From the NCBI RefSeq assembly GCF_014844135.1, contig NZ_CP041403.1, forward strand, positions 1,302,001 to 1,366,000: 64,000 nt of DNA, written 5' to 3'. This DNA is from Arcobacter sp. FWKO B (GTDB lineage: Bacteria > Campylobacterota > Campylobacteria > Campylobacterales > Arcobacteraceae). Shown here in pieces: positions 1 through 64,000 of this stretch. Under the pieces are notes generated by a model that saw only the letters and a list, made by a program, of their open reading frames with translations, had not been told where the DNA came from and did not search any database. A program made the translations under genes and the position numbers. The first letter of the stretch is position 1. Each line of letters starts with the position of its first letter.

Positions 1-2
1 AA

Positions 3-359
3 CCATTGATAGATAAAGGTGAAAGCATGGATGTTGCTAAAGATAAAGCAAAAGAAATGTTGAGTTTTTTAAATATTAAAGAAGAGCTTTTTGATATTTC
101 TCCACTTACATTTAGTGGAGGAGAACAACAAAGGGTAAACATAGCCAAAGGGATAATTGCTCCAAAGTCTTTATTATTGCTAGATGAGCCAACAGCATCT
201 TTGGATAAGACAAATACAAATAAGGTAATTGATAAGTTATTGGAGATAAAAAAAGAAGGGGTAAGTATGATTGGTATTTTTCATGATATTGATTGTATGA
301 AAAGAATTAGTGATAAAGTTTATGATATGAAGGAAAAGAAATATGCAGACAATTATTAG
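3..359 (+). CDS. phnL: C-P lyase ATP-binding protein PhnL (3' part only)
   Basis: This is the C-terminal half of an ABC-type ATPase, and its reading frame runs off the left edge of the window. The visible part carries the ABC signature FSGGEQQRVNIAKG, the Walker B/D-loop LLLLDEPTASLD and the H-loop histidine in FHDID. The phrase SGGEQQRVNIA followed by G and a short C-terminus is typical of PhnL rather than a transport ATPase. PhnL belongs to the carbon-phosphorus lyase pathway and works with the core complex on phosphonate breakdown. The stop codon lies inside the next gene, phnM (17-bp overlap), so the two are translationally coupled. The remaining core genes (phnG to phnK) should lie to the left of the window. 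Confidence 0.93.
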   Translation, partial: PLIDKGESMDVAKDKAKEMLSFLNIKEELFDISPLTFSGGEQQRVNIAKGIIAPKSLLLLDEPTASLDKTNTNKVIDKLLEIKKEGVSMIGIFHDIDCMKRISDKVYDMKEKKYADNY

Positions 360-1488
360 AAGCACTAATGTATTAATAAACAAAGAATTTCAAGGTGCAG
401 ATATTGTAATCAAAGGGGAAAAAATTATATCAATAAAGCCTTATAGAACTATAGATGTAGCAATAGATTTAGGCGATAGAAGAGTAGTTCCTGGTTTTGT
501 AGATTTACACGGAGATGCTATTGAAAAAGAGATAGAACCAAGACCTGGAGCTAGGTTTCCTACTTCTATGGCTGTAGTTGAGCTTGATAAAAAGCTTTCA
601 ATGGCAGGAGTAACTACAATGTATCATGCTATAGGCTTTAATGATGAAGAGCTTAGTAAAGGCAGAGGCACTGGACAATCAAAAGAGTTAATAGAAGAGA
701 TTTATGAAGCTAATAAAAAACATTTAGGTGTTGATAATCTTGTTCATGCTCGTTTTGAGATTACTAGTGAAACTTCACTTGCTACTATTAAACAACTTAT
801 TATTGACAAAAAAGTAGATATGCTCTCAATAATGGATCATAGTCCAGGGCAAGGACAGTTTAAAACTCTTGAGTCTTGGAAAAAGTATCACCTTTCAGCT
901 TATGAAATAGAAGATAGAGATGTTGAAGAGTATTTAAAAAGTAAAACATCTAAAGACAAAGTAGGCATTGTAGAAGATTTAGTATCCTTTGGTTTAGAAC
1001 ATAATATTCCAGTTTTAAGTCATGATGATGATTGTGAAGAGAAATTAAATACTCTAAAGAATCTTGGAGTGACTTTTTCTGAGTTTCCATTGAGTGTAGA
1101 AGTAGCAAGAAAAGCTAAACAGATGAATATAAGTACAGGAATGGGTGCACCAAATGTAGTAAGAGGTGGTAGTCAAAGCGGTAATATTGCTGCTCGTGAG
1201 CTTATTAAAGAAGGTGTTTGTGATTTTTTATGCAGTGATTATCATCCAGCTTCACTTTTAATGAGTCCATATAGACTCAAAGAGGATGTAGGTTTATCGC
1301 TGGAAAAAGGTTTTGCTATGATAAGTTCAACCCCAGCAAGATTAGCTGGTTTAACCGACAGAGGTGAGATTAAAGAAGATATGTTGGCTGATATTGTTAT
1401 TATAGATGAGGTACATTTCCCTAAAGTTGTGCTAACATTCAAAAATGGTGAAGTTGTTTACAACGGAATAAGAGGATTTAATTTATGA
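343..1488 (+). CDS. phnM: alpha-D-ribose 1-methylphosphonate 5-triphosphate diphosphatase PhnM
   Basis: PhnM is an amidohydrolase-fold enzyme that removes pyrophosphate from the triphosphate intermediate of the C-P lyase pathway, giving ribose 1-methylphosphonate 5-phosphate. The 381-residue protein has the family length. It shows the N-terminal metal motif in [20 protein letters not shown], a central SHDDD motif near residue 226 and CSDYHPASL near residue 299. It starts with ATG inside the end of phnL and ends over the start of the acetyltransferase gene (ATGA-type overlap). The tight packing supports one phn operon. No signal peptide is seen, so the enzyme is cytoplasmic. Confidence 0.95.
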
Positions 1489-2126
1489 TATACAAAATAG
1501 ATTCTTATAATATAGGTCAAAAAAAAGTATTAACACAAGAACCAAATATTTCTAGTAGTTCTGTTATTAAGGAGTGTACTTTTGGAGAGTATGTTGAGAT
1601 TGGAGAGAATAATAATATTCAAGAAAGTGTTATAGGAAATTTTAGTTATACAAGTGAAAATTGCCAAATAATCAATAGTATGATTAAGAATTTTGTAAAT
1701 ATAGCATCTTATGTAAGGATAAATCCATCTCAGCATCCAATGCACTGGGCATCACAACATCATATTCAATATAGAAAAGAGATGTTTGGAGTTGGGATTG
1801 ATGATGAGAGTTTTTTTGAATGGCGAAGGGAGAGAAAAGTTATAATAGGTAATGATGTATGGCTAGGGCATAATGTAGTAGTAATGGGTAATGTGACTAT
1901 TGGTGATGGGGCAGTAATAGGTAGTAGCTCTGTTGTAACTAAAGATATTCCACCATTTGCTATCGCTGTTGGTAATCCAGCAAAAGTGATAAGGTACAGA
2001 TTTGATGAATCAACTATTCAGTCTTTACAAAAAATAGCATGGTGGGATTGGAGTTATGAACAAATCAAAATAGCAATAGATGATTTTAAAAATGTTGATG
2101 AATTTATTGAAAAGTATAAAAGATGA
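1485..2126 (+). CDS. phn-operon hexapeptide-repeat acetyltransferase
   Basis: This 213-residue left-handed beta-helix acyltransferase belongs to the group found repeatedly in C-P lyase operons (the TIGR03308-like 'phosphonate metabolism transferase hexapeptide repeat' group). The C-terminal half holds clear isoleucine-rich hexapeptide repeats ([20 protein letters not shown]) and the closing pattern VGNPAKVIR. The conserved block around [10 protein letters not shown] includes a probable catalytic histidine. Its substrate is not established. An aminophosphonate or a pathway by-product is a reasonable guess from context, because PhnO plays such a role in other phn operons. It overlaps phnM by 4 bp and phnN by 4 bp. 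Confidence 0.85.
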
Positions 2127-2641
2127 AAACAATAATATTGATAGTTGGTGCTAGTGGTGTTGGTAAAGATACATTGATTAATGCAATTAAGGATGATATT
2201 AAAGCAAACTTTGTCACAAGATATGTAACAAGGATACCAGATGAAAACGAAACCAACTATTATATAGCTAAAGAAGATTTTGTTTGTTTAAAAGATAAAG
2301 ACTTTTTTGTTTCTTTTTGGGAAGCACATGGAAACTGTTATGGAGTTTCAAAAAATAGTATATTAGATGGATTAAATATTATATCTGTCTCTAGAGATTC
2401 CATCAAAGACTTTGAGGAAAATTTTAGTGATGTGGTTACCATCGATATAAAAATACCAACAAATATGCTTTATGAAAGATTGAAGAATAGAAATCGTGAG
2501 GATGAAGAAGAGATTTTAAAAAGGATTAAAAGAAGTGATAAAAAAGTACAAGCCAATAGGCTGATTACTTTTTATAATGATAAGTCTATAGACCAAAGCA
2601 AAGAAGAGCTAATATCTCTTATTCGTTCTATTGAGCAATAG
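2123..2641 (+). CDS. phnN: ribose 1,5-bisphosphate phosphokinase PhnN
   Basis: PhnN phosphorylates ribose 1,5-bisphosphate to PRPP at the end of C-P lyase catabolism, linking it to nucleotide synthesis. The 172-residue protein is a guanylate-kinase-like P-loop NTPase. It has Walker [10 protein letters not shown] at residues 8-16, the motif [13 protein letters not shown] near residue 31 and the lid-region arginines in [19 protein letters not shown]. It is slightly shorter than the E. coli enzyme but complete. The gene starts in the overlap with the acetyltransferase and its stop codon abuts the ATG of the MFS gene, so it is an internal member of the phn operon. Confidence 0.92.
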
Positions 2642-3838
2642 ATGATAAAAAGATTCTTTATCGATGGAACGCTCAAACCAGTTATTGGTCTTGGTATCAC
2701 TTCAACAATAGGATATGGAACATTATTTTATTCATTTACTATAATGTCACTAGAGTTTGAGAATGAATTTGGATGGAGTAAAAGTTTTATTTTTGGTATT
2801 TTTTCATTGGGATTGTTATTAGGTGGTCTTATAAGTCCATTTATTGGGAAAAAGCTTGATAAATATGGTGCACAAGTTGTTATGAGTATAGGGTCGTTCT
2901 TAGCGGCATTGGGTATGTTGTTTATCTCTTTTGTTGAAACAAAATTTGGATTTATTTTATCATTATTATACATTGAGATAGTTGCAACATTTGTTCTTTA
3001 TGAAGCTGCTTTTGTTGCACTTTCTCAAATAGCAAAAGAAAAAGCAAGACTACCTATGGCTCAAATTACCCTTATTGCAGGATTTGCATCAACTATATTT
3101 TGGCCATTAATTACATTTTTATTAGAGATTATGAGTTGGCGAGATGTATATTTGGTTTTATCACTTTTGCATCTTTGTATTGCATTACCTTTGCATTTAT
3201 TTATGCTTAAAAATAGGACTTTAAAAAGTGGTGTAACAAATTATATTGATAGTAAGGGTGTTTTTCAACTTACACAAAAACAAAAAGATAAAGCCATAGT
3301 TCTACTAGCTATAACACTTTGTCTTATCGCAATACCAATTGCAGCAATTCAATTACATCTATTATCCGTATTACAATCATTTGGAATTGAAGCAATAATT
3401 GCAGTTGCATTAGGTGCTTTGATTGGACCATCTCAAGTTGGTGCAAGAGTTGTTGAAATGATTTTTTCTAATAAAACAACACCCATTCAGTCTGCAATAA
3501 TTTCAAATATATTAATATTCTTGAGCTTGATTAGTTTACTTCTTAGTGTTTATGAAATTTTGTTTGCAACACTTTTTGTTGTTTTATATGGAGCTGGACA
3601 AGGGTTGAATTATATTGCTAGAGGAAGTTTACCACTTTATATTTTAAGTGCTGATAGTTTTGGAAAAAATAGTGGAATCTTAAATTTATTTATAAAAATA
3701 ACAACAGCAATTTCTCCTTTTAGTGTTGCATTGTTATTGGATTTTTTTGGGAATATTGTAACAGTTGTTTTTTTGGTTATTGTAGTTATGTTATCATTTG
3801 TAAGTTTATTTTATTTAAAAAAGGTTTATCATGTTTGA
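2642..3838 (+). CDS. MFS transporter in the phn operon
   Basis: This 398-residue membrane protein has about twelve hydrophobic segments. The MFS signature between helices 2 and 3 is visible as GKKLDKYGAQVVMSIGS (about residues 70-86), and a polar loop near residues 188-215 separates the two halves. It begins directly after the phnN stop and overlaps phnP by 8 bp, so it is co-transcribed with the C-P lyase genes. Phosphonate uptake is usually by a PhnCDE ABC transporter, so an MFS protein here is unusual. It could import a phosphonate or export a catabolite, but neither is shown by the sequence. Only the family assignment is secure. Confidence 0.85.
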   Translation: MIKRFFIDGTLKPVIGLGITSTIGYGTLFYSFTIMSLEFENEFGWSKSFIFGIFSLGLLLGGLISPFIGKKLDKYGAQVVMSIGSFLAALGMLFISFVETKFGFILSLLYIEIVATFVLYEAAFVALSQIAKEKARLPMAQITLIAGFASTIFWPLITFLLEIMSWRDVYLVLSLLHLCIALPLHLFMLKNRTLKSGVTNYIDSKGVFQLTQKQKDKAIVLLAITLCLIAIPIAAIQLHLLSVLQSFGIEAIIAVALGALIGPSQVGARVVEMIFSNKTTPIQSAIISNILIFLSLISLLLSVYEILFATLFVVLYGAGQGLNYIARGSLPLYILSADSFGKNSGILNLFIKITTAISPFSVALLLDFFGNIVTVVFLVIVVMLSFVSLFYLKKVYHV

Positions 3839-4562
3839 GCTAAAGTTTTTAGGAACAGCTGATAGTGCTGGCATCCCAGTTCATAATTGTCAATGTGATA
3901 TTTGTACTGAATATAGGAAAAAAGAGAAAGTCAACCTTTCAACAAGTGCTTATATTGAGCTTAACAATCAACAGATAATATTGTTAGATGCTGGTATTGA
4001 AAATATTGCTACTTTATTTGATGGTAAAAAAATAGAAGCAATATTTATGACCCACTTTCACCCAGATCATGCTTTGGGACTATTAAGGTTAAGATATAGT
4101 AATGATATTATTAATTGTTATCATCCTAAAGATGATTTGGGTTTTGCAGATCTTTTTAAACATACAAAATCAATTAATTACCAAGTAAATATACCATTTG
4201 AAAAGATTATGATAAATCAAATATCTTTTACTCCAATACCTCTTAAACATTCCAAAAATACTACTGGCTACCTTATTGAAGATGGAGAAAAAACTATAGC
4301 TTATCTAACAGATTGTGCAAAGATATCTCAAGAGTCAATGAATTTCTTATTATCAAAGAAGATAGATGAATGTTATATTGATGGGTCAGCATTGCCAACT
4401 TCATCTAATAGCAATCATCTAAGTTATGAAGAGGCTACTGAAATACTAGATAAATTAAACGCTAAAAAATCATACATAATTCACCTTGGGCATAAAGTAT
4501 TGGATTACATAAAACAAAATGGAATTACATTAAAATATCAAATAGTAAATGGCATATACTAG
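3831..4562 (+). CDS. phnP: phosphoribosyl 1,2-cyclic phosphate phosphodiesterase PhnP
   Basis: PhnP opens the 1,2-cyclic phosphate made by C-P lyase to ribose 1,5-bisphosphate, the substrate of PhnN. The 243-residue protein has a metallo-beta-lactamase fold with the metal motif THFHPDH at about residues 75-81. It also has the PhnP-specific structural-zinc cysteines in HNCQCDICTEYRK (residues 18-30). Later ligands are visible in LTDCAK and in HLGH near the C-terminus. It overlaps the preceding MFS gene by 8 bp and is the last recognisable phn gene. The next gene lies about 100 bp downstream in what looks like a separate unit. Confidence 0.93.
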   Translation: MFELKFLGTADSAGIPVHNCQCDICTEYRKKEKVNLSTSAYIELNNQQIILLDAGIENIATLFDGKKIEAIFMTHFHPDHALGLLRLRYSNDIINCYHPKDDLGFADLFKHTKSINYQVNIPFEKIMINQISFTPIPLKHSKNTTGYLIEDGEKTIAYLTDCAKISQESMNFLLSKKIDECYIDGSALPTSSNSNHLSYEEATEILDKLNAKKSYIIHLGHKVLDYIKQNGITLKYQIVNGIY

Positions 4563-4660
4563 GGTACAATAAGCATATTTTTAGTACTATCAATCAAATA
4601 TTGCTAAAAAGTAATTTTGTTTGAATATAATTCTACTAAAATCAAGAGGATTATTATTGT

Positions 4661-5404
4661 ATGCAGTATAAATCGGTATTTATTTCTGATATTCATTTGG
4701 GGACAAGTGATGCTAAAGCAGAAAACTTTTTAGATTTTATCAAGGATTTAGAGTGTGAGAATCTATTCCTTGTTGGTGATATTATAGATGGTTGGGCTAT
4801 GAAGAGAAAACTTACTTGGTTGCAAAGTCACTCAGATGTTATACAAAAAGTATTAAGAAAAGCTCGTAAAGGTACAAAGGTTTTTTATGTTTTGGGCAAT
4901 CATGATGAGTTTATAAAACCTTTTTTGCCACTTCAGCTAGGGGATAATATTACTGTTGTTCAAGATTATTCCTATATTGGAGTAGATAAAAGAAAATATC
5001 TTGTCACCCATGGAGATATTTTTGATACTATTACGCTTACAAAAAAATGGCTTGCTCTTTTAGGTGATAGTGCATATATGTTTGTACTTAGAGTTAATAA
5101 GCCATTAAACAAACTTAGAAAACTGATTGGCTATCATAAATATTGGTCGCTTTCAAAATATCTCAAACAAAATGTGAAAAAGTCTATGATGTTTATTTGT
5201 GAATTTGAAGAAATTATGGTAAACTATGCCAAAGAATATCAGTATGATGGTGTTATATGTGGACACATACATTGTGCAGAAATAAAAGATATTCAAGGGG
5301 TTACTTACCTTAATTGTGGCGACTGGGTGGAAAGTTGTACTGCCCTTGTGGAAGATTTGGATGGGGATTGGAAAATTTTAGAACATTTGGTGATTAATGA
5401 ATAA
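4661..5404 (+). CDS. UDP-2,3-diacylglucosamine diphosphatase-like metallophosphoesterase
   Basis: This 247-residue calcineurin-type metallophosphoesterase shows every core motif in order: SDIHLG (residues 9-14), GDIIDGW (near 39), GNHDE (near 79), THGD (near 116) and GHIHCAEI (near 200). The insertion rich in basic residues around LNKLRKLIGYHKYW matches the LpxH-like (LpxH2) branch, which may hydrolyse UDP-2,3-diacylglucosamine to lipid X in lipid A synthesis. An AGAGG-like ribosome site precedes the ATG. The stop overlaps the start of the patatin gene by 8 bp, suggesting a two-gene lipid unit. Exact substrate within this family is inferred, not proven. Confidence 0.8.
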   Translation: MQYKSVFISDIHLGTSDAKAENFLDFIKDLECENLFLVGDIIDGWAMKRKLTWLQSHSDVIQKVLRKARKGTKVFYVLGNHDEFIKPFLPLQLGDNITVVQDYSYIGVDKRKYLVTHGDIFDTITLTKKWLALLGDSAYMFVLRVNKPLNKLRKLIGYHKYWSLSKYLKQNVKKSMMFICEFEEIMVNYAKEYQYDGVICGHIHCAEIKDIQGVTYLNCGDWVESCTALVEDLDGDWKILEHLVINE

Positions 5405-6134
5405 AGTAAATTTAGTTATATCTGGTGGTGGGGCTAGGGCTATTTATGCTCTGGGTGTTGTGCAGTGGTTACTAGAGCAACAAATCAAGATTGAACAAAT
5501 TAGTTGTGTAAGTGGTGGTAGTATTGTTGGGGCGATGTTAGCACAAAATCAAAAACCAACTGATATTTTAGCATCTTTAAAGAGTATAAAGTATAAAAAA
5601 GAAATCAAGCTAGTATTATCTAAAGGGCTATTTTCTCTTGATAGGTTTGCACCTATTTTAGATGAGTTATTGGAACACAAAACTATACAAGAATCAGTTA
5701 AACCACTTTTGATTTGGGCTATTAGTCTTGAAAGTGGCAAAAGCAACTATTTTAAAACAGCAAAAATAAGTGATGCTATTTTGGCTTCTTGTTCATTGTA
5801 TCCTATTTTTAGACCATATATGATTGATGGTAAATATTATCTTGATGGTGGTTTTGTGAACAACCTTCCAGCTGAGCCTTTTGTAGGGCAAGATAATAAA
5901 ATCTTAGGTATAAATCTTAATCCAAGACTTGATATCAATATAGATAAGTTAAGTATCAAAAGAGTCCTTTATACAATATTTTATGCGAATATGGACTGTA
6001 GAAAACATTTATGTGATATTTATCTTGAGCCTCAAGCAATATCTGCTTATGGGATTTTTGGTACAGATAAATTTGATGAGATATTTGAACTAGGGTATAA
6101 TGAGGCAAGAAACAGTAAGCTATGTGTTGAGTGA
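5397..6134 (+). CDS. patatin-like phospholipase
   Basis: This 245-residue patatin-family serine hydrolase has the oxyanion-hole glycines in VISGGGARAIYALG (residues 7-20). The nucleophile serine lies in CVSGGSIVGAML (about residues 38-49) and the catalytic aspartate in the DGG motif of YLDGGFVNNLP (near residue 150). The family includes lipid acyl hydrolases, so it probably deacylates a membrane lipid. No signal peptide or membrane segment is seen, so it should be cytoplasmic. It overlaps the metallophosphoesterase gene by 8 bp, hinting at joint envelope-lipid turnover. The natural substrate is unknown. Confidence 0.85.
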   Translation: MNKVNLVISGGGARAIYALGVVQWLLEQQIKIEQISCVSGGSIVGAMLAQNQKPTDILASLKSIKYKKEIKLVLSKGLFSLDRFAPILDELLEHKTIQESVKPLLIWAISLESGKSNYFKTAKISDAILASCSLYPIFRPYMIDGKYYLDGGFVNNLPAEPFVGQDNKILGINLNPRLDINIDKLSIKRVLYTIFYANMDCRKHLCDIYLEPQAISAYGIFGTDKFDEIFELGYNEARNSKLCVE

Positions 6135-6136
6135 GT

Positions 6137-6153
6137 GATGGAATTATTCCATC
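6137..6153. terminator. hairpin between convergent genes
   Basis: GATGGAA and TTCCATC form a perfect 7-bp stem with a TTA loop. It lies just after the patatin stop codon, and the loop contains the stop codon of the DUF155 gene that converges from the right. The position suggests a shared terminator, but there is no strong T run on either side. Confidence 0.45.
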
Positions 6154-6947
6154 AGTGGCTTGATAATATAGCTCCAAATACTAAAAAACACCTCTATAAG
6201 GATAAGCCAAATAATAATCCACTCCAAAAATTCACTTGATTTTTGGTTTACTCTATCTGTGGCAAATTCTACTGATTCTTTTAGATATGAGATTTTATAC
6301 TCAATTACTTCAAATCTTGATTTGAGTTCTAGTTGGATTGATAGTTGGTTGTAAAGTGATTCTAACTCTAAATCATCCCAGATAATATCGGGTTTATCAA
6401 GAAGGTAGAGTTGATTTAGTATATCAAATCTCTCTTTTGCTATGCTACTTGCAAAATTCATAAGAGCATTTCTATCTTTTATCTTTAGTTTTGTAGTATC
6501 TTCATATAGTTTTCTACTTTCTTTCATCTTATTTTCTAGTGATTTTTCTCTTATTTCCAAACCCACACTTTGAGATAGTGCAAGAGAGATAATAGATGCT
6601 ATGGATTTGTTGAATTTGTTGTATTTGATAGTGTGTGAATCAATCAATGGCTTATCAAATTCTGGTGATATGACCATAGGATAATCTTGATTTATAAGGG
6701 CAGTTTCAAAATGATTTGCTTCATTGATATGAAGTCTATTTAAAAAAGCTTTTATTTCTTCGTGGCTAAAGTTACAAAATGTTATTACCCCATAGGTTGT
6801 ATTAAAGATAAATTTATCATCACTTACTTGAGCAACAAGTGAATTTTCTATATTTGAAAGGATAAGTGTAGAAAACTCTTTTTCTATCTCATATTTTGTT
6901 ATTGTTCTTGGGAGTCCTATTGAGACAAATAGTATATTAGTTTGCAT
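6144..6947 (-). CDS. RMD1/DUF155 family protein with C-terminal membrane helix
   Basis: This 267-residue protein resembles the RMD1/YagE (DUF155) family. The N-terminal half is an alpha/beta domain beginning TNILFVSIG and containing FIFNTTYGVITFCNF. The second half is helical (residues about 150-240) and ends in one hydrophobic segment, WIIIWLILIEVFFSIWSYII, before a short tail. Family members in yeast and mitochondria are membrane-anchored, but the bacterial function is not defined. The gene is divergent from pstS. Its promoter region carries a Pho-box-like repeat and a perfect TATAAT -10 (separate entry), so I infer induction in phosphate starvation. The ATG is preceded by AGG. Confidence 0.75.
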   Translation of the reverse strand: MQTNILFVSIGLPRTITKYEIEKEFSTLILSNIENSLVAQVSDDKFIFNTTYGVITFCNFSHEEIKAFLNRLHINEANHFETALINQDYPMVISPEFDKPLIDSHTIKYNKFNKSIASIISLALSQSVGLEIREKSLENKMKESRKLYEDTTKLKIKDRNALMNFASSIAKERFDILNQLYLLDKPDIIWDDLELESLYNQLSIQLELKSRFEVIEYKISYLKESVEFATDRVNQKSSEFLEWIIIWLILIEVFFSIWSYIIKPLME

Positions 6948-6965
6948 GTGGTTACCTCAATAGGA

Positions 6966-6998
6966 ATTATATGTGAGTTTGGTTATAGTTTGGTTACA
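6966..6998 (-). promoter_or_regulatory. candidate Pho-box promoter for the DUF155 gene
   Basis: Reading the minus strand there is TGTAAC (6998-6993), 5 bp, TATAAC (6987-6982), then 10 bp and TATAAT (6971-6966). Two half-sites 11 bp apart ending 10 bp before the -10 is the classical layout of a PhoB-activated promoter. The ATG follows about 20 bp after the -10. The site lies back to back with a similar one for pstS. Confidence 0.65.
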
Positions 6999-7036
6999 AG
7001 ATAGAAAATAAAAATATAGTTTAAGTCCATATATGT

Positions 7037-7069
7037 TGTAACCATGGTGTAACTAATATTATTTATACT
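7037..7069 (+). promoter_or_regulatory. candidate Pho-box promoter of the pst operon
   Basis: Two perfect TGTAAC half-sites (7037-7042 and 7048-7053) are separated by 5 bp, giving an 11-bp repeat. They are followed after exactly 10 bp by a TATACT -10 at 7064-7069. There is no -35 element, as expected when a PhoB-type activator replaces it. The next gene is pstS, 38 bp further on, whose family is the standard target of such regulators. Confidence 0.72.
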
Positions 7070-7107
7070 TCCAGAGTAACTTAACCAAAACAAAGTGAGG
7101 AAGTAAA

Positions 7108-8157
7108 ATGACAATGTTTAAAAAATCGGTATTATCTTTAAGTGCAGTAGTTGCTCTTGGTATGACAGCTAATGCAAATGATCAAATAAGAGTTGTTGGA
7201 TCAAGTACAGTATATCCTTTTACAAGCTATGTAGCTGAAGAATTTGGTGCAACAACAAAAAGTAAAACACCTATTATAGAATCAACTGGTACAGGTGGTG
7301 GTATGAAAATATTTTGTTCAGGAGCTGATTTAAATACTCCAAGTTTTACAAATGCTTCAAGACCTATAAAATCAAGTGAATACGAAGAGTGTAAAAAAAA
7401 TGGTGTTGATAACATCGTTGGTATGATGGTTGGATTTGACGGTATAGCTATAGCTCAGAGTAAATCAAATCCAAAAATGGATTTAAAATTAGAGCATGTT
7501 TTTTTAGCATTAGCTGAAGAAGTACCAAGTAAAGATGGTAAATCATTAGTAAAAAACCCTTATAAATTTTGGAGTGATATAGATTCATCTTTACCAAAAA
7601 GAGAAATCAGAGTAATTGGAGCTCCAACAACATCTGGTACAAGAGATGCTTTTGACGAAATGGTAATGGAAGTAGCTTCTAAGAAATTTGATGCATATGG
7701 TGACTTAAAAGGTAAATATAAAAAAACAAGAACAGATGGTGCATTTATCCCAGGTGGTGAAAATGATAATTTGATAGTTCAACAACTTACTCAAGATAAA
7801 GCAGCAGTTGGATATTTTGGATATAGTTTCCTAGAGGAAAATCACGACAAAATTCAAGGTGTAAGCTTAAATGGTGTATCTCCAACATTTGAAGATATTG
7901 CAAGTGCCAAATATCCAGTATCAAGAAGCCTTTATGTATATGCAAAAGGTAATCATTTAGGAAAAGTAAAAGGTATGGAACAATTTATGGATCTTTATAT
8001 GTCTGATATGATGATAGGGCAAAATGGTGTTCTTAAAAATATAGGACTTATTCCTATGCCAGCTAGTACTTTAAAAGAGGTTCAAAATGCTGTAAAAGCT
8101 AGAACACAATTAACAAAAGAAATGGTAGATAAGCATACTGTTTTACCTGTTAAATAA
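7108..8157 (+). CDS. pstS: periplasmic phosphate-binding protein PstS
   Basis: This is the substrate-binding protein of the high-affinity phosphate ABC transporter. It begins with a Sec signal peptide (basic MTMFKKS, hydrophobic core, cleavage likely after ANA near residue 23). The mature N-terminus IRVVGSSTVYPF carries the PstS phosphate-binding loop. STGTGGGMKIFC and the later APTTSGTRDAF hold further phosphate-contacting residues. The length of 349 residues is usual. The start chosen has GAGGAAG about 7 bp upstream; an alternative ATG lies 6 bp further in. The gene is first in pstSCAB-phoU and is preceded by a Pho-box-like promoter. Confidence 0.95.
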   Translation: MTMFKKSVLSLSAVVALGMTANANDQIRVVGSSTVYPFTSYVAEEFGATTKSKTPIIESTGTGGGMKIFCSGADLNTPSFTNASRPIKSSEYEECKKNGVDNIVGMMVGFDGIAIAQSKSNPKMDLKLEHVFLALAEEVPSKDGKSLVKNPYKFWSDIDSSLPKREIRVIGAPTTSGTRDAFDEMVMEVASKKFDAYGDLKGKYKKTRTDGAFIPGGENDNLIVQQLTQDKAAVGYFGYSFLEENHDKIQGVSLNGVSPTFEDIASAKYPVSRSLYVYAKGNHLGKVKGMEQFMDLYMSDMMIGQNGVLKNIGLIPMPASTLKEVQNAVKARTQLTKEMVDKHTVLPVK

Positions 8158-8185
8158 TTATTAATAAGATTAAAATATAGATTTT

Positions 8186-8209
8186 AGCCTCTTGTGAAAG
8201 CAAGAGGCT
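8186..8209 (+). terminator. pstS-pstC intercistronic hairpin
   Basis: AGCCTCTTG pairs perfectly with CAAGAGGCT (9 bp) around a 6-nt loop in the 94-bp gap after pstS. The downstream T run is weak. This is probably a leaky terminator or mRNA-stabilising hairpin that lets pstS be made in excess over the membrane genes. Confidence 0.6.
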
Positions 8210-8251
8210 TAGTCATTTTAAATAAAAAGAAGAAAAAAGGAAGGAAAAGTA

Positions 8252-9508
8252 ATGTCAAATGATACATTGTATTTGATATTTTTTGGTGGCTTGATCCCTT
8301 TAATATATATTGCATATATTTTAGGTAAAAACAGAGCATCAAATATAAGGGCAAATGGAATAAAAATGCATTCACAACCTGATCAATATGGTTGGTTTGT
8401 AGCTTTATATACAGGTTTACCTGTGATTATGCTTGCAGTTACTGGGGTGTTTTTATACCTTTTTGGGATAGAAGCGGTTCCACCACATATGCTTGTAGTT
8501 GCATCTTTAACTCTTGGTGCTATAAGCTTGCTTTTTTTGGTAAAAAACTTAAATGGTAAAACAAAAGCAAGGGATTTGATAGAGAGTTTTATAAAAGGTG
8601 TCCTTATATTTGCAGCTTTTGTATCTGTTCTTACAACATTTGGAATACTTTTTTCTATTATATTTGAAACTATACATTTCTTTCAAAGGGAGTCTTTATG
8701 GGGATTCTTGACAGGTACACAGTGGAATCCTGATGCTGCATTTTTAGAGGGTGCTGGAAGAGGGAGTGATCTAAACTCAGCTTCAAAATTTGGAGCAGTT
8801 CCTATTTTTGCTGGTACTTTTTATATTACTGCTATTGCTATGTGTGTAGCTATTCCTATAGGAGTGCTTAGTGCTATTTATTTATCAGAATATGCATCAC
8901 CAAAAGCAAGAAACAGAGTAAAACCAGCTTTAGAGATACTTGCAGGTATTCCTACAGTTGTATACGGTTTCTTTGCAGCGATTACAGTTGCTCCTTTGAT
9001 AGTAGAACTTTTTGGATTTTTTGGGCTTAGTGCATCTTTTAGAAGTGCTCTTGGTGCTGGTATTGTTATGGGGATAATGATAGTTCCGATTATCGCAAGT
9101 TTAAGTGATGATGTTATAAGTTCAGTTCCATCAAATATGAGAAATGGCTCTTTGGCACTTGGTATGAATAAAGCTGAAACTATAAAGTTCGTGGTACTTC
9201 CTTCAGCTATGCCAGGTATTATTGCTGCTGTTTTACTTGGAGTTAGTAGGGCTCTTGGTGAGACTATGATTGTTGTTATGGCAGCAAGTCTAAGACCAAA
9301 CTTATCTTGGAACTTCCTAGAAGATATGACGACCGTTACGGTTAAAATTGTTGAAGCGTTAGTTGGAGATCAGGCATTTGATAGTTCACTTACATTATCA
9401 GCTTTTGCACTTGGATTTGTATTGTTTGTGGTTACTCTTATTATCAATATTATATCAATATATATGATAAGAAAATTCCATGCAAAATACAAAGTATCAA
9501 ATCTTTAA
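8252..9508 (+). CDS. pstC: phosphate ABC transporter permease PstC
   Basis: This 418-residue inner-membrane permease of the Pst system has an extended N-terminus with three hydrophobic segments before the core domain. The binding-protein-dependent transport fold starts near FAGTFYITAIAMCVAIPIG, and the EAA-type loop contacting PstB is visible as SLALGMNKAETIKFVVLPSAMPGIIA (around residues 295-320). The sequence RALGETMIVVMA is characteristic of PstC. A GGAAGGAAAAG ribosome site precedes the ATG. It is followed after 6 bp by pstA. Confidence 0.93.
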   Translation: MSNDTLYLIFFGGLIPLIYIAYILGKNRASNIRANGIKMHSQPDQYGWFVALYTGLPVIMLAVTGVFLYLFGIEAVPPHMLVVASLTLGAISLLFLVKNLNGKTKARDLIESFIKGVLIFAAFVSVLTTFGILFSIIFETIHFFQRESLWGFLTGTQWNPDAAFLEGAGRGSDLNSASKFGAVPIFAGTFYITAIAMCVAIPIGVLSAIYLSEYASPKARNRVKPALEILAGIPTVVYGFFAAITVAPLIVELFGFFGLSASFRSALGAGIVMGIMIVPIIASLSDDVISSVPSNMRNGSLALGMNKAETIKFVVLPSAMPGIIAAVLLGVSRALGETMIVVMAASLRPNLSWNFLEDMTTVTVKIVEALVGDQAFDSSLTLSAFALGFVLFVVTLIINIISIYMIRKFHAKYKVSNL

Positions 9509-9514
9509 GGATAA

Positions 9515-10687
9515 ATGATGGAAAAAAACAATAACTATTTTCATATACCACAAATAAAAAAAAGAAACCAAAAGGCAAAAAGATTTCAAATACTTGCAAC
9601 TTCAGCTATTGTTGTAGCTATGTCGTTTTTGGCATTTTTCTTATTTGATATTATCTCTAAAGGGTATCCAGCTTTTAAACAATCTTATGTGAAGATTGAG
9701 ATTAGTATAGATGAAGAAACAGCATCAAATCCATATGGATTGCTTGATCGTGAAATGACACAAATAGTGAGTCGTGCATGGCTTAGGACTCTTCCACAAG
9801 ATATAGAAAAAAATCCTCACTGGATAGGTACAACTCAGACTTTTTGGGCATTGACTGGTGCGGAGGTTGATCAGTATATAAAAGGTAAGCCAAATAGAGT
9901 AAGAGATAATGTAAAAGCAAAAGTAGATCACCTATTAGAAAAAGGGGAAATTGAATCAAGATTTAATATCATATTCTTTTTTACAGGAGATTCTAAAATA
10001 CCAGAAAATGCAGGATTTTATTCAGCAATGATAGGTTCAGTTCTAACTATGCTCGTAACTATGGCATTAGCAGTTCCTATAGGAATAATGACTGCTATTT
10101 ATCTTGAGGAGTTTGCTCCTGATAATAAGTTTACACAGTTTATTGAAGTAAATATAAACAACCTTGCAGCAATCCCATCTATTCTTTTTGGTTTGCTAGG
10201 ACTTGCTATATTTATCAACTTCTTTGGACTTCCAAGGAGTTCTGCTCTTGTTGGGGGGATGACACTAGCATTGATGTCTTTGCCTATTATTATAGTAAGC
10301 TCAAAGGCAGCTTTAAAAGCAGTCCCAGAGAGTATTAGACAAGCTGGATATGGGCTAGGACTTACAAAATGGCAAATAACAAGAGACCATGTTCTGCCAA
10401 TAGCAATGCCAGGGATGCTAACAGGTTCTATCATAGCCCTTGCTCAAGCAATAGGTGAGACCGCACCACTTATTATAGTTGGTATGATTGCCTTTGTTCC
10501 TGATGCTCCATCAAGTATTATGAGTGCAGCAACAGTTATGCCAGCACAGATTTATACATGGTCAGGTATGCCAGAACTTGCATATATAGAAAAAACAGCA
10601 GCAGCTATTATAGTGCTTCTAACGGTATTATTATCACTTAATACAATAGCTATTATTTTAAGAAAAAAATTCACAAAAAGATTTTAA
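9515..10687 (+). CDS. pstA: phosphate ABC transporter permease PstA
   Basis: This is the second Pst permease, with 390 residues. One membrane segment near residues 27-50 is followed by a hydrophilic insertion of about 110 residues. The core domain then begins near GFYSAMIGSVLTMLVTMALAVPIG. The EAA-like loop is visible in GYGLGLTKWQITRDHVLPIAMPGML, and AQAIGETAPLIIVG is typical of PstA. The insertion makes it longer than E. coli PstA; similar long forms exist in other bacteria. ATG codons at 9515 and 9518 are both possible starts, and AAGG overlaps the pstC stop. Confidence 0.93.
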   Translation: MMEKNNNYFHIPQIKKRNQKAKRFQILATSAIVVAMSFLAFFLFDIISKGYPAFKQSYVKIEISIDEETASNPYGLLDREMTQIVSRAWLRTLPQDIEKNPHWIGTTQTFWALTGAEVDQYIKGKPNRVRDNVKAKVDHLLEKGEIESRFNIIFFFTGDSKIPENAGFYSAMIGSVLTMLVTMALAVPIGIMTAIYLEEFAPDNKFTQFIEVNINNLAAIPSILFGLLGLAIFINFFGLPRSSALVGGMTLALMSLPIIIVSSKAALKAVPESIRQAGYGLGLTKWQITRDHVLPIAMPGMLTGSIIALAQAIGETAPLIIVGMIAFVPDAPSSIMSAATVMPAQIYTWSGMPELAYIEKTAAAIIVLLTVLLSLNTIAIILRKKFTKRF

Positions 10688-10696
10688 GGGATATAC

Positions 10697-11461
10697 ATGG
10701 AAACAAAAGCAAAAATAATATCAAGAGATTTAAAACTATGGTATGGAAAGAATCAAGCGTTAAATGGGATAAACTTAGATATTTATGAAAATAAAATTAC
10801 AGCGTTTATTGGACCATCTGGATGTGGAAAATCAACATATCTAAGATGTTTAAACAGAATGAATGACCTTATTCCAATAGCAAGAATTGAAGGTAAGATA
10901 GAAATAGATGGGCATGATATTTATGACCCAGAAATAGATGTGGTAGCTGTTAGAAAAAGAATAGGGATGGTATTTCAACAACCAAATCCATTCCCAAAAT
11001 CTATCTATGAAAATGTATCTTACGCACCTTTGATGCATGATATTGTAAAAAAAGGGACTGATTGTGATGAACTAGTAGAAACTTCACTTAGAAGTGCAGG
11101 ACTTTGGGAAGAAGTAAAAGACAAACTAAAAAGCCCTGGAACTGCAATAAGTGGTGGACAACAGCAAAGACTTTGTATAGCAAGAGCAATTGCCGTTCAA
11201 CCTGATGTTATACTTATGGATGAGCCTACAAGTGCATTAGACCCTATTAGTACACAAACGATAGAAAACCTAATGGTAGAACTTAAAGAAAAGTACACAA
11301 TAGTTGTCGTTACTCACAATATGCAACAAGCTGCTAGGGTGGCTGATTATACAGCATTTTTCCACTTAGGAGATTTGATAGAGTTTAACGAAACGGAAAA
11401 AATATTTGTAAATCCTGCAAATAAAAAAACAGAAGATTATATTACGGGAAGATTTGGTTAA
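10697..11461 (+). CDS. pstB: phosphate ABC transporter ATPase PstB
   Basis: This 254-residue ABC ATPase powers phosphate import. Walker A is GPSGCGKST (residues 39-47), followed by [12 protein letters not shown], a PstB hallmark. The Q-loop lies in [10 protein letters not shown], the signature in [14 protein letters not shown], Walker B in [13 protein letters not shown] and the H-loop histidine in VVTHNMQQA. All are intact. The gene sits 9 bp after pstA and 48 bp before phoU, the standard order. Confidence 0.97.
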
Positions 11462-11468
11462 TTTATCT

Positions 11469-11496
11469 AAAATCTAAAAAGTAAAATCTAAAAAGT
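11469..11496 (+). repeat. tandem 14-bp repeat before phoU
   Basis: AAAATCTAAAAAGT occurs twice in perfect tandem in the 48-bp spacer before phoU. A third identical copy stands at 19661-19674, in the leader of carA. The repeat is AT-rich, so slippage is the simplest origin. Confidence 0.7.
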
Positions 11497-11509
11497 AAAA
11501 GGAAAGAAG

Positions 11510-12181
11510 ATGTTAAAAAAAGAAGAAGAAAAATTAAATCAGATAAAGAATGCTGTAGTTGAGTTAAATATACTGGCATTAGAAACTACAAAAGATGTAA
11601 TAGGATGCTTAAATGGCAATAATATAGAGTGCTTAAAAGATATAAAAATATCAGCAAAAAAAGCTCATTCAAAGAGTGTTGAGATAGATAATATGATAGT
11701 TACAGCTTTTGCATTGTATCATCCTGAAGCAAAAGATTTAAGAGAGATGCTTTCATATCTTAAAATAACAAATGAATTTGCAAGAATTATTGACAATATA
11801 AGAACTTTTCTAAAAAAATTTACTGCAAATTATACAAAAGATATTGAAAAAGATCAAATTTTAGAATATACTACACCTATGGTAAAGTCATGCTATGAGT
11901 CACTATTGGCTATCAATGAAATGATTGCTTTAGAAGATGATTATGAAGCTATAGAGAAATTGTATCAAAGAATTTCTATAGAAGAATCAAAAACAGATGA
12001 TTTATATGCAATGATAGAAAAAAATATTTTAAATGCGATGAATATGAATACAGAGCTATCTTTAGAATATTTCAATATTTTAAGTGCTTTAAGAAGAATA
12101 GAGAGATTTGCAGATAGAACTTTAAGTATTGCATCGATTTTGATGTTTGCAAAAACAGGTAAAGAGTTGGAACAACTTTAA
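11510..12181 (+). CDS. phoU: phosphate signalling protein PhoU
   Basis: PhoU links the Pst transporter to the PhoR-type sensor kinase and keeps the Pho response off when phosphate is plentiful. The 223-residue, almost all-helical protein has two related three-helix bundles. Acidic metal-binding patches of the family occur around DNMIVTAFA and in the second half around ESKTDDLY. ERFADRTLSIA near the C-terminus is typical. It follows pstB, and the two-component genes follow after 83 bp. A GGAAAGAAG ribosome site lies just before the ATG. Confidence 0.88.
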   Translation: MLKKEEEKLNQIKNAVVELNILALETTKDVIGCLNGNNIECLKDIKISAKKAHSKSVEIDNMIVTAFALYHPEAKDLREMLSYLKITNEFARIIDNIRTFLKKFTANYTKDIEKDQILEYTTPMVKSCYESLLAINEMIALEDDYEAIEKLYQRISIEESKTDDLYAMIEKNILNAMNMNTELSLEYFNILSALRRIERFADRTLSIASILMFAKTGKELEQL

Positions 12182-12264
12182 TTTAGTAATTGGTAATTAG
12201 TTATTAGTAAGAACTTATTTTTGATAAACTACTGTACTAATATACCAATAAACAAAGGTTTACA

Positions 12265-12933
12265 ATGAGCAAAACAATTTTAATGGTTGAAGACGAAGAA
12301 GATATTTTAGAACTTGTCGAATACACCTTAAGTAAAATAGGATATGAGGTTATTGGTTGTTTGGATACAAAAAATGTTCAAGCAATTTTAGATGAAGAAA
12401 AAATAGATTTAATATTAATGGATAGAAATCTCCCTGGTGTAGATGGAGCAAATTTTATAGAACTACTTAGGGCAAAAGGGTATAACACCCCAGTTATTTA
12501 TCTAACAGCAAAAACAGCTCAAAGTGATATATTAGAAGGTTTTGAAAAAGGTGGTGATGATTATATCACAAAGCCTTTTGATACTGATGAGTTGCAAGCT
12601 AGAGTTAAAGCTGTAATAAAAAGAAGTTCAAAAGAAGCAGTTATTATCAAAGCAAGGGATATAGTATACAATTTTGATAGTAAAAAATTTAAAATTGATG
12701 ATAAAGATATTGACTTAACTCACCTTGAGCATGACTTATTATTGGAGTTTATTAAAAACAAAGATATACTTCTTAGTCGAGAACAACTACTTGAAAATGT
12801 TTGGAAAGATTCCTATGAAAAACAGTTAAAGACTGTAAATGTTGCTATAAAAAGATTAAAAGAAAAAATAGATCCAAACGGAGAAAAAGAGTATATAAAA
12901 GCAGTTCGTGGAGAAGGATACATCTTTTGCTAA
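12265..12933 (+). CDS. phoB: PhoB-like OmpR-family response regulator
   Basis: This 222-residue response regulator has the acidic pocket EDEED (residues 9-13), the phospho-acceptor aspartate D53 in LMDRNLPG, T81 and K103 in TKPF. Residues 125-222 form an OmpR/PhoB winged helix with the terminal VRGEGYIFC. Position directly after pstSCAB-phoU and before a sensor kinase makes it the probable phosphate regulator (the PhoB role, called PhosR in Campylobacter). It is the best candidate to bind the TGTAAC repeats in front of pstS, the DUF155 gene and the ornithine-lipid gene. Function is inferred from context. Confidence 0.85.
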   Translation: MSKTILMVEDEEDILELVEYTLSKIGYEVIGCLDTKNVQAILDEEKIDLILMDRNLPGVDGANFIELLRAKGYNTPVIYLTAKTAQSDILEGFEKGGDDYITKPFDTDELQARVKAVIKRSSKEAVIIKARDIVYNFDSKKFKIDDKDIDLTHLEHDLLLEFIKNKDILLSREQLLENVWKDSYEKQLKTVNVAIKRLKEKIDPNGEKEYIKAVRGEGYIFC

Positions 12934-14306
12934 AGATTCATCAGTTATTTTTTAGAAAGTTTATCATTCTTTTTTGTCTTATAGCAGTTATATGGGGTGT
13001 TGTAGTATATTTTTGGCTAAGAGATATTTATATAGACCAAACTAAAAAGAATTTATCTCAAAATATTGATTTATTTACCATATATATTGAAAAATCAAGT
13101 GATTTGGAAACTTTTTCTAAAAAATTTAAAGACAAATTAAATCTTAGATTAACGATTTTAAAAGAAGATGGCACAGTTATTGTTGAAAGTGATAAAAGTA
13201 AAGAGTTATTAGAAAATCATATAAACAGAGAAGAGATTATTCAAGCACGAAATTTTGGGATGGGTGAGAGTATAAGATACTCAACAAGTGTAAATAAAGA
13301 CTTATTATATATTGCAAAAAAAATAGAAGTAAATAATGATATTTACTATATTAGGATGGCTGATGATATAGTAAAAATAAAAAGTGATTTTACAGCTCTA
13401 TCAATAAAAGCAAGTATCATATTTGCACTTTTTTTGGTGTTTGCTTTTTTTATAACTTATCAAATAAGTACAAAAGTGAAAGATGAAACAGACAAAGTTT
13501 TGGAATATTTAAAAAAATTGACAAAAAAAGAGGATATAGATTTTGAAATATCTACATATTCTCAAGAGTTTAATAAAATAACAAAATTGCTTCAAAGTGT
13601 AGCAACTATTTTAGCAAAGAAAGAGAAAAAAGCAACTAAAAAGACTGCAAAACTAAGACTTGCAAACCAGCAAAAAGATGACATAATATCTGCAATTTCT
13701 CATGAATTTAAAAATCCAATAGCAGTCATAGTAGGATATGCAAAAACAATAAAAGATGACCCAACGCTAAATAAAGAGATATTAAATAAATTTTTGACAA
13801 AAATCTATAACAATGCTAATAAAATGTCAAATATAATAGATAGGTTAAGGCTCTCTATAAAGCTTGAAGAGGGGAAACAAAACTTAATGTACAGTGAGTT
13901 TTCACTTAAAAATATGGTACAAGAAATCATTAACGATTTAAAAGAAAATTATAAAAATAGAGAGATAATACTAAGTGGAGATGATATTACTATAAAAGCT
14001 GATGAAATGCTTCTTGGTATAGCAATAAAAAATCTAATAGAAAATGGTTTGAAGTATTCTGATAATGATGTAAAAATAGTTTTAAACAAAAATAAAATAG
14101 ATATAATAGATAATGGCATAGGTATATCAAAAGAAAATGTTAGCAAAATTACTACAAAATACTATAGAGTAAGTAATGATGGATGGAATAACTCTCTTGG
14201 ACTTGGTCTTAGTATTGTAAAAAATATTGTAAATTTACATGGGTTTACACTCGAACTTGAATCATTAGAAGATGAAGGTTCAACTTTTAGTATTGTTTTT
14301 AATTAA
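12927..14306 (+). CDS. phoR: PhoR-like sensor histidine kinase
   Basis: This 459-residue membrane histidine kinase has transmembrane helices near residues 13-30 and 161-180 around a periplasmic domain of about 130 residues. The phospho-acceptor is H259 in ISHEFKNPIAVIVGYAK. ATPase boxes follow: N-box IKNLIENGLKYS, G1 IIDNGIGIS and G2 LGLGLSIVKNIV. The start is a TTG that overlaps the regulator's stop codon (TTGCTAA) with AGAAGGA upstream; there is no nearby ATG, so translational coupling is likely. It should phosphorylate the adjacent PhoB-like protein. A large periplasmic domain differs from E. coli PhoR and resembles PhosS. Confidence 0.82.
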   Translation: MLKIHQLFFRKFIILFCLIAVIWGVVVYFWLRDIYIDQTKKNLSQNIDLFTIYIEKSSDLETFSKKFKDKLNLRLTILKEDGTVIVESDKSKELLENHINREEIIQARNFGMGESIRYSTSVNKDLLYIAKKIEVNNDIYYIRMADDIVKIKSDFTALSIKASIIFALFLVFAFFITYQISTKVKDETDKVLEYLKKLTKKEDIDFEISTYSQEFNKITKLLQSVATILAKKEKKATKKTAKLRLANQQKDDIISAISHEFKNPIAVIVGYAKTIKDDPTLNKEILNKFLTKIYNNANKMSNIIDRLRLSIKLEEGKQNLMYSEFSLKNMVQEIINDLKENYKNREIILSGDDITIKADEMLLGIAIKNLIENGLKYSDNDVKIVLNKNKIDIIDNGIGISKENVSKITTKYYRVSNDGWNNSLGLGLSIVKNIVNLHGFTLELESLEDEGSTFSIVFN

Positions 14307-14363
14307 GTTCATTTGTTAATTTCATTTATTAATAAGTTATTATATTGCTTTAAGAATTTATCG

Positions 14364-14420
14364 TGTACAATTAACAATTAGTTTATAAAGTCAATAGTAA
14401 ATTTAGGATAAAATTGTACA
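14364..14420. promoter_or_regulatory. inverted repeat upstream of the methyltransferase gene
   Basis: TGTACAATT (14364-14372) and AATTGTACA (14412-14420) are perfect 9-bp inverted repeats 39 bp apart, in the 224-bp gap between the kinase and the methyltransferase. They could be paired operator half-sites or the arms of an mRNA structure. The second arm lies just before an AAGGA ribosome site. Confidence 0.35.
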
Positions 14421-14444
14421 AATATAAAAAGGATTTGTAATATA

Positions 14445-14541
14445 ATGAGTGAGGTTATTGCAGCAGATTATTTTAACAAATATAGACTCTTTTAAAAGAA
14501 CATTAACAGTTGATTTAGAAATTATTTCAAATGATGGATAA
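14445..14541 (+). other. small ORF, possibly frameshifted, coupled to the methyltransferase
   Basis: An ATG at 14445, with AAGGA about 11 bp upstream, opens a 16-codon frame (MSEVIAADYFNKYRLF) that stops at UAA right after CTC TTT. Skipping one T at TTTTAA continues into an open frame (KRTLTVDLEIISNDG) that ends at 14541, overlapping the methyltransferase start. The joined product would be 31 residues. It could be a broken gene remnant, a +1 frameshift leader or chance. I recognise no homologue. Confidence 0.25.
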
Positions 14542-15715
14542 AAAATTTAAAGTATTAGACCTCTTTGCTGGAGTTGGTGGATTGAGTTATGGTTTTGCTC
14601 ATGATGATAGCTTTGAAATAGTCGCTGCAAATGAAATTTTACCTGATATGGCAAAGGCGTACTCATTAAACCATCCAACAGTCAAAGTATATAATTGCGA
14701 TATAAAAGATTTTGGACTTAAAAATCTTAATAGCGACTTAGGCATTAGCAAAGGTGATATTGATTTAATAGTTGGAGGCCCTCCTTGTCAGGCATTTTCA
14801 ACAGTTGGCAAAAGGCTTATTGATGACCCCAGAGGAAAGCTTTTTCAAGAGTATTATAGGGTATTAAAAGAATTAAATCCTAATGTATTTTTGTTTGAAA
14901 ATGTTAAAGGGCTTTTGTCGATGCAAAAAGGAGAGCTATTTAAAACAATTTTAGATCTTTTTGAATCTTTAGGTTATAAAGTACAGTACAAAGTATTAAA
15001 CTCAGCTGATTATGGTGTTCCTCAAATAAGAGAAAGAGTAATTATAATCGGCACAAAATTAGGGCAACAATTTGAATATCCAAAACCAACACATTGTAAT
15101 ATGGACAATGATACGATCTTTAGTCAAGATTTAAAGCCATATATAACACTAGCAGATGCAATAAGTGATTTGCCATTTATTAAAAGTAACGAAGAAAGTT
15201 TTGAGTATAAGAGTGAGCCAAATAACGAATTTCAAAGATTAATGAGAAAAAATGCACCTAGAAAATTAATGGATCATAATGCTCCAAAAAACAATGAAAA
15301 ATTAGTGAAACTTATGGAATGCTTACCTGATGGAGGAACACCAGAAGATTTACCTATAGAATTACGACCAACTAGTGGATTTAAAAATACATATTGTAGA
15401 CTATGGTGGGAGCGACCAGCTACAACTATTACAAGAAATTTTAGTACACCATCATCTTCAAGGTGTATTCATCCTAAAGCACCTAGACCACTAACAACAA
15501 GAGAAGGAGCAAGGATACAATGTTTCCCAGATGAGTATATTTTTTATGGTTCTAGGAGTTCTAAAAACCTACAAATAGGAAATGCTGTACCTACTTTTTT
15601 GTCAATAGCATTGAAAGATTCAATTAAACAACACTTGAAAACAGAAGATAAAGTGATAGAAAATGATTATAACATGCAAGAGAATAATAGACTTCAAATT
15701 AAAGAAGCAAGTTAG
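14531..15715 (+). CDS. C5-cytosine DNA methyltransferase (Dcm/HpaII-like)
   Basis: This 394-residue enzyme transfers a methyl group from S-adenosylmethionine to cytosine C5 in DNA. All the hallmark motifs are present in order: motif I DLFAGVGGLSYGF (10-22), motif IV GGPPCQAFS with catalytic C86, motif VI FENVKG, motif VIII QIRERVIIIG, and motif IX/X RPATTITRNF and QIGNAVPTFLS. The target-recognition region between VIII and IX gives no readable site. No restriction endonuclease gene flanks it; neighbours are a phosphate kinase and an aminotransferase. It therefore looks like a solo methyltransferase, for regulation or protection, or the relic of a lost system. Confidence 0.93.
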   Translation: MMDKKFKVLDLFAGVGGLSYGFAHDDSFEIVAANEILPDMAKAYSLNHPTVKVYNCDIKDFGLKNLNSDLGISKGDIDLIVGGPPCQAFSTVGKRLIDDPRGKLFQEYYRVLKELNPNVFLFENVKGLLSMQKGELFKTILDLFESLGYKVQYKVLNSADYGVPQIRERVIIIGTKLGQQFEYPKPTHCNMDNDTIFSQDLKPYITLADAISDLPFIKSNEESFEYKSEPNNEFQRLMRKNAPRKLMDHNAPKNNEKLVKLMECLPDGGTPEDLPIELRPTSGFKNTYCRLWWERPATTITRNFSTPSSSRCIHPKAPRPLTTREGARIQCFPDEYIFYGSRSSKNLQIGNAVPTFLSIALKDSIKQHLKTEDKVIENDYNMQENNRLQIKEAS

Positions 15716-15840
15716 CTAACAATTGAATTTAGGATATTACAAAATTCAAATACTACTGTATTTAATTTGCTCTTAATTAAAATTATTGTAAAATATCAGG
15801 TTTTGTAAATAAATTTTTATAAATTTTGAGGAATAATAAA

Positions 15841-16944
15841 ATGTTATTAACACCTGGACCTACCCCTGTACCTGAGTTTGTAAGAGTTGCTATGAGTGGA
15901 GAAACTATTCACCACAGAACTCCTGAATTTGAAGCAATTTTTGCTAAAACTAGAGAATTATTGATTGAACTTTTTGGAATGGATGAAGCTGTTATGCTTG
16001 CATCAAGTGGAACAGGAGCTATGGAAGCTTGTGTAACAAACCTTACACATAAAAAAGCTTTGACAGTAAATTCTGGAAAATTTGGTGAGAGATTTGGCAA
16101 AATCTGTGATGCTTACAATATCCCAAAAGTTGAATTAAAATATGAGTGGGATACTCCTTGTGATATAAATGATGTAAAAAAAGCATTAGAAGACAATAGT
16201 GATATAGATGCAATTTTTATCCAAATATGTGAAAGTGCTGGAGGATTGAGACATCCTGTTGAAGAGATAGCAAAACTAGCTAAATCAAAAAATCCAAATA
16301 TTATGATAGTTGCTGATGGAATAACTGCTATTGGTGTTGAAAAAATTGATGTGACAAATTTAGATGCGGTTATTACTGGAAGTCAAAAAGCACTTATGCT
16401 TCCACCAGGGCTTGCTATGATAGGTCTTAGCAAAGCAGCGGTTGCAAAAATAGAGGCTAAACCTTTTGGATATTATTTAAATCTAAAAACAGAAATCAAA
16501 AAACAAAGAGAAAATACAACAGCTTGGACTGCTGCTACAACACTTACTATAGGATTAAAAGCTATATTAGAGCATATAAAAGCAACAGGTTATGATAAAC
16601 TATATGCAAATACTGCTTCAAGAGCAAAGGCTACAAGAGAAGCTTTAAAAGCTATTGGACTTGATATCTATCCAAAAACTCCAGCTGATTCTATGACTAC
16701 TATTATAAGTGAGCACACAAGTAAAATCAGAAAAATATTGAAAGAAGAGTTTGATGTAAATATAGCAGGTGGACAAGACCATCTAAAAGGTAAGATTTTT
16801 AGGATAAATCATATGGGTCTAGTTGCTGATTATGAAGCAGCATGGGCTGTAAATGCAGTAGAACTTGCACTTGATAAAATAGGTGTTAGAAAATTTGATG
16901 GTACAGCAAATCAAATATTTAATAAAATATATTTTGGAGTATAG
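15841..16944 (+). CDS. class V aminotransferase, alanine-glyoxylate/serine-pyruvate type
   Basis: This PLP enzyme of about 367 residues begins MLLTPGPTPVPEFV, the typical N-terminus of serine-pyruvate/alanine-glyoxylate aminotransferases. HHRTPEFEAIF, MLASSGTGAMEA (phosphate cup) and ITGSQKALMLPPGLA (PLP lysine in the SQKA motif) follow. The start used is the ATG at 15841 with GAGG 9 bp upstream; a TTG 15 bp earlier is less likely. It lies 3 bp before hisZ and may be co-transcribed with hisZ-purA. The exact amino donor is not readable; serine or alanine metabolism is the family expectation. Confidence 0.87.
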   Translation: MLLTPGPTPVPEFVRVAMSGETIHHRTPEFEAIFAKTRELLIELFGMDEAVMLASSGTGAMEACVTNLTHKKALTVNSGKFGERFGKICDAYNIPKVELKYEWDTPCDINDVKKALEDNSDIDAIFIQICESAGGLRHPVEEIAKLAKSKNPNIMIVADGITAIGVEKIDVTNLDAVITGSQKALMLPPGLAMIGLSKAAVAKIEAKPFGYYLNLKTEIKKQRENTTAWTAATTLTIGLKAILEHIKATGYDKLYANTASRAKATREALKAIGLDIYPKTPADSMTTIISEHTSKIRKILKEEFDVNIAGGQDHLKGKIFRINHMGLVADYEAAWAVNAVELALDKIGVRKFDGTANQIFNKIYFGV

Positions 16945-16947
16945 TTA

Positions 16948-19067
<2,120 letters not shown>

Positions 19068-19085
19068 AATAAAAGGGGTTATTAG

Positions 19086-19637
19086 ATGAAGATTAAACTA
19101 CAGCATACACCATATTTATCACAAAAAATCGCAAGAGATTTATTAAGTTGTGATTTTGTTGAGGTAAGAAAAGACAAAGATAGTATTATCGCTGAAATAG
19201 AAAGAATAATAGATGCTGATATAGAAAATGAGAACTCTTTAGATGAAAAAGTAAATGCATTATTAGAAAAAAAAGAGGGTGATATAGAGTTTTATCAAGC
19301 TGACTATAAACAACTTTTTTGGATGGCAAAAAAAAGACTTGCAAATGAAAATGGAGTAATTTTAAACCTTGAAGATAGATTTAGCGATATAGCACATAAA
19401 ATTATAGATTTTTTATGGGAAGAGGATTTTATCCACTTTACGGTAAGTGACAATCAAGTGAAAAATATTATAGTTGGTTCATTTGAAGAGTTTGTAAAAG
19501 GTTTTGAAGATGCTGATAAATCTGTATATGAGAAAATTAAAAACTATAAAAGAAAATTAATTCCTGGAAGTGAAGATTATCAATTAGTATATAATAGATT
19601 ATATGAAGAAGAGTTAGGAAAAAGAGGGTTGTTGTAG
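19086..19637 (+). CDS. DUF507 family protein
   Basis: This 183-residue cytoplasmic protein has two similar helical halves, as in DUF507. One begins KIKLQHTPYLSQKIARDLL and the other continues around FSDIAHKIIDFLWEEDFIHFT. It is highly charged, with many acidic residues, and has no membrane segment or signal. Members are found beside carA in this phylum, as here (carA follows after 62 bp), but no function is established. It probably shares the purA transcript, since an AAAGGGG ribosome site follows purA closely. Confidence 0.82.
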   Translation: MKIKLQHTPYLSQKIARDLLSCDFVEVRKDKDSIIAEIERIIDADIENENSLDEKVNALLEKKEGDIEFYQADYKQLFWMAKKRLANENGVILNLEDRFSDIAHKIIDFLWEEDFIHFTVSDNQVKNIIVGSFEEFVKGFEDADKSVYEKIKNYKRKLIPGSEDYQLVYNRLYEEELGKRGLL

Positions 19638-19660
19638 AATTGAGTGCAATTTTACAAAGT

Positions 19661-19674
19661 AAAATCTAAAAAGT
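19661..19674 (+). repeat. third copy of the 14-bp repeat
   Basis: AAAATCTAAAAAGT here is identical to the tandem pair before phoU (11469-11496) and likewise lies shortly upstream of a ribosome site, here that of carA. Confidence 0.6.
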
Positions 19675-19699
19675 TAAGACAAATATGAAAGGGATGGAT

Positions 19700-20827
19700 A
19701 TGCAAAAAGTTTGGTTATATTTAGAAAATGGGATGTTTTTTGAGGCAAATTCATTTGGTGCTAGTGGGACTAGTGTTGGGGAAATAGTATTTAATACATC
19801 TCTCACTGGCTATCAAGAGATTATCACAGATCCAAGTTATGCTGGGCAATTTATCACATTTACTATGCCAGAAATTGGAAATGTAGGTGTAAATAAAGAT
19901 GATAACGAAAGCTCAAAACCTCATTGTAGTGGTGTAATTGTAAGAGCTTATAATGAAGAGTACTCAAACTATAGAGCTGAGGGTTCTTTAGCAAATATGT
20001 TAAAAGAGCATAATATCATAGGTATTTGTGATATAGATACAAGACATATCACAAAAACACTAAGAGAAAGTGGTGCTATGATGATGATAGCATCAACTGA
20101 AATTAGCTCAAAAGAAGAACTTGCAAAAAAACTCCAAGCAAGCCCAAGAATTGAAGATATCAACTATATCAAAATAGTAAGTACAAAAGAAGCTTATGTA
20201 CATAAAAGCGGTGCATGGAATCCAGAAAAACTAGCATATAACCCTGCTATGATGAGCAACAAAAAAGTAGTAGTACTTGACTTTGGTGTAAAAAGAAATA
20301 TATTAAACGAACTAGTAGAAAGTGGACTTGAAGTAGAAGTAATCCCTTCAACTTTCAGTGGGGATGATTTGATAGCTAGATATGAAGCTGGAGAAATTGG
20401 TGGAGTATTTTTGAGCAACGGTCCAGGTGATCCACTAACTCTTACAGAAGAAGTGGCAGAAGTTAGAAAACTACTTGATAAAAACATCCCAATATTTGCT
20501 ATTTGTCTAGGTCACCAAATGCTTAGTATTGCTCATGGATATGACACATACAAGCTTAAATTTGGACAACACGGTGGTAACCACCCTGTAGCCAACAAAG
20601 GTGTAGTAGAAATAACAGCACAAAACCACAACTATAGTGTACCAGATAATATAGATGAAGTAGCAGAGATTACACATATCAATCTATTTGACAACACTAT
20701 AGAAGGTGTAAAATACAAAAATAAACCAATATTTTCTGTACAACACCACCCAGAAGCTAGTCCAGGACCACATGAGAGCAAATATGTGTTTGCTGAGTTT
20801 GCTGATATGGTAAAAGAGTCTAAGTAA
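19700..20827 (+). CDS. carA: carbamoyl-phosphate synthase small subunit CarA
   Basis: CarA is the glutamine amidotransferase subunit supplying ammonia for carbamoyl phosphate (arginine and pyrimidine synthesis). The N-terminal domain starts QKVWLYLENGMFFEA and contains TSLTGYQEIITDPSYAGQ. The class I glutaminase triad is visible: the cysteine in FAICLGHQML (near residue 265) and the HHPE pair in SVQHHPEASPGPH. The ATG at 19700 is chosen because GGGATGGAT sits just upstream and homologues start at this point; ATGs at 19685 and 19694 are alternatives. A terminator overlaps the stop codon. Confidence 0.96.
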   Translation: MQKVWLYLENGMFFEANSFGASGTSVGEIVFNTSLTGYQEIITDPSYAGQFITFTMPEIGNVGVNKDDNESSKPHCSGVIVRAYNEEYSNYRAEGSLANMLKEHNIIGICDIDTRHITKTLRESGAMMMIASTEISSKEELAKKLQASPRIEDINYIKIVSTKEAYVHKSGAWNPEKLAYNPAMMSNKKVVVLDFGVKRNILNELVESGLEVEVIPSTFSGDDLIARYEAGEIGGVFLSNGPGDPLTLTEEVAEVRKLLDKNIPIFAICLGHQMLSIAHGYDTYKLKFGQHGGNHPVANKGVVEITAQNHNYSVPDNIDEVAEITHINLFDNTIEGVKYKNKPIFSVQHHPEASPGPHESKYVFAEFADMVKESK

Positions 20828-20836
20828 GACTCTTTT
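20812..20836 (+). terminator. intrinsic terminator of carA
   Basis: AAAAGAGTC and GACTCTTTT form a 9-bp perfect stem with a 7-nt loop that contains the carA stop codon. The run ending TTTTGCTT follows. It closes the hisZ-purA-carA block and separates it from the convergent accessory genes. Confidence 0.75.
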
Positions 20837-20903
20837 GCTTCTCAGTAGTTCAATTCCTCGTTCTAAGAGTTTATCGAAATAGTTTTGTCCCCATTATTTT
20901 TTG

Positions 20904-21710
20904 TTATTTAGGGTTGCTTATTGTTTTGATATTTTCACTATTCAATATTCTCATCTGTCCTATTGCTATTTTATTAAGCTTTTGAAGCCTCTCTTTTTGA
21001 GATATCCCCTCATTGATAAAATGTGCATTGAGTGATTCCATATTTGCCAAACAGACTAATTGATTAACATCGGCATCATCTCGTATATTTCCTTTTTTAT
21101 CTCTATTTGTATCTCGCCATTCTTTGGCTGTCATACCAAACAATGCCACATTTAAAATATCTGCTTCATTTGCATAAACAAAATTTATCTGACTAGAAGT
21201 AAGCTCTTTAGGAATAAGATTTTCTTTGATGGCATCAGTATGGATTTTGTAATTTAGCTTTGTAAGATTTCGTCTTATATCCCAACCAAGTTGTTTGAGT
21301 TCTTCTTCTTTGAGCCTTTGAAACTCTTTGATAAGATAGATTTTAAACTCCGCACTTATCCACATGCCAAACTCAAAAGCTATATCTTTATGGGCATAAG
21401 TCCCGCCATATCGCCCAGCTTTTGCAATCAAACCTATGGCATTTGTTTTTTCACTCCACTCTTTTACACTTAGTTTGTAGCTATTCAACCCTGCTTGTGA
21501 TGTAATTATGGCGAATTCGCCATAATTAAAATTTGGATTATGAATCTTCTCCCAAATTCCCAAATACTCTATAGTGTTTCGATTTCGGAGCCAATCAGAG
21601 ATAAAAAAGTCGCCATCTTTGGCCCTTAGCATATCAGTTAGTGATATATAGTCTTCCTCTTCTACTTTTAAGATAGTGATTTCATTGTCAAGTACTGTTA
21701 TTTTTGCCAT
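20904..21710 (-). CDS. KilA-N domain protein
   Basis: This protein of about 268 residues has an N-terminal KilA-N DNA-binding domain: DYISLTDMLRAKDGDFFISDWLRN, then TIEYLGIWEKIHNPNFN and GGTYAHKDIAFEFGMWIS. The KilA-N domain is common in phage and mobile-element proteins and in orphan genes near defence loci. The C-terminal half (from about residue 135) is helical and of unknown role. The start used is the ATG at 21710 with GGAG 11 bp upstream; a GTG 12 bp earlier is possible. It is the last of three same-strand genes. A perfect 26-bp palindrome lies inside the coding region. Confidence 0.82.
   Translation of the reverse strand: MAKITVLDNEITILKVEEEDYISLTDMLRAKDGDFFISDWLRNRNTIEYLGIWEKIHNPNFNYGEFAIITSQAGLNSYKLSVKEWSEKTNAIGLIAKAGRYGGTYAHKDIAFEFGMWISAEFKIYLIKEFQRLKEEELKQLGWDIRRNLTKLNYKIHTDAIKENLIPKELTSSQINFVYANEADILNVALFGMTAKEWRDTNRDKKGNIRDDADVNQLVCLANMESLNAHFINEGISQKERLQKLNKIAIGQMRILNSENIKTISNPK
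21503..21528. repeat. 26-bp perfect palindrome inside the KilA-N gene
   Basis: The two 13-base arms, TAATTATGGCGAA and its exact complement, meet at an EcoRI-like GAATTC centre. The sequence codes for NYGEFAII within the KilA-N region. Part of that peptide is conserved in relatives (an N-x2-EF pattern), but a full 26-bp palindrome needs matching codon choices as well. Confidence 0.8.
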
Positions 21711-21752
21711 TTTATTTTTCACTCCTTTTTTGGGTGGGGTTAGGTGTGTTGG

Positions 21753-22673
21753 TCATTCTATATTTTCCGTATCATCAAACAAACTCTTATAATGTTTCGC
21801 TTCCCATTTTTTTCTTTGTTTTTTCCTTCCAGCTTCTCGAAGTTTTAGCTCTCCAAATTCTAGCTCTTGTGTTCCAAAAACTTGTAAAACTCTATAAGTT
21901 CTTTTTTTTTCATCTCCAAATTCATCAAAAGTAACTTTTATTTCAAGATGGCAATTTATCAATGAACCGTTAGAAAATTTATGCTTTCCTTCAATAACTT
22001 CTTGCTTAAATTTTGAATCAGCCATACTAAAATCAATTTTTTCGTTTTTGTATCGTCCTCGCCAATTATATTTTCCCTCTTTCAAAACTGGCGAGATTAT
22101 TTCTATCATGGCATCGTCATCTTCTGACATGGTTATGTCATCATGTAAAATAAAGCTTTTAAAATCTTTTCGCTCAACTATATATTCATCCTCATTATTC
22201 TCTAAACTTCTATATCCAATTTTTTCTACTTTTTCATAAGCATCAATTTTTTTATAAAAGTTTGAAATATATTTTTGAACGAGCTTATCATTGAGCTTCT
22301 TCTCTATTTGTGCTTGTAGCTTTAAAGTCTTTTGTTGATTGTCTAACTCTAAATTTTGAAGTGTTGCTTCTTTGATTTTTTTATCCAAAGCTTCAGTTTG
22401 TGTGTTTCTAGTTGCATAATGGGTGATAATATCATTTAAAGCAGGAGATAAATAATGTAAAGTTGGTAACACAATAGCTAATATTTCAATTAAACCACCC
22501 TCTTGATAAGCTTCCGTTTCGATTTTTAACTCACTATCTAAAAGCTCATCTATCCTTTTAACTGCTTCAAGAAAATCTTTTTCAGCCTTATTCCTCACAA
22601 AAGCATTCATAGCATGTGAGTTGTCTTTTAGGTAATAGTGGAGTTTAAATTTAGTTTTTAATTTATCAATCAT
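21753..22673 (-). CDS. unknown protein with hydrophobic segment and coiled coil
   Basis: I do not recognise this 306-residue protein. Residues about 60-87 (GGLIEILAIVLPTLHYLSPA) form one moderately hydrophobic segment. Residues about 95-150 are a charged probable coiled coil (ALDKKIKEATLQNLELDNQQ). Residues about 185-275 form a mixed alpha/beta domain with ISPVLKEGKYNWRGRY and IDFSMADSKF, then a beta-rich stretch and a very basic tail (AGRKKQRKKWEAKH). It lies 30 bp after the AAA ATPase gene and 42 bp before the KilA-N gene, so the three are probably one operon. An AGGAAATG ribosome site precedes the ATG. Confidence 0.7.
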   Translation of the reverse strand: MIDKLKTKFKLHYYLKDNSHAMNAFVRNKAEKDFLEAVKRIDELLDSELKIETEAYQEGGLIEILAIVLPTLHYLSPALNDIITHYATRNTQTEALDKKIKEATLQNLELDNQQKTLKLQAQIEKKLNDKLVQKYISNFYKKIDAYEKVEKIGYRSLENNEDEYIVERKDFKSFILHDDITMSEDDDAMIEIISPVLKEGKYNWRGRYKNEKIDFSMADSKFKQEVIEGKHKFSNGSLINCHLEIKVTFDEFGDEKKRTYRVLQVFGTQELEFGELKLREAGRKKQRKKWEAKHYKSLFDDTENIE

Positions 22674-22703
22674 TTTGCATTTCCTACTTGAATTTCTCCA
22701 TAG

Positions 22704-24821
22704 CTATAAGGTATCTATAAATTTGTCACACTCTTCAATAATAAATTGTGGTGCAATGTCATATTTCATTGGATCAAGTTGAAATAATAGTTCATTTTCA
22801 ATATGATAAACTTCATTAATAAATTTCATGAAAACATCATCAGGTTTTTTATTTTCTTCTAATCCATCAATGATAATTCTAAACAAGATTATTTTTGCAA
22901 AACTATCAACTGTTTGTTTATATATTTCAATAAGCTGTATATTGTCTTTGAATTTATCCAAAAGTGAATCGTAATCAAAATTTTCAATTTTAGTTTTAAT
23001 TCCATCTATGCCATTATTAAAGTCATCTTCTGATAGTTCTTGACACTTATAATCTATTGTTTTTTTTCTTTGGTCTGTCGCTTCTTCTTTAATTCTTTTG
23101 TGAAGTAAGTTTGACAAAACCTCATACTCATTACTTCTATCATCTATTGATTCATAATATCTTCTCAAATAAATTATTTTGATTATCTCGTTTATAGACT
23201 CTGATGCTATAATTTGATTACAAATTTGAGAAAATGACATCAAATCATTTTTTGTTATTTCTAATTCATTTACTTTATTATTTGTTGTATTTATAAAACA
23301 AGCATTAGTTAGATTTCCAAATTTATGATGTAAAACTTTTACAGAGTCAATAATTGGCTCTATATCGTGTGTTAGCATTAAAACTGTTTTACCTTTAAAA
23401 GAATTATCTTCTCTAAATAACATATCCATAATTGCATATTTTTTATTTTTATCAAAAGAAGAAATTGGATCATCTAAAACTATCAAATCTGATTTTTCTG
23501 AAAGTGCTCTATACATAAAAAGAATTAATGCAAAAGCATTCTTCTCTCCAAAACTTAAATATTGATTTCCTCTTGATATTTTTTCGTCCGACTCTATATG
23601 TTTTAATCTCAATTTATAATCTTTATTTTCATCCGTTATTAATACCTCGTATTTATAACCAGCTTTTATAAGAAATTGATTTATATGCTTTTGATTTTTT
23701 TCTATAGATTTTCTAATTTCTGTTTTTTGTATTCCAATATTTTTTTGAAGTTCTGTAATCTGCTCTAATGTTGTGTCCAAAGATTTATTAAATTCTTCCA
23801 CAATTTGTTCGGTTTTAGTTGATTTCAATTTATCAAAACTTTCATCTATTTTTATCTTTAAACTCTCAATCTTTTCTTTGATTTTTTCATCTTTTAAGTT
23901 ATGAAACGAAACATCCTTTAATCTTTCCAACCTTTGCAAGAAACTATCTATCTGACCTTTAATCGTAACTAAATATGTTTTTTCTTCATGAAGTAGCCCG
24001 TCGGTTTTTTTTGTAATTTCTCTCAACTTATCTTTTGAAGAAGTTGAAAAGTAATCTCCTAAATCTTCTAAAACCCTGATTATCTCTATAAAATTTTTAA
24101 TGACATTTTTATCATAATTTTCTGAAATAGATTTAATTTTTACTTTTTTTGATTCATCTGTAGGTGAAACACAATACGGACAACTATCATGTTCCTGACT
24201 AAAATCATTACCTTTAATTTGCCATTCCAACCAACTAACACACTTTTCTTTATTTTGTATAAATGGTTTATAATCTTCTAAACCATCTGGAATGTTTTCT
24301 ATTTTATTACCATCTTTTAGCCCCTTGGAAATTGCCGAAGCATCAGAAAGTCCATCTTTTGTTGTCTTAAAACTTTTTGATAAATTCTCAAAATCTAAAA
24401 TTATCTTGTCTAGCTCACTATTATTCAAAAAAACTTTTTTTATAGTTTCTAATTGTTGTTCTATTTTTCTCTCTGTTTCAAGATAACTTGGAGTTTGTAT
24501 AAAAATTTGAAAACTATTTGAAATCAACTCATCTTCTTTATAAACGAATTGGCTTAAATACTCTTCATTAAAAATAGATACACTTTTTATATCTTCGGAA
24601 ATTATGACTTCAGGTTTTGTTTCTGATTTTGCACTCTTAACCTTAAAAGGTGTTAATTCTTTTAATTTGTCAGGTGATTCAATTCCATATTTTATCGCTT
24701 TTGCAATTGTACTTTTTCCAGTTCCATTGATACCGTATTTAATATTAAGTCTATTTATGACTAAAGTTACTTTGCCTTCATCAATATTATTACAATTTTT
24801 TATTTCAATAATTTTATGCAT
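22704..24821 (-). CDS. AAA_13-family ABC/SMC-like ATPase, RloC-like (possible anticodon nuclease)
   Basis: This 705-residue protein has a split ABC-type head. Walker A is GINGTGKST (30-38), the signature LSFGEKN (422-428), Walker B DLIVLDDP (445-452), D-loop SSFD and H-loop THD (484-486). Between the halves is a long coiled coil with a CPYC zinc-hook-like pair at 214-217. This is the layout of the AAA_13 family, which includes the tRNA anticodon nucleases PrrC and RloC. The C-terminal region (530-705) contains R553-x3-E557 and H574, which could be a nuclease triad, but this is unproven. The ATG at 24821 has AAAGG upstream; the TTG 27 bp earlier is less likely. It heads a three-gene accessory operon. 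Confidence 0.83.
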   Translation of the reverse strand: MHKIIEIKNCNNIDEGKVTLVINRLNIKYGINGTGKSTIAKAIKYGIESPDKLKELTPFKVKSAKSETKPEVIISEDIKSVSIFNEEYLSQFVYKEDELISNSFQIFIQTPSYLETERKIEQQLETIKKVFLNNSELDKIILDFENLSKSFKTTKDGLSDASAISKGLKDGNKIENIPDGLEDYKPFIQNKEKCVSWLEWQIKGNDFSQEHDSCPYCVSPTDESKKVKIKSISENYDKNVIKNFIEIIRVLEDLGDYFSTSSKDKLREITKKTDGLLHEEKTYLVTIKGQIDSFLQRLERLKDVSFHNLKDEKIKEKIESLKIKIDESFDKLKSTKTEQIVEEFNKSLDTTLEQITELQKNIGIQKTEIRKSIEKNQKHINQFLIKAGYKYEVLITDENKDYKLRLKHIESDEKISRGNQYLSFGEKNAFALILFMYRALSEKSDLIVLDDPISSFDKNKKYAIMDMLFREDNSFKGKTVLMLTHDIEPIIDSVKVLHHKFGNLTNACFINTTNNKVNELEITKNDLMSFSQICNQIIASESINEIIKIIYLRRYYESIDDRSNEYEVLSNLLHKRIKEEATDQRKKTIDYKCQELSEDDFNNGIDGIKTKIENFDYDSLLDKFKDNIQLIEIYKQTVDSFAKIILFRIIIDGLEENKKPDDVFMKFINEVYHIENELLFQLDPMKYDIAPQFIIEECDKFIDTL

Positions 24822-24898
24822 ATATAATCCTTTATTTTTACTTCCCAATTCAAAAGTTTTTTCAAAGCTATCTCTTCATCTTGGTATGGGTTACTCAT
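24800..24898 (-). CDS. possible 32-residue leader ORF before the ATPase
   Basis: An ATG at 24898 opens a 32-codon frame beginning MSNPYQDEEIALKKLLNWEV. It runs through the ATPase ribosome site and ends 22 bp inside the ATPase gene. The peptide is charged and protein-like. No clear ribosome site precedes it. It may be a coupled small gene, the relic of an earlier gene, or chance. Confidence 0.25.
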   Translation of the reverse strand: MSNPYQDEEIALKKLLNWEVKIKDYICIKLLK

Positions 24899-25197
24899 TC
24901 TTGTAACTTTTTTGATGGAAAAGCTGTTACATTCGCCCTTTTTTATACTCTTTTATCATGGTTATTTTTGTTTTAAATATATTTATTGCTTATTAATTCC
25001 ATAAGTCTTAGAATCACAAAGAATAGCATATAGATACTTGTAAATGGATAAAATAAAGTATGGGATTACTTGTTTTTTTTGATATACAATCAGATGTTAC
25101 AAATATTCAGCTTTTCCCTAATGCCCCTTATATTAAATACTTAAAGAATATTCTAGTACAATTAAATATCTAAAATTAGATATTTAATAGGAGTAGC
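24899..25197. other. gene-poor gap before dgkA
   Basis: About 300 bp between the divergent accessory operon and the end of dgkA. It should hold the promoter of the ATPase operon on the minus strand; TATAAA-like runs occur near 24945-24955. A 37-codon frame on the plus strand (25060-25173, MGLLVFFDIQSD...) has no ribosome site and no recognisable product. An AT-rich palindrome closes the gap at 25161-25188. Confidence 0.4.
25161..25188 (-). terminator. AT-rich 13-bp hairpin downstream of dgkA
   Basis: ATTAAATATCTAA and its exact complement TTAGATATTTAAT are separated by only 2 nt, giving a 28-bp near-palindrome 10 bp after the dgkA stop. It contains almost no GC, so it would be a weak terminator. 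A regulatory role is possible. Confidence 0.45.
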
Positions 25198-25554
25198 CTA
25201 TACTAACAATAAACATACTCCCCATACAACAACAAATACCACGATACTCAAAAATACTATAGAACTACCTACATCTTTTGCCCGTCCTGCCATAGGGTGA
25301 TGTTCTAGAGTTACCAAATCTACGGCTCTTTCTATAGCACTATTTATAACTTCAGCTATAAGCATACCCATTAGTGACATAAACATCAATAATTTGTAGA
25401 TAATATCAAGTTCGATAAATATTAAAACAGGTAAAAGTATAATAGCAATGATTAACTCTATTTTAAAAGAAGATTCATTTTTGATGATATCTTTTAACCC
25501 TTGCAAGGCATATATAGTATTTTTAAAGAAGTTATATTTGGGTTGATTTCGCAT
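25198..25554 (-). CDS. dgkA: diacylglycerol kinase DgkA
   Basis: This small trimeric inner-membrane kinase phosphorylates diacylglycerol to phosphatidic acid, recycling lipid head-group turnover products. The 118-residue protein has the family length. It begins with an amphipathic N-terminus (NTIYALQGLKDIIKNESSFKIE) followed by three membrane helices. The catalytic block is EVINSAIERAVDLVTLEHHPMAGRAKDVGS (about residues 65-94), with the catalytic glutamate and metal-binding residues. It stands alone between two accessory loci, 127 bp after the toxin gene. Confidence 0.95.
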   Translation of the reverse strand: MRNQPKYNFFKNTIYALQGLKDIIKNESSFKIELIIAIILLPVLIFIELDIIYKLLMFMSLMGMLIAEVINSAIERAVDLVTLEHHPMAGRAKDVGSSIVFLSIVVFVVVWGVCLLLV

Positions 25555-25681
25555 CTTGTGTCCTAAAGATTTTCTAAATTATAGCATATTAGAATTAATT
25601 AAAACAAACTTGAATACACAATAATATTTTGGACAAGTAGTATAGAATCTTTTATAGGCTCACTTTTAGAAAAAGAATGCT

Positions 25682-26397
25682 TTACACAAGATTCTGTTGT
25701 ATTATAATCTCTCGCACAGATTTTTGCATAATCTCTTTTGCATTTTTGGCGATAATCGTAAATTCTTTTGTTTGAGGTTCTATTTTACTTATCTCTAAAT
25801 CATAATTACTTTTATCAAGTTTATCCAAACTTAAAGTTAATTTCTCAAGATCATCAAAAGATATAAATCTAGTATAAATTAACTTTTGTAAGATAGTGTT
25901 ATCAAGTATTATAGCAACCGCCAAATCAAATATATCCCTTGTTAAATTGTCCTCTTTTCTCCACTTGATTTTCTTTGCTATAATATCTTCGATTGATTCG
26001 TAATGTAAATCATAGGTAAGATTTAAAGTAGTATTTTTTATAGGAGGATGTATAATAGATTCATTTAGTATAAAATCTACTTTTATTTCATCTTTTGTTT
26101 TGAGCTGTATATGATGATTTATACCATCAAATCTATAATTACTATTATCAAATAGAAGAGTTTCATCGATATACCATTTTGGATTTAGAAAATCAAAAAG
26201 TTGAGATTCTGTTATAAATATATCTATATCAAATGATTTCCTATGTTGAAAGTGAAACATAGACAAAGCTGTACCCCCCCACCAAAAGTCCACCAGTTTT
26301 TTAAAGATGATTGTTTTTCAATTGGTTCTAATAGTTCATAGTAAACACTATTTAGAGTCTCTATTTGGAGACTAAAATTCTTTAAATAGCCATTCAT
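25682..26397 (-). pseudogene. AbiEii-like nucleotidyltransferase toxin, out of frame at a seven-G run
   Basis: The natural start is the ATG at 26397, which overlaps the upstream HTH gene by 26 bp. The frame reads MNGYLKNFSLQIETLN up to WWTFGGG, then loses register at seven G (26274-26280). The continuation GTALSMFHFQHRKSFDIDIF is in another frame and stays open to 25682. Together they form a complete AbiEii/DUF1814-type nucleotidyltransferase. It has the GGTALS...HRKSFDIDIF motif, KVDFIL and AKKIKWRKEDNLTRDIFDLA. In the seven-G state the product ends after about 56 residues. Five or eight G would restore the frame. It is either phase-variable, dead or a sequencing error. Confidence 0.8.
26274..26280 (-). 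repeat. homopolymeric G7 tract at the frameshift
   Basis: Seven consecutive C on the plus strand (G on the coding strand) lie in the GGG of the nucleotidyltransferase motif I. Homopolymeric G/C tracts are the usual phase-variation switch in Campylobacterota, though most variable tracts are eight or longer. Confidence 0.85.
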
Positions 26398-26944
26398 ACT
26401 GTGGTATTTCCTTTTGATTGAACTGAGTCAAATAAAACTCATAAAGTTTTTTTAGATTTGATTTCTTGATATTGTATAACTCGCAATATTTGACCACATC
26501 TTCATAATTTACCTCTTTGAATAATGTCGTAATAGCATATTGATACTTGATAGTTGTATTAACTTGTGAGAAAATACAATACAAATCATCTATCGTATAA
26601 TGAAGTCTTTGGTCACTAATAGAATTATTAATAGTTGCAAGTATCCATTTTGCTATAGAGTTTTTCTTTTCCTCTTGTGCTATTTCATTGAAAGCTCTTA
26701 TAAATCCATACTCTTCCTTATCTAAGTGCAAATCATATTCAAGTTGTTTCATAAGTATAAATTCAGGCTTCAGTCCAAAAAACTTAGCAAATTTCTTTGC
26801 TGTATGTATAGTAAAACCTCTTTTTTTCTGATAAAGTTCACTTATCGTTTTTTTACCGATATTCAGTGCATCACAAAGTTTATCTTGGGTTATACCATAA
26901 GGCTCTATATATTTTTCTTTAATAAAATCAATTGGTGCTATCAT
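26372..26944 (-). CDS. HigA-like XRE antitoxin with extended C-terminus
   Basis: This 190-residue protein opens with a HigA-type helix-turn-helix. GITQDKLCDALNIGKKTISELY (about 18-39) is followed by RGFTIHTAKKFAKFFGLKPEFILMKQLEYDL, matching the HigA pattern that ends in a YDL motif. The remaining 110 residues form a helical extension of unknown role, ending YEWLFKEF. The gene overlaps the AbiEii-like toxin gene by 26 bp. It is preceded by a strong promoter embedded in a 20-bp inverted repeat, so autorepression is likely. Pairing of an XRE antitoxin, rather than AbiEi, with an AbiEii-type toxin is inferred from the overlap. Confidence 0.8.
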   Translation of the reverse strand: MIAPIDFIKEKYIEPYGITQDKLCDALNIGKKTISELYQKKRGFTIHTAKKFAKFFGLKPEFILMKQLEYDLHLDKEEYGFIRAFNEIAQEEKKNSIAKWILATINNSISDQRLHYTIDDLYCIFSQVNTTIKYQYAITTLFKEVNYEDVVKYCELYNIKKSNLKKLYEFYLTQFNQKEIPQYEWLFKEF

Positions 26945-26951
26945 ATTCTAT

Positions 26952-27012
26952 TTATCCTATTATGATAATATTAGTTGACTATTATATTATCATAATAGGA
27001 TAATATTGTCAA
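26952..27012 (-). promoter_or_regulatory. promoter and 20-bp inverted-repeat operator of the toxin-antitoxin pair
   Basis: On the minus strand TTGACA (27012-27007), a 17-bp spacer and TAATAT (26989-26984) form a near-consensus promoter. Perfect 20-bp inverted repeats, TTATCCTATTATGATAATAT and its complement, lie at 26952-26971 and 26984-27003. One arm covers the -10 and spacer, the other the start of the transcript, 8 bp before the antitoxin ATG. This fits repression by the HTH protein. Confidence 0.8.
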
Positions 27013-27088
27013 GTGATAAGCCATCCTATTCTTAATTAAAATCAAAATTTAGCTATAATCTAGTAATAATTTACAACAGGTCTAATAA

Positions 27089-28255
27089 ATGAAAAAAATC
27101 ACCGTTTCAAAAGAAGCAATAGTAAAACTTAAATCTCTGTTTTGTTGGGTATATCAAAATGAACTAGCAACTCCTCCAAAAGATTTAGCTGATGGAGATA
27201 TAGTAGAGATTTATACCGCTGGTGGAGAGTTTTTAGCTGTTGGGTATATCAACCAAAAAAGTGTTATTAGTGTAAGGGTACTAAGTTTTGAAAAAGTAGA
27301 GATAAATAAAGAGTTCTTTAGAGCTAAACTTCAAACGGCAATAGACAAAAGGAAACATATAACAAGCAAATCAAATGCTTATAGACTGGTTCATTCAGAA
27401 GCAGATATGTTAGCTGGGCTTATAGTGGATTTTTATAATGGTTATCTAGCTATACAAATCAATACTTTGGGTATGGAAAAACAAAGGGATATTATCATAG
27501 AGCTTTTGGTAGATATGCTTAGTCCAAAAGGGATTTTTGATAAATCAGATGCAAAGGTGAGGAAAAAAGAGGGTATAGAGACACAAAATGGTGTGGTTTA
27601 TGGTGATGTTCCCAATGAGATAGAAATAGTTGAAAATGGTATCAAATTTTCTATGAGTTTGTATGATGGGCAAAAAACAGGCTTTTATCTTGACCAAAGA
27701 AGAAATAGAGATATTGTATCAAAATATGTTCACTATGATATGAAGGTACTTGATGTATTTTGCAATGCTGGTGGGTTTGGACTTTATGCTCTTAGCAAAG
27801 GGGCAAATGTTCAATTTGTAGATGCGTCATCAAGTGCAATATCTCAAGTAGAAAACAATATTTTATTAAATAGTTTTCCTGAAAGTTCAGCAATAAAAAC
27901 AGATGCTTTTGAGTTTATGACAAAAGAACTTGAATCAAACAACAGATATGATTTGATTGTTCTTGACCCTCCTCCATTTGCAAAAACTCAAAAAGAGGCT
28001 AGTGGTGCTATGAAAGGGATGAAGTTCTTACTTGATAGTGCTTTAAAGATTCTAAATCCAAATGGTATGGTTGCAATATACTCTTGTTCACACCATATAG
28101 GGATGAAACAGCTAGAAGAGATGAGTATTGAAATATCAAAAAACAACAAAATGCCATTGCAAATAGTTGAGCATATGTATGCTGATATTGACCATCCAAA
28201 TATTATTAATATCCCAAATTCTGCATATCTTACAGGATTATTATTAAGAAAATAA
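27089..28255 (+). CDS. class I SAM-dependent rRNA methyltransferase (RlmI-like)
   Basis: This 388-residue protein has an N-terminal PUA-type RNA-binding domain (residues 1-75, with DLADGDIVEIYTAGGEFLAVGYIN). A middle domain precedes a Rossmann methyltransferase with motif I VLDVFCNAGGFGLYAL (near residue 215). The catalytic motif LDPPPFAKTQKEA (near residue 293) follows. This is the RlmI/RlmK-like layout that methylates cytosine or guanine in 23S rRNA. YDGQKTGFYLDQRRNR is the conserved lead into the SAM domain. The target base cannot be read from sequence. It stands as a single gene. Confidence 0.88.
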   Translation: MKKITVSKEAIVKLKSLFCWVYQNELATPPKDLADGDIVEIYTAGGEFLAVGYINQKSVISVRVLSFEKVEINKEFFRAKLQTAIDKRKHITSKSNAYRLVHSEADMLAGLIVDFYNGYLAIQINTLGMEKQRDIIIELLVDMLSPKGIFDKSDAKVRKKEGIETQNGVVYGDVPNEIEIVENGIKFSMSLYDGQKTGFYLDQRRNRDIVSKYVHYDMKVLDVFCNAGGFGLYALSKGANVQFVDASSSAISQVENNILLNSFPESSAIKTDAFEFMTKELESNNRYDLIVLDPPPFAKTQKEASGAMKGMKFLLDSALKILNPNGMVAIYSCSHHIGMKQLEEMSIEISKNNKMPLQIVEHMYADIDHPNIINIPNSAYLTGLLLRK

Positions 28256-28352
28256 ATAGACATTATAAGTTGAACAATTTTTCATTTTTGTAGATTTTAA
28301 GTTACTTTTTGATACAATGTGATACTTTTTTACACAAACACAAAGGGGTAAA

Positions 28353-29477
28353 GTGACTGATATTACATTGGTAGTCTTGTGTGCAGGTAATTCAACTAGA
28401 TTTGGCAATAAAGTAAAGAAACAATGGTTAAGAGTCGAGGATAAGCCTCTTTGGCTTTTTGTGACTCAAAATCTATCTTCTTTACATTTATTTGATAAAG
28501 TTATAGTTGTAGGACATGGCGATGAGATCAATTACATGAAGAATTTTTCTACAGAGTTTATTTATGTGCAAGGTGGTAACACAAGGCAAGACTCTATGAA
28601 AAATGCTCTGAGTAAAGTTGATACACCTTATGTTATGTTTACAGATGTTGCTAGAAGTTGTGTACCAGCTGATGTTATAAATGAGCTTATCGCAAATAAA
28701 TCAAAAGCAGATTGTATAGTTCCAGTGATAGATGTAAGTGATACTGTAGTATTTGATGGTAAAACCATAGATAGAGATAAAACTAAACTTATTCAAACTC
28801 CTCAACTTTCTAAGACTCAGATGTTGAAAAAGTCATTAGAAACAAGTGCTTTATTTACTGATGATAGTAGTGCCATAGCTTCTATTGGAGGGACACTTTT
28901 TTATACAAAAGGTTCACCAAAATCAAAGAAAATTACATTTAGTGATGATATTGATGATATTGAATGTTTAAAAAAACCAGACATTGTATATCTGAATGGA
29001 AATGGATTTGATATCCACCCTTTTGAGGAAAACAAAAAAATGTTTTTAGGTGGTGTACATATCCCTTGTGAGTATGGTTTCAAGGCTCATAGTGATGGAG
29101 ATGTGCTTATACATTCTGTGATAGATGCATTATTAGGAGCTGCTGGAGCTGGTGATATAGGGGAATTTTTTCCAGATACTGATATGAGCTATAGTGGGAT
29201 TGATTCTAAAATATTGCTTGAGAAAATAGTGGATTTCATAGAAAATGTTGGATTTGAGATAGTAAATATTGATGTTACAATAATCGCTCAAAAACCAAAA
29301 ATATCCCCTTATAAAATTGAAATAAAAGAGTCTTTATCAAAGCTATTGAGAATAAAACAAAATTTTCTTAATATTAAAGCTACAACAGCGGAAAAACTAG
29401 GGTTTATAGGTAGAGGAGAAGGAGTTGCTGTAATAAGCAACGCAACAATAAAATATAATAATTGGACAAAACAATGA
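28353..29477 (+). CDS. ispDF: bifunctional IspD/IspF isoprenoid synthesis enzyme
   Basis: The fusion carries two non-mevalonate pathway enzymes. Residues 1-215 are the IspD cytidylyltransferase: LVVLCAGNSTRFGNKVKKQWL, VQGGNTRQDSMKNAL, VARSCVP. Residues from about 216 are the IspF cyclodiphosphate synthase: NGFDIHPF, IPCEYGFKAHSDGDVLIHSVIDALLGA and TTAEKLGFIGRGEG. IspF metal ligands (DxH and the later His) are intact. The fused form is a feature of Campylobacterota and Alphaproteobacteria. It starts with GTG after an AAAGGGG ribosome site and overlaps the next regulator by 4 bp. Confidence 0.96.
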   Translation: MTDITLVVLCAGNSTRFGNKVKKQWLRVEDKPLWLFVTQNLSSLHLFDKVIVVGHGDEINYMKNFSTEFIYVQGGNTRQDSMKNALSKVDTPYVMFTDVARSCVPADVINELIANKSKADCIVPVIDVSDTVVFDGKTIDRDKTKLIQTPQLSKTQMLKKSLETSALFTDDSSAIASIGGTLFYTKGSPKSKKITFSDDIDDIECLKKPDIVYLNGNGFDIHPFEENKKMFLGGVHIPCEYGFKAHSDGDVLIHSVIDALLGAAGAGDIGEFFPDTDMSYSGIDSKILLEKIVDFIENVGFEIVNIDVTIIAQKPKISPYKIEIKESLSKLLRIKQNFLNIKATTAEKLGFIGRGEGVAVISNATIKYNNWTKQ

Positions 29478-30355
29478 AAATACTTATTTTAGAAGATGAA
29501 ATATATCTAGCTCAGAAAGTCGCTTCAAGATTAATTGAAGAGGGGCATAACTGTGAGCATTTTACATCATTTGGTGAAGTAGACAAATCAAAAAGATATG
29601 ATACAGTTTTACTATCAATGAACTTACACACAACAAATTGCGAAGATGTAATAAAGTTTTATAAAGATAGCATTATTATCCTCTTTGTAACATATATTTC
29701 AGATGCAACAGTAGGTAACCCTATACGAATAGGGGCAAATGATTATGTTCAAAAACCGTTTATGATGGATGAACTTATTAGAAAAATTCACCATTATCAG
29801 TTATTTAATAAAATGCAAAAAGGGATATGCCTATACGAAAAATATTTTGATTTGATATTTGATGGTATAGAATGTGATGGTGAAGATAAGACTTTACCTT
29901 TACTTGTAGAAACAAATGATCAAAAATATAGCGATAAGTTGTTTTTTGATATCGCAAATAAATCTACATTGCCTGTAAAAATTTTATCTCTTTCAAAAGT
30001 TAATATTGTTCAAGAAATAAAAGAGTTAAATGACCAAACATTATATTATATGGTAGATTATCATTCATTGAAAAAGTCACTAAAAGATATGTTACAAAAA
30101 GCTATAACTAATTTGAATGTAATAATTTCATCACTTGATACTGAGCCAGACTTTGTATATGATAAGATTGAGTTAAAAAATTCAAATCAAATTATTGCAA
30201 ATGATAATATTATGACAATCCATGATTATGTAAAACTTGTTGTAAATACTTTTCAAGATAAATACCCTGATACTGAACTAAGTAAAAAGTTAGGAATTAG
30301 TAGAAAATCTCTTTGGGAAAAGAGAAAAAAACTAGGAGTTGAGAAGAAAAAATGA
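29474..30355 (+). CDS. HP1021-type orphan response regulator
   Basis: This 293-residue regulator has a receiver domain (1-120) that keeps the acidic pocket LEDE but has serine (S48, in TVLLSMNL) in place of the phospho-acceptor aspartate. The lysine in VQKPF is kept. A middle linker follows, then a Fis/helix-turn-helix C-terminus (ELSKKLGISRKSLWEKRKKLG). This matches Helicobacter HP1021 and Campylobacter Cj1608, which act without phosphorylation and are tied to chromosome initiation control and metabolic genes. Position right after ispDF is conserved in the phylum. The ATG at 29474 is preferred over the TTG 12 bp earlier. Confidence 0.88.
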   Translation: MKILILEDEIYLAQKVASRLIEEGHNCEHFTSFGEVDKSKRYDTVLLSMNLHTTNCEDVIKFYKDSIIILFVTYISDATVGNPIRIGANDYVQKPFMMDELIRKIHHYQLFNKMQKGICLYEKYFDLIFDGIECDGEDKTLPLLVETNDQKYSDKLFFDIANKSTLPVKILSLSKVNIVQEIKELNDQTLYYMVDYHSLKKSLKDMLQKAITNLNVIISSLDTEPDFVYDKIELKNSNQIIANDNIMTIHDYVKLVVNTFQDKYPDTELSKKLGISRKSLWEKRKKLGVEKKK

Positions 30356-30822
30356 GAAAAGCTTTTTTAACACTTTTTTATAGTGGGCTTAGTCCAAAAG
30401 CTCCAGGGACTGTTGGAAGTGTGGTTGCACTAATTCTTGGATTAATAATCCTTTGGTTAAGCTCACCTACTACACTTTTTTTGCTTACAATTTTGGTATC
30501 TATTATAGCAGTAAACCAAATAGATAAATATGAGCATGAAGTAGGTAGTCACGATGATAAAGAGATAGTAATAGATGAGCTTGCTGGTATGTGGCTTTGT
30601 TTATCTATGGTAGCTCATAGTAGTGATGTCAATATTTTTATCGGAGCAATTTTAGGATTTGCATTATTTAGATTTTTTGATATTGCCAAACCTTCAATTA
30701 TAGGTAAAATTGATGCCAAGGTCAAAGGTGGACTTGGTGTGATGGGTGATGATATAGTAGCAGGCTTCTTTGCTGGGCTAGTAACTTTACTTATACTTAA
30801 ACTAAGCTTATTTTTAGTATAA
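30352..30822 (+). CDS. pgpA: phosphatidylglycerophosphatase A
   Basis: PgpA dephosphorylates phosphatidylglycerophosphate to phosphatidylglycerol in the inner membrane. The 156-residue protein has the signature SPKAPGTVGSVVAL (14-27), hydrophobic segments through its length, and the conserved DDKEIVIDELAGMW block (near residues 63-76). A C-terminal GGLGVMGDDIVAGFFAGL follows. It overlaps the regulator gene by 4 bp (ATGA), making an ispDF-regulator-pgpA operon, as also seen near this locus in Campylobacter. Confidence 0.94.
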   Translation: MRKAFLTLFYSGLSPKAPGTVGSVVALILGLIILWLSSPTTLFLLTILVSIIAVNQIDKYEHEVGSHDDKEIVIDELAGMWLCLSMVAHSSDVNIFIGAILGFALFRFFDIAKPSIIGKIDAKVKGGLGVMGDDIVAGFFAGLVTLLILKLSLFLV

Positions 30823-30841
30823 TCCGCGAAAATTTACTTCT

Positions 30842-30908
30842 ATTGCCGTAAAATTTTAACTCTTAAGACTTAAATAACCGCTCAATTAAAGCTTTCATTT
30901 ACGGCAAT
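30842..30908 (+). promoter_or_regulatory. long-range inverted repeat in the sulP leader
   Basis: ATTGCCGTAAA (30842-30852) and TTTACGGCAAT (30898-30908) are perfect 11-bp inverted repeats 45 bp apart in the 111-bp gap before the SulP gene. The second arm is 15 bp before the ribosome site, so the pair could form a long stem in the leader RNA or be two operator half-sites. Confidence 0.4.
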
Positions 30909-30933
30909 CCATGTATCAAATAAAGGAGAACTT

Positions 30934-32427
30934 TTGTTATTAGCATCTTCAAAGAAAGATTGGTTTGGAAATATCAAAGGTGATGTATTATCAGGGCTTG
31001 TTGTGGCACTTGCACTTATTCCAGAAGCTATTGCATTTTCTATTATTGCTGGGGTTGATCCAAAAGTTGGGCTTTATGCTTCATTTTGTATAGCTGTTGT
31101 GATAGCTTTTGTAGGTGGAAGACCAGGGATGATAAGTGCAGCTACTGGTGCTATGGCTTTACTTATGATTACTTTGGTAAAAGAACATGGTTTGGAGTAT
31201 CTTTTGGCTGCTACATTGCTTACAGGGGTTATTCAGATAATCTTAGCTTATATTGGTGTAGCCAAGCTTATGAGCTTTGTGGCTAGGGCTGTTGTTGTTG
31301 GATTTGTGAATGCTCTAGCAATTCTTATTTTTATGGCACAGTTACCTGAACTCACTGATGTTACATGGCATGTATATGCTTTGACTGCTGTTGGGCTTGG
31401 TATTATATATCTTTTCCCTTATGTTCCAAAAATTGGTAAGCTTTTACCATCTCCTCTTGTTACAATAGTTGTTATTACGATTTTTGTAGTGCTTACTGGT
31501 TGGGATGTAAGAACAGTTGGCGATATGGGTGAGCTTCCTGATACTTTACCTATATTTTTGTGGCCAAATGTCCCTATGAATTTTGAGACTTTACAGATTA
31601 TTTTCCCTTATGCTTTTGCGTTAGCAGTGGTTGGTTTGCTTGAATCATTTATGACTGCTACTATTGTAGATGAACTAACAGATACAAAAAGTGATAAAAA
31701 CAGAGAAGCAAAAGGGCAAGGTATAGCAAATATTGCATCAGGATGTATTGGTGGTATGGCAGGATGTGCAATGATAGGACAATCTGTTATCAATATAAAA
31801 TCAGGTGGAAGGGGAAGACTTTCTACTCTTGTAGCTGGAGTTTTTCTTCTTATTATGGTTGTATTTTTGAGTGATATAATCTCACTTATCCCTATGGCTG
31901 CACTTGTGGCTGTTATGATAATGGTATCTATTGGTACATTTGATTGGAGCAGTATCAAAAAGCTAAAAACTCTTCCAATATCTACAAATATAGTAATGCT
32001 TTCAACCGTAGCAGTAACTGTAGGAACTCACAACCTAGCCTTTGGTGTGGTTACTGGGGTACTTCTTGCATCACTATTTTTTGCAAATAAAATATCTCAC
32101 TTTATGTATTGTGATATTTCATACGATGAAGCAACAAATACGAAAACATATAAGTTTATAGGGCAAGTATTTTTCAATAGTAGTGATAAATTTTATGATA
32201 CTTTTGACTTTAAGGAAGTTTTAGATAAAGTAACTATTGACTTAACAAGAGCCCATTTTTGGGATATATCAGCGGTTTATGCTCTTGATAAAGCTGTTAT
32301 CAAATTTAGAAGAGAAGGGACTCAGGTTGAACTTATCGGGCAAAACGAAGCAAGTAAAACTATAATAGATAGATTTGGTATCCATGATAAGCCTGAAGAG
32401 ATAGAAAAAGTTATGGGAGGTCACTAG
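30934..32427 (+). CDS. SulP-family anion transporter with STAS domain
   Basis: This 497-residue SLC26/SulP transporter has about 10-14 membrane segments. The family signature is at the start (GDVLSGLVVALALIPEAIAFSIIAGVDPKVGLYASF), and a GIANIASGCIGGMAGCAMIGQS block lies in the second repeat. Residues about 400-490 form a short cytoplasmic STAS domain. Substrates in the family include sulfate, bicarbonate and other anions; the sequence alone does not decide. The start is TTG, backed by AAAGGAGAA 6-7 bp upstream and no other usable start. The universal stress protein gene follows after 2 bp. Confidence 0.9.
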   Translation: MLLASSKKDWFGNIKGDVLSGLVVALALIPEAIAFSIIAGVDPKVGLYASFCIAVVIAFVGGRPGMISAATGAMALLMITLVKEHGLEYLLAATLLTGVIQIILAYIGVAKLMSFVARAVVVGFVNALAILIFMAQLPELTDVTWHVYALTAVGLGIIYLFPYVPKIGKLLPSPLVTIVVITIFVVLTGWDVRTVGDMGELPDTLPIFLWPNVPMNFETLQIIFPYAFALAVVGLLESFMTATIVDELTDTKSDKNREAKGQGIANIASGCIGGMAGCAMIGQSVINIKSGGRGRLSTLVAGVFLLIMVVFLSDIISLIPMAALVAVMIMVSIGTFDWSSIKKLKTLPISTNIVMLSTVAVTVGTHNLAFGVVTGVLLASLFFANKISHFMYCDISYDEATNTKTYKFIGQVFFNSSDKFYDTFDFKEVLDKVTIDLTRAHFWDISAVYALDKAVIKFRREGTQVELIGQNEASKTIIDRFGIHDKPEEIEKVMGGH

Positions 32428-32429
32428 AT

Positions 32430-33281
32430 ATGGAGTCAAAAGAAAACTTTATATTAACATGTATTGATGGTAGTGTATTAGGTGAAGCAGTATGTGATTA
32501 TGGTTGTTGGATAGCTAAATATACAGGTGCACCTTTAAAACTCTTAAATATTGTTGAGCATAATAATAAATGTGATAATCCAGATTTATCAGGAAGTATT
32601 GGGCTTGGGGCAAAAGATGATTTACTTGAAGATTTAGCGACTTGTGAAGAGAGCAGATCCAAGCTTCAAATACAAAAAAATAAAGAGGCTTTAAATGCTT
32701 CAAAACAAAGGGCTTTAGATAAAGGTATAGAAAATATTATAGTGTCTCAAAGACATGGAGAGTTTGATGAAACTTTAGCTGAAATTGAAGATGATATAAG
32801 AGTTCTTATCTTAGGAATAAGAGGTGAGAATGGTAAAAAAGTAGGTTCAACTGTACAAGATATAATAAGATCATTACGCAAACCTATTTTACTAGTAAAT
32901 CAAGATTTTCTTGAACCAAAAAAAGTTTTATTGGCGTATGATGGTTCAAAGAGTGCACTAAAAGCGTTGCATATGATAGAAACGAGTCCAGTATTCAAAA
33001 ATATTGAGTGCCATGTAGTAAATGTAAGTTCAAATTATGATTCATCATCTAAGATGCTAGAGTTTGCAAAAATGACTTTAGATAAGGTAAATATAAAAAA
33101 TGAAGTTGTTACTTTAAATGGAGATCCATTGAGTGAACTTTTAAAGTATCAAGAAGAAAATAGCATTGATATGATAGCCATGGGAGCATTTAGTCACAAC
33201 CGTATAAGAGATGCACTTTTTGGTAGTTTTACAGCTAAAATGCTTGAAAATACAAAAAAACCCTTATTACTTCTTAGATAA
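32430..33281 (+). CDS. universal stress protein, tandem UspA domains
   Basis: This 283-residue cytoplasmic protein has two UspA-like domains. The first begins ILTCIDGSVLGEAVCDYGC. The second begins KKVLLAYDGSKSALKAL (near residue 166) and ends with the nucleotide-binding loop MGAFSHNRIRDALFGSFTAKML. The first domain has a matching IRGENGKKVGSTVQDII loop. ATP binding is therefore likely. It starts 2 bp after the SulP gene, so it may be a regulator or partner of that transporter, as fused or adjacent SulP-USP pairs occur elsewhere. Confidence 0.9.
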   Translation: MESKENFILTCIDGSVLGEAVCDYGCWIAKYTGAPLKLLNIVEHNNKCDNPDLSGSIGLGAKDDLLEDLATCEESRSKLQIQKNKEALNASKQRALDKGIENIIVSQRHGEFDETLAEIEDDIRVLILGIRGENGKKVGSTVQDIIRSLRKPILLVNQDFLEPKKVLLAYDGSKSALKALHMIETSPVFKNIECHVVNVSSNYDSSSKMLEFAKMTLDKVNIKNEVVTLNGDPLSELLKYQEENSIDMIAMGAFSHNRIRDALFGSFTAKMLENTKKPLLLLR

Positions 33282-33287
33282 TATCAA

Positions 33288-33314
33288 ATCAACAAAGATT
33301 TAATCTTTGTTGAT
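33288..33314. terminator. bidirectional terminator between convergent operons
   Basis: ATCAACAAAGATT and AATCTTTGTTGAT make a 13-bp perfect stem almost without loop, just after the universal stress gene. It overlaps the last codons of the convergent DUF3365 gene. It can serve both strands. Confidence 0.7.
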
Positions 33315-33857
33315 AACACTTACAATCACACCTCTAAAATCACCCAGTTTATAATCTACAGCTTTATCTTGTGGATACTTTTCGTTTATAACTTTTAGAA
33401 TATCTTTATCAATAAAAGCGATATCCCCATGACACTTAAGACAAGCTGACTCTATAACTAGCGGTTTATATAAATAGTATTTTTCATTGGTATCTATTAC
33501 TTTTGATAAAGTATCTGGGTTTACACTATCTATTTCAATAAGTTTTTTAAATTCATTCATCACATCAATATCTTGTGCTGTTGGAGTATTTAATGGATTT
33601 CTTATTTTTAAAGAAGTTCTTTTTACATATGTTTGATGTAAACTTTCATTTACAGTATTTGTTATATTTTGGGCATTAAATTCACAATAATAAAGTGCTT
33701 TTAGTCCGCTAGGGTCATTTTTTAGCATATTTTGCAATTCACCTTTTAATGTACTACCAAGTTTTTGTATACCTTGGAGTGCTTTTTCATTATAGTTAAG
33801 TGTAGTTGCAAATAGTGTAAGTGCTAAACTTATAATTATTAGTATACCTCTAGCCAT
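33300..33857 (-). CDS. DUF3365 periplasmic haem-binding protein
   Basis: This 185-residue protein has an N-terminal signal peptide (ARGILIIISLALTLFATTLN). Its single c-type haem motif CLKCH lies near residue 140, in the PLVIESACLKCHGD pattern of the DUF3365/Tll0287-like family. Family members are haem-based periplasmic sensors or electron carriers. It is last in an operon after flgI and fliM (13-bp gap to fliM), which is unexpected for a redox protein. The ribosome site AAAGGAATTTGA supports the ATG. Confidence 0.82.
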   Translation of the reverse strand: MARGILIIISLALTLFATTLNYNEKALQGIQKLGSTLKGELQNMLKNDPSGLKALYYCEFNAQNITNTVNESLHQTYVKRTSLKIRNPLNTPTAQDIDVMNEFKKLIEIDSVNPDTLSKVIDTNEKYYLYKPLVIESACLKCHGDIAFIDKDILKVINEKYPQDKAVDYKLGDFRGVIVSVINKD

Positions 33858-33870
33858 TCAAATTCCTTTA

Positions 33871-34962
33871 TTATATATCTTTTTCTCTAAGTAGTCTTTG
33901 AATATTCTCAACATTCTTTTTAGCTGATTGTTCTCTTTCTTCCCTAATATCTCTAAGTGCTTTTAGTGTTTCTTGTTTTTCATGGTCAAGGTTAGATTGG
34001 ATTTGTATAGCTTTTCTATTATTAGATGCACCACAAATACCATAAAATTTCTCTTTGTTATTAACATATAGCTTTACAGATGAACTAGAAGCATTTTTGT
34101 TAAATGTGATTATATCCCCTTCACTTAAATCAAGAATTTCTGCAACACTTAATTTAGTCTCAGCCATGATAGCCTCTATTTTCATCTGTGCTCCAGAGAT
34201 TAATGTAGTAATATCTTTTTTTCTACTAGATTTTCTATTTCTACTTTCTGTAAACATTTTTTCTACTAGCTTCCCTAAGATAGGCTCTATATAGTTGATA
34301 GGATAACATATTGATAAAAAGCCACTTTCTTCATCTATTGTCAGCTCTAAAACCACAAGTAATACTATCTCATGATCACTAATGATTTGTATGGCATTAG
34401 CATTCGTATCACGAGATTCTACTTTAAAATTAAGTGTAGAGATATCATTCCATGCACGATGTAGATGTTTTATAAGCAGTTTATAAAAATGATCAAATAC
34501 TTCTATTTCAATTTCAGTAAGTTCTCTATCAAGGTTATCACTTGCAGCAACTGCACCACTTCCAAGAAGTTCTGCTATTATTTTGTGTGAAATACCAGGA
34601 TTACACTCTATTACCATTCTCCCCTCAAGAGGTTTCATAGAAAGAGTATTAAGTGAAGTAAGCTGAGGGATTGATAGGATAAACTCCCCATAAGTCATTT
34701 GTTCAATACTATATAATTTAAGATCAACAATCTTTCTAAGCATAGCTGATACATCTGTTGTCAAATCCCTTAACATCTTATCGTGAAGGGTATTAAATGC
34801 TTTAAACTGGTCATTTGAGATACGGTTTGGTTTTTTAAAGTCATAAATTGAGTAGTTTTTTTCTTTTGGTACTACAACTTTCTCAGCTTCAGGAAGTTCT
34901 TCCCCTTGTTCGGCAATATCAAGTAGCGCATCAATTTCATCTTGACTTAAAAATTCTGCCAT
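33871..34962 (-). CDS. fliM: flagellar motor switch protein FliM
   Basis: FliM is the C-ring protein that binds CheY-phosphate and sets rotation direction. The 363-residue protein begins with the CheY-binding peptide AEFLSQDEIDALLDIAE. The CheC-like middle domain contains EGRMVIECNPGISHKIIAELLGS with a GxxG-type motif. The C-terminal SpoA domain is present (LDLSEGDIITFNKNASSSSVKLYVNNKEKFYG). A basic, charged tail of about 40 residues follows. It lies 3 bp after flgI. Confidence 0.95.
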   Translation of the reverse strand: MAEFLSQDEIDALLDIAEQGEELPEAEKVVVPKEKNYSIYDFKKPNRISNDQFKAFNTLHDKMLRDLTTDVSAMLRKIVDLKLYSIEQMTYGEFILSIPQLTSLNTLSMKPLEGRMVIECNPGISHKIIAELLGSGAVAASDNLDRELTEIEIEVFDHFYKLLIKHLHRAWNDISTLNFKVESRDTNANAIQIISDHEIVLLVVLELTIDEESGFLSICYPINYIEPILGKLVEKMFTESRNRKSSRKKDITTLISGAQMKIEAIMAETKLSVAEILDLSEGDIITFNKNASSSSVKLYVNNKEKFYGICGASNNRKAIQIQSNLDHEKQETLKALRDIREEREQSAKKNVENIQRLLREKDI

Positions 34963-34965
34963 TTT

Positions 34966-36018
34966 TTATCCTCTAATCTCAAGATCGCCATTTAAAGCTC
35001 CCATATCATTTATCATTTCTATGGTATTGATGATCTCGTTTAATGGTAGTTTCATAATCTTCATAGCTCTCATAAGATCTGAAACAGTAGGTAGTTTTTT
35101 TGTATTTATTAAAGCATTGTTTAGATTTACTTCTACAGGTCTATCACCAATTTTTACCCCATCGCCTATATCAACACCTTGATTTAAAGCAGCATCTTTC
35201 CAATCGTTTTCATTTAATTCAGTTCTTTTAATTCTAAGTGTAAAATCATTTCTACTTATTGTAACGGGATTTATAACAATATCTTCACCAGCAATAATAA
35301 TTCCTTGATGTTTGTCAATTATAACTTTTCGTTTCATCTCACTTTCAATAGGGAGATTTTCAATTTCTGCAATAAATCTAACCATAGAAATACCAAACGG
35401 TCTTTTTACTTCAATTGTCCTTGTATCTAGTGCATAAGCAATTTTTTCTCTAAAATGGTCATTTATGACTTGTTGCACTTTATCAGCATATTTTGCAGAA
35501 TTTTGAATAAGACTTATTGTTAAATATGGTTCATCTTTTAGTGAAAAATCAATCTCATTTTCTACAATAGCACCATCATATATAATACCTGTAGTGAGGT
35601 TATTCCCATCAGCTACAATAGTTCCTTGTGCTAGAGCATATACCTCACCATCAACACCTTTTAGTTGAGTAAGAAGCAAAGCCCCTTTATCTATTGATCT
35701 TGCATCACCAATAGCTGATACTTGAACTCTTATTTTATCCCCTTGTCTTGCAAAAGGAGGCAAGTCTGCTGTTACCATAACAGCTGCAATATTTTTTGAT
35801 TTTATTGATGAAGTTGGGATCTTTATGTATGAATTTCTAAGGAGATTTTGAAGTGATTGCATAGTAAATTGACTTTTATCACCAGTTCCTGCAAGTCCTA
35901 CAACTAAACCATAGCCAATAAGTTGATTTTCTCTAATACCTACAATATTTGAGATATCTTTAACTTTTTGCCCATATAAAGAGATAGTTAGAAGTAAAAG
36001 TAATAGAAGTTTATTCAA
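34966..36018 (-). CDS. flgI: flagellar P-ring protein FlgI
   Basis: FlgI forms the periplasmic P ring around the flagellar rod. The protein of about 350 residues starts with a signal peptide (NKLLLLLLLTISLYG). The conserved mature start follows (VKDISNIVGIRENQLIGYGLVVGLAGTGD), with the C-terminal block DLMRAMKIMKLPLNEIINTIEMI. The start is uncertain. TTG at 36018 has GGTGA 5 bp upstream and gives a normal signal peptide, while GTG at 36027 is the longest frame. It heads the flgI-fliM-DUF3365 operon and is divergent from the acidic-protein operon. Confidence 0.94.
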   Translation of the reverse strand: MNKLLLLLLLTISLYGQKVKDISNIVGIRENQLIGYGLVVGLAGTGDKSQFTMQSLQNLLRNSYIKIPTSSIKSKNIAAVMVTADLPPFARQGDKIRVQVSAIGDARSIDKGALLLTQLKGVDGEVYALAQGTIVADGNNLTTGIIYDGAIVENEIDFSLKDEPYLTISLIQNSAKYADKVQQVINDHFREKIAYALDTRTIEVKRPFGISMVRFIAEIENLPIESEMKRKVIIDKHQGIIIAGEDIVINPVTISRNDFTLRIKRTELNENDWKDAALNQGVDIGDGVKIGDRPVEVNLNNALINTKKLPTVSDLMRAMKIMKLPLNEIINTIEMINDMGALNGDLEIRG

Positions 36019-36112
36019 TATTATCACCCAATTTTATAAATTTTTATACATTTTACTATATTTTAACAAAATTTTATATAAAATAGTGTTAAGTTTTCTA
36101 AAAAGGTGTTTT

Positions 36113-37228
36113 TTGAATATATATATTTATGGTGATAAATCTTTTAAGCAAGAGATGCACAAAATACTTGACCGTTCTAATATCAAGTTTAAATTTGATG
36201 GTACTATAGAAGATGTGGATTCCTTAGAGCTTTTAAAAGAGTCTATAAAGCATTCGCCACAAGATGTATATTTAATTGATAGCAATAAGATTATAGATAA
36301 AGATTCCCTAACAAACAAAATCAAATTTTTATCCCCAAAAGATGGAATTGAAAAAGAGTTTTTACAAGAACACGGTATAGGTGATATAAGTTTTGATTCT
36401 ACTGATGGGTTAGTAAAACATATAGTCAAAAGACTTGAATATGTCTCAACACATAATGAGGAAGTCATAGATAGTGATGTAGAAGAACGCCCTTTTGAGC
36501 AAAATAATGATGAGTCATTACAAGATGAATTTGGTGAAGATGTTGATGATATAGTAGAGATTCAAGCTAAAAAAGAGAACTTAATAGATGCTGAACTTAG
36601 TGATTTATTAGAGTATGATGAAAGTTTAGATGAAGATGAGGACGAAGAGTCTGAAGATTTAGAAAAAAGTATTTCTGGTAATGATTTAGACATTGATGAT
36701 GAATTTTTTAATATGGATTTACCATTAGATTTACTTAGTTTTGATGAAAGTGAACCAATAGTACAAGAAGATATTCAAACTTCAAGTGATTTAGATGATT
36801 TGGATGAGCTTATGAGTCTAGATAATGATATAATGCAAGAAAATAAAGATAGCTCAAGTTTTGAAGAATTGGATGAGCTTATGAGTTTAGAATCTGCTGA
36901 TTTGGTAGAAGAAAAGAAAAAAACAAAAGACGAGATAAAACAAAAAACTACTCAAGGAGAGATTATGGCAAATGAATTGGATGAGCTAAGTAATATTGAT
37001 GAAAACGATATTTTATCAGCATTAGGTGATTTAGATTTTGGTGCACCTATTGCTCCAAGCACAAAAGTTTCTCAGCCTGCAAGTTCTGTTAGTGAAAGAA
37101 GTAGTTCATCAAAAAGTGTTGATACATCACTATCTATTCAAAGTGGTGACTTAGGACAGTTAAGTGCACTGATTGCACAATTATTACAAAATAAGACTTT
37201 GGATATTTCTATAAAAATAAGAGATTAA
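36113..37228 (+). CDS. highly acidic protein of the flagellar operon, unknown function
   Basis: I recognise no family for this 372-residue protein. The first 110 residues look like a small alpha/beta domain (NIYIYGDKSFKQEMHK). Residues about 120-290 are extremely rich in Asp and Glu and probably disordered. They contain two near-copies of LDELMSL (coded by an identical 18-bp stretch) and a related LDELSNI. The last 30 residues (LGQLSALIAQLLQNKTLDIS) look folded. TTG at 36113 is chosen for its AAGGTG ribosome site. It ends 1 bp before fliQ and so heads the late flagellar operon, perhaps as an assembly or hook-length factor. Confidence 0.65.
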   Translation: MNIYIYGDKSFKQEMHKILDRSNIKFKFDGTIEDVDSLELLKESIKHSPQDVYLIDSNKIIDKDSLTNKIKFLSPKDGIEKEFLQEHGIGDISFDSTDGLVKHIVKRLEYVSTHNEEVIDSDVEERPFEQNNDESLQDEFGEDVDDIVEIQAKKENLIDAELSDLLEYDESLDEDEDEESEDLEKSISGNDLDIDDEFFNMDLPLDLLSFDESEPIVQEDIQTSSDLDDLDELMSLDNDIMQENKDSSSFEELDELMSLESADLVEEKKKTKDEIKQKTTQGEIMANELDELSNIDENDILSALGDLDFGAPIAPSTKVSQPASSVSERSSSSKSVDTSLSIQSGDLGQLSALIAQLLQNKTLDISIKIRD

Positions 37229-37229
37229 A

Positions 37230-37493
37230 ATGGATTTACTTGCAATTGCTGAGAATACAGTCAAAGTTATATTAATACTTGGGCTACCATCTCTTTTGGT
37301 AAGTATGATTATAGGTTTAGTGATTTCAATTTTTCAAGCTGTTACACAAGTTAGTGATGCATCTTTGACATTTGTTCCCAAACTTATTTTCGTATCCTTT
37401 TTTATACTTATCTCTCTCCCTTGGATTGGTGAAAGTGTAGAAGTTTATACAAAAGAGCTTTGGAATTTGATGTTGATTTTTGGTGAACAATGA
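37230..37493 (+). CDS. fliQ: flagellar export protein FliQ
   Basis: FliQ is a small membrane component of the flagellar type III export gate. The 87-residue protein has two hydrophobic hairpin helices with the family pattern PSLLVSMIIGLVISIFQAVTQVSDASLTFVPKL between them and a final hydrophobic stretch ending in PWIGE. It lies 1 bp after the acidic gene and overlaps the next gene by 4 bp. Confidence 0.95.
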   Translation: MDLLAIAENTVKVILILGLPSLLVSMIIGLVISIFQAVTQVSDASLTFVPKLIFVSFFILISLPWIGESVEVYTKELWNLMLIFGEQ

Positions 37494-37903
37494 TTAATAA
37501 ACTATATAATCTTAAAACTCTCCAAATTAATCAGCATGTATCTCAAAAATTGCTTATTGTCAAACAAATAGATGAACTCCAGCTTGAAATAGATGATTTA
37601 AAAGATGGTTTAATACACACCACTGTAAATAAGTTTGGACCAGTAAGTGACTTTGCGGTATTAGAAATACATAAAATGGCAATGAAAGAAAAGATAAAAA
37701 AGTTAGAACAAGAAAAATCAAAACTTGAGTATTCTCTTGAGAGTTTAAATAATCAGATTGTAAATCTTCAAAAAGAGAGTGAACAGTTTAAATATATACT
37801 TACACAAGAGAAAAAAGAGAAAGTAAAAAAATTTTTAAAATATGAAGACAGTAAGGCTGATGAATATATGCAAAGTAAATTAGCTATGGTAACAAAGGAA
37901 TAA
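37490..37903 (+). CDS. FliJ-like coiled-coil flagellar protein
   Basis: This 137-residue protein is almost entirely coiled coil, with heptad-rich stretches such as IDELQLEIDDLKDGL and KKLEQEKSKLEYSLESLNNQIVNLQ. It has no signal or membrane segment. Size, helix pattern and position between fliQ and motE fit FliJ, the export chaperone and ATPase stalk, but coiled coils give weak homology evidence. It overlaps fliQ by 4 bp and precedes motE by 1 bp. Confidence 0.6.
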   Translation: MINKLYNLKTLQINQHVSQKLLIVKQIDELQLEIDDLKDGLIHTTVNKFGPVSDFAVLEIHKMAMKEKIKKLEQEKSKLEYSLESLNNQIVNLQKESEQFKYILTQEKKEKVKKFLKYEDSKADEYMQSKLAMVTKE

Positions 37904-37904
37904 T

Positions 37905-38399
37905 ATGTGGATTATAAGAGTTTTATTGATATCAAGTTTTACTTATGGTTCACTTTTTGGATTGATAGTGCAAGATAGTGGCGATGATAAAGAAAAACAA
38001 GAGATATTAAGGTTAAAGCAAGAGTTAAATGAGTTTTATAATAAAAAAGAAGAAGAGTATCAATCCAGAAAAAAAGAGCTTGATGATTTATTACTAAGGG
38101 TTGAAAGAACTAAAAAAGAGATAGAAGATATAAAAAAACAAAATCAAGAGATATTAAATGATATAAAAGGGGAAGTTGCAAGTAAGACAGCTGCTATTTA
38201 TAATACGATGAAACCTAAAAATGCAGCAGAAATTTTTGATAAAATGATTGCTGAGGGAAAAATAAATGATGTTTTTGATATAATAGTAAAACTTAAGACA
38301 AAAAATATAACAGATATATTAAGATATTTGAATATAAACAATGCAGCAATATTAACAAAAATGATGCAAGATGTTGCAAATCAAAGTAGTGATGAGTAA
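37905..38399 (+). CDS. motE: MotE-like flagellar chaperone
   Basis: This 164-residue exported protein has a short signal-like N-terminus (IIRVLLISSFTYGSLFG), a long coiled coil (residues 30-90) and a C-terminal MgtE_N-like helical domain (YNTMKPKNAAEIFDKMIAEGKIN). That layout is MotE, a periplasmic chaperone for the stator protein MotC or a motor stabiliser in other bacteria. MotB/MotC genes are not in the window. It sits 1 bp after the FliJ-like gene and 15 bp before fliL. Confidence 0.75.
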   Translation: MWIIRVLLISSFTYGSLFGLIVQDSGDDKEKQEILRLKQELNEFYNKKEEEYQSRKKELDDLLLRVERTKKEIEDIKKQNQEILNDIKGEVASKTAAIYNTMKPKNAAEIFDKMIAEGKINDVFDIIVKLKTKNITDILRYLNINNAAILTKMMQDVANQSSDE

Positions 38400-38414
38400 A
38401 ATAAGGAGAGGTAT

Positions 38415-38948
38415 ATGGCTGAAGAAGTTGCACAAGAAGAATCACAAAAACCAAAAGCTGGTGGAAAGGGATTAATTATAGCCCTAATTGCTTTGGTTGT
38501 AATTTTATTTATTGCTATGGGTGTTGGTGGATATTTTTTATATTCAACAATATCTAAAGTTCAATCAGGTGCTACAACAGAACAAACTGAAGTAAAAGAA
38601 GAGCCTGTTGGTAAAGAGTTCAAAGCTAGCATTAATGAGCTTGTATTAAATATATCAAGTGCAAAAGGGAGAGTTCAGCTTATGAAACTTTCTCTAAGTT
38701 TTTCAAGTTCTGATAAAACCATAGAATCAATAATGGATACATACAAAGATGAGATTGTAGATGTAATTATTGCTCAAGTAAGTGCTAGAAATTCTGAAGA
38801 ATTACTTACTGTTGGAGGAAAAGAGCTATTAAGGGAAGAGTTGCTCTCTGAGATAAATAGAGCTATATCAAGAGCAAGTGCAAGAGCTGGTAAACCTATT
38901 GATAATCCAATAAATAGAATTTATTTTACAGAGTTTGTATTTAGATAA
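38415..38948 (+). CDS. fliL: flagellar basal-body protein FliL
   Basis: FliL is an inner-membrane protein that surrounds the stator and modulates torque. The 177-residue protein has a cytoplasmic acidic N-terminus, one transmembrane helix (LIIALIALVVILFIAMGVGGYFL, about 22-44), a linker and a periplasmic SPFH-like domain. That domain has LNISSAKGRVQLMKLSLSF and a C-terminal NRIYFTEFVFR, typical of FliL. A strong AAGGAGAGG ribosome site precedes the ATG. Confidence 0.93.
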   Translation: MAEEVAQEESQKPKAGGKGLIIALIALVVILFIAMGVGGYFLYSTISKVQSGATTEQTEVKEEPVGKEFKASINELVLNISSAKGRVQLMKLSLSFSSSDKTIESIMDTYKDEIVDVIIAQVSARNSEELLTVGGKELLREELLSEINRAISRASARAGKPIDNPINRIYFTEFVFR

Positions 38949-38972
38949 GATTGGTTATAACAAAGGACTAAT

Positions 38973-39410
38973 ATGATAGTAGTAGTAAAAAGGACAGATT
39001 ACAAGCGATTAGCCATAAAAGTAGGTGTTGTTCTAGGGCTTGCTGTTATGTTTTTTTTGTACTATAAGCATATGAGTGGAGTTTATAGTGAATTTGGAGA
39101 TGAGGCTAAAAAAGTTCAAACAGAGCAAGAAATACTAAAGTTAAAAAAAGATAAAAAAGCACAAAGAATAGAAGATATTATCTATGATGAAGCAATAGTA
39201 GCAGTAAACTTAATTGGTCAAGAGAGTGTTCAAGAATTACAAATCTCAGGGGATAGACTTTTGATTGTTGCAAATCCTCAGGTTGATATAGAGCCTATAA
39301 TGATAAGGTATGGTGTATTAGCGTTAGTTAAAAATACAAAAAATGATATTAAAATAGCTGTAGACTTAGCTAGTATAGTTCAAAGTAGGTATATAGATGA
39401 TGAAGAATAA
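38973..39410 (+). CDS. single-pass membrane protein of the flagellar operon, unknown
   Basis: This 145-residue protein has one membrane helix near residues 15-33 (VGVVLGLAVMFFLYYKHM). A charged periplasmic coiled stretch (KKVQTEQEILKLKKDKKAQRIED) and a C-terminal alpha/beta part of about 80 residues follow. I recognise no family. It lies between fliL and flgH, 25 bp after fliL, and overlaps flgH by 14 bp. A role in assembling the outer rings or in stator function is plausible from position only. Confidence 0.6.
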   Translation: MIVVVKRTDYKRLAIKVGVVLGLAVMFFLYYKHMSGVYSEFGDEAKKVQTEQEILKLKKDKKAQRIEDIIYDEAIVAVNLIGQESVQELQISGDRLLIVANPQVDIEPIMIRYGVLALVKNTKNDIKIAVDLASIVQSRYIDDEE

Positions 39411-40110
39411 AACTATTGTATTAGTACTATTGGTTTTGATAGTTTTTGGTGGATGTGCAAGTCAAAAAGAGACTATAGTATTTGACAAACCACATTTACA
39501 AGTACCTAAAGAAGAAGTACCTAGAGTCCAAAGAAAAGGTTCTTTGTATTCAATCAGGGGAGGTTCTCTTTTTTCTGATAAGAAAGATTTACAAATTGGT
39601 GATATTATTCAAGTTAGTATTGTTGAGGAGTTGAAATCTGATTCTAAAAATACAAGAAATACAAAAAAATCCAATAATACAAGTCTTGGTGGTGGGATTT
39701 TTGCAGGGATTGATGGAAATGATAGTGGAACAGGTTCAGCAGCTATTGCAAAAAATTTAAATAGAGAACTTGGTGTTGGCTTTGGAACTAGAACAAATAA
39801 TTCATTTACAGGTTCAGCAACTTCAAAGTTTGATGAAAGTTTAGAAACAACAGTTTCAGCTGTAATTGAAGAAGTATATCAAAATGGAAACTATTTAATT
39901 AGAGGTTCAAGAGAAATTGTAATAGATGGACAAAAACAAATGCTAGTATTAAGTGGCGTGATAAGACCGTATGATATAACACCAGATAACACTATAGGCT
40001 CTAGTCAAATTGCAAATTTAAAGATATTATTTGAAAAATTTGGTGATGAAAGAGACTCTTTAAACAAAGGTTGGGGTACGAGGATGATAGAAAGCATATG
40101 GCCTTTCTAA
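39397..40110 (+). CDS. flgH: flagellar L-ring lipoprotein FlgH
   Basis: FlgH forms the outer-membrane L ring. The 237-residue protein has a lipoprotein signal with the lipobox FGGC (acylated cysteine near residue 21). The family blocks follow: SLYSIRGGSLFSDKKDLQIGDIIQVSIVEELKS, NGNYLIRGSREIVIDGQKQMLVLSGVIRPYDI and the C-terminal WGTRMIESIWPF. Two adjacent ATGs (39397, 39400) are possible; AGTAGG lies upstream inside the previous gene. It is followed by flgK after about 55 bp. Confidence 0.94.
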   Translation: MMKNKTIVLVLLVLIVFGGCASQKETIVFDKPHLQVPKEEVPRVQRKGSLYSIRGGSLFSDKKDLQIGDIIQVSIVEELKSDSKNTRNTKKSNNTSLGGGIFAGIDGNDSGTGSAAIAKNLNRELGVGFGTRTNNSFTGSATSKFDESLETTVSAVIEEVYQNGNYLIRGSREIVIDGQKQMLVLSGVIRPYDITPDNTIGSSQIANLKILFEKFGDERDSLNKGWGTRMIESIWPF

Positions 40111-40164
40111 GCTAATATTAAGAAATGTAATGTCATAATGATATAAGAAAATAAGGAGAAGGCA

Positions 40165-41970
40165 ATGTTAAATGCTCTACATGTTGGACAAACTGGTTTA
40201 AATGTCGCAAGGACGGTAGTAGAAAATACTATGAATAATATTGCCAATGAGAATACTCCAGGATATAAAAAAAGGGTTGTGGCAGTAAGTGAACTTGCCC
40301 ATGTGGATTCTAGGATTTACGGTAGAGGTGTAACAGTAGATGGCTCTTTTCGTATAACTGACCAATATGTATTCAACAATCTTTTGAAAGAACAAGGTAA
40401 AGAGTCATATTTAAAAGAGATTTCATCTATGCTTTCAGATGTTGAGTCTGTATTTTTTGAGAGTGAGTCTAGTGGTTTATCAAGTGACCTTGATAGATTC
40501 TTTCAAGCTATTGAAGAGCTTAGAGCAAACCCATATAATGAAATAGCAAAAAACAATCTTATAAATACTTCAAATGTTTTGGTGGATGATTTAAAAAATA
40601 TTTATTCAGGTATTGAAGATAGAGAACTTGCAACAAAAAATGAAATATATGAAGATGTAAATAAAATAAATCAAATATTGCATGATATTGGTGCATTAAA
40701 TGAGCAAATAAACAAAAGATTGGTTGAGCCAAATGATTTGCTTGATAAAAGAGATCAACTTGAAGCAGAACTTGCAAAATATATTGATATTGAAGTAGAT
40801 AGAAGAGATAACTATGAGTTAAAAATAGCTGGTATGAGTGCAGTTAGATATAGTACAAATATTCATAGTTTAAATGTTGTAGAAAAATATACACCACAAC
40901 AAGACTTTTATAATGGTGCTAGTGCTATTACTGCTGGAGCTGGGGATACTATTTCATATAAACTTGATACTTTAGGGGTTGAGGTATCTGTAACAATTGG
41001 TGGTAGTATTGACTTTAATGACGGAAATGGATCAGTTCCTATTACTACAAGTAACTATATAAGAGCTCTTGTACATACAATTAACTCTACAGAAGCCTTA
41101 CAAGGGCATATAAGAGCATACAATGGAATAGATCAAGAGTATGAAGATGTAAATATTTTATTAAATGACGCAAGTATGGATAAGTATTTGATGATAAAAT
41201 CTGTAGTTGATGGTGAGGTAGGAAAATTTGATGGAAGAGTAATAGTTACAAATCCAGCTGGTGATCCAACACAGTTTAATAAAAATGAGTTAAGAAGTGT
41301 AAAAGCAGCAAATGATATCCATTTAGAGATATTTGATAAAGAACTTGATATTAAAAGTGGTAGTTTAAAAGCGATGACTGAGAATTTAACAACAAATTCT
41401 CCAAATAACAAATTTATACAATATAAAGAGATGCTTGATAATTTTGCTTCTACACTTGTTGATATCACATCACAATTTGTAAGGTATCCTGATAATACTT
41501 ACGAATATGGTAAAAAAGCAATTGATTTAAATAATAACACTTCTCAAACGATAGTAAATGTGGGATTATTTAGTGGTTCAAATGTAAAAAGCCTTGTTTT
41601 TAATCGTGATGCTATCGTAGATTTGACCCAAGAAAAGCTTGATTATTTGGCAAAAATGCAGTGGAAAACAGATATAAGATTTGATGGCAAAGCACAAGAT
41701 GGTAATGCAAATATAGGGACATCATTTTCAAAGTTTTATCAAACACTTTTAGTAAAAGTTTCTGGTGACAAACAGGGAAATGACTTCTTATTTAAAACCC
41801 AAGAAGCTGTTAGTAAGTCTTTACAAAGCAGTTATGATCAACTAACAAAAGTTGATAAAGATGAAGAGATGATAAATTTGATTAAATATCAAGCAGCATA
41901 TGAAGCAAATGCAAAAATTATTACAACTGTTGATGAAATGATTCAAACAATCCTTGGAATAAAAAGATAA
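40165..41970 (+). CDS. flgK: hook-associated protein 1 FlgK
   Basis: FlgK joins hook and filament. The 601-residue protein shows the N-terminal rod/hook pattern LHVGQTGLNVARTVVENTMNNIANENTPGYKKR, a long variable middle and the C-terminal axial pattern VDKDEEMINLIKYQAAYEANAKIITTVDEMIQTIL. Both ends are the coiled regions that bundle in the axial structure. A strong AAGGAGAAGG ribosome site supports the ATG. The following fliD starts 20 bp later. Confidence 0.95.
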   Translation: MLNALHVGQTGLNVARTVVENTMNNIANENTPGYKKRVVAVSELAHVDSRIYGRGVTVDGSFRITDQYVFNNLLKEQGKESYLKEISSMLSDVESVFFESESSGLSSDLDRFFQAIEELRANPYNEIAKNNLINTSNVLVDDLKNIYSGIEDRELATKNEIYEDVNKINQILHDIGALNEQINKRLVEPNDLLDKRDQLEAELAKYIDIEVDRRDNYELKIAGMSAVRYSTNIHSLNVVEKYTPQQDFYNGASAITAGAGDTISYKLDTLGVEVSVTIGGSIDFNDGNGSVPITTSNYIRALVHTINSTEALQGHIRAYNGIDQEYEDVNILLNDASMDKYLMIKSVVDGEVGKFDGRVIVTNPAGDPTQFNKNELRSVKAANDIHLEIFDKELDIKSGSLKAMTENLTTNSPNNKFIQYKEMLDNFASTLVDITSQFVRYPDNTYEYGKKAIDLNNNTSQTIVNVGLFSGSNVKSLVFNRDAIVDLTQEKLDYLAKMQWKTDIRFDGKAQDGNANIGTSFSKFYQTLLVKVSGDKQGNDFLFKTQEAVSKSLQSSYDQLTKVDKDEEMINLIKYQAAYEANAKIITTVDEMIQTILGIKR

Positions 41971-41990
41971 TTAAATAAAAGGGGTGCGAT

Positions 41991-43328
41991 ATGGCTGGAA
42001 TATTAGGACTTGGAAGTAGTGGTTCTGCTGGATTAAATCAAGAGTTAATCGACAAACTAAAAGAAGCTGAAAGAAAAGCAAGAGTTGAGCCTATTGAAGC
42101 TAAACTTGAAAAATGGGATACTGAGCTTGAAAAGTTTGGTGAAATAGAACAAAAAGTAAATGGGTTATTAAGTGCAATATCTGTATTTGACTTATATAAT
42201 ACAAAAGGGACAAATGCGTTTGAGCAAATCGTAGCTAATACAAGTGGAACTAGTGCTATGTTTGAAGCAGTTGATGCATCACTACTTAGTCCAGGTATGA
42301 CTACAATAGAAGTAACTCAACTTGCAAAAAGAGATGTGTTTCAGACAGATACATTTTCTGATAAAACTGCACTTGTATCTGAAAATGTTGATCATAAGAT
42401 ATCAATTGCTATAGGAACTGGTGATGCTATTGAGTTTTCTCTAAATCAAAGCTATGAAGATTTGGCAAAAGAGATAAATTCAAAAACTGGACTAAGTGCC
42501 AATATTGAAAAAGTTGGAGACAATGAGTATAGAATTATTGTAAAAAGTACTGATTCAGGTCTTGCGAATAAGCTTACAATAAGTGGAGATTCAAATTTAC
42601 TTGGACTTGATGATCCTGCTAATTATGTGCAAGAAGCAAAAAATATGCAAGCAACAATTGATGGAGTAAATTATAATGTTTCATCAAATACCATAACAAT
42701 ACAAGGTGGACTTAGTGTAACAGCAGTAGCGTTAGGATCTTCAAGCATAAATATTGAAAAAGATAACACAGCAATAGCTCCTGCTATGCAAAATTTTATT
42801 GATAAATATAATGAGTTAGTAGAGCTAGTAGATTCTGAACTTTATTCTAAAGATTCAGCTTTAAATGATACTTCTAGTATTAGAATGATTTTAAGTACTA
42901 TAAAAAATACTATGTTTAATGGTTATGGAAGTAGTGGTGAGTTGAGTTTGTTTAATTATGGCTTTGGATTAGATGAAAAAGGTAAAATGTCACTAGATAG
43001 TCAGAAATTTGGTGAAGCGGTACTAAATAATCTTGATGACTTGAAAGAGTTGTTTATTGGTGTACCAGAGACAAAAGGTCTTGGAACAACACTAAAAGAG
43101 ACTTTAGATGATATGAAATTAACAAATGGTCTTTTAAGATTGTATGGTGATAATATGACTGCAAGAAAAGAGACTCTTGAAAAGGATAAAACAACAGCTA
43201 TAGAACAGCTAGATGCAAAATATTTTCAATTAGCTCAACAGTTTGCAGCATATACAGCAATTATATCACAAATGGAGAGTGCATTTGGTGGTTTAAAAAT
43301 GATGATTGAGCAATCAACTGCAAAATGA
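41991..43328 (+). CDS. fliD: flagellar hook-associated protein 2, filament cap FliD
   Basis: FliD is the pentameric cap under which flagellin polymerises. The 445-residue protein has the N-terminal block LNQELIDKLKEAERKARVEPIE, the FliD_N region around TTIEVTQLAKRDVFQTD, an internal QAAQDA-like segment and the FliD_C region (LDEKGKMSLDSQKFGEAVLNNLDDLKELF). A terminal helical coil (QLAQQFAAYTAIISQMES) closes it. It is shorter than some cap proteins but complete. AAAAGGGG precedes the ATG, and fliS follows. Confidence 0.94.
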   Translation: MAGILGLGSSGSAGLNQELIDKLKEAERKARVEPIEAKLEKWDTELEKFGEIEQKVNGLLSAISVFDLYNTKGTNAFEQIVANTSGTSAMFEAVDASLLSPGMTTIEVTQLAKRDVFQTDTFSDKTALVSENVDHKISIAIGTGDAIEFSLNQSYEDLAKEINSKTGLSANIEKVGDNEYRIIVKSTDSGLANKLTISGDSNLLGLDDPANYVQEAKNMQATIDGVNYNVSSNTITIQGGLSVTAVALGSSSINIEKDNTAIAPAMQNFIDKYNELVELVDSELYSKDSALNDTSSIRMILSTIKNTMFNGYGSSGELSLFNYGFGLDEKGKMSLDSQKFGEAVLNNLDDLKELFIGVPETKGLGTTLKETLDDMKLTNGLLRLYGDNMTARKETLEKDKTTAIEQLDAKYFQLAQQFAAYTAIISQMESAFGGLKMMIEQSTAK

Positions 43329-43402
43329 TCTCATTTCAAATTTGTTATTTATAATATTTGTGGTACAATAGATAAAATGATATATTTTATAGGGATATGA
43401 TA

Positions 43403-43759
43403 ATGGGAATAGATGCTTATAATCAACAAAATGCTGTAACTGATGATCCATATATGCTGATATTGAAGCTGTATGAAGGTTTATTGCAGTATCTTTCATT
43501 TGTAAAAAGTGCAATGGAAGAGGGTGATATAGAAAAAAAGTTTAAATATATAAATAAGTCTATTGCAATATTTGATGAGCTTAGAAATGTGCTTGATTAT
43601 GACGGTGGAGATGTTGCTTACTATTTAGATGGGCTTTATTTATATCAAATAGAAACTTTATTCAGTGCTGGTGTTAGCAATAATGTTACTGCTATTGAAC
43701 AGGTAATGAAAGTAGTAAAAGGGCTAATAGACGCATGGAAAGACGAAACAGGTCTTTAA
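43403..43759 (+). CDS. fliS: flagellin export chaperone FliS
   Basis: FliS binds flagellin in the cytoplasm and keeps it export-ready. The protein of about 118 residues begins MGIDAYNQQNAVTDDPYMLILKLYEGLLQ, the typical tyrosine-rich first helix, and continues with four helices (IEKKFKYINKSIAIFDELRNVLDYDGG). The ATG at 43403 is preferred because AGGG lies 8 bp upstream, too close for the ATG at 43397. It overlaps the FliT-like gene by 25 bp, so the two are coupled. Confidence 0.93.
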   Translation: MGIDAYNQQNAVTDDPYMLILKLYEGLLQYLSFVKSAMEEGDIEKKFKYINKSIAIFDELRNVLDYDGGDVAYYLDGLYLYQIETLFSAGVSNNVTAIEQVMKVVKGLIDAWKDETGL

Positions 43760-44010
43760 AAGCCCTTGAAGAGCTTATCTACATAGATACATTAGATGAT
43801 CAGCAAAGAGCTGATAGTTTAGTCTCTTGGGGGGCTAAGTATCTAGCTGATGATGGCATAATGGATTTTGATTTGAATGAATCGGAGTTAAGTCATTTAC
43901 TAGAGCTTTTTTATAAGAATTTAGAATTTCTAAAACAATACAAATCATCAATAGGTGTATCTATGGATGAAAATCAAAAGATTAAGAAGTTTATCTTAAA
44001 TAAACACTAA
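43735..44010 (+). CDS. small helical FliT-like protein after fliS
   Basis: This 91-residue, mainly helical and acidic protein (RSLKALEELIYIDTLDDQQRADSLV) overlaps the 3' end of fliS by 25 bp. Position after fliD-fliS is where fliT, the FliD chaperone, is found in many bacteria. Sequence similarity to FliT is not clear by eye. It has no membrane segment. It ends the flagellar operon, followed by a hairpin. Confidence 0.5.
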   Translation: MERRNRSLKALEELIYIDTLDDQQRADSLVSWGAKYLADDGIMDFDLNESELSHLLELFYKNLEFLKQYKSSIGVSMDENQKIKKFILNKH

Positions 44011-44024
44011 CTACAAAATGCTTA

Positions 44025-44058
44025 ATGTTACTGTAGCAACAATTTACTACAGTAACAT
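44025..44058. terminator. 12-bp stem terminator between convergent genes
   Basis: ATGTTACTGTAG and CTACAGTAACAT form a perfect 12-bp stem with a 10-nt loop in the 65-bp gap between the flagellar operon and the converging TDT transporter gene. Confidence 0.65.
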
Positions 44059-44075
44059 ACTGTTTATCACAATCT

Positions 44076-45056
44076 TTATTCTTTTATACAGATTTCTTTA
44101 TTTAGTGCAGCTTTGATACTTTTATAAGCTACTATTGCTACTACAAATGTTGTCACAGCTATTAATATGTGAGCTATTATATATGTTGTGTATGATGAAG
44201 TAAGCTCATATCTTAAAATTGTTGCAAGTGTTATTGCTGCAAGTGGGAAAGTATAAGCCCACCATGTTATGGCAAAAGAGACTTTCATAAATTCTCTAAA
44301 CATAAACAAAAGTAATAGGGTAAAGAAAAAACCAATATCATAAATAAAATGCCCAAATAAATCAAGTGTAAATACTCCATTGTTTAAAGAAGTCATAATT
44401 TTTACATATGATAAAAAGCCAACACCAGCAGGTGCTATAAATATAAATAGTGTTGGTAAAAATTTAGCAGCTAATTGGTGATGAAAGATAATTCTATTTA
44501 ATATAATAGTAAATAGCACAAACCAAAAAAACATACCTATTGAGAAGAAAAATATTGAGATTTCACTATTGGCATAGTTTACACCCATAATTGGGACTAT
44601 TACATTTCCAACAATTGGGATAAACCATGCTGGATTTGAATGTTCTATAGCTAGATTATTTACAATCCAGTATCTTATAACATACAGGGTAAAGAATAGG
44701 TGTAAGATTGCACCAATATACCATAACACCATAGAAGCTAATTCTGAATATTCAGATAGTGCTATTGAAATAAGAAGCAAACATATAGAAATTGCTGGAA
44801 AGAAATTTAGTCTAATAGGGTGATTAAATTCCTTTTTTACTTCATCAGGGTATTTGATAAGCTTTGCAACATAAAGCATACCAAAAACAATAAATATCCC
44901 AATACCAAAAACTACCATTATTGATGCAATGATAGAAGAGAAGCCAAAAGCGTGAGATGCTTTTTGATAAACTATTACTAATCCCATAATTCCCATAACA
45001 ACTGCAAATAATGGGATTGGAAAATGAGCAAGTCTTGAATGGTTTGTATTATCCAT
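44076..45056 (-). CDS. TDT/SLAC1-family transporter (TehA-like)
   Basis: This 326-residue inner-membrane protein has about ten hydrophobic segments. The start LAHFPIPLFAVVMGIMGLVIVYQK is typical of the tellurite-resistance/dicarboxylate transporter (TDT) family, which includes TehA and plant SLAC1 anion channels. NPAWFIPIVGNVIVPIMG and ITWWAYTFPLAAITLATIL are further family blocks. The substrate is probably an anion but cannot be named. It is transcribed away from ccoG. Confidence 0.85.
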   Translation of the reverse strand: MDNTNHSRLAHFPIPLFAVVMGIMGLVIVYQKASHAFGFSSIIASIMVVFGIGIFIVFGMLYVAKLIKYPDEVKKEFNHPIRLNFFPAISICLLLISIALSEYSELASMVLWYIGAILHLFFTLYVIRYWIVNNLAIEHSNPAWFIPIVGNVIVPIMGVNYANSEISIFFFSIGMFFWFVLFTIILNRIIFHHQLAAKFLPTLFIFIAPAGVGFLSYVKIMTSLNNGVFTLDLFGHFIYDIGFFFTLLLLFMFREFMKVSFAITWWAYTFPLAAITLATILRYELTSSYTTYIIAHILIAVTTFVVAIVAYKSIKAALNKEICIKE

Positions 45057-45191
45057 TTATATTTCCTTTTTTTAGATTTTTTGTAATTATAGTTAAATTA
45101 TTCTTATAACTATTATAAATCTTGCTTAATTTATGCTATAATTAAGCAAAATATAATTATAATAACAACAAATATAGACTTAGGAGGTAGT

Positions 45192-46583
45192 ATGTCTAAA
45201 GAGAGTACAGAACTTGAGGTGAAATCACCTTATCGTATAAAACGATATTATATGTATATGTTAGCTACAATTGTAGCGATAGTAACGCCATTTATTACTA
45301 TAAATGGTAATCATATGTTTTTATTATCGTTTGATAAAAAGCAACTTCATTTATTGGGAATTGCGTTTGATATGCAAGAACTTTATATGATGCCATTTTT
45401 ATTAATGTTATTGTTTCTTGGTATATTTGCAGTTACAGCAATAGGTGGCCGTGCATGGTGTGGGTGGACATGTCCACAAACTATTTTTAGAGTAATTTAT
45501 AGAGATTTTATAGAAGGTAAGCTTTTAGGTCTTAGAAGAATTAAAAACAAACAAAAAGAACCAGACTGGTCAAAACCAGAAAATGCATCTAAAAGAGTTG
45601 TTGCTATTTTAATATGGTCTGCGTTATCGTTATTAGTTGCTTCAAACTTTATGTGGTATTTTATACCTCCTGAAGATTTCTTTGCATATATCTCAAATCC
45701 AACAGAACATATGTTTATGATAGGATTTGTTCTTATATTGGCTGCATTTTTAGTTTATGATGTAATCATGCTAAAAGAAGATTTTTGTGTATATATCTGT
45801 CCATATTCAAGGGTTCAGTCGGTATTGTATGATGATAATACATATCAAGCAATATATAGCACAAAAAGAGGTGGTACAATATATGATGATCAAAAAAATA
45901 AAATAATATTTAAGCAAAAAGATTTACCAGATCCTCAAAATGAGTGTACAGCTTGTGAAAGTTGTGTTACGGTTTGTCCTACTCATATAGATATTAGAAA
46001 AGGGATGCAACTAGAGTGTATTAACTGTTTAGAGTGTGTAGATGCGTGTACAACAGTTATGGGTAAACTTGGTCGTCCTTCACTTGTACAGTGGACAAGT
46101 ACAAATGAGATTGAAAAAGGACAAGAAACTAAAGTAGTAAGAAAAAATACTATTATGTATGGTGTTGCACTTGTACTTATTGTTGGAATGTTGTTTGTTA
46201 TGGGTGGTAAAAAAGAGTATATGCTACTTAATATCAACAAAACAACTCAGCTTTATCATATAGATGATGACAATAAAGTAAGTAATAACTTCTTGTTCTT
46301 ATTTCAAAATACTGAAAGAGTGGCACACGAATATAATTTAGAAGTGATTGGTGAATATGCTGATAAAATGACGATAGAGAGATTTGAGCCTTTTGAACTT
46401 AGCCCTAAAAAAATGGCTAAAAAAGTGGTTATTTTATCAACTACAGAAAAACTAGTAGATGATATTAAAAAAGATACTCCAATAACAGTACAAATTAGAG
46501 CTTATTCTACAACAGAGCCTGAAAGAGTTTCTGTTATAAGAGAAGCGGTATTTATCTATCCAAGAGCGGATAAACTAAAATAA
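45192..46583 (+). CDS. ccoG: cytochrome oxidase accessory protein CcoG (FixG/RdxA)
   Basis: CcoG is a membrane iron-sulfur protein that supplies reduced copper during assembly of cbb3-type oxidase. The 463-residue protein has about five membrane helices, the motifs RAWCGWTCPQ and CVYICPYSRVQSV, and two 4Fe-4S sets (CTACESCVTVCP, CINCLECVDAC) near residues 255-285. The Ig-like periplasmic C-terminal domain begins near residue 335. An AGGAGG ribosome site gives a secure start. The ccoNOPQ oxidase genes are not in the window. Confidence 0.95.
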   Translation: MSKESTELEVKSPYRIKRYYMYMLATIVAIVTPFITINGNHMFLLSFDKKQLHLLGIAFDMQELYMMPFLLMLLFLGIFAVTAIGGRAWCGWTCPQTIFRVIYRDFIEGKLLGLRRIKNKQKEPDWSKPENASKRVVAILIWSALSLLVASNFMWYFIPPEDFFAYISNPTEHMFMIGFVLILAAFLVYDVIMLKEDFCVYICPYSRVQSVLYDDNTYQAIYSTKRGGTIYDDQKNKIIFKQKDLPDPQNECTACESCVTVCPTHIDIRKGMQLECINCLECVDACTTVMGKLGRPSLVQWTSTNEIEKGQETKVVRKNTIMYGVALVLIVGMLFVMGGKKEYMLLNINKTTQLYHIDDDNKVSNNFLFLFQNTERVAHEYNLEVIGEYADKMTIERFEPFELSPKKMAKKVVILSTTEKLVDDIKKDTPITVQIRAYSTTEPERVSVIREAVFIYPRADKLK

Positions 46584-46603
46584 AACCCTTAGGGTTTTAT
46601 TTT
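46580..46603 (+). terminator. intrinsic terminator of ccoG
   Basis: ATAAAACCC and GGGTTTTAT form a 9-bp stem with a TTA loop immediately after the ccoG stop, followed by TTT. The symmetric A and T runs allow action on both strands. Confidence 0.75.
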
Positions 46604-46655
46604 AACTAATAATATGCATGTCGCTTTGCGACTCTTTAATTATTCATTATTAGTT
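46604..46655. repeat. nested inverted repeat downstream of ccoG
   Basis: Outer arms AACTAATAAT (46604-46613) and ATTATTAGTT (46646-46655) enclose an inner GC-rich hairpin, GTCGC-TTT-GCGAC (46620-46632). The nested form and unusual GC content for this gap resemble a small REP- or MITE-like element, or a folded RNA 3' end. Confidence 0.45.
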
Positions 46656-46663
46656 GTTAAGTA

Positions 46664-47680
46664 TTAATTAACTAAACTCCATTTGATAACTTCATCTGCA
46701 TACATAGGTACTACAATTTCAGTTTCATTCTGATAGTTTTGTGGAACTTTAAAATCAACTTTTTCTAATGTAATTGTTTTTTGTGGTGGATTGATACCAT
46801 AAATTCTTACTGCATTGTCACTTATAAATTTTTGTAAATTATCTAAGCAGTTGTGTTTTTCAAAAAGTTCTGTTAAGACCTGTAGTGCAATTGGTGCTGT
46901 AAATACTCCAGCAGCACAACCACAAGATTCTTTTTTATGTTTTGGATGTGGTGCACTGTCACTACCAAAACATACTTTTGGATGAGCTCCAAGAGCTACA
47001 TTAAGTAGTGCAGCTCTATCTTCATCCCTTTTTGCGATAGGTTTACAAAATAAGTGAGGCTTTAGCATACCCCCAGCTACATCATCTAGTGTAATTAAAA
47101 GATGGTGAAGTGTTATGGTAGCATAAAGGTTAGGATATATATCAAGCATATCAACTGCTGCTTTTGTAGTAATATGTTCCATAATAATTTTAAGATTTGG
47201 AAAAGCTGAAGCAATAGAAGCATATATAGGCATAAACTCTGCTTCTCTATCCATTACAAATCCATTAGTTTCACCATGTATACATAATGGAATACCAAGT
47301 TCACTCATTGCCTCTAGTGTAGGTCTTAGTGTTTCAACATCCATTGAACTTACACCTGTTTCACTATTAGTTGTAATTCCAGCTGGATAAAGTTTTATAG
47401 CAAGTATATCCTCTTTAACATCTGTCAAAAACTCTTTAGTATAGTTTTGAAAAAATAGTGTCATATACGGTTCAAAAGAATCACCCTTACAAGCTTGAAG
47501 TATTCTTTGTTTATATGCTACAACAGCTTCTTTTGTAGTAACTGGAGGAACAAGATTTGGCATAATAATTGCACCACTAAAAGTTTTGCTTGTAAGTGGA
47601 GCTACAAGATTAAGCATATCATTATCTCTTAAATGTAAATGCATATCAAGTGGGTTTTTAATAGTAAATGTTTTAGACAT
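46664..47680 (-). CDS. pyrC: dihydroorotase PyrC
   Basis: PyrC closes carbamoyl-aspartate to dihydroorotate in pyrimidine synthesis. The protein of about 338 residues has the binuclear-zinc HLHLRD motif at residues 13-18. Further ligands lie in AIKLYPAG (carboxylated lysine), IHGE, EHIT, LHHL and [14 protein letters not shown]. It belongs to the compact class II form. The ATG at 47680 has AAGG 6 bp upstream; the ATG at 47686 lies against that site and is unlikely. It overlaps the end of the sensor-kinase gene by 8 bp. Confidence 0.95.
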
Positions 47681-49859
47681 TTTCATCCTTTGTTTGAATT
47701 GGTAGTTCTATAATAAAGTTTGCACCTTTAAATTCTTTATTGTCTCTTTTTATAATATCATTTGTTACATATATAGTACCATTAAAACTATTTTTTATAA
47801 TCTGATTTGACATATAAAGCCCAAGTCCAGTCCCTTGGGTTTGGTGTTTTGTTGTAAAATATGGGTCGAAGATTTTTGGTATTATATCTTCATTTATCCC
47901 ACCTCCACTATCTTTTATTGATATTTGGATGTTTGATTCATTGCTTGAAAGTGTAATCTCAACAAATCTAGAACTCTCATCTATTTTGTTCGATAAAATA
48001 GCCTCTTTTGCATTATTCAAAATATTTAAAAGAACTTGTGATAATTCTCCAGGATAGCCATAATATGGGATTTGTTTTAGGTTAAGTTGAATTTCAATCA
48101 AATGGTTTTGGTAACTTGCTTTGATTATATTATAAGTTTCATTTATTACATCAGATATAATGAACTCATTTTTTTGTTTGTCTTTTTTGAAGAAATTTCT
48201 AAAATCATCTATTGTTTTTGACAAAAAGTTTGCACTTCGTAAAATATCTGCTGATGTTTGCTCTATATCATCTGCTTCAAGTAGACCAAATTCTTGTTTG
48301 ACCTTTAATCCACTAATAGAAGATGTAATAGCACTAAGAGGTTGTCTCCATTGATGGGCAATATTACCTATCATTTCACCAAGAGCTGCTAGTCTTGATT
48401 GTTGTTGTAGGAGGAGATCTTTTTTTCTCCCTTCTTCAATTTCTATTTTAAGTGCCTCTGCAATTTCTATTTCGTGAGTTATATCATCAAGTGTAACTAT
48501 AAATATATCCTTCTCATGATACACAAAAGGTTTAACTCTTATTTTAAAATGGTGCAATATGTTATCGTATTCGATAACTGCTTTAAATTGTGTATCTTGA
48601 TTTTGGAAGATATACTCAAGCCAATTTTTATTATCTATATATTTTCTGTAAAGGTATTCTTTTTCACCTATATCAATAAAATAATCACATATACATTTTC
48701 TTGCTTTTAGAAATCCATCTATAGATTCTTTTTTTATAATAATATCAAATGTTGCTTTATTAGCGTCAATTAAAGCTTCACCATCACTTAAAATTACAAG
48801 ATTTGATTGTGCATCTAAAATATTTCTATTTAAAGTTTTTTCATCAGAGATTAGTAATAACTGTTCATTTAACTGTGTATTTAATTTATTTTGTAATTCC
48901 AAATTGGATGTAATAATTTTTGATTTTTCGTAATTTCTTAGTAAAAAAATGAAAATTGTAAATGATAAAATTAAAACGATAATAAACATCACAAGCAATA
49001 ATTTAAATGATTTAATATCAGTTTTTTCTATGGTATCAATATCTTTGAATAATATATAATATCCTAAAAGTTCATTGTCAATACCTTTTATGTGAAGTGT
49101 TTTTACAAGATAGTTATCTAAAATCTCATATTCTTGTAGATTTATGATTCGTTCAAGATTGTTTTCTAGTAAAAGGCGTGTATATTTTGGGTTTATTTCA
49201 AAAAGCGCTACATAATAATCATTTATAAAAGTGTTAGTAATAGAGTGCGTAAGTTGGCTTTTGAATTTTTTATCAACCAATACAACACTTTGGATATCAT
49301 CAAGTTCTAATCTTTTTGCAATGGAATTAAAATGGGTAATAATCTCAACAATTCCTATAAAATGTTCACCATCAAATATTGGAACCATACTTTTAAATGT
49401 CATTGTAAAAATTCCAACACTTATAGTGTTATTTAGCTGTTTTGTTTTTATCACTTCCCTTACATCTGCTCTTATATTGTAAACATTATCACCTTTTTTG
49501 TCTATCCAACTTCTGTATAGACTTGTACCAGTAGTATCAAGAATTTGGATCCAAACATTTTTGTAGTCTGTCATCTTCTTTAAATCAGTTGCAATTTTAT
49601 CCAATGATATGGTATCAAAAGTATGTTTTTTTAAGGAGTTGACTAGTTCAGAGTTTTGTGATAGTGTAAGAGCAATAGCTAATGTGCTACTTTGTTTGTC
49701 AGAAATTAGGTTTTGCACCCTTTGAGCTAAAGAGTCTGAAACTATTGTATATTTTTCATGTTCAATAATCTCAAATCTCTTTTTTATGTCAGAATAACCA
49801 TATGTTAAAATAATAATTAATACAATTAAAGTTGTTGCATATATGGTTTTTTTGTTCAT
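47673..49859 (-). CDS. sensor histidine kinase with periplasmic double-Cache-like domain
   Basis: This 728-residue kinase has membrane helices at about 5-23 and 285-310 around a 260-residue periplasmic region typical of Cache-type ligand sensors ([26 protein letters not shown]). A PAS-like domain follows ([28 protein letters not shown]). The HisKA box is [20 protein letters not shown] near residue 500, a form common in Campylobacterota, and the HATPase domain has [21 protein letters not shown] and [13 protein letters not shown]. No response regulator is adjacent, so it is an orphan kinase whose ligand is unknown. Its overlap with pyrC suggests co-transcription. Confidence 0.9.
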
Positions 49860-49881
49860 ACTTAGAAACTTATACTGCTAG

Positions 49882-50277
<396 letters not shown>

Positions 50278-50310
50278 TCACGAATTTCGATGCACTACTT
50301 ACGCAATCAT

Positions 50311-51513
50311 TTAGTACGCTCTTTTAAACTCTGGATAACTCTCCAAACCACATTCACTTACATCAAGCCCTTGTGTTTGAACATCATCACTAGCTCTTAG
50401 AGGCATTATTTTATTTATGACATATAATACTATATATGAGCTTACAAAAGCAAATAATCCAACTACAACTATCCCTTTTATTTGCCCAAGAAGTGTAATA
50501 TCATCACCATTACTTGCAAAAAGTCCAACTGCTAGTGTTCCCCATATACCATTTACCAAGTGTACAGACAATGCACCAACAGGATCATCCAGTCTTAGTT
50601 TATCAAAAAATGGTACAGCAAATACTACCAATGCTCCACCAATTCCACCTATTAAGATAGGCTGATAAATATTATATAAATCTGGTCCAGCCGTAATAGC
50701 CACAAGTCCACCTAAAGCACCATTTAATATCATAGTAATATCAAATTTTTTGTATTTTAAATACATACAAACGGCAACTACAATTGCTCCTGCAAGTCCA
50801 GCTGTATTTGTATTTAATATTGTAAGAGCTACTGCATCAGCACCCTCTTTTGAAGCCATGCTTCCAACACTTCCACCATTAAACCCAAACCAGCCAATCC
50901 ATAGCAAAAACGCCCCAAGAGTAACAAGTGGGATATTTGAAGCTGGAATTACTCTAATACCTTGGTCTGTGTATCTTCCTTTTCTAGCCCCTATTATAAG
51001 TATAGCGGCAAGCAACGCCCATCCACCAGTAGAGTGAATAACAGTAGAACCAGCTAAATCATACATACTAAGTTCTAAAAAGGTACTTTCTAGCATATTT
51101 GCACCCCAAGTCCAGTTTACCACTAGGGGATATAAAACTGTTGCCATAATAACTGTAAATATTGTAATAGGGATAACTTTTGTTCTCTCACTAATCCCTC
51201 CACTCATAATATTTATAACTTTACCAACAAAAGCTATTTGAAAAAGCAATATAGCATACTTACTTACACCATCACTTACACTATCACCAAAACCACCAAA
51301 ACCACTAAAAAAAGCTATATTGTATCCAACAAGCAAAAAACACATAGATGCAACTGCATAAATCATTGTGTTTGTCATTAAGACTGTAGATACATTTTTT
51401 GTTCTTACAATTCCAGCTTCAAGCATAGCAAAACCTGGAACCATAAATATAATTAGAGTCAAAGCAAATAACACATAAAGTGTATCTACAATGTAGAGCA
51501 TTTCATTTTCCAT
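50311..51513 (-). CDS. amt: ammonium transporter Amt
   Basis: This 400-residue channel has eleven hydrophobic segments. The family start is YVLFALTLIIFMVPGFAMLEAGIVRTKNV, and the twin-histidine environment appears in STVIHSTGGWALL and SVHLVNGIWGTLAVG. The ATG at 51513 follows a strong GGAGACAAA ribosome site; the longer frame adds 26 residues without support. The gene precedes glnB in one operon. Its promoter region is shared with the divergent regulator gene at 51625. Confidence 0.95.
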   Translation of the reverse strand: MENEMLYIVDTLYVLFALTLIIFMVPGFAMLEAGIVRTKNVSTVLMTNTMIYAVASMCFLLVGYNIAFFSGFGGFGDSVSDGVSKYAILLFQIAFVGKVINIMSGGISERTKVIPITIFTVIMATVLYPLVVNWTWGANMLESTFLELSMYDLAGSTVIHSTGGWALLAAILIIGARKGRYTDQGIRVIPASNIPLVTLGAFLLWIGWFGFNGGSVGSMASKEGADAVALTILNTNTAGLAGAIVVAVCMYLKYKKFDITMILNGALGGLVAITAGPDLYNIYQPILIGGIGGALVVFAVPFFDKLRLDDPVGALSVHLVNGIWGTLAVGLFASNGDDITLLGQIKGIVVVGLFAFVSSYIVLYVINKIMPLRASDDVQTQGLDVSECGLESYPEFKRAY

Positions 51514-51584
51514 TTTGTCTCCTTTTTCTTTCAACCATATAATTAAAATTATACTCCATTTTATAAGTTTTAAATATATTTTAG

Positions 51585-51613
51585 TGTACAATAATTATAC
51601 AGTTTTTTGTACA
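51585..51613. promoter_or_regulatory. palindromic site between amt and the divergent regulator
   Basis: TGTACAATAATTATACA (51585-51601) is a near-perfect palindrome with one mismatched pair, and a further TGTACA follows at 51608-51613, just before the regulator's ATG. The position suits an operator controlling the regulator, amt, or both. Confidence 0.45.
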
Positions 51614-51624
51614 AGGAATAATAT

Positions 51625-52377
51625 ATGCAAAGTGGCGATTTTTTAGCTTATGCCCCTATAACTAAAGAGATAATAAATTCAGCAAACTTACTTAAGAGTC
51701 TAAAAATCAATGTTCTTATTCGTGGTGATATAGGGACTGGTAAAAAAACATTGGCGAAAACTATTTCACAAAGCAGTTTGATAATAGATGCAAAAGAGTT
51801 ACAAAGTGAGATATCAGATAATGCATTTTCTACAGATTTTGATACAGTAATAATAGATCATATAGAAAATATTACAAATATTGATATGATTTTAAATTGG
51901 ATGGCAAATTGTGGACTTAGAATTATAGCTACTACAAAACAAAATGAATTAAGTCCAAAATTGGAAGATTTTTTTGCAATAAAAATATTTATACCCCCTT
52001 TGGATGAGAGAAAAGAAGATATAAAGCCTTTAGCAAATAAGTTTGCACAAGAAGCAGCACATGTACTTGGAGATGGGAAAACAAAACCTCAAAAACTTAT
52101 CATAAATACGGTGCAAAATGGCTATTCCCTAAGACAGTCTGTATTTTTTAGTTACCTTTTTGAGTCTATTAATGAGGGTGAAATAATGATGCTTTTGGAA
52201 AAGCTTATTTATGAAAGATTAGAAGGGGAAAATAATTATAGGGACTTTTTATATCTTTTTGAAACACCTTTATTAAGAGCTGCACAAAAAAAATATAAAA
52301 GTCAACTTCAGATGGCAAAACATCTTGGTCTAAATAGAGTAACATTAAGAAAAAAACTAGAACTTAATGATGTTTAA
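51625..52377 (+). CDS. NtrC-like regulator lacking the sigma-54 contact loop
   Basis: This 250-residue protein looks like a reduced enhancer-binding protein. A Walker A variant GDIGTGKKT lies near residues 33-41, Walker B appears as TVIIDHIE and the end of the AAA domain as FFAIKIFIPPLDERKEDIKPLANKF. A Fis-type helix-turn-helix closes the C-terminus (QMAKHLGLNRVTLRKKLELND). The segment between Walker A and B is shortened and no GAFTGA motif is visible. It probably does not activate sigma-54 polymerase, and may act as a simple DNA-binding regulator. It is divergent from amt-glnB and ends 4 bp over the olsF end. Confidence 0.75.
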   Translation: MQSGDFLAYAPITKEIINSANLLKSLKINVLIRGDIGTGKKTLAKTISQSSLIIDAKELQSEISDNAFSTDFDTVIIDHIENITNIDMILNWMANCGLRIIATTKQNELSPKLEDFFAIKIFIPPLDERKEDIKPLANKFAQEAAHVLGDGKTKPQKLIINTVQNGYSLRQSVFFSYLFESINEGEIMMLLEKLIYERLEGENNYRDFLYLFETPLLRAAQKKYKSQLQMAKHLGLNRVTLRKKLELNDV

Positions 52378-54059
52378 TTATTAATATATCTATTTTTTTG
52401 TGGTGTTTTGATTTTTGATATATCGACTAATATAAAACCATCTACACAGTTGGAAAAGTTTGTATCGGTGTTAAAGCCTAAAAATTTTACACCATCATCT
52501 TCACATAAATCACTATATTGTTTATATAGGGTAGGTACAACAAAGCCTACATCATTTAGTGCAGATTTTAGTATCTTAAAATCAAGTTTTTTATCATTGT
52601 ATCCAAATAAATAATTTACTTCATTTAAGTTATTTGAATATTGATATGGGTTTTTTGGTGTTACAAGATTATTTGAATCTTTAAAATAGTTGCTGTAGTA
52701 GTTTATAATTAAATCTTTTGCAATAGAAGGATAAGTACTACTTAGGCTTACTGCACCAAACATATATTTGATATTTCTATGATTTTTGAGATATGCACCA
52801 ATACCATACCATAAATAATCAAGTGCTCTAGTTCCCCAGTATTTTGGCTGTACAAAGCTTCTTCCAAGTTCTATGGAGTCTTGCAAATAGTTTGCAAACC
52901 CAGAATTATAATTAAATAAAGATGATGTATAAAAGCCATCTTCTCCATATAGTGACATTATATGATTACTATTTCCTATACGATATGAACCAACTATTTC
53001 AAGCTCTTTTTCATCCCACAATATTATGTGACTATAATATTTATCATATTTGTCAGTATCTCGCTTTTTATTTACCCCTTCACCTACTTTTCTAAATGAT
53101 AGTTCTCTTAATCTTCCTATTTCTTTAAGTATAGTAGAGTCATCTTTATATGAGTAAAGATATATTTTTTTACCATCACTAGTAGAACCTAAGACTTGAG
53201 AAGATTGAAGTTCTTCTAGTATTGCTTGCCTACTTTGAGGGTGGGCTATTGCTTTTTGGGTTGTTAAAATAGGTTTTAATTTATTTATTGAATATAGATG
53301 TTTTTTAAATAAAACAATAAGCTCTTTTTTCTTTATATGTTGAGGAATATTTTCATAAGGGATTATTTCACCTATAGTAATAGTGGCTTTTTTGTTTTGT
53401 TTATTAAACATCTCATTGGACAAAAGTAAGGTGGATATTCTTTTGTTTATAGCTGAGACGGTATAAAAAAACCAAGAGTTTTTTGCTTTTATATGAATTG
53501 GAAGAATAGGTGATTTTGAGTTAATTGCAAATGTAAGAAAACCTTTATACCATTTTGTATCTTTGATCCCATCTAATCTTGCTCTGCTTACCTCTCCACT
53601 AGGAAATATGATTACGGCTTTGCCTTGTTTGAGCTCATCTACTATTGCTTTTATATCTTGTTTGATTTGTATTTGATTGAAGTTATTTACTTTTAAAAGT
53701 AGTGGATCAAGTTGCGTAAATTGGGTTAAAAAATCATTTGCTACAATTTTTACATCTTTTCTTATACTCCCTATAATTTTAAGAAGCAATAATCCATCAA
53801 GTGCTCCAAGGGGGTGATTTGCTATTATTACAACACTCCCAGATGTAGGGATATTTTGTATTTGATTTTGTGATAGGATAATATCAAAATTAAAGTAATC
53901 CAAAATAGCCTCTACAAATTCAAATCCCATTAAGTGAGAGTTTTCTTCTAAAAAGGCATTTATTTTATCTTCGTGAATTATTTTTTGTAAAAACTTTATA
54001 ATACTTTGGTTGCCTAATGTTGGGTATTTATTTTGTATTTCTCTTTGAATACTTATCAT
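52374..54059 (-). CDS. olsF: bifunctional ornithine-lipid synthase (OlsF type)
   Basis: This 561-residue fusion has an N-terminal PlsC-type O-acyltransferase domain. Its HxxxxD motif is NHPLGALD (near residue 80), followed by FPSGEVSR. The C-terminal GNAT-like N-acyltransferase domain resembles OlsB, with GRLRELSFRKVGEG, YDKYYSHIILWDEKELEIVGSYRIG and ELGRSFVQPKYWG. That order is OlsF, which makes ornithine or related amino-acid lipids in one protein. Such phosphorus-free lipids replace phospholipids when phosphate is scarce. A Pho-box-like promoter lies upstream, consistent with that role. The head-group amino acid cannot be read from sequence. Confidence 0.85.
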   Translation of the reverse strand: MISIQREIQNKYPTLGNQSIIKFLQKIIHEDKINAFLEENSHLMGFEFVEAILDYFNFDIILSQNQIQNIPTSGSVVIIANHPLGALDGLLLLKIIGSIRKDVKIVANDFLTQFTQLDPLLLKVNNFNQIQIKQDIKAIVDELKQGKAVIIFPSGEVSRARLDGIKDTKWYKGFLTFAINSKSPILPIHIKAKNSWFFYTVSAINKRISTLLLSNEMFNKQNKKATITIGEIIPYENIPQHIKKKELIVLFKKHLYSINKLKPILTTQKAIAHPQSRQAILEELQSSQVLGSTSDGKKIYLYSYKDDSTILKEIGRLRELSFRKVGEGVNKKRDTDKYDKYYSHIILWDEKELEIVGSYRIGNSNHIMSLYGEDGFYTSSLFNYNSGFANYLQDSIELGRSFVQPKYWGTRALDYLWYGIGAYLKNHRNIKYMFGAVSLSSTYPSIAKDLIINYYSNYFKDSNNLVTPKNPYQYSNNLNEVNYLFGYNDKKLDFKILKSALNDVGFVVPTLYKQYSDLCEDDGVKFLGFNTDTNFSNCVDGFILVDISKIKTPQKNRYINN

Positions 54060-54085
54060 ATGATTGTCCCTTTTAAATTTTTTAA

Positions 54086-54127
54086 ATCTTAATATGATAT
54101 GGTTACAACAAGATTACTTATGTTACA
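54086..54127 (-). promoter_or_regulatory. candidate Pho-box promoter of olsF
   Basis: On the minus strand, TGTAAC (54107-54102) is preceded 11 bp upstream by AGTAAT (54118-54113, 4 of 6 matches). Exactly 10 bp after it comes TAAGAT (54091-54086) as a -10. This repeats the half-site, 5 bp, half-site, 10 bp, -10 layout seen at pstS and the DUF155 gene. Another TGTAAC lies at 54127-54122. Confidence 0.55.
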
Positions 54128-54135
54128 ATTGTGTA

Positions 54136-55644
54136 ATGAAAAAGATAATCTTAACAACCTTAAATGCAAGGTTTTCCCATACTTCTTTGGCTCTTAGGTA
54201 TTTGTATGCAAATTTGAATGAGCTTCAAGATGATGCAGAAATACTTGAATTTGTAATAAACTCATCACCACAAACAATAGCAGAAGAGATACTTTCACAT
54301 AGCCCAAAAATAGTTGGCATAGGTGTATATATTTGGAATGCAAGTGATGTGAGTGAAATTGTAAAAGTAATTAAAAAAGTTTCGCCAAAAACTATTGTTG
54401 TCCTTGGTGGTCCAGAGGTTAGTTACACCCCATTTAGGGTAGATTTTGATATGGCTGATTATATCATTGCTGGCGAAGGTGAAGTTGGGTTTTATAATTT
54501 ATGTAAAGAGATTTTGGATAGTAACCATTCTCAAGAGAAATATATAAAATCAGCAGGAGTTGATTTTCATGCTATTAAGTTGCCTTATGATTATTACACG
54601 GACTTTGATATACAAAATAGGCATATTTATGTAGAAAGCTCCCGTGGGTGTCCATTTGAATGTGAGTTTTGTTTGTCTTCTATTGATTTGAAGATGAGGT
54701 ATTTGCCTCTTGAAGTGATACTTTGTGAGCTTGAGAATCTTTGGGGTAGGGGTGCTAGGAATTTTAAGTTTATAGATAGGACTTTTAATGTCAAGATAAG
54801 TTATGCCAAAGCTATTTTAGAGTTTTTCCTGAGTAAGGATGAAGAGTATTTTATCCATTTTGAGGTGATTCCTGATAATTTCCCTGATGAGCTAAAATTG
54901 ATGTTGAAGCGTTTTCCTCCTCATTGTTTGCAACTTGAAGTGGGTATTCAGACACTTAATCTTGAAATAGCAAAAAATATAAAACGAAATCTAAAACTAG
55001 AAAAAATCAAAGAAAATTTGAGGTTTTTGGAAAATGAAACAAAAGCTCATCTTCATGTGGATTTGATAATTGGGCTTCCAGGGGAGAGTATAGAATCTTT
55101 TGCATCAAATCTTGATGAGTTGTATTCTCTTACAAAATGTGAGATACAACTAGGAATCCTAAAAAAGCTTTCAGGCACTACCATAAACAGACACGATATA
55201 GAATATGGTATGGTTTATAGTGATACACCACCTTATGACATCCTCAAAAATGACTTGATAGATTTTGCATTGATGCAAGATATGAAAAGATTTGCACGAT
55301 TTTGGGATATAGTATATAATAGTGGCAATTTCCAAAAAACCACAAAACTACTTTTCAAAGATGGCAAGGTGTTTGAGAATTTTTATGATTTTAGTAAGTG
55401 GCTTTATGGTAGAAGTGAATCCACTTATAAAATATCTCTGGATAGAATAGCCGAATATTTGTATGAGTATTTATCAAAAACTTATGATAAGGATATGTTA
55501 GCAACAACACTTTTGGATGATATTATGAGTATTGGAGGAAGAAAAATTCCCCCATTTTTAAAGCATTTGATACCTACAAGTTATGATGTTGCACAAAAAG
55601 AGGTCTCAAAAGCTAATAAAAGGCAACAAATAAGGGATAACTAG
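54136..55644 (+). CDS. B12-binding radical SAM protein (DUF4080 type)
   Basis: This protein of about 502 residues has an N-terminal cobalamin-binding-like domain (KIVGIGVYIWNASDVSEIV, VVLGGPEVSY). The radical SAM cluster motif CPFECEFC lies near residue 177, in VESSRGCPFECEFCLSS. The AdoMet domain runs to about residue 370 and includes LEVGIQTLN and HVDLIIGLPGES. A C-terminal helical DUF4080-like extension follows. Such proteins methylate or rearrange unknown substrates. The start is taken at MKKIILTTLNARFSHTS (54136); the longer frame would run into the Pho-box region. It is a single gene, divergent from olsF. Confidence 0.85.
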   Translation: MKKIILTTLNARFSHTSLALRYLYANLNELQDDAEILEFVINSSPQTIAEEILSHSPKIVGIGVYIWNASDVSEIVKVIKKVSPKTIVVLGGPEVSYTPFRVDFDMADYIIAGEGEVGFYNLCKEILDSNHSQEKYIKSAGVDFHAIKLPYDYYTDFDIQNRHIYVESSRGCPFECEFCLSSIDLKMRYLPLEVILCELENLWGRGARNFKFIDRTFNVKISYAKAILEFFLSKDEEYFIHFEVIPDNFPDELKLMLKRFPPHCLQLEVGIQTLNLEIAKNIKRNLKLEKIKENLRFLENETKAHLHVDLIIGLPGESIESFASNLDELYSLTKCEIQLGILKKLSGTTINRHDIEYGMVYSDTPPYDILKNDLIDFALMQDMKRFARFWDIVYNSGNFQKTTKLLFKDGKVFENFYDFSKWLYGRSESTYKISLDRIAEYLYEYLSKTYDKDMLATTLLDDIMSIGGRKIPPFLKHLIPTSYDVAQKEVSKANKRQQIRDN

Positions 55645-55650
55645 CTCCCT

Positions 55651-56694
55651 TTATTTCTTAGTTTTAGTTATTATTTTGGCTGTGATATTTTTATAATAAC
55701 CTCTTATTGTCTCATCTTTTAGTACAACTGGAGGTTTGCCACTATCACAATTTTCTCTTATTTCCATACTAAGTGGGATTTCTCCTAGGAAATCTATCCC
55801 ATATTTGACGCTAAGTTCAGCACCTCTACCACTTCCAAAAATATCATATTTTTGTTTTGTATCTGGAGCTATAAAATAACTCATATTTTCTACCAAACCA
55901 AAAATCTTTACTCCTACATCTTTGAACATCATGATAGAACGACTTACATCATCAATAGATGCCATTTGAGGAGTAGTTACTATAACTGCACCACTTAGTT
56001 TGAGCTCTTGAGCCATGGTAAGCTGTACATCACCAGTTCCAGGAGGCATATCAATAACAAGGTAGTCTAATAAACCCCAATCAACATCTTCTAGAAATTG
56101 AATTAGTGCAGATACCGCTACAGAACTCCTCCAAACAAGTGGAGTATCTATACTTGGAGTAGTTAGCCCAACGCTCATTACTTTTACCCCAAAATTTATA
56201 CTTGGTATTATTTTATCTTGATCATTCCATTTTAGTGACTCACCATCAACTCCAAGCATTCTAGGGATATTTGGTCCATAAACATCAGCATCTAATATAC
56301 CTACTTTATATCCATCTTGAGCAAGAGAAACTGCAATATTTGCAGCAACTGTTGATTTCCCAACCCCACCTTTACCACTGCTTACTGCTATTATATTTTT
56401 TGCATATGGGGCACGATTATTTGGATTTTGAGTAGAGCCATAATTCATGGATTTTTTTGGAGCTTCTATTTTATTTATTATATTAATATTCTCAAATTGT
56501 TTTTGTAAATTAGTATTTGTTTTTATATTTTGGCTTAATATCTCAAAAGCTTCCATATTAACAATTTTTAAAGCTATATCAAGTTTATTATTGTTAAAAG
56601 AAATATTATCAATTAGTGATAAATCAACAATATTTTTTTCAAGATTTGGATATTTTATATTTTTTAGAACTTCTATTATTTGATTTTCACTCAT
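55651..56694 (-). CDS. mrp: Mrp/ApbC-type iron-sulfur cluster carrier ATPase
   Basis: This 347-residue P-loop ATPase of the Mrp/NBP35 family carries and delivers iron-sulfur clusters. An N-terminal MIP18-like domain (residues 1-90) precedes the deviant Walker A SSGKGGVGKSTVAANIA (about 104-120). DADVYGPNIPRMLG, VIDMPPGTGDVQLT and a C-terminal LGEIPL block follow. The family's usual CxxC near the C-terminus is not evident. The ATG overlaps the stop of the preceding small gene by 8 bp, and a GAGGAAAC ribosome site is present. Confidence 0.92.
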   Translation of the reverse strand: MSENQIIEVLKNIKYPNLEKNIVDLSLIDNISFNNNKLDIALKIVNMEAFEILSQNIKTNTNLQKQFENINIINKIEAPKKSMNYGSTQNPNNRAPYAKNIIAVSSGKGGVGKSTVAANIAVSLAQDGYKVGILDADVYGPNIPRMLGVDGESLKWNDQDKIIPSINFGVKVMSVGLTTPSIDTPLVWRSSVAVSALIQFLEDVDWGLLDYLVIDMPPGTGDVQLTMAQELKLSGAVIVTTPQMASIDDVSRSIMMFKDVGVKIFGLVENMSYFIAPDTKQKYDIFGSGRGAELSVKYGIDFLGEIPLSMEIRENCDSGKPPVVLKDETIRGYYKNITAKIITKTKK

Positions 56695-57031
56695 ATATGT
56701 TTCCTCTTTTATTTTGTGCTAAAAGTCTTATCATAGTATTTGCTCTATTGACCCAATTAGAGGATACCTCTGCAATACTAGGATATAAATTTGTTAGTTT
56801 TTTATATTCACTTATTCTTTGTTGTAGTAGGGAAATAAGCAAATCATACAGGATTTGTTCTTTTTTTTGTTCTGTAGCTAGTGTCATAAGATTTTTTAAA
56901 ATAAGCTCCCTACTTTTTGCAGGAAATTCGATATCAAGTTTTTGTGCAATATCTAATAAATCCTTATTTGTAATATATACACCACTAAAAAAAAGGGTAA
57001 GTAGCTGTGTAATCATATGTTGTTGATTCAT
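56687..57031 (-). CDS. unknown helical protein upstream of mrp
   Basis: I do not recognise this protein of about 114 residues. It is all-helical by appearance (NQQHMITQLLTLFFSGVYIT, then ILKNLMTLATEQKKEQILYD), with no membrane segment of clear length and no cysteines in metal patterns. The ATG at 57031 has AAAGGAG upstream; the GTG at 57037 overlaps that site. It overlaps both its neighbours, by 4 bp with the repeat-protein gene and by 8 bp with mrp, so the three are translated as a unit. Confidence 0.65.
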   Translation of the reverse strand: MNQQHMITQLLTLFFSGVYITNKDLLDIAQKLDIEFPAKSRELILKNLMTLATEQKKEQILYDLLISLLQQRISEYKKLTNLYPSIAEVSSNWVNRANTMIRLLAQNKRGNIYE

Positions 57032-57597
57032 GCACACTCCTTTTGTAATCTTTTTGTTGATGCAATAGAAACATCCTTTTGTGTATCAAGTGATAGTTTT
57101 TCTAAAATCTCTTTAGATGTTGAAGGATTCTCTGCAACTCGTAATCTTACCATTTTATCACTGTCATCAGCCAAAAGATTGAGATATTTTTGTGGTGTAT
57201 TTGGATTTCCACTTAATCCATCTCTAACAATTTTTTCATCACTAAAAAATTTTGGTAATATATTTGTCGGAGTATTTGGATTGGTAGCTACAAGGGCTCT
57301 TACTAGGTTTATTTTATCATTTGATAGAAATTCAAGTATATCAATAGGTGTATGTGGATTTTTTGCTACAGCCCATCTTGCTTCCATAGAATTTGATTTG
57401 GCTAATAGACATAAAAGTTCTGTCATAGTTTCACTTTTGCCAAGTTCTTTATCATATACCGATGTTCTCATACTAAGATTCATAGCAACTTTTGATTCTA
57501 TAATGCTATCACCTATAAAATGGTTATAAATTTCTTTTACTTTTAATATATCAAGTGTTTTATCAGATAATTCATCTAATGCTTTTTCAAAGTCCAT
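57028..57597 (-). CDS. LRV-type helical repeat protein
   Basis: This 189-residue protein contains about four repeats of 24-25 residues with the pattern AxNPxTPxxIL: ARWAVAKNPHTPIDILEFLS, VRALVATNPNTPTNILPKF, VRDGLSGNPNTPQKYLNLL and VRLRVAENPSTSKEILEKL. These match the variant leucine-rich (LRV) repeats. The classic LRV protein of Azotobacter carries an iron-sulfur cluster on an N-terminal cysteine domain, which is absent here. Repeat proteins of this kind bind other proteins. It heads a coupled unit with mrp, suggesting a partner or adaptor in cluster delivery. Confidence 0.7.
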   Translation of the reverse strand: MDFEKALDELSDKTLDILKVKEIYNHFIGDSIIESKVAMNLSMRTSVYDKELGKSETMTELLCLLAKSNSMEARWAVAKNPHTPIDILEFLSNDKINLVRALVATNPNTPTNILPKFFSDEKIVRDGLSGNPNTPQKYLNLLADDSDKMVRLRVAENPSTSKEILEKLSLDTQKDVSIASTKRLQKECA

Positions 57598-57925
57598 AAT
57601 AATCCTTTATAATTTTTTGCTAATCTTACCAAAAGTTTATTAAAAAGAGTTTAAAAATAATTATAATATAAACTTATGAATGATGAGCATTATAAATATA
57701 TGAAATATCAATTATTAGTTTTTGTAATAAGTCTTCAAAAGCACTTAATTACCGCTTATAATTAATATAAGTCAGATTATTTAGATTAGTTTTTCTTATG
57801 AAAAAGATAATATAAAAAGAGTAAGTTTTTATTAGAATTTTAGTATTAAATACATATAATACACACGATTTCTTTTCTTTATAAAATCTTTAAAGTAGGA
57901 AAAGTAAAATTTCAAGGAGGTAGTT
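57598..57925. other. 328-bp intergenic region between mrp unit and rhodanese gene
   Basis: This divergent gap should hold promoters for both sides. A small inverted repeat, CTTATA-ATTAA-TATAAG, lies at 57755-57771. The right end has a very strong AAGGAGG ribosome site for the rhodanese gene. A 29-codon frame at 57676-57765 (MNDEHYKYMKY...) has no ribosome site and is probably chance. No RNA gene is recognised. Confidence 0.5.
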
Positions 57926-59050
57926 ATGAGTAAACTGTTTAAAGTTGCAGTTGCTTTAGTAGTAGGTTTTTCATCTATTATGTTTGCAGACGATACTTAT
58001 AGTAATAAGTGGTACACAGATAGAATGAAACAATATCTTATTAGTGGCGAAGAGGCTATAAAACTAATAGGTAAAAAAAATGTTGTTTTTGTAAGTGGAG
58101 ACAGTTACGATACATATGAATTAGTTGGGCACATCAATGGAAGTGCTTTAATGTATGCACATGGATTACACCAAACAGATATTGCTGGTAATATGGGTTG
58201 TCCTCCACTTTTAATGTGTATAGATGATGCTGAGAAGAAAATAGCAAGTAAGGGTATTAGTAATGATACACTAGTAATTGCTTATGACGACTTCAAAGGT
58301 CCAAACGCTACTGGAGTATGGCTATTTTTCAAACATTATGGTCATGAAAATGTAAAAATATTAAATGGCGGTATGGCTGCTATTATGGCACTTGATAAAA
58401 ATCAAATTCAATACAATAAATATAGAGATGAAGTAAGAAACTTTAGTAGAGCAGTAAGAGATGCTCAAAAAGATGGAGATACAAAAAAAGCTGATTCTTT
58501 AAATAAAAAGATTGCTGAACTTACAAAACTTATGGAAGAACTTGAACCTAAACTAATAGTTCAAAAAGGTAAAAAAGAGCCTAAACATCCACAAGGAAAC
58601 TACAAAATCGATGAATCAAAAATAAGATGGGATTTAATAGCTTCAAAAGAGGATGTACTAAAAGCTGTTGAAGATATCAGAGCTAATGGTAGAGAAAATT
58701 CTAAATATGTAATTATAGATTCAAGAAGAATGGGTGAAGTTATGGGTGAAATTACACTAGATAATGTTGCTCGTGGTGGACATATTCCAGGTTCTACTAT
58801 AGTTGAGTGGACGCATATTTCTGATGCTGATAGAAAACTCTCATTCAAAGATTTAAAAGAGATGCAAAGAGTTTTTGATAAATATGGAATTACAAAAGAT
58901 AAAGTTATATATCCATACTGTCATGTTGGTGCAGGAAGAAGTACGGAGTTTCAAATTGCTCTTAAGCTTTTGGGTTATGAAAATGTAAAAACATATACAG
59001 GTAGCTGGAATGAATGGGGTAATGATCAAGATTTACCTATTAGTAGATAA
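57926..59050 (+). CDS. exported tandem rhodanese (sulfurtransferase)
   Basis: This 374-residue protein has a signal peptide (KVAVALVVGFSSIMFA, cleavage near residue 21) and two rhodanese domains. The first (about 30-160) lacks a catalytic cysteine: its active-site region reads AYDDFKGPNATG. The second (about 238-374) has C332 in YPYCHVGAGRST and the CH2A-like VIIDSRRMGE. A lysine-rich coiled insertion (about 170-215) separates them. It should be periplasmic, moving sulfane sulfur between thiosulfate, cyanide or a thiol carrier. It lies 16 bp before the molybdoenzyme alpha subunit, which suggests one operon and a sulfur-related substrate. Confidence 0.9.
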   Translation: MSKLFKVAVALVVGFSSIMFADDTYSNKWYTDRMKQYLISGEEAIKLIGKKNVVFVSGDSYDTYELVGHINGSALMYAHGLHQTDIAGNMGCPPLLMCIDDAEKKIASKGISNDTLVIAYDDFKGPNATGVWLFFKHYGHENVKILNGGMAAIMALDKNQIQYNKYRDEVRNFSRAVRDAQKDGDTKKADSLNKKIAELTKLMEELEPKLIVQKGKKEPKHPQGNYKIDESKIRWDLIASKEDVLKAVEDIRANGRENSKYVIIDSRRMGEVMGEITLDNVARGGHIPGSTIVEWTHISDADRKLSFKDLKEMQRVFDKYGITKDKVIYPYCHVGAGRSTEFQIALKLLGYENVKTYTGSWNEWGNDQDLPISR

Positions 59051-59066
59051 AAGTTAGGAGTAGGAA

Positions 59067-62000
59067 ATGACAAGACCAATGAATAGTACGCTTTTTGAAA
59101 ACAAAATAGCAAATGATAACTCTACTACAACTGATGTAACAGTGGTAACTGGTGAGAGTAATATTCAAAGTGAGCAAAGAAGAAACTTCTTAAAAGTTTC
59201 TGGTGCAACTGCAGCTATGCTTGCTGGAAGTAGCCACCTTTTCGCAAAAACTGAAGTAATGGATATCACAAATGGTAAACATAACTATCCAAATGCAACA
59301 TATACAGAAAATATGTATAGAAATGAGTTTGGTTTTACTTATGGTAAAAAAGATGAGCATGGGTTTGCATATCACTGTGTAAACTGTCAAGGTAACTGTG
59401 CTTGGGAAGTATGGTCACATAATGGTGTAATCACAAGAGAAAACCAAAGTGCAAGATATCCAAGAATCAATGCAAAAATACCTGATTTTAATCCAAGAGG
59501 ATGTAATAAAGGTGTTCAACACTCTCAAATTATGTATGAAAAAGATAGAATCCTTTATCCAATGGAAAGAGTTGGCAAAAGAGGTGAGGGTAAATGGAAA
59601 AGAATTAGTTGGGATGATGCTGCTACAAAAGTAGCTCAACAAATTTTTGATGTAATGACTGACCCAAAAAGAGGACCTTCAAAACTTCTTGTTCAAGCTG
59701 GAACTGGACTTTTAACAGAGGGAAGAAGAGGAGCACCACTTAGATTTGGTACTCAACTTGGTGCTACAAGAATTTATCCTGCATCATATCTTGGAGATAT
59801 GTTTAGTGGTGCTGCTATAGCATTTGGTGAGGGTAATGTTGGGTGTACATATGACTTTTTATATAATGTAGATGTTGCAGTTTTCTGGGGAGCAAATCCA
59901 TCAGTATCAAGAATTCCTGATGCACACTTTGTATGGGAAGGGAAATACAACGGTGCAAAAGTAATCGTTATTACACCTGAGTTTAACGCTAGTGCAAAAA
60001 GTGCAGATTTATGGTTACCAATCAAGCCAGGAACTGACAATATCTTAGCAATGGCAGTAATGAATGAGATCTTAAAAAATAAATACTACAAACCAGAATT
60101 TATCAAAACTTATACAGATTTACCAATGCTTGTAAAAGTTGATGATAAAAAACTTTTAAGAGCAAGTGATTTTGAATATGATGCAGCAGCAGCTTATTCT
60201 GCAGCACATAAGATAGATCCAAAAGCTGAAGAAAGATTGTATTGCTGGAATACAAATACAAACTCGATTGCTGAAATGCCAGGATGTCATGGTAGCAAAG
60301 ATCAAACTCTAAAAATCAAAGATTTCAATATAAATCCTGCATTAGAGGGTGAGTGGGAGATAGATGTAAGAGGCAAAAAAGTAAAAGTTACTACTGTATT
60401 TGAATTATTAAAGAAAAATGCTGAGCCTTATACTGCTGAGTATGCTGCAAAAGAGTGTTTTACAAATATTGCACCATCAGTAATTAAACAACTTGCTTAC
60501 GATATGTCAGTACCAAAAGTTGTTGAAACTACAACTGGATTTAGTTTAAATAAATATTTTAATGGTGTATTAACACTATGGAATATCTGTTCAATTGCAG
60601 GGCTTACTGGTAAAATGGGACCATACGGTGGTATCAATACTGAGGGTGAATGGACACTAAACGGTCTTGGAGGACTAAGTGCATTTAGTGGTAAATATAA
60701 CCCAAGATTTGGTTCTGGATTTGTTGGTGAGTTTGTTATGGGTGATGGACTTGCAACTGTTGAAGAATATTTCTCAAATGAAGATGTTGTAAGAGCACAC
60801 CAAAGTAATGGAAATAAATCAGGAATTGATAAAGCAGAATATATCAAAATAATTAAAGCAATGCTTGAAAAAGGTGATATGAGTGATGGTGAAAAAGGAA
60901 CTGGACATAAACACTGGGATCCTGAAGTAGCAGTACTTATTGCTGATAGTAGATTTAGAAGAAATAAAGGTAGCAAGTATAGAGAAGCGTTCCTTAGAAA
61001 AATGAAACATCTAACAATAGTTGATTTCAAAATGAGTGAAGCTGCTGTTTATGCTGATATTTTACTTCCAGCAAAATCACACTATGAGGTATGGGATATA
61101 AGAACATCTCCAGGATACCATAGATATACGAACCTTGCTCAACCAGTAGCAAATATTAAGCCTGTTGGTGAGTCAATGGATGAGTGGAGTATGTTTACTC
61201 TAATATCTGAGAAACTTGAACAAATAGCAAATCTTCCAGAAAATGCTGATAAACAAGCACTTGATGATAAAAGATATGCTAGAGATGGTTTCCATGATCT
61301 TAAAAACTTCCACAAAGAGTTTACAAATACAGACTCTGAATCAGAAGCTGCTATGGAGCCATATTTAGGAACTGATAAGCAAGCTGTTGAAGCTGCACTT
61401 CAAGTTTGTGAGCAGTATGAGCCACATACTATAGAAAAGATGTATAAACAAGGTGGTTTCTTACAAATTAATTCAAAAGGTGCAACATCATCACCTTTAT
61501 ATACTGATATTCCATATAATACTATGGAAAATCATATGTTTAAATTTGAGCCTTTCCACACTATGAGTGGTAGACAAACTTTTTATGTGGATCATGATAT
61601 GTTTATCAGACTTGGGGCAAATACAAACACAGCTATGAAAGGTATTAGACCAGAAACTAATGCATATCCGTTTAATTTCTTAACACCACATGCAAGATGG
61701 TCAATTCATAGTAACTATAAAACAAGTAGAACACTACAAAGACTTCAAAGAGGTAAACCTTATATCGCAATAAATAGAAAAATTGCAGAGATAAAAGGGA
61801 TCAAAGATGGTGATGAGATCAGAGTATATAATACACTAGGTGAGTTTTATGCTATGGCAAAAGTTAGTTCATCAGCACCTATGGATTCATTGGTTATGGA
61901 GCACGGATGGGAACCATATCAATATAGAAATCTAAAAGGACACAATGAAGTTGTACCAACAGCATTAAATCTACTAGAGATGAGTGATGGTTGGGGTCAT

Positions 62001-62078
62001 CTAAAAAGTGGAGCACTTTGGGACGGTAACCAGTATGCATATGATGGTGCAGTAAACTTTGAAAAAGCAAGAAAGTAA
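59067..62078 (+). CDS. type II DMSO-reductase-family molybdoenzyme, alpha subunit
   Basis: This 1003-residue catalytic subunit binds a molybdopterin cofactor. A twin-arginine motif RRNFLK (38-43) and hydrophobic stretch show Tat export. The FS0 cluster ligands are H103, C107, C111 and C146 (HCVNCQGNCAW, RGCNKG). The His-first pattern marks the type II clade (NarG, selenate, chlorate/perchlorate, ethylbenzene and dimethylsulfide enzymes). D244 in SYLGDMFSG is the likely molybdenum ligand. VDVAVFWGANPSVSRIPDAHF and MDEWSMFTLISEKLE are family blocks. Substrate cannot be read; the upstream rhodanese hints at sulfur chemistry. A GTTAGGAGTAGG ribosome site precedes it. Confidence 0.92.
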   Translation: MTRPMNSTLFENKIANDNSTTTDVTVVTGESNIQSEQRRNFLKVSGATAAMLAGSSHLFAKTEVMDITNGKHNYPNATYTENMYRNEFGFTYGKKDEHGFAYHCVNCQGNCAWEVWSHNGVITRENQSARYPRINAKIPDFNPRGCNKGVQHSQIMYEKDRILYPMERVGKRGEGKWKRISWDDAATKVAQQIFDVMTDPKRGPSKLLVQAGTGLLTEGRRGAPLRFGTQLGATRIYPASYLGDMFSGAAIAFGEGNVGCTYDFLYNVDVAVFWGANPSVSRIPDAHFVWEGKYNGAKVIVITPEFNASAKSADLWLPIKPGTDNILAMAVMNEILKNKYYKPEFIKTYTDLPMLVKVDDKKLLRASDFEYDAAAAYSAAHKIDPKAEERLYCWNTNTNSIAEMPGCHGSKDQTLKIKDFNINPALEGEWEIDVRGKKVKVTTVFELLKKNAEPYTAEYAAKECFTNIAPSVIKQLAYDMSVPKVVETTTGFSLNKYFNGVLTLWNICSIAGLTGKMGPYGGINTEGEWTLNGLGGLSAFSGKYNPRFGSGFVGEFVMGDGLATVEEYFSNEDVVRAHQSNGNKSGIDKAEYIKIIKAMLEKGDMSDGEKGTGHKHWDPEVAVLIADSRFRRNKGSKYREAFLRKMKHLTIVDFKMSEAAVYADILLPAKSHYEVWDIRTSPGYHRYTNLAQPVANIKPVGESMDEWSMFTLISEKLEQIANLPENADKQALDDKRYARDGFHDLKNFHKEFTNTDSESEAAMEPYLGTDKQAVEAALQVCEQYEPHTIEKMYKQGGFLQINSKGATSSPLYTDIPYNTMENHMFKFEPFHTMSGRQTFYVDHDMFIRLGANTNTAMKGIRPETNAYPFNFLTPHARWSIHSNYKTSRTLQRLQRGKPYIAINRKIAEIKGIKDGDEIRVYNTLGEFYAMAKVSSSAPMDSLVMEHGWEPYQYRNLKGHNEVVPTALNLLEMSDGWGHLKSGALWDGNQYAYDGAVNFEKARK

Positions 62079-62094
62079 GGGGAGGAAATAACGA

Positions 62095-63180
62095 ATGTCA
62101 AAAAGACAATTAGCAATGGTTATGGACCTAAATAAGTGTATTGGATGTCAAACTTGTACAGTTGCATGTAAGACACAATGGACTAATAGAAATGGTCGTG
62201 AATATATGTATTGGAATAATGTTGAAACATATCCTGGAACTGGATATCCAAAAAACTGGATGGAACTAGGCGGTGGTTTTGATGCTGCTGGAGATTTACA
62301 AGATGGTATTATTCCAAATATAGAAGCAGATTATGGTGTGCCTTGGGATTATAATTTTGATGCATTAGCAGATGGGAAACAACTTACTCCTAATGTTGAG
62401 CCTACATGGGGACCAAACTGGGACGAAGATGAAGGTGCTGGAGATTTTCCTAATGATAACTACTTTTTCTATATCCCAAGAATTTGTAACCACTGTACAA
62501 ATCCAGGATGTTTAAGTTCTTGCCCAAGAGATGCAATATTCAAAAGAGATATAGATGGTGTTGTACTTGTTGACCTTGACAGATGTCAAGGCTATAGATA
62601 CTGTATAGCTGGGTGTCCATATAAAAAAGTATATTTTAACCCAAAACTTTCTAAAACAGAAAAATGTATATTCTGTTTCCCAAGAATAGAGCAAGGACTA
62701 CCACCAGCATGTGCACAACAATGTGTTGGAAGAATTAGATTTGTAGGTTTCTTAGATGATGTAAATTCTCAAGTTCACCAACTTGTACATAAATACAAAG
62801 TTGCATTACCTCTAAGAGCAGATCGAGGGACTAGTCCAAATGTATACTATATTCCACCAACTGAAGCACCACCAAAGTTTGATGCTGAGGGTAATGTAAT
62901 AGAAGGAAGCAACAGAATTCCAACTGAAGAACTTGAAAAACTTTTTGGTAGTGAAGTAAATGGAGCAATTAAAACTCTAAAATCTGAGATGGCAAAAAGA
63001 AAAGAAACAGGTAAAAGTGAATTAATGGATTTATTAATCGCATATTCACATTCTGAGATGTTTAGACTTGATAATAACTATTACAAAAAAGAAGGAACTA
63101 ATAAACTAGCTCCTGTAGATAATAGATATTTAAGTGGTAAACACACTCAAAGAATTTCAAGATTTTCAAGGGGTAACTAA
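62095..63180 (+). CDS. type II molybdoenzyme iron-sulfur beta subunit
   Basis: This 361-residue electron-transfer subunit carries four cysteine sets: CIGCQTCTVACKTQW (near residue 16), CNHCTNPGCLSSCP (near 132), CQGYRYCIAGCPYKK (near 165) and CIFCFPRIEQGLPPACAQQC (near 193). In the third set a tyrosine stands where a fourth cysteine would bind (CxxYxxC). This matches the CxxWxxC of NarH-type subunits and predicts a 3Fe-4S cluster. It has no signal peptide, so it is expected to ride out with the Tat-exported alpha subunit. The gene follows alpha after 16 bp, with a GGGGAGG ribosome site. Confidence 0.93.
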   Translation: MSKRQLAMVMDLNKCIGCQTCTVACKTQWTNRNGREYMYWNNVETYPGTGYPKNWMELGGGFDAAGDLQDGIIPNIEADYGVPWDYNFDALADGKQLTPNVEPTWGPNWDEDEGAGDFPNDNYFFYIPRICNHCTNPGCLSSCPRDAIFKRDIDGVVLVDLDRCQGYRYCIAGCPYKKVYFNPKLSKTEKCIFCFPRIEQGLPPACAQQCVGRIRFVGFLDDVNSQVHQLVHKYKVALPLRADRGTSPNVYYIPPTEAPPKFDAEGNVIEGSNRIPTEELEKLFGSEVNGAIKTLKSEMAKRKETGKSELMDLLIAYSHSEMFRLDNNYYKKEGTNKLAPVDNRYLSGKHTQRISRFSRGN

Positions 63181-64000
63181 TGATGCAAAATAGTACAAAT
63201 TCTGTTAAAAAACTTGTAATGAGTTCATTAACTGCAGGTGCAATATGTGCTACAAGTGCTTTTGCATCACCAGTTATAACTGCTTACAAAGTTGATGGTG
63301 ATATTAAAAATATTGGTGTTGAATCAAGTTTTTGGAGAAAAGCAAAAGAGACTGAAATAATAGCTTATCCACAAACTACTATTCATCTTAATGATAAAAA
63401 AGCAAATGAGTTAAATGATGGTAATAAAGCTAAAAAAATCAAAGTAAAAGCTTTAACTGATGGTCAAAATATAGCTTTTAAAATGGAGTGGGCTGATAAA
63501 ACAGAATCAATCCAATCTGGAAATGCTATAAAAAATACTGAATTTGCTGATGGTTTTGCTGTTCAATTTGCTGCAAAATATGATGATCCTTTAAAATTAC
63601 CATATATTGGAATGGGTAGTGAAGGAAGACCAGTAATGGTTTATCTACAAAAAGCAGTTGCAAAACTATTTGAACCAAACGGAAATGGTGATGTTGCAAA
63701 GCAAGTAAATCGTGCTAATTCACCTTATTTTCAAAAAGACTTAGAAAGATTTGATATAGATGTTGCTCATCTTGCAAGAAAAAGCTACCAAAAAGGATTT
63801 GTTGCTGAAGGTTTTGGTTCTATGACAGAAATCAAAGATAAAAGCAGTGAGTTTTTGATGGATATGAAATACAAAAAGAAAATCTTTGGAGCTAGTGGTT
63901 GGGAAGGGAGTGTTGTAAGACCTCTTAATGATAACTATGTAAAAATCTATAATGACCCAATTCCTGTAGCATTTGCTGTATGGGATGGTGATAAAATGCA
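63180..64000 (+). CDS. ethylbenzene-dehydrogenase-like haem gamma subunit (5' part)
   Basis: The frame starts at ATGATG, overlapping the beta-subunit stop by 1 bp (ATG at 63183 also possible, AGGGG upstream), and runs off the right edge with about 273 codons visible. A Sec signal peptide is present (KKLVMSSLTAGAICATSAFA). The mature part is beta-rich, with KVKALTDGQNIAFKMEWAD and DGFAVQFAAKYDD, as in the EbdC/DdhC/SerC haem b subunits. In EbdC haem is held by Met and Lys; YIGMGSEGRPV could supply the Met. It completes the alpha-beta-gamma type II molybdoenzyme and would pass electrons to a periplasmic cytochrome. Confidence 0.85.
   Translation, partial: MMQNSTNSVKKLVMSSLTAGAICATSAFASPVITAYKVDGDIKNIGVESSFWRKAKETEIIAYPQTTIHLNDKKANELNDGNKAKKIKVKALTDGQNIAFKMEWADKTESIQSGNAIKNTEFADGFAVQFAAKYDDPLKLPYIGMGSEGRPVMVYLQKAVAKLFEPNGNGDVAKQVNRANSPYFQKDLERFDIDVAHLARKSYQKGFVAEGFGSMTEIKDKSSEFLMDMKYKKKIFGASGWEGSVVRPLNDNYVKIYNDPIPVAFAVWDGDKM

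What the first reader, a model, noticed from the sequence alone, without database searches (positions are those of the whole stretch)
6966..7069. Back-to-back Pho-box promoters make the DUF155/RMD1 gene a predicted phosphate-starvation gene
Between the DUF155 gene and pstS there are two oppositely oriented copies of one promoter design: TGTAAC, 5 bp, TGTAAC (or TATAAC), 10 bp, then TATACT or TATAAT. The spacing is identical on both strands. The design matches PhoB-type activation, and a PhoB/PhoR-like pair is encoded 5 kb away. DUF155 proteins have no known bacterial role, so regulation by phosphate would give a first functional clue.
Basis: partly seen in the sequence, partly recalled or inferred. 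Interest (0 to 1): 0.7.

Follow-up and report, generated by a model that had tools for sequence, protein, structure and literature searches.

The report
Phosphate-starvation promoter on DUF155 gene
In this Arcobacter-family bacterium a gene of unknown function (DUF155, the family of the human disease gene RMND1) carries the same phosphate-starvation switch as the phosphate-uptake operon beside it, and the same switch recurs on DUF155 genes of relatives, so the gene is probably made when phosphate runs out.

Summary
TGTAAC-N5-TRTAAC-N10-TATAMT occurs twice in the whole 2.24-Mb genome, both times here, one copy facing pstS and one facing DUF155. The design is the Pho box of the group: all 30 pstS promoters sampled in the family carry it. 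A weight matrix trained only on pstS and olsF promoters finds it at 15 of 21 DUF155 genes of the family but at 2 of 326 control genes (p about 1e-19). It is found in two diverged DUF155 subfamilies and several genera, including genomes where DUF155 is not beside pstS. It does not hold for every DUF155: copies in mgtE operons and most copies outside Arcobacteraceae lack the box. The same regulon contains membrane-lipid genes: olsF (52374-54059) and a PlcP-like phosphoesterase plus patatin operon (4661-6134) beside DUF155. DUF155 is predicted to be a single-pass membrane protein shaped like CorA magnesium channels, but profile comparison gives no sign of common descent. My reading: DUF155 is a PhosR-type-activated inner-membrane protein of the low-phosphate and lipid-remodelling response. 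Regulation is well supported by comparison; expression, binding and biochemical role are untested.

The parts
6966..6998 (-). Pho box plus -10 facing DUF155: TGTAAC-N5-TATAAC-N10-TATAAT; its first base is 51 bp upstream of the start codon
   Evidence: 21.8 bits; core matrix 18.5 bits
7037..7069 (+). Pho box plus -10 facing pstS: TGTAAC-N5-TGTAAC-N10-TATACT
   Evidence: 26.8 bits
6144..6947 (-). DUF155 gene, 267 aa, predicted C-terminal transmembrane helix
   Evidence: PF02582 90.2 bits against cut-off 27; AlphaFold model pLDDT 84
7108..8157 (+). pstS, phosphate-binding protein
   Evidence: PF12849, TIGR02136
8252..12181 (+). pstC, pstA, pstB, phoU
   Evidence: ORFs and order, synteny in relatives
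12265..12933 (+). OmpR/PhoB-type response regulator, presumed binder of the boxes
   Evidence: best NCBIfam hit PhoB, 184 bits, below equivalog cut-off
12927..14306 (+). PhoR-like sensor kinase
4661..5404 (+). LpxH-like metallophosphoesterase, probably PlcP-type phospholipase C; weak box at -51 (8.2 bits here, 13.3 in the sister genome G101)
   Evidence: below LpxH cut-offs; orthologues carry a box at -39 in nearly all of 30 loci
5397..6134 (+). patatin-like phospholipase, conserved operon partner of 4661-5404
   Evidence: PF01734; pair conserved in relatives
54086..54118 (-). Third Pho box in the window, in front of olsF
   Evidence: 17.5 bits; conserved in front of olsF in relatives
52374..54059 (-). 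OlsF-type ornithine-lipid synthase (PlsC-like acyltransferase fused to GNAT acyltransferase)
   Evidence: PF19576 and PF13444

Best explanation
The 104-bp region holds two divergent phosphate-starvation promoters. In low phosphate the PhoR-like kinase (12927-14306) phosphorylates the PhoB/PhosR-like regulator (12265-12933). It binds the 11-bp-period direct repeats in place of a -35 element, 10 bp upstream of each -10, and switches on pstSCAB in one direction and DUF155 in the other. The same regulon in this family holds olsF, the PlcP-like/patatin operon, phoX, phoH, ppk2 and (in some genomes) the regulator gene itself. DUF155 is therefore a Pho-regulon member made together with phosphate uptake and with replacement of phospholipids by phosphorus-free lipids. 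Its product is predicted to be an inner-membrane protein with one C-terminal membrane helix and a cytosolic domain shaped like that of CorA. I think it most likely adjusts the inner membrane or its Mg2+ status during phosphate starvation. Shown by sequence: box, its conservation, regulon content, gene neighbourhoods. Inferred: regulator identity, induction by low phosphate. Speculative: what the DUF155 protein does. The confidence given is for the regulation; for the proposed protein role it is about 0.25.
For: Pattern unique to this site in the genome. Same box at 30/30 pstS promoters of the family and at pstS of another family. A core matrix trained on pstS and olsF only: DUF155 15/21 at 10 bits or more, controls 2/326, Fisher p 1e-19; 16/21 exceed the 99th percentile of controls, against a mean of 0.28 and maximum of 4 for 150 column-permuted matrices. 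The other top-scoring genes are known phosphate genes: pstS, pstC, regulator, phoX, phoH, ppk2, phnF, olsF. The distant DUF155 subfamily (26-31% identity) has the box about 62 bp upstream in 9 of 10 loci. G103, the nearest relative with DUF155 elsewhere, keeps a weaker box (11.5 bits). Phosphate or lipid neighbours: pstS (G000, G101), olsF and phoX (G044), olsF (G048), PiT transporter (G046, G050). olsF boxes in nearly all 30 loci; plcP-patatin boxes at -39 in nearly all of 30.
Against: No expression or binding data. The box in G101 lies in an intergenic region identical in 160/160 bases, so that genome adds no independent support. Boxes in G103, G046 and G050 are degenerate in the first half-site. 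Several DUF155 genes of the family have no box (G061, G081, G102, G049, and one of the distant set), and outside the family most have none. Genomes within a genus are not independent, so the p value overstates the case; I count three lineages. The CorA likeness is structural only and gets no support from profiles.
Confidence: 0.82

Rival explanations
1. The minus-strand box is only an auxiliary operator of the pstS promoter, or an accident of position; DUF155 is not itself phosphate-controlled.
For: The two boxes lie 38 bp apart in one intergenic region; in the sister genome the whole region is identical and gives no extra information.
Against: The minus-strand copy has its own correctly placed -10 and points at DUF155; DUF155 genes of relatives that are not beside pstS carry boxes in the same position and orientation; none of the other pstS promoters sampled (G101 apart) showed a second divergent box within 260 bp.
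Confidence: 0.08
2. The box is real and DUF155 is co-induced, but the protein does a general job (for example membrane or translation support, as proposed for mitochondrial RMND1) with no specific part in phosphate metabolism.
For: Outside Arcobacteraceae DUF155 sits beside unrelated genes (IMPDH, YgjP-type peptidase, amidases) and mostly lacks a box; some family members are in mgtE operons.
Against: Recurrent phosphate or lipid neighbours and boxes in two subfamilies within Arcobacteraceae.
Confidence: 0.3
3. The boxes belong to another OmpR-family regulator and a different signal.
For: OmpR-family sites often consist of direct repeats of similar period (general knowledge); the neighbouring regulator scores below the PhoB equivalog cut-off.
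Against: The genes that carry the box across the family are phosphate genes (pstS, pstC, phoX, phoH, ppk2, regulator, olsF, plcP); the regulator is encoded in the pst locus in the genomes examined.
Confidence: 0.05

Closest known systems
Pho box and Pho regulon (PhoB of E. coli; PhosS/PhosR of Campylobacter jejuni)
   Same: Direct repeats with an 11-bp period upstream of the -10, in front of pstS and phoX, with a PhoB/PhoR-like pair in the pst locus. In C. jejuni PhosR controls pstS and phoX (PMC3197622; Woesten 2006 cited in PMC4415409).
   Different: Half-site TGTAAC/TGTAAT instead of E. coli CTGTCAT; from memory the C. jejuni box is GTTTC-based with the same period (not verified here). DUF155 has not, in the papers I could search, been reported as a target.
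PlcP/Agt and OlsF phosphorus-free lipid remodelling (PMC4796936; PMC12186959)
   Same: A metallophosphoesterase with a Pho box, sometimes divergent from a GT4 glycosyltransferase with a box; an OlsF-type synthase with a Pho box.
   Different: Here plcP is paired with a patatin gene and, in this genome, lies next to DUF155 and pstS. Not described for Arcobacteraceae in the papers searched.
RMND1/RMD1/RRL mitochondrial DUF155 proteins
   Same: DUF155 domain followed by a C-terminal transmembrane helix (PMC4588890 for Arabidopsis RRL).
   Different: Bacterial, phosphate-regulated in this family; mitochondrial members are linked to respiratory-chain and translation defects.
CorA/MRS2/ZntB magnesium and zinc channels
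   Same: Predicted overall shape: N-terminal alpha/beta domain, long helices, C-terminal membrane helix (Foldseek E 7e-3; VIA-align Z up to 9.8, rmsd 3.7, 151 aligned).
   Different: One membrane helix instead of two, no GMN motif, no Pfam CorA match, no profile-profile similarity.

Membership tests
Pho-box promoter (PhoB/PhosR type) | Two direct repeats with an 11-bp period | tested here: met
   TGTAAC-N5-T(A/G)TAAC in both orientations
Pho-box promoter (PhoB/PhosR type) | Repeats at a fixed distance from a -10, in place of a -35 | tested here: met
   10 bp to TATAAT/TATACT in both, same spacing in 30 pstS promoters
Pho-box promoter (PhoB/PhosR type) | Same element in front of accepted phosphate genes | tested here: met
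   pstS, pstC, phoX, phoH, ppk2, regulator gene
Pho-box promoter (PhoB/PhosR type) | Bound by the phosphorylated regulator; induced in low phosphate | not testable with these tools
   needs gel shift/footprint and RNA measurement
DUF155 (PF02582) | Match above the curated cut-off over the whole profile | tested here: met
   90.2 bits against 27, profile 1-173 of 174
CorA family (PF01544) | Two C-terminal membrane helices with a GMN motif between them | tested here: not met
   one C-terminal hydrophobic helix and no GMN in 30 aligned proteins
CorA family (PF01544) | Sequence/profile similarity to CorA | tested here: not met
   Pfam scan gives DUF155 only; hhalign probability 0.1-0.5%, as for unrelated controls
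CorA family (PF01544) | CorA fold | tested here: inconclusive
   CorA chains lead Foldseek and VIA-align lists, but unrelated helical chains score nearly as high
PlcP phospholipase C (window 4661-5404) | Calcineurin-like phosphoesterase distinct from LpxH | tested here: met
   PF00149; below LpxH cut-offs; a separate, more distant homologue, the likely LpxH, is elsewhere in the genome
PlcP phospholipase C (window 4661-5404) | Pho-controlled, often beside lipid glycosyltransferases | tested here: met
   box at -39 in nearly all of 30 orthologous loci; GT4 gene with its own box divergent in several; in this window the box is weak and the neighbour is patatin
PlcP phospholipase C (window 4661-5404) | Sequence similarity to characterised PlcP and phospholipase C activity | not tested
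   no characterised PlcP sequence was compared
OlsF ornithine-lipid synthase (window 52374-54059) | Fusion of an OlsA-like acyltransferase and an OlsB-like GNAT domain | tested here: met
   PF19576 at 19-258 and PF13444 at 317-417

The most novel reading that the evidence does not exclude
DUF155 is a dedicated part of the low-phosphate response in Arcobacteraceae: a membrane protein with a CorA-like domain that tunes Mg2+ or the inner membrane while phospholipids are replaced by phosphorus-free lipids. That would give the first testable bacterial role for the family of human RMND1. Support: boxes in two subfamilies, neighbours olsF, plcP-patatin, PiT and pst, and mgtE-DUF155 gene pairs in three genomes of two families (G061, G081, G186).
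Probability: 0.25. Interest if true: 0.75.

Novelty: new member of a known kind. Interest (0 to 1): 0.55.

Why it matters
DUF155 proteins are found from bacteria to human mitochondria, where RMND1 mutations cause disease, yet I found no described bacterial role. A phosphate-starvation promoter that recurs in two DUF155 subfamilies gives a condition in which to look for a phenotype. The work also sketches a Pho regulon for Arcobacteraceae that includes membrane-lipid replacement (olsF, plcP-patatin).

Tried and rejected
Half-sites alone: not clearly enriched genome-wide. Pho boxes of the E. coli type in front of gammaproteobacterial DUF155: none close to consensus; a perfect one in L058 lies 0.5 kb downstream of the gene, not in front of it. 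Sulfurimonas-type DUF155: a few scores above 10 bits (L038, L039) come from a region not conserved in their relatives, treated as chance. G101 as independent support: rejected, intergenic region identical. CorA homology: not supported by profiles; no PDB chain matches a DUF155 profile. phn operon: no box at 9 bits or more with the full matrix in 1284001-1304000 except in front of phoH; only a weak core match (12.0) in front of phnF. Papers on DUF155 in bacteria, on Pho boxes in Arcobacter and on RMND1/CorA: nothing relevant in the held library, which lacks most subscription journals; the Campylobacter PhosR box sequence could not be verified. One row of the DNA alignment (L042) had wrong coordinates and was ignored.

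Full report
Observation. In the 2.24-Mb genome the complete 33-base design occurs only at these two places and the reversed control nowhere. The half-sites without the -10 are not clearly enriched. The left-hand gene is DUF155 (PF02582); the right-hand gene is pstS, followed by pstC, pstA, pstB, phoU and a PhoB/PhoR-like pair.

Is the element a Pho box? In 30 of 30 pstS loci from Arcobacteraceae genomes the element WGTAACCAAAWTGTAAY-N10-TAWAMT lies about 60 bp upstream of the gene. It is also found at pstS in 9 of 10 genomes of genus g39 in another family. A matrix built from pstS promoters of 25 other genomes gives 26.8 bits to the pstS copy and 21.8 bits to the DUF155 copy, with no hit of 18 bits or more in 1.28 Mb of random sequence. 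With a core matrix from pstS and olsF promoters, the genes at the top of a list of 396 are almost all known phosphate genes: pstS, pstC, the response regulator, phoX (PF05787), phoH (PF02562), ppk2 (PF03976), olsF, phnF, and DUF155.

Is DUF155 control by phosphate more than an effect of its neighbour? Orthologues in other genomes are not beside pstS. Even so, 15 of 21 Arcobacteraceae DUF155 genes have a box of 10 bits or more, against 2 of 326 control genes (Fisher p 1e-19); matrices with permuted columns almost never reach this (mean 0.28, maximum 4, against 16 of 21). The genes fall into three lineages: the window's genus (G000, G103), genus g8 (G044, G045, G046, G050) and the distant subfamily in genus g2 (26-31% identity to the window protein, homologous with hhalign probability 100%), where the box sits about 62 bp upstream in 9 of 10 loci. 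The exceptions make sense in part: G061 and G081 have DUF155 directly behind mgtE, and G102 has no detectable pstS or olsF. The p value treats genomes as independent and is therefore too small; the control set also excluded genes I recognised as phosphate genes.

What is DUF155 with? Neighbours in Arcobacteraceae include pstS with a PlcP-like/patatin pair (G000, G101), olsF and phoX (G044), olsF (G048), a PiT transporter (G046, G050) and mgtE (G061, G081). olsF, the ornithine-lipid synthase, has a Pho box in nearly all 30 loci sampled; in the window this is the third box, 54086-54118. The metallophosphoesterase 4661-5404 falls below the LpxH cut-offs, a second and more distant homologue elsewhere in the genome is the likely LpxH, and its orthologues form an operon with patatin with a box at -39 in nearly all of 30 loci, sometimes divergent from a GT4 glycosyltransferase with its own box. 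That is the pattern described for PlcP and glycolipid synthesis in marine bacteria (PMC4796936, read). Ornithine lipids are formed under low phosphate in Vibrio cholerae (PMC12186959, title and abstract). The lipid-replacement reading is therefore inference from gene content and boxes; no lipid was measured.

What is the DUF155 protein? The AlphaFold model (30 sequences, mean pLDDT 84) shows an N-terminal alpha/beta domain, long helices and one C-terminal hydrophobic helix. Foldseek and VIA-align put CorA, ZntB and MRS2 chains at the top (E 7e-3; Z up to 9.8), but unrelated helical chains score nearly as high, there is no GMN motif or second membrane helix, and profiles show no relationship. 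I treat CorA as a structural likeness. Together with the mgtE-DUF155 pairs in three genomes from two families it suggests, weakly, a link to Mg2+.

Limits of generality. Outside Arcobacteraceae most DUF155 genes have no box: in g39 only 4 of 16 reach 10 bits, the rest keep at most one half-site and the -10; Sulfurimonas-type and gammaproteobacterial copies have unrelated neighbours and no convincing box. Phosphate control is a trait of this family and possibly of some relatives, not of DUF155 in general.

Verdict. It is a new member of a known kind of regulon. What DUF155 does there remains open; the finding supplies the condition under which to test it.

Noticed in passing
window 54086-54118 (-) and 52374-54059 (-): Pho box in front of an OlsF-type ornithine-lipid synthase, conserved across Arcobacteraceae: phosphorus-free lipid synthesis is probably a core Pho-regulon function there.
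   Followed up: yes
window 4661-6134 (+); L182-L211: PlcP-like phosphoesterase plus patatin form a conserved operon with a Pho box at -39 in relatives; the box in this genome is weak (8.2 bits).
   Followed up: yes
L201, L204, L206, L208: GT4 glycosyltransferase divergent from plcP with its own Pho box: candidate glycolipid synthase.
   Followed up: partly
G000:C1:1254399-1254431 (L094): Strong Pho-box-like element (23.4 bits) between a PiT-like phosphate transporter gene and rplM-rpsI, pointing towards the ribosomal genes; may act on either.
   Followed up: no
G000:C1:1289869-1289901 (L137:5869-5901): Weak box in front of a PIN-PhoH gene, conserved in sequence and position in G103 (L138).
   Followed up: partly
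window 14531-15715 (+): DNA cytosine methyltransferase gene lies between the sensor kinase and the aminotransferase; in G101 and G103 these two are direct neighbours, so it looks like a recent insertion.
   Followed up: no
window 7108-14306: Mosaic pst locus: pstSCA is closest to genus g18 (71-77%) while phoU, regulator and kinase are closest to the congener G103 (77-88%), suggesting transfer of the transporter genes.
   Followed up: partly
window 2642-3838 (+): MFS gene inside the phosphonate (phn) cluster resembles the arsenite exporter ArsK (309 bits, below the cut-off of 400).
   Followed up: no
L142:7454-9190, L146:7035-8786: An EAL-GGDEF protein gene sits next to or inside the pst operon with Pho boxes around it in other genera: possible link of phosphate to cyclic-di-GMP.
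   Followed up: no
L139:1302-3126 (G102): DUF155 divergent from a protoglobin-PsiE fusion gene in a genome without detectable pstS or olsF.
   Followed up: no
L231 (G272), G123:C56: Tandem duplicated DUF155 genes in two other Campylobacterota genomes.
   Followed up: no
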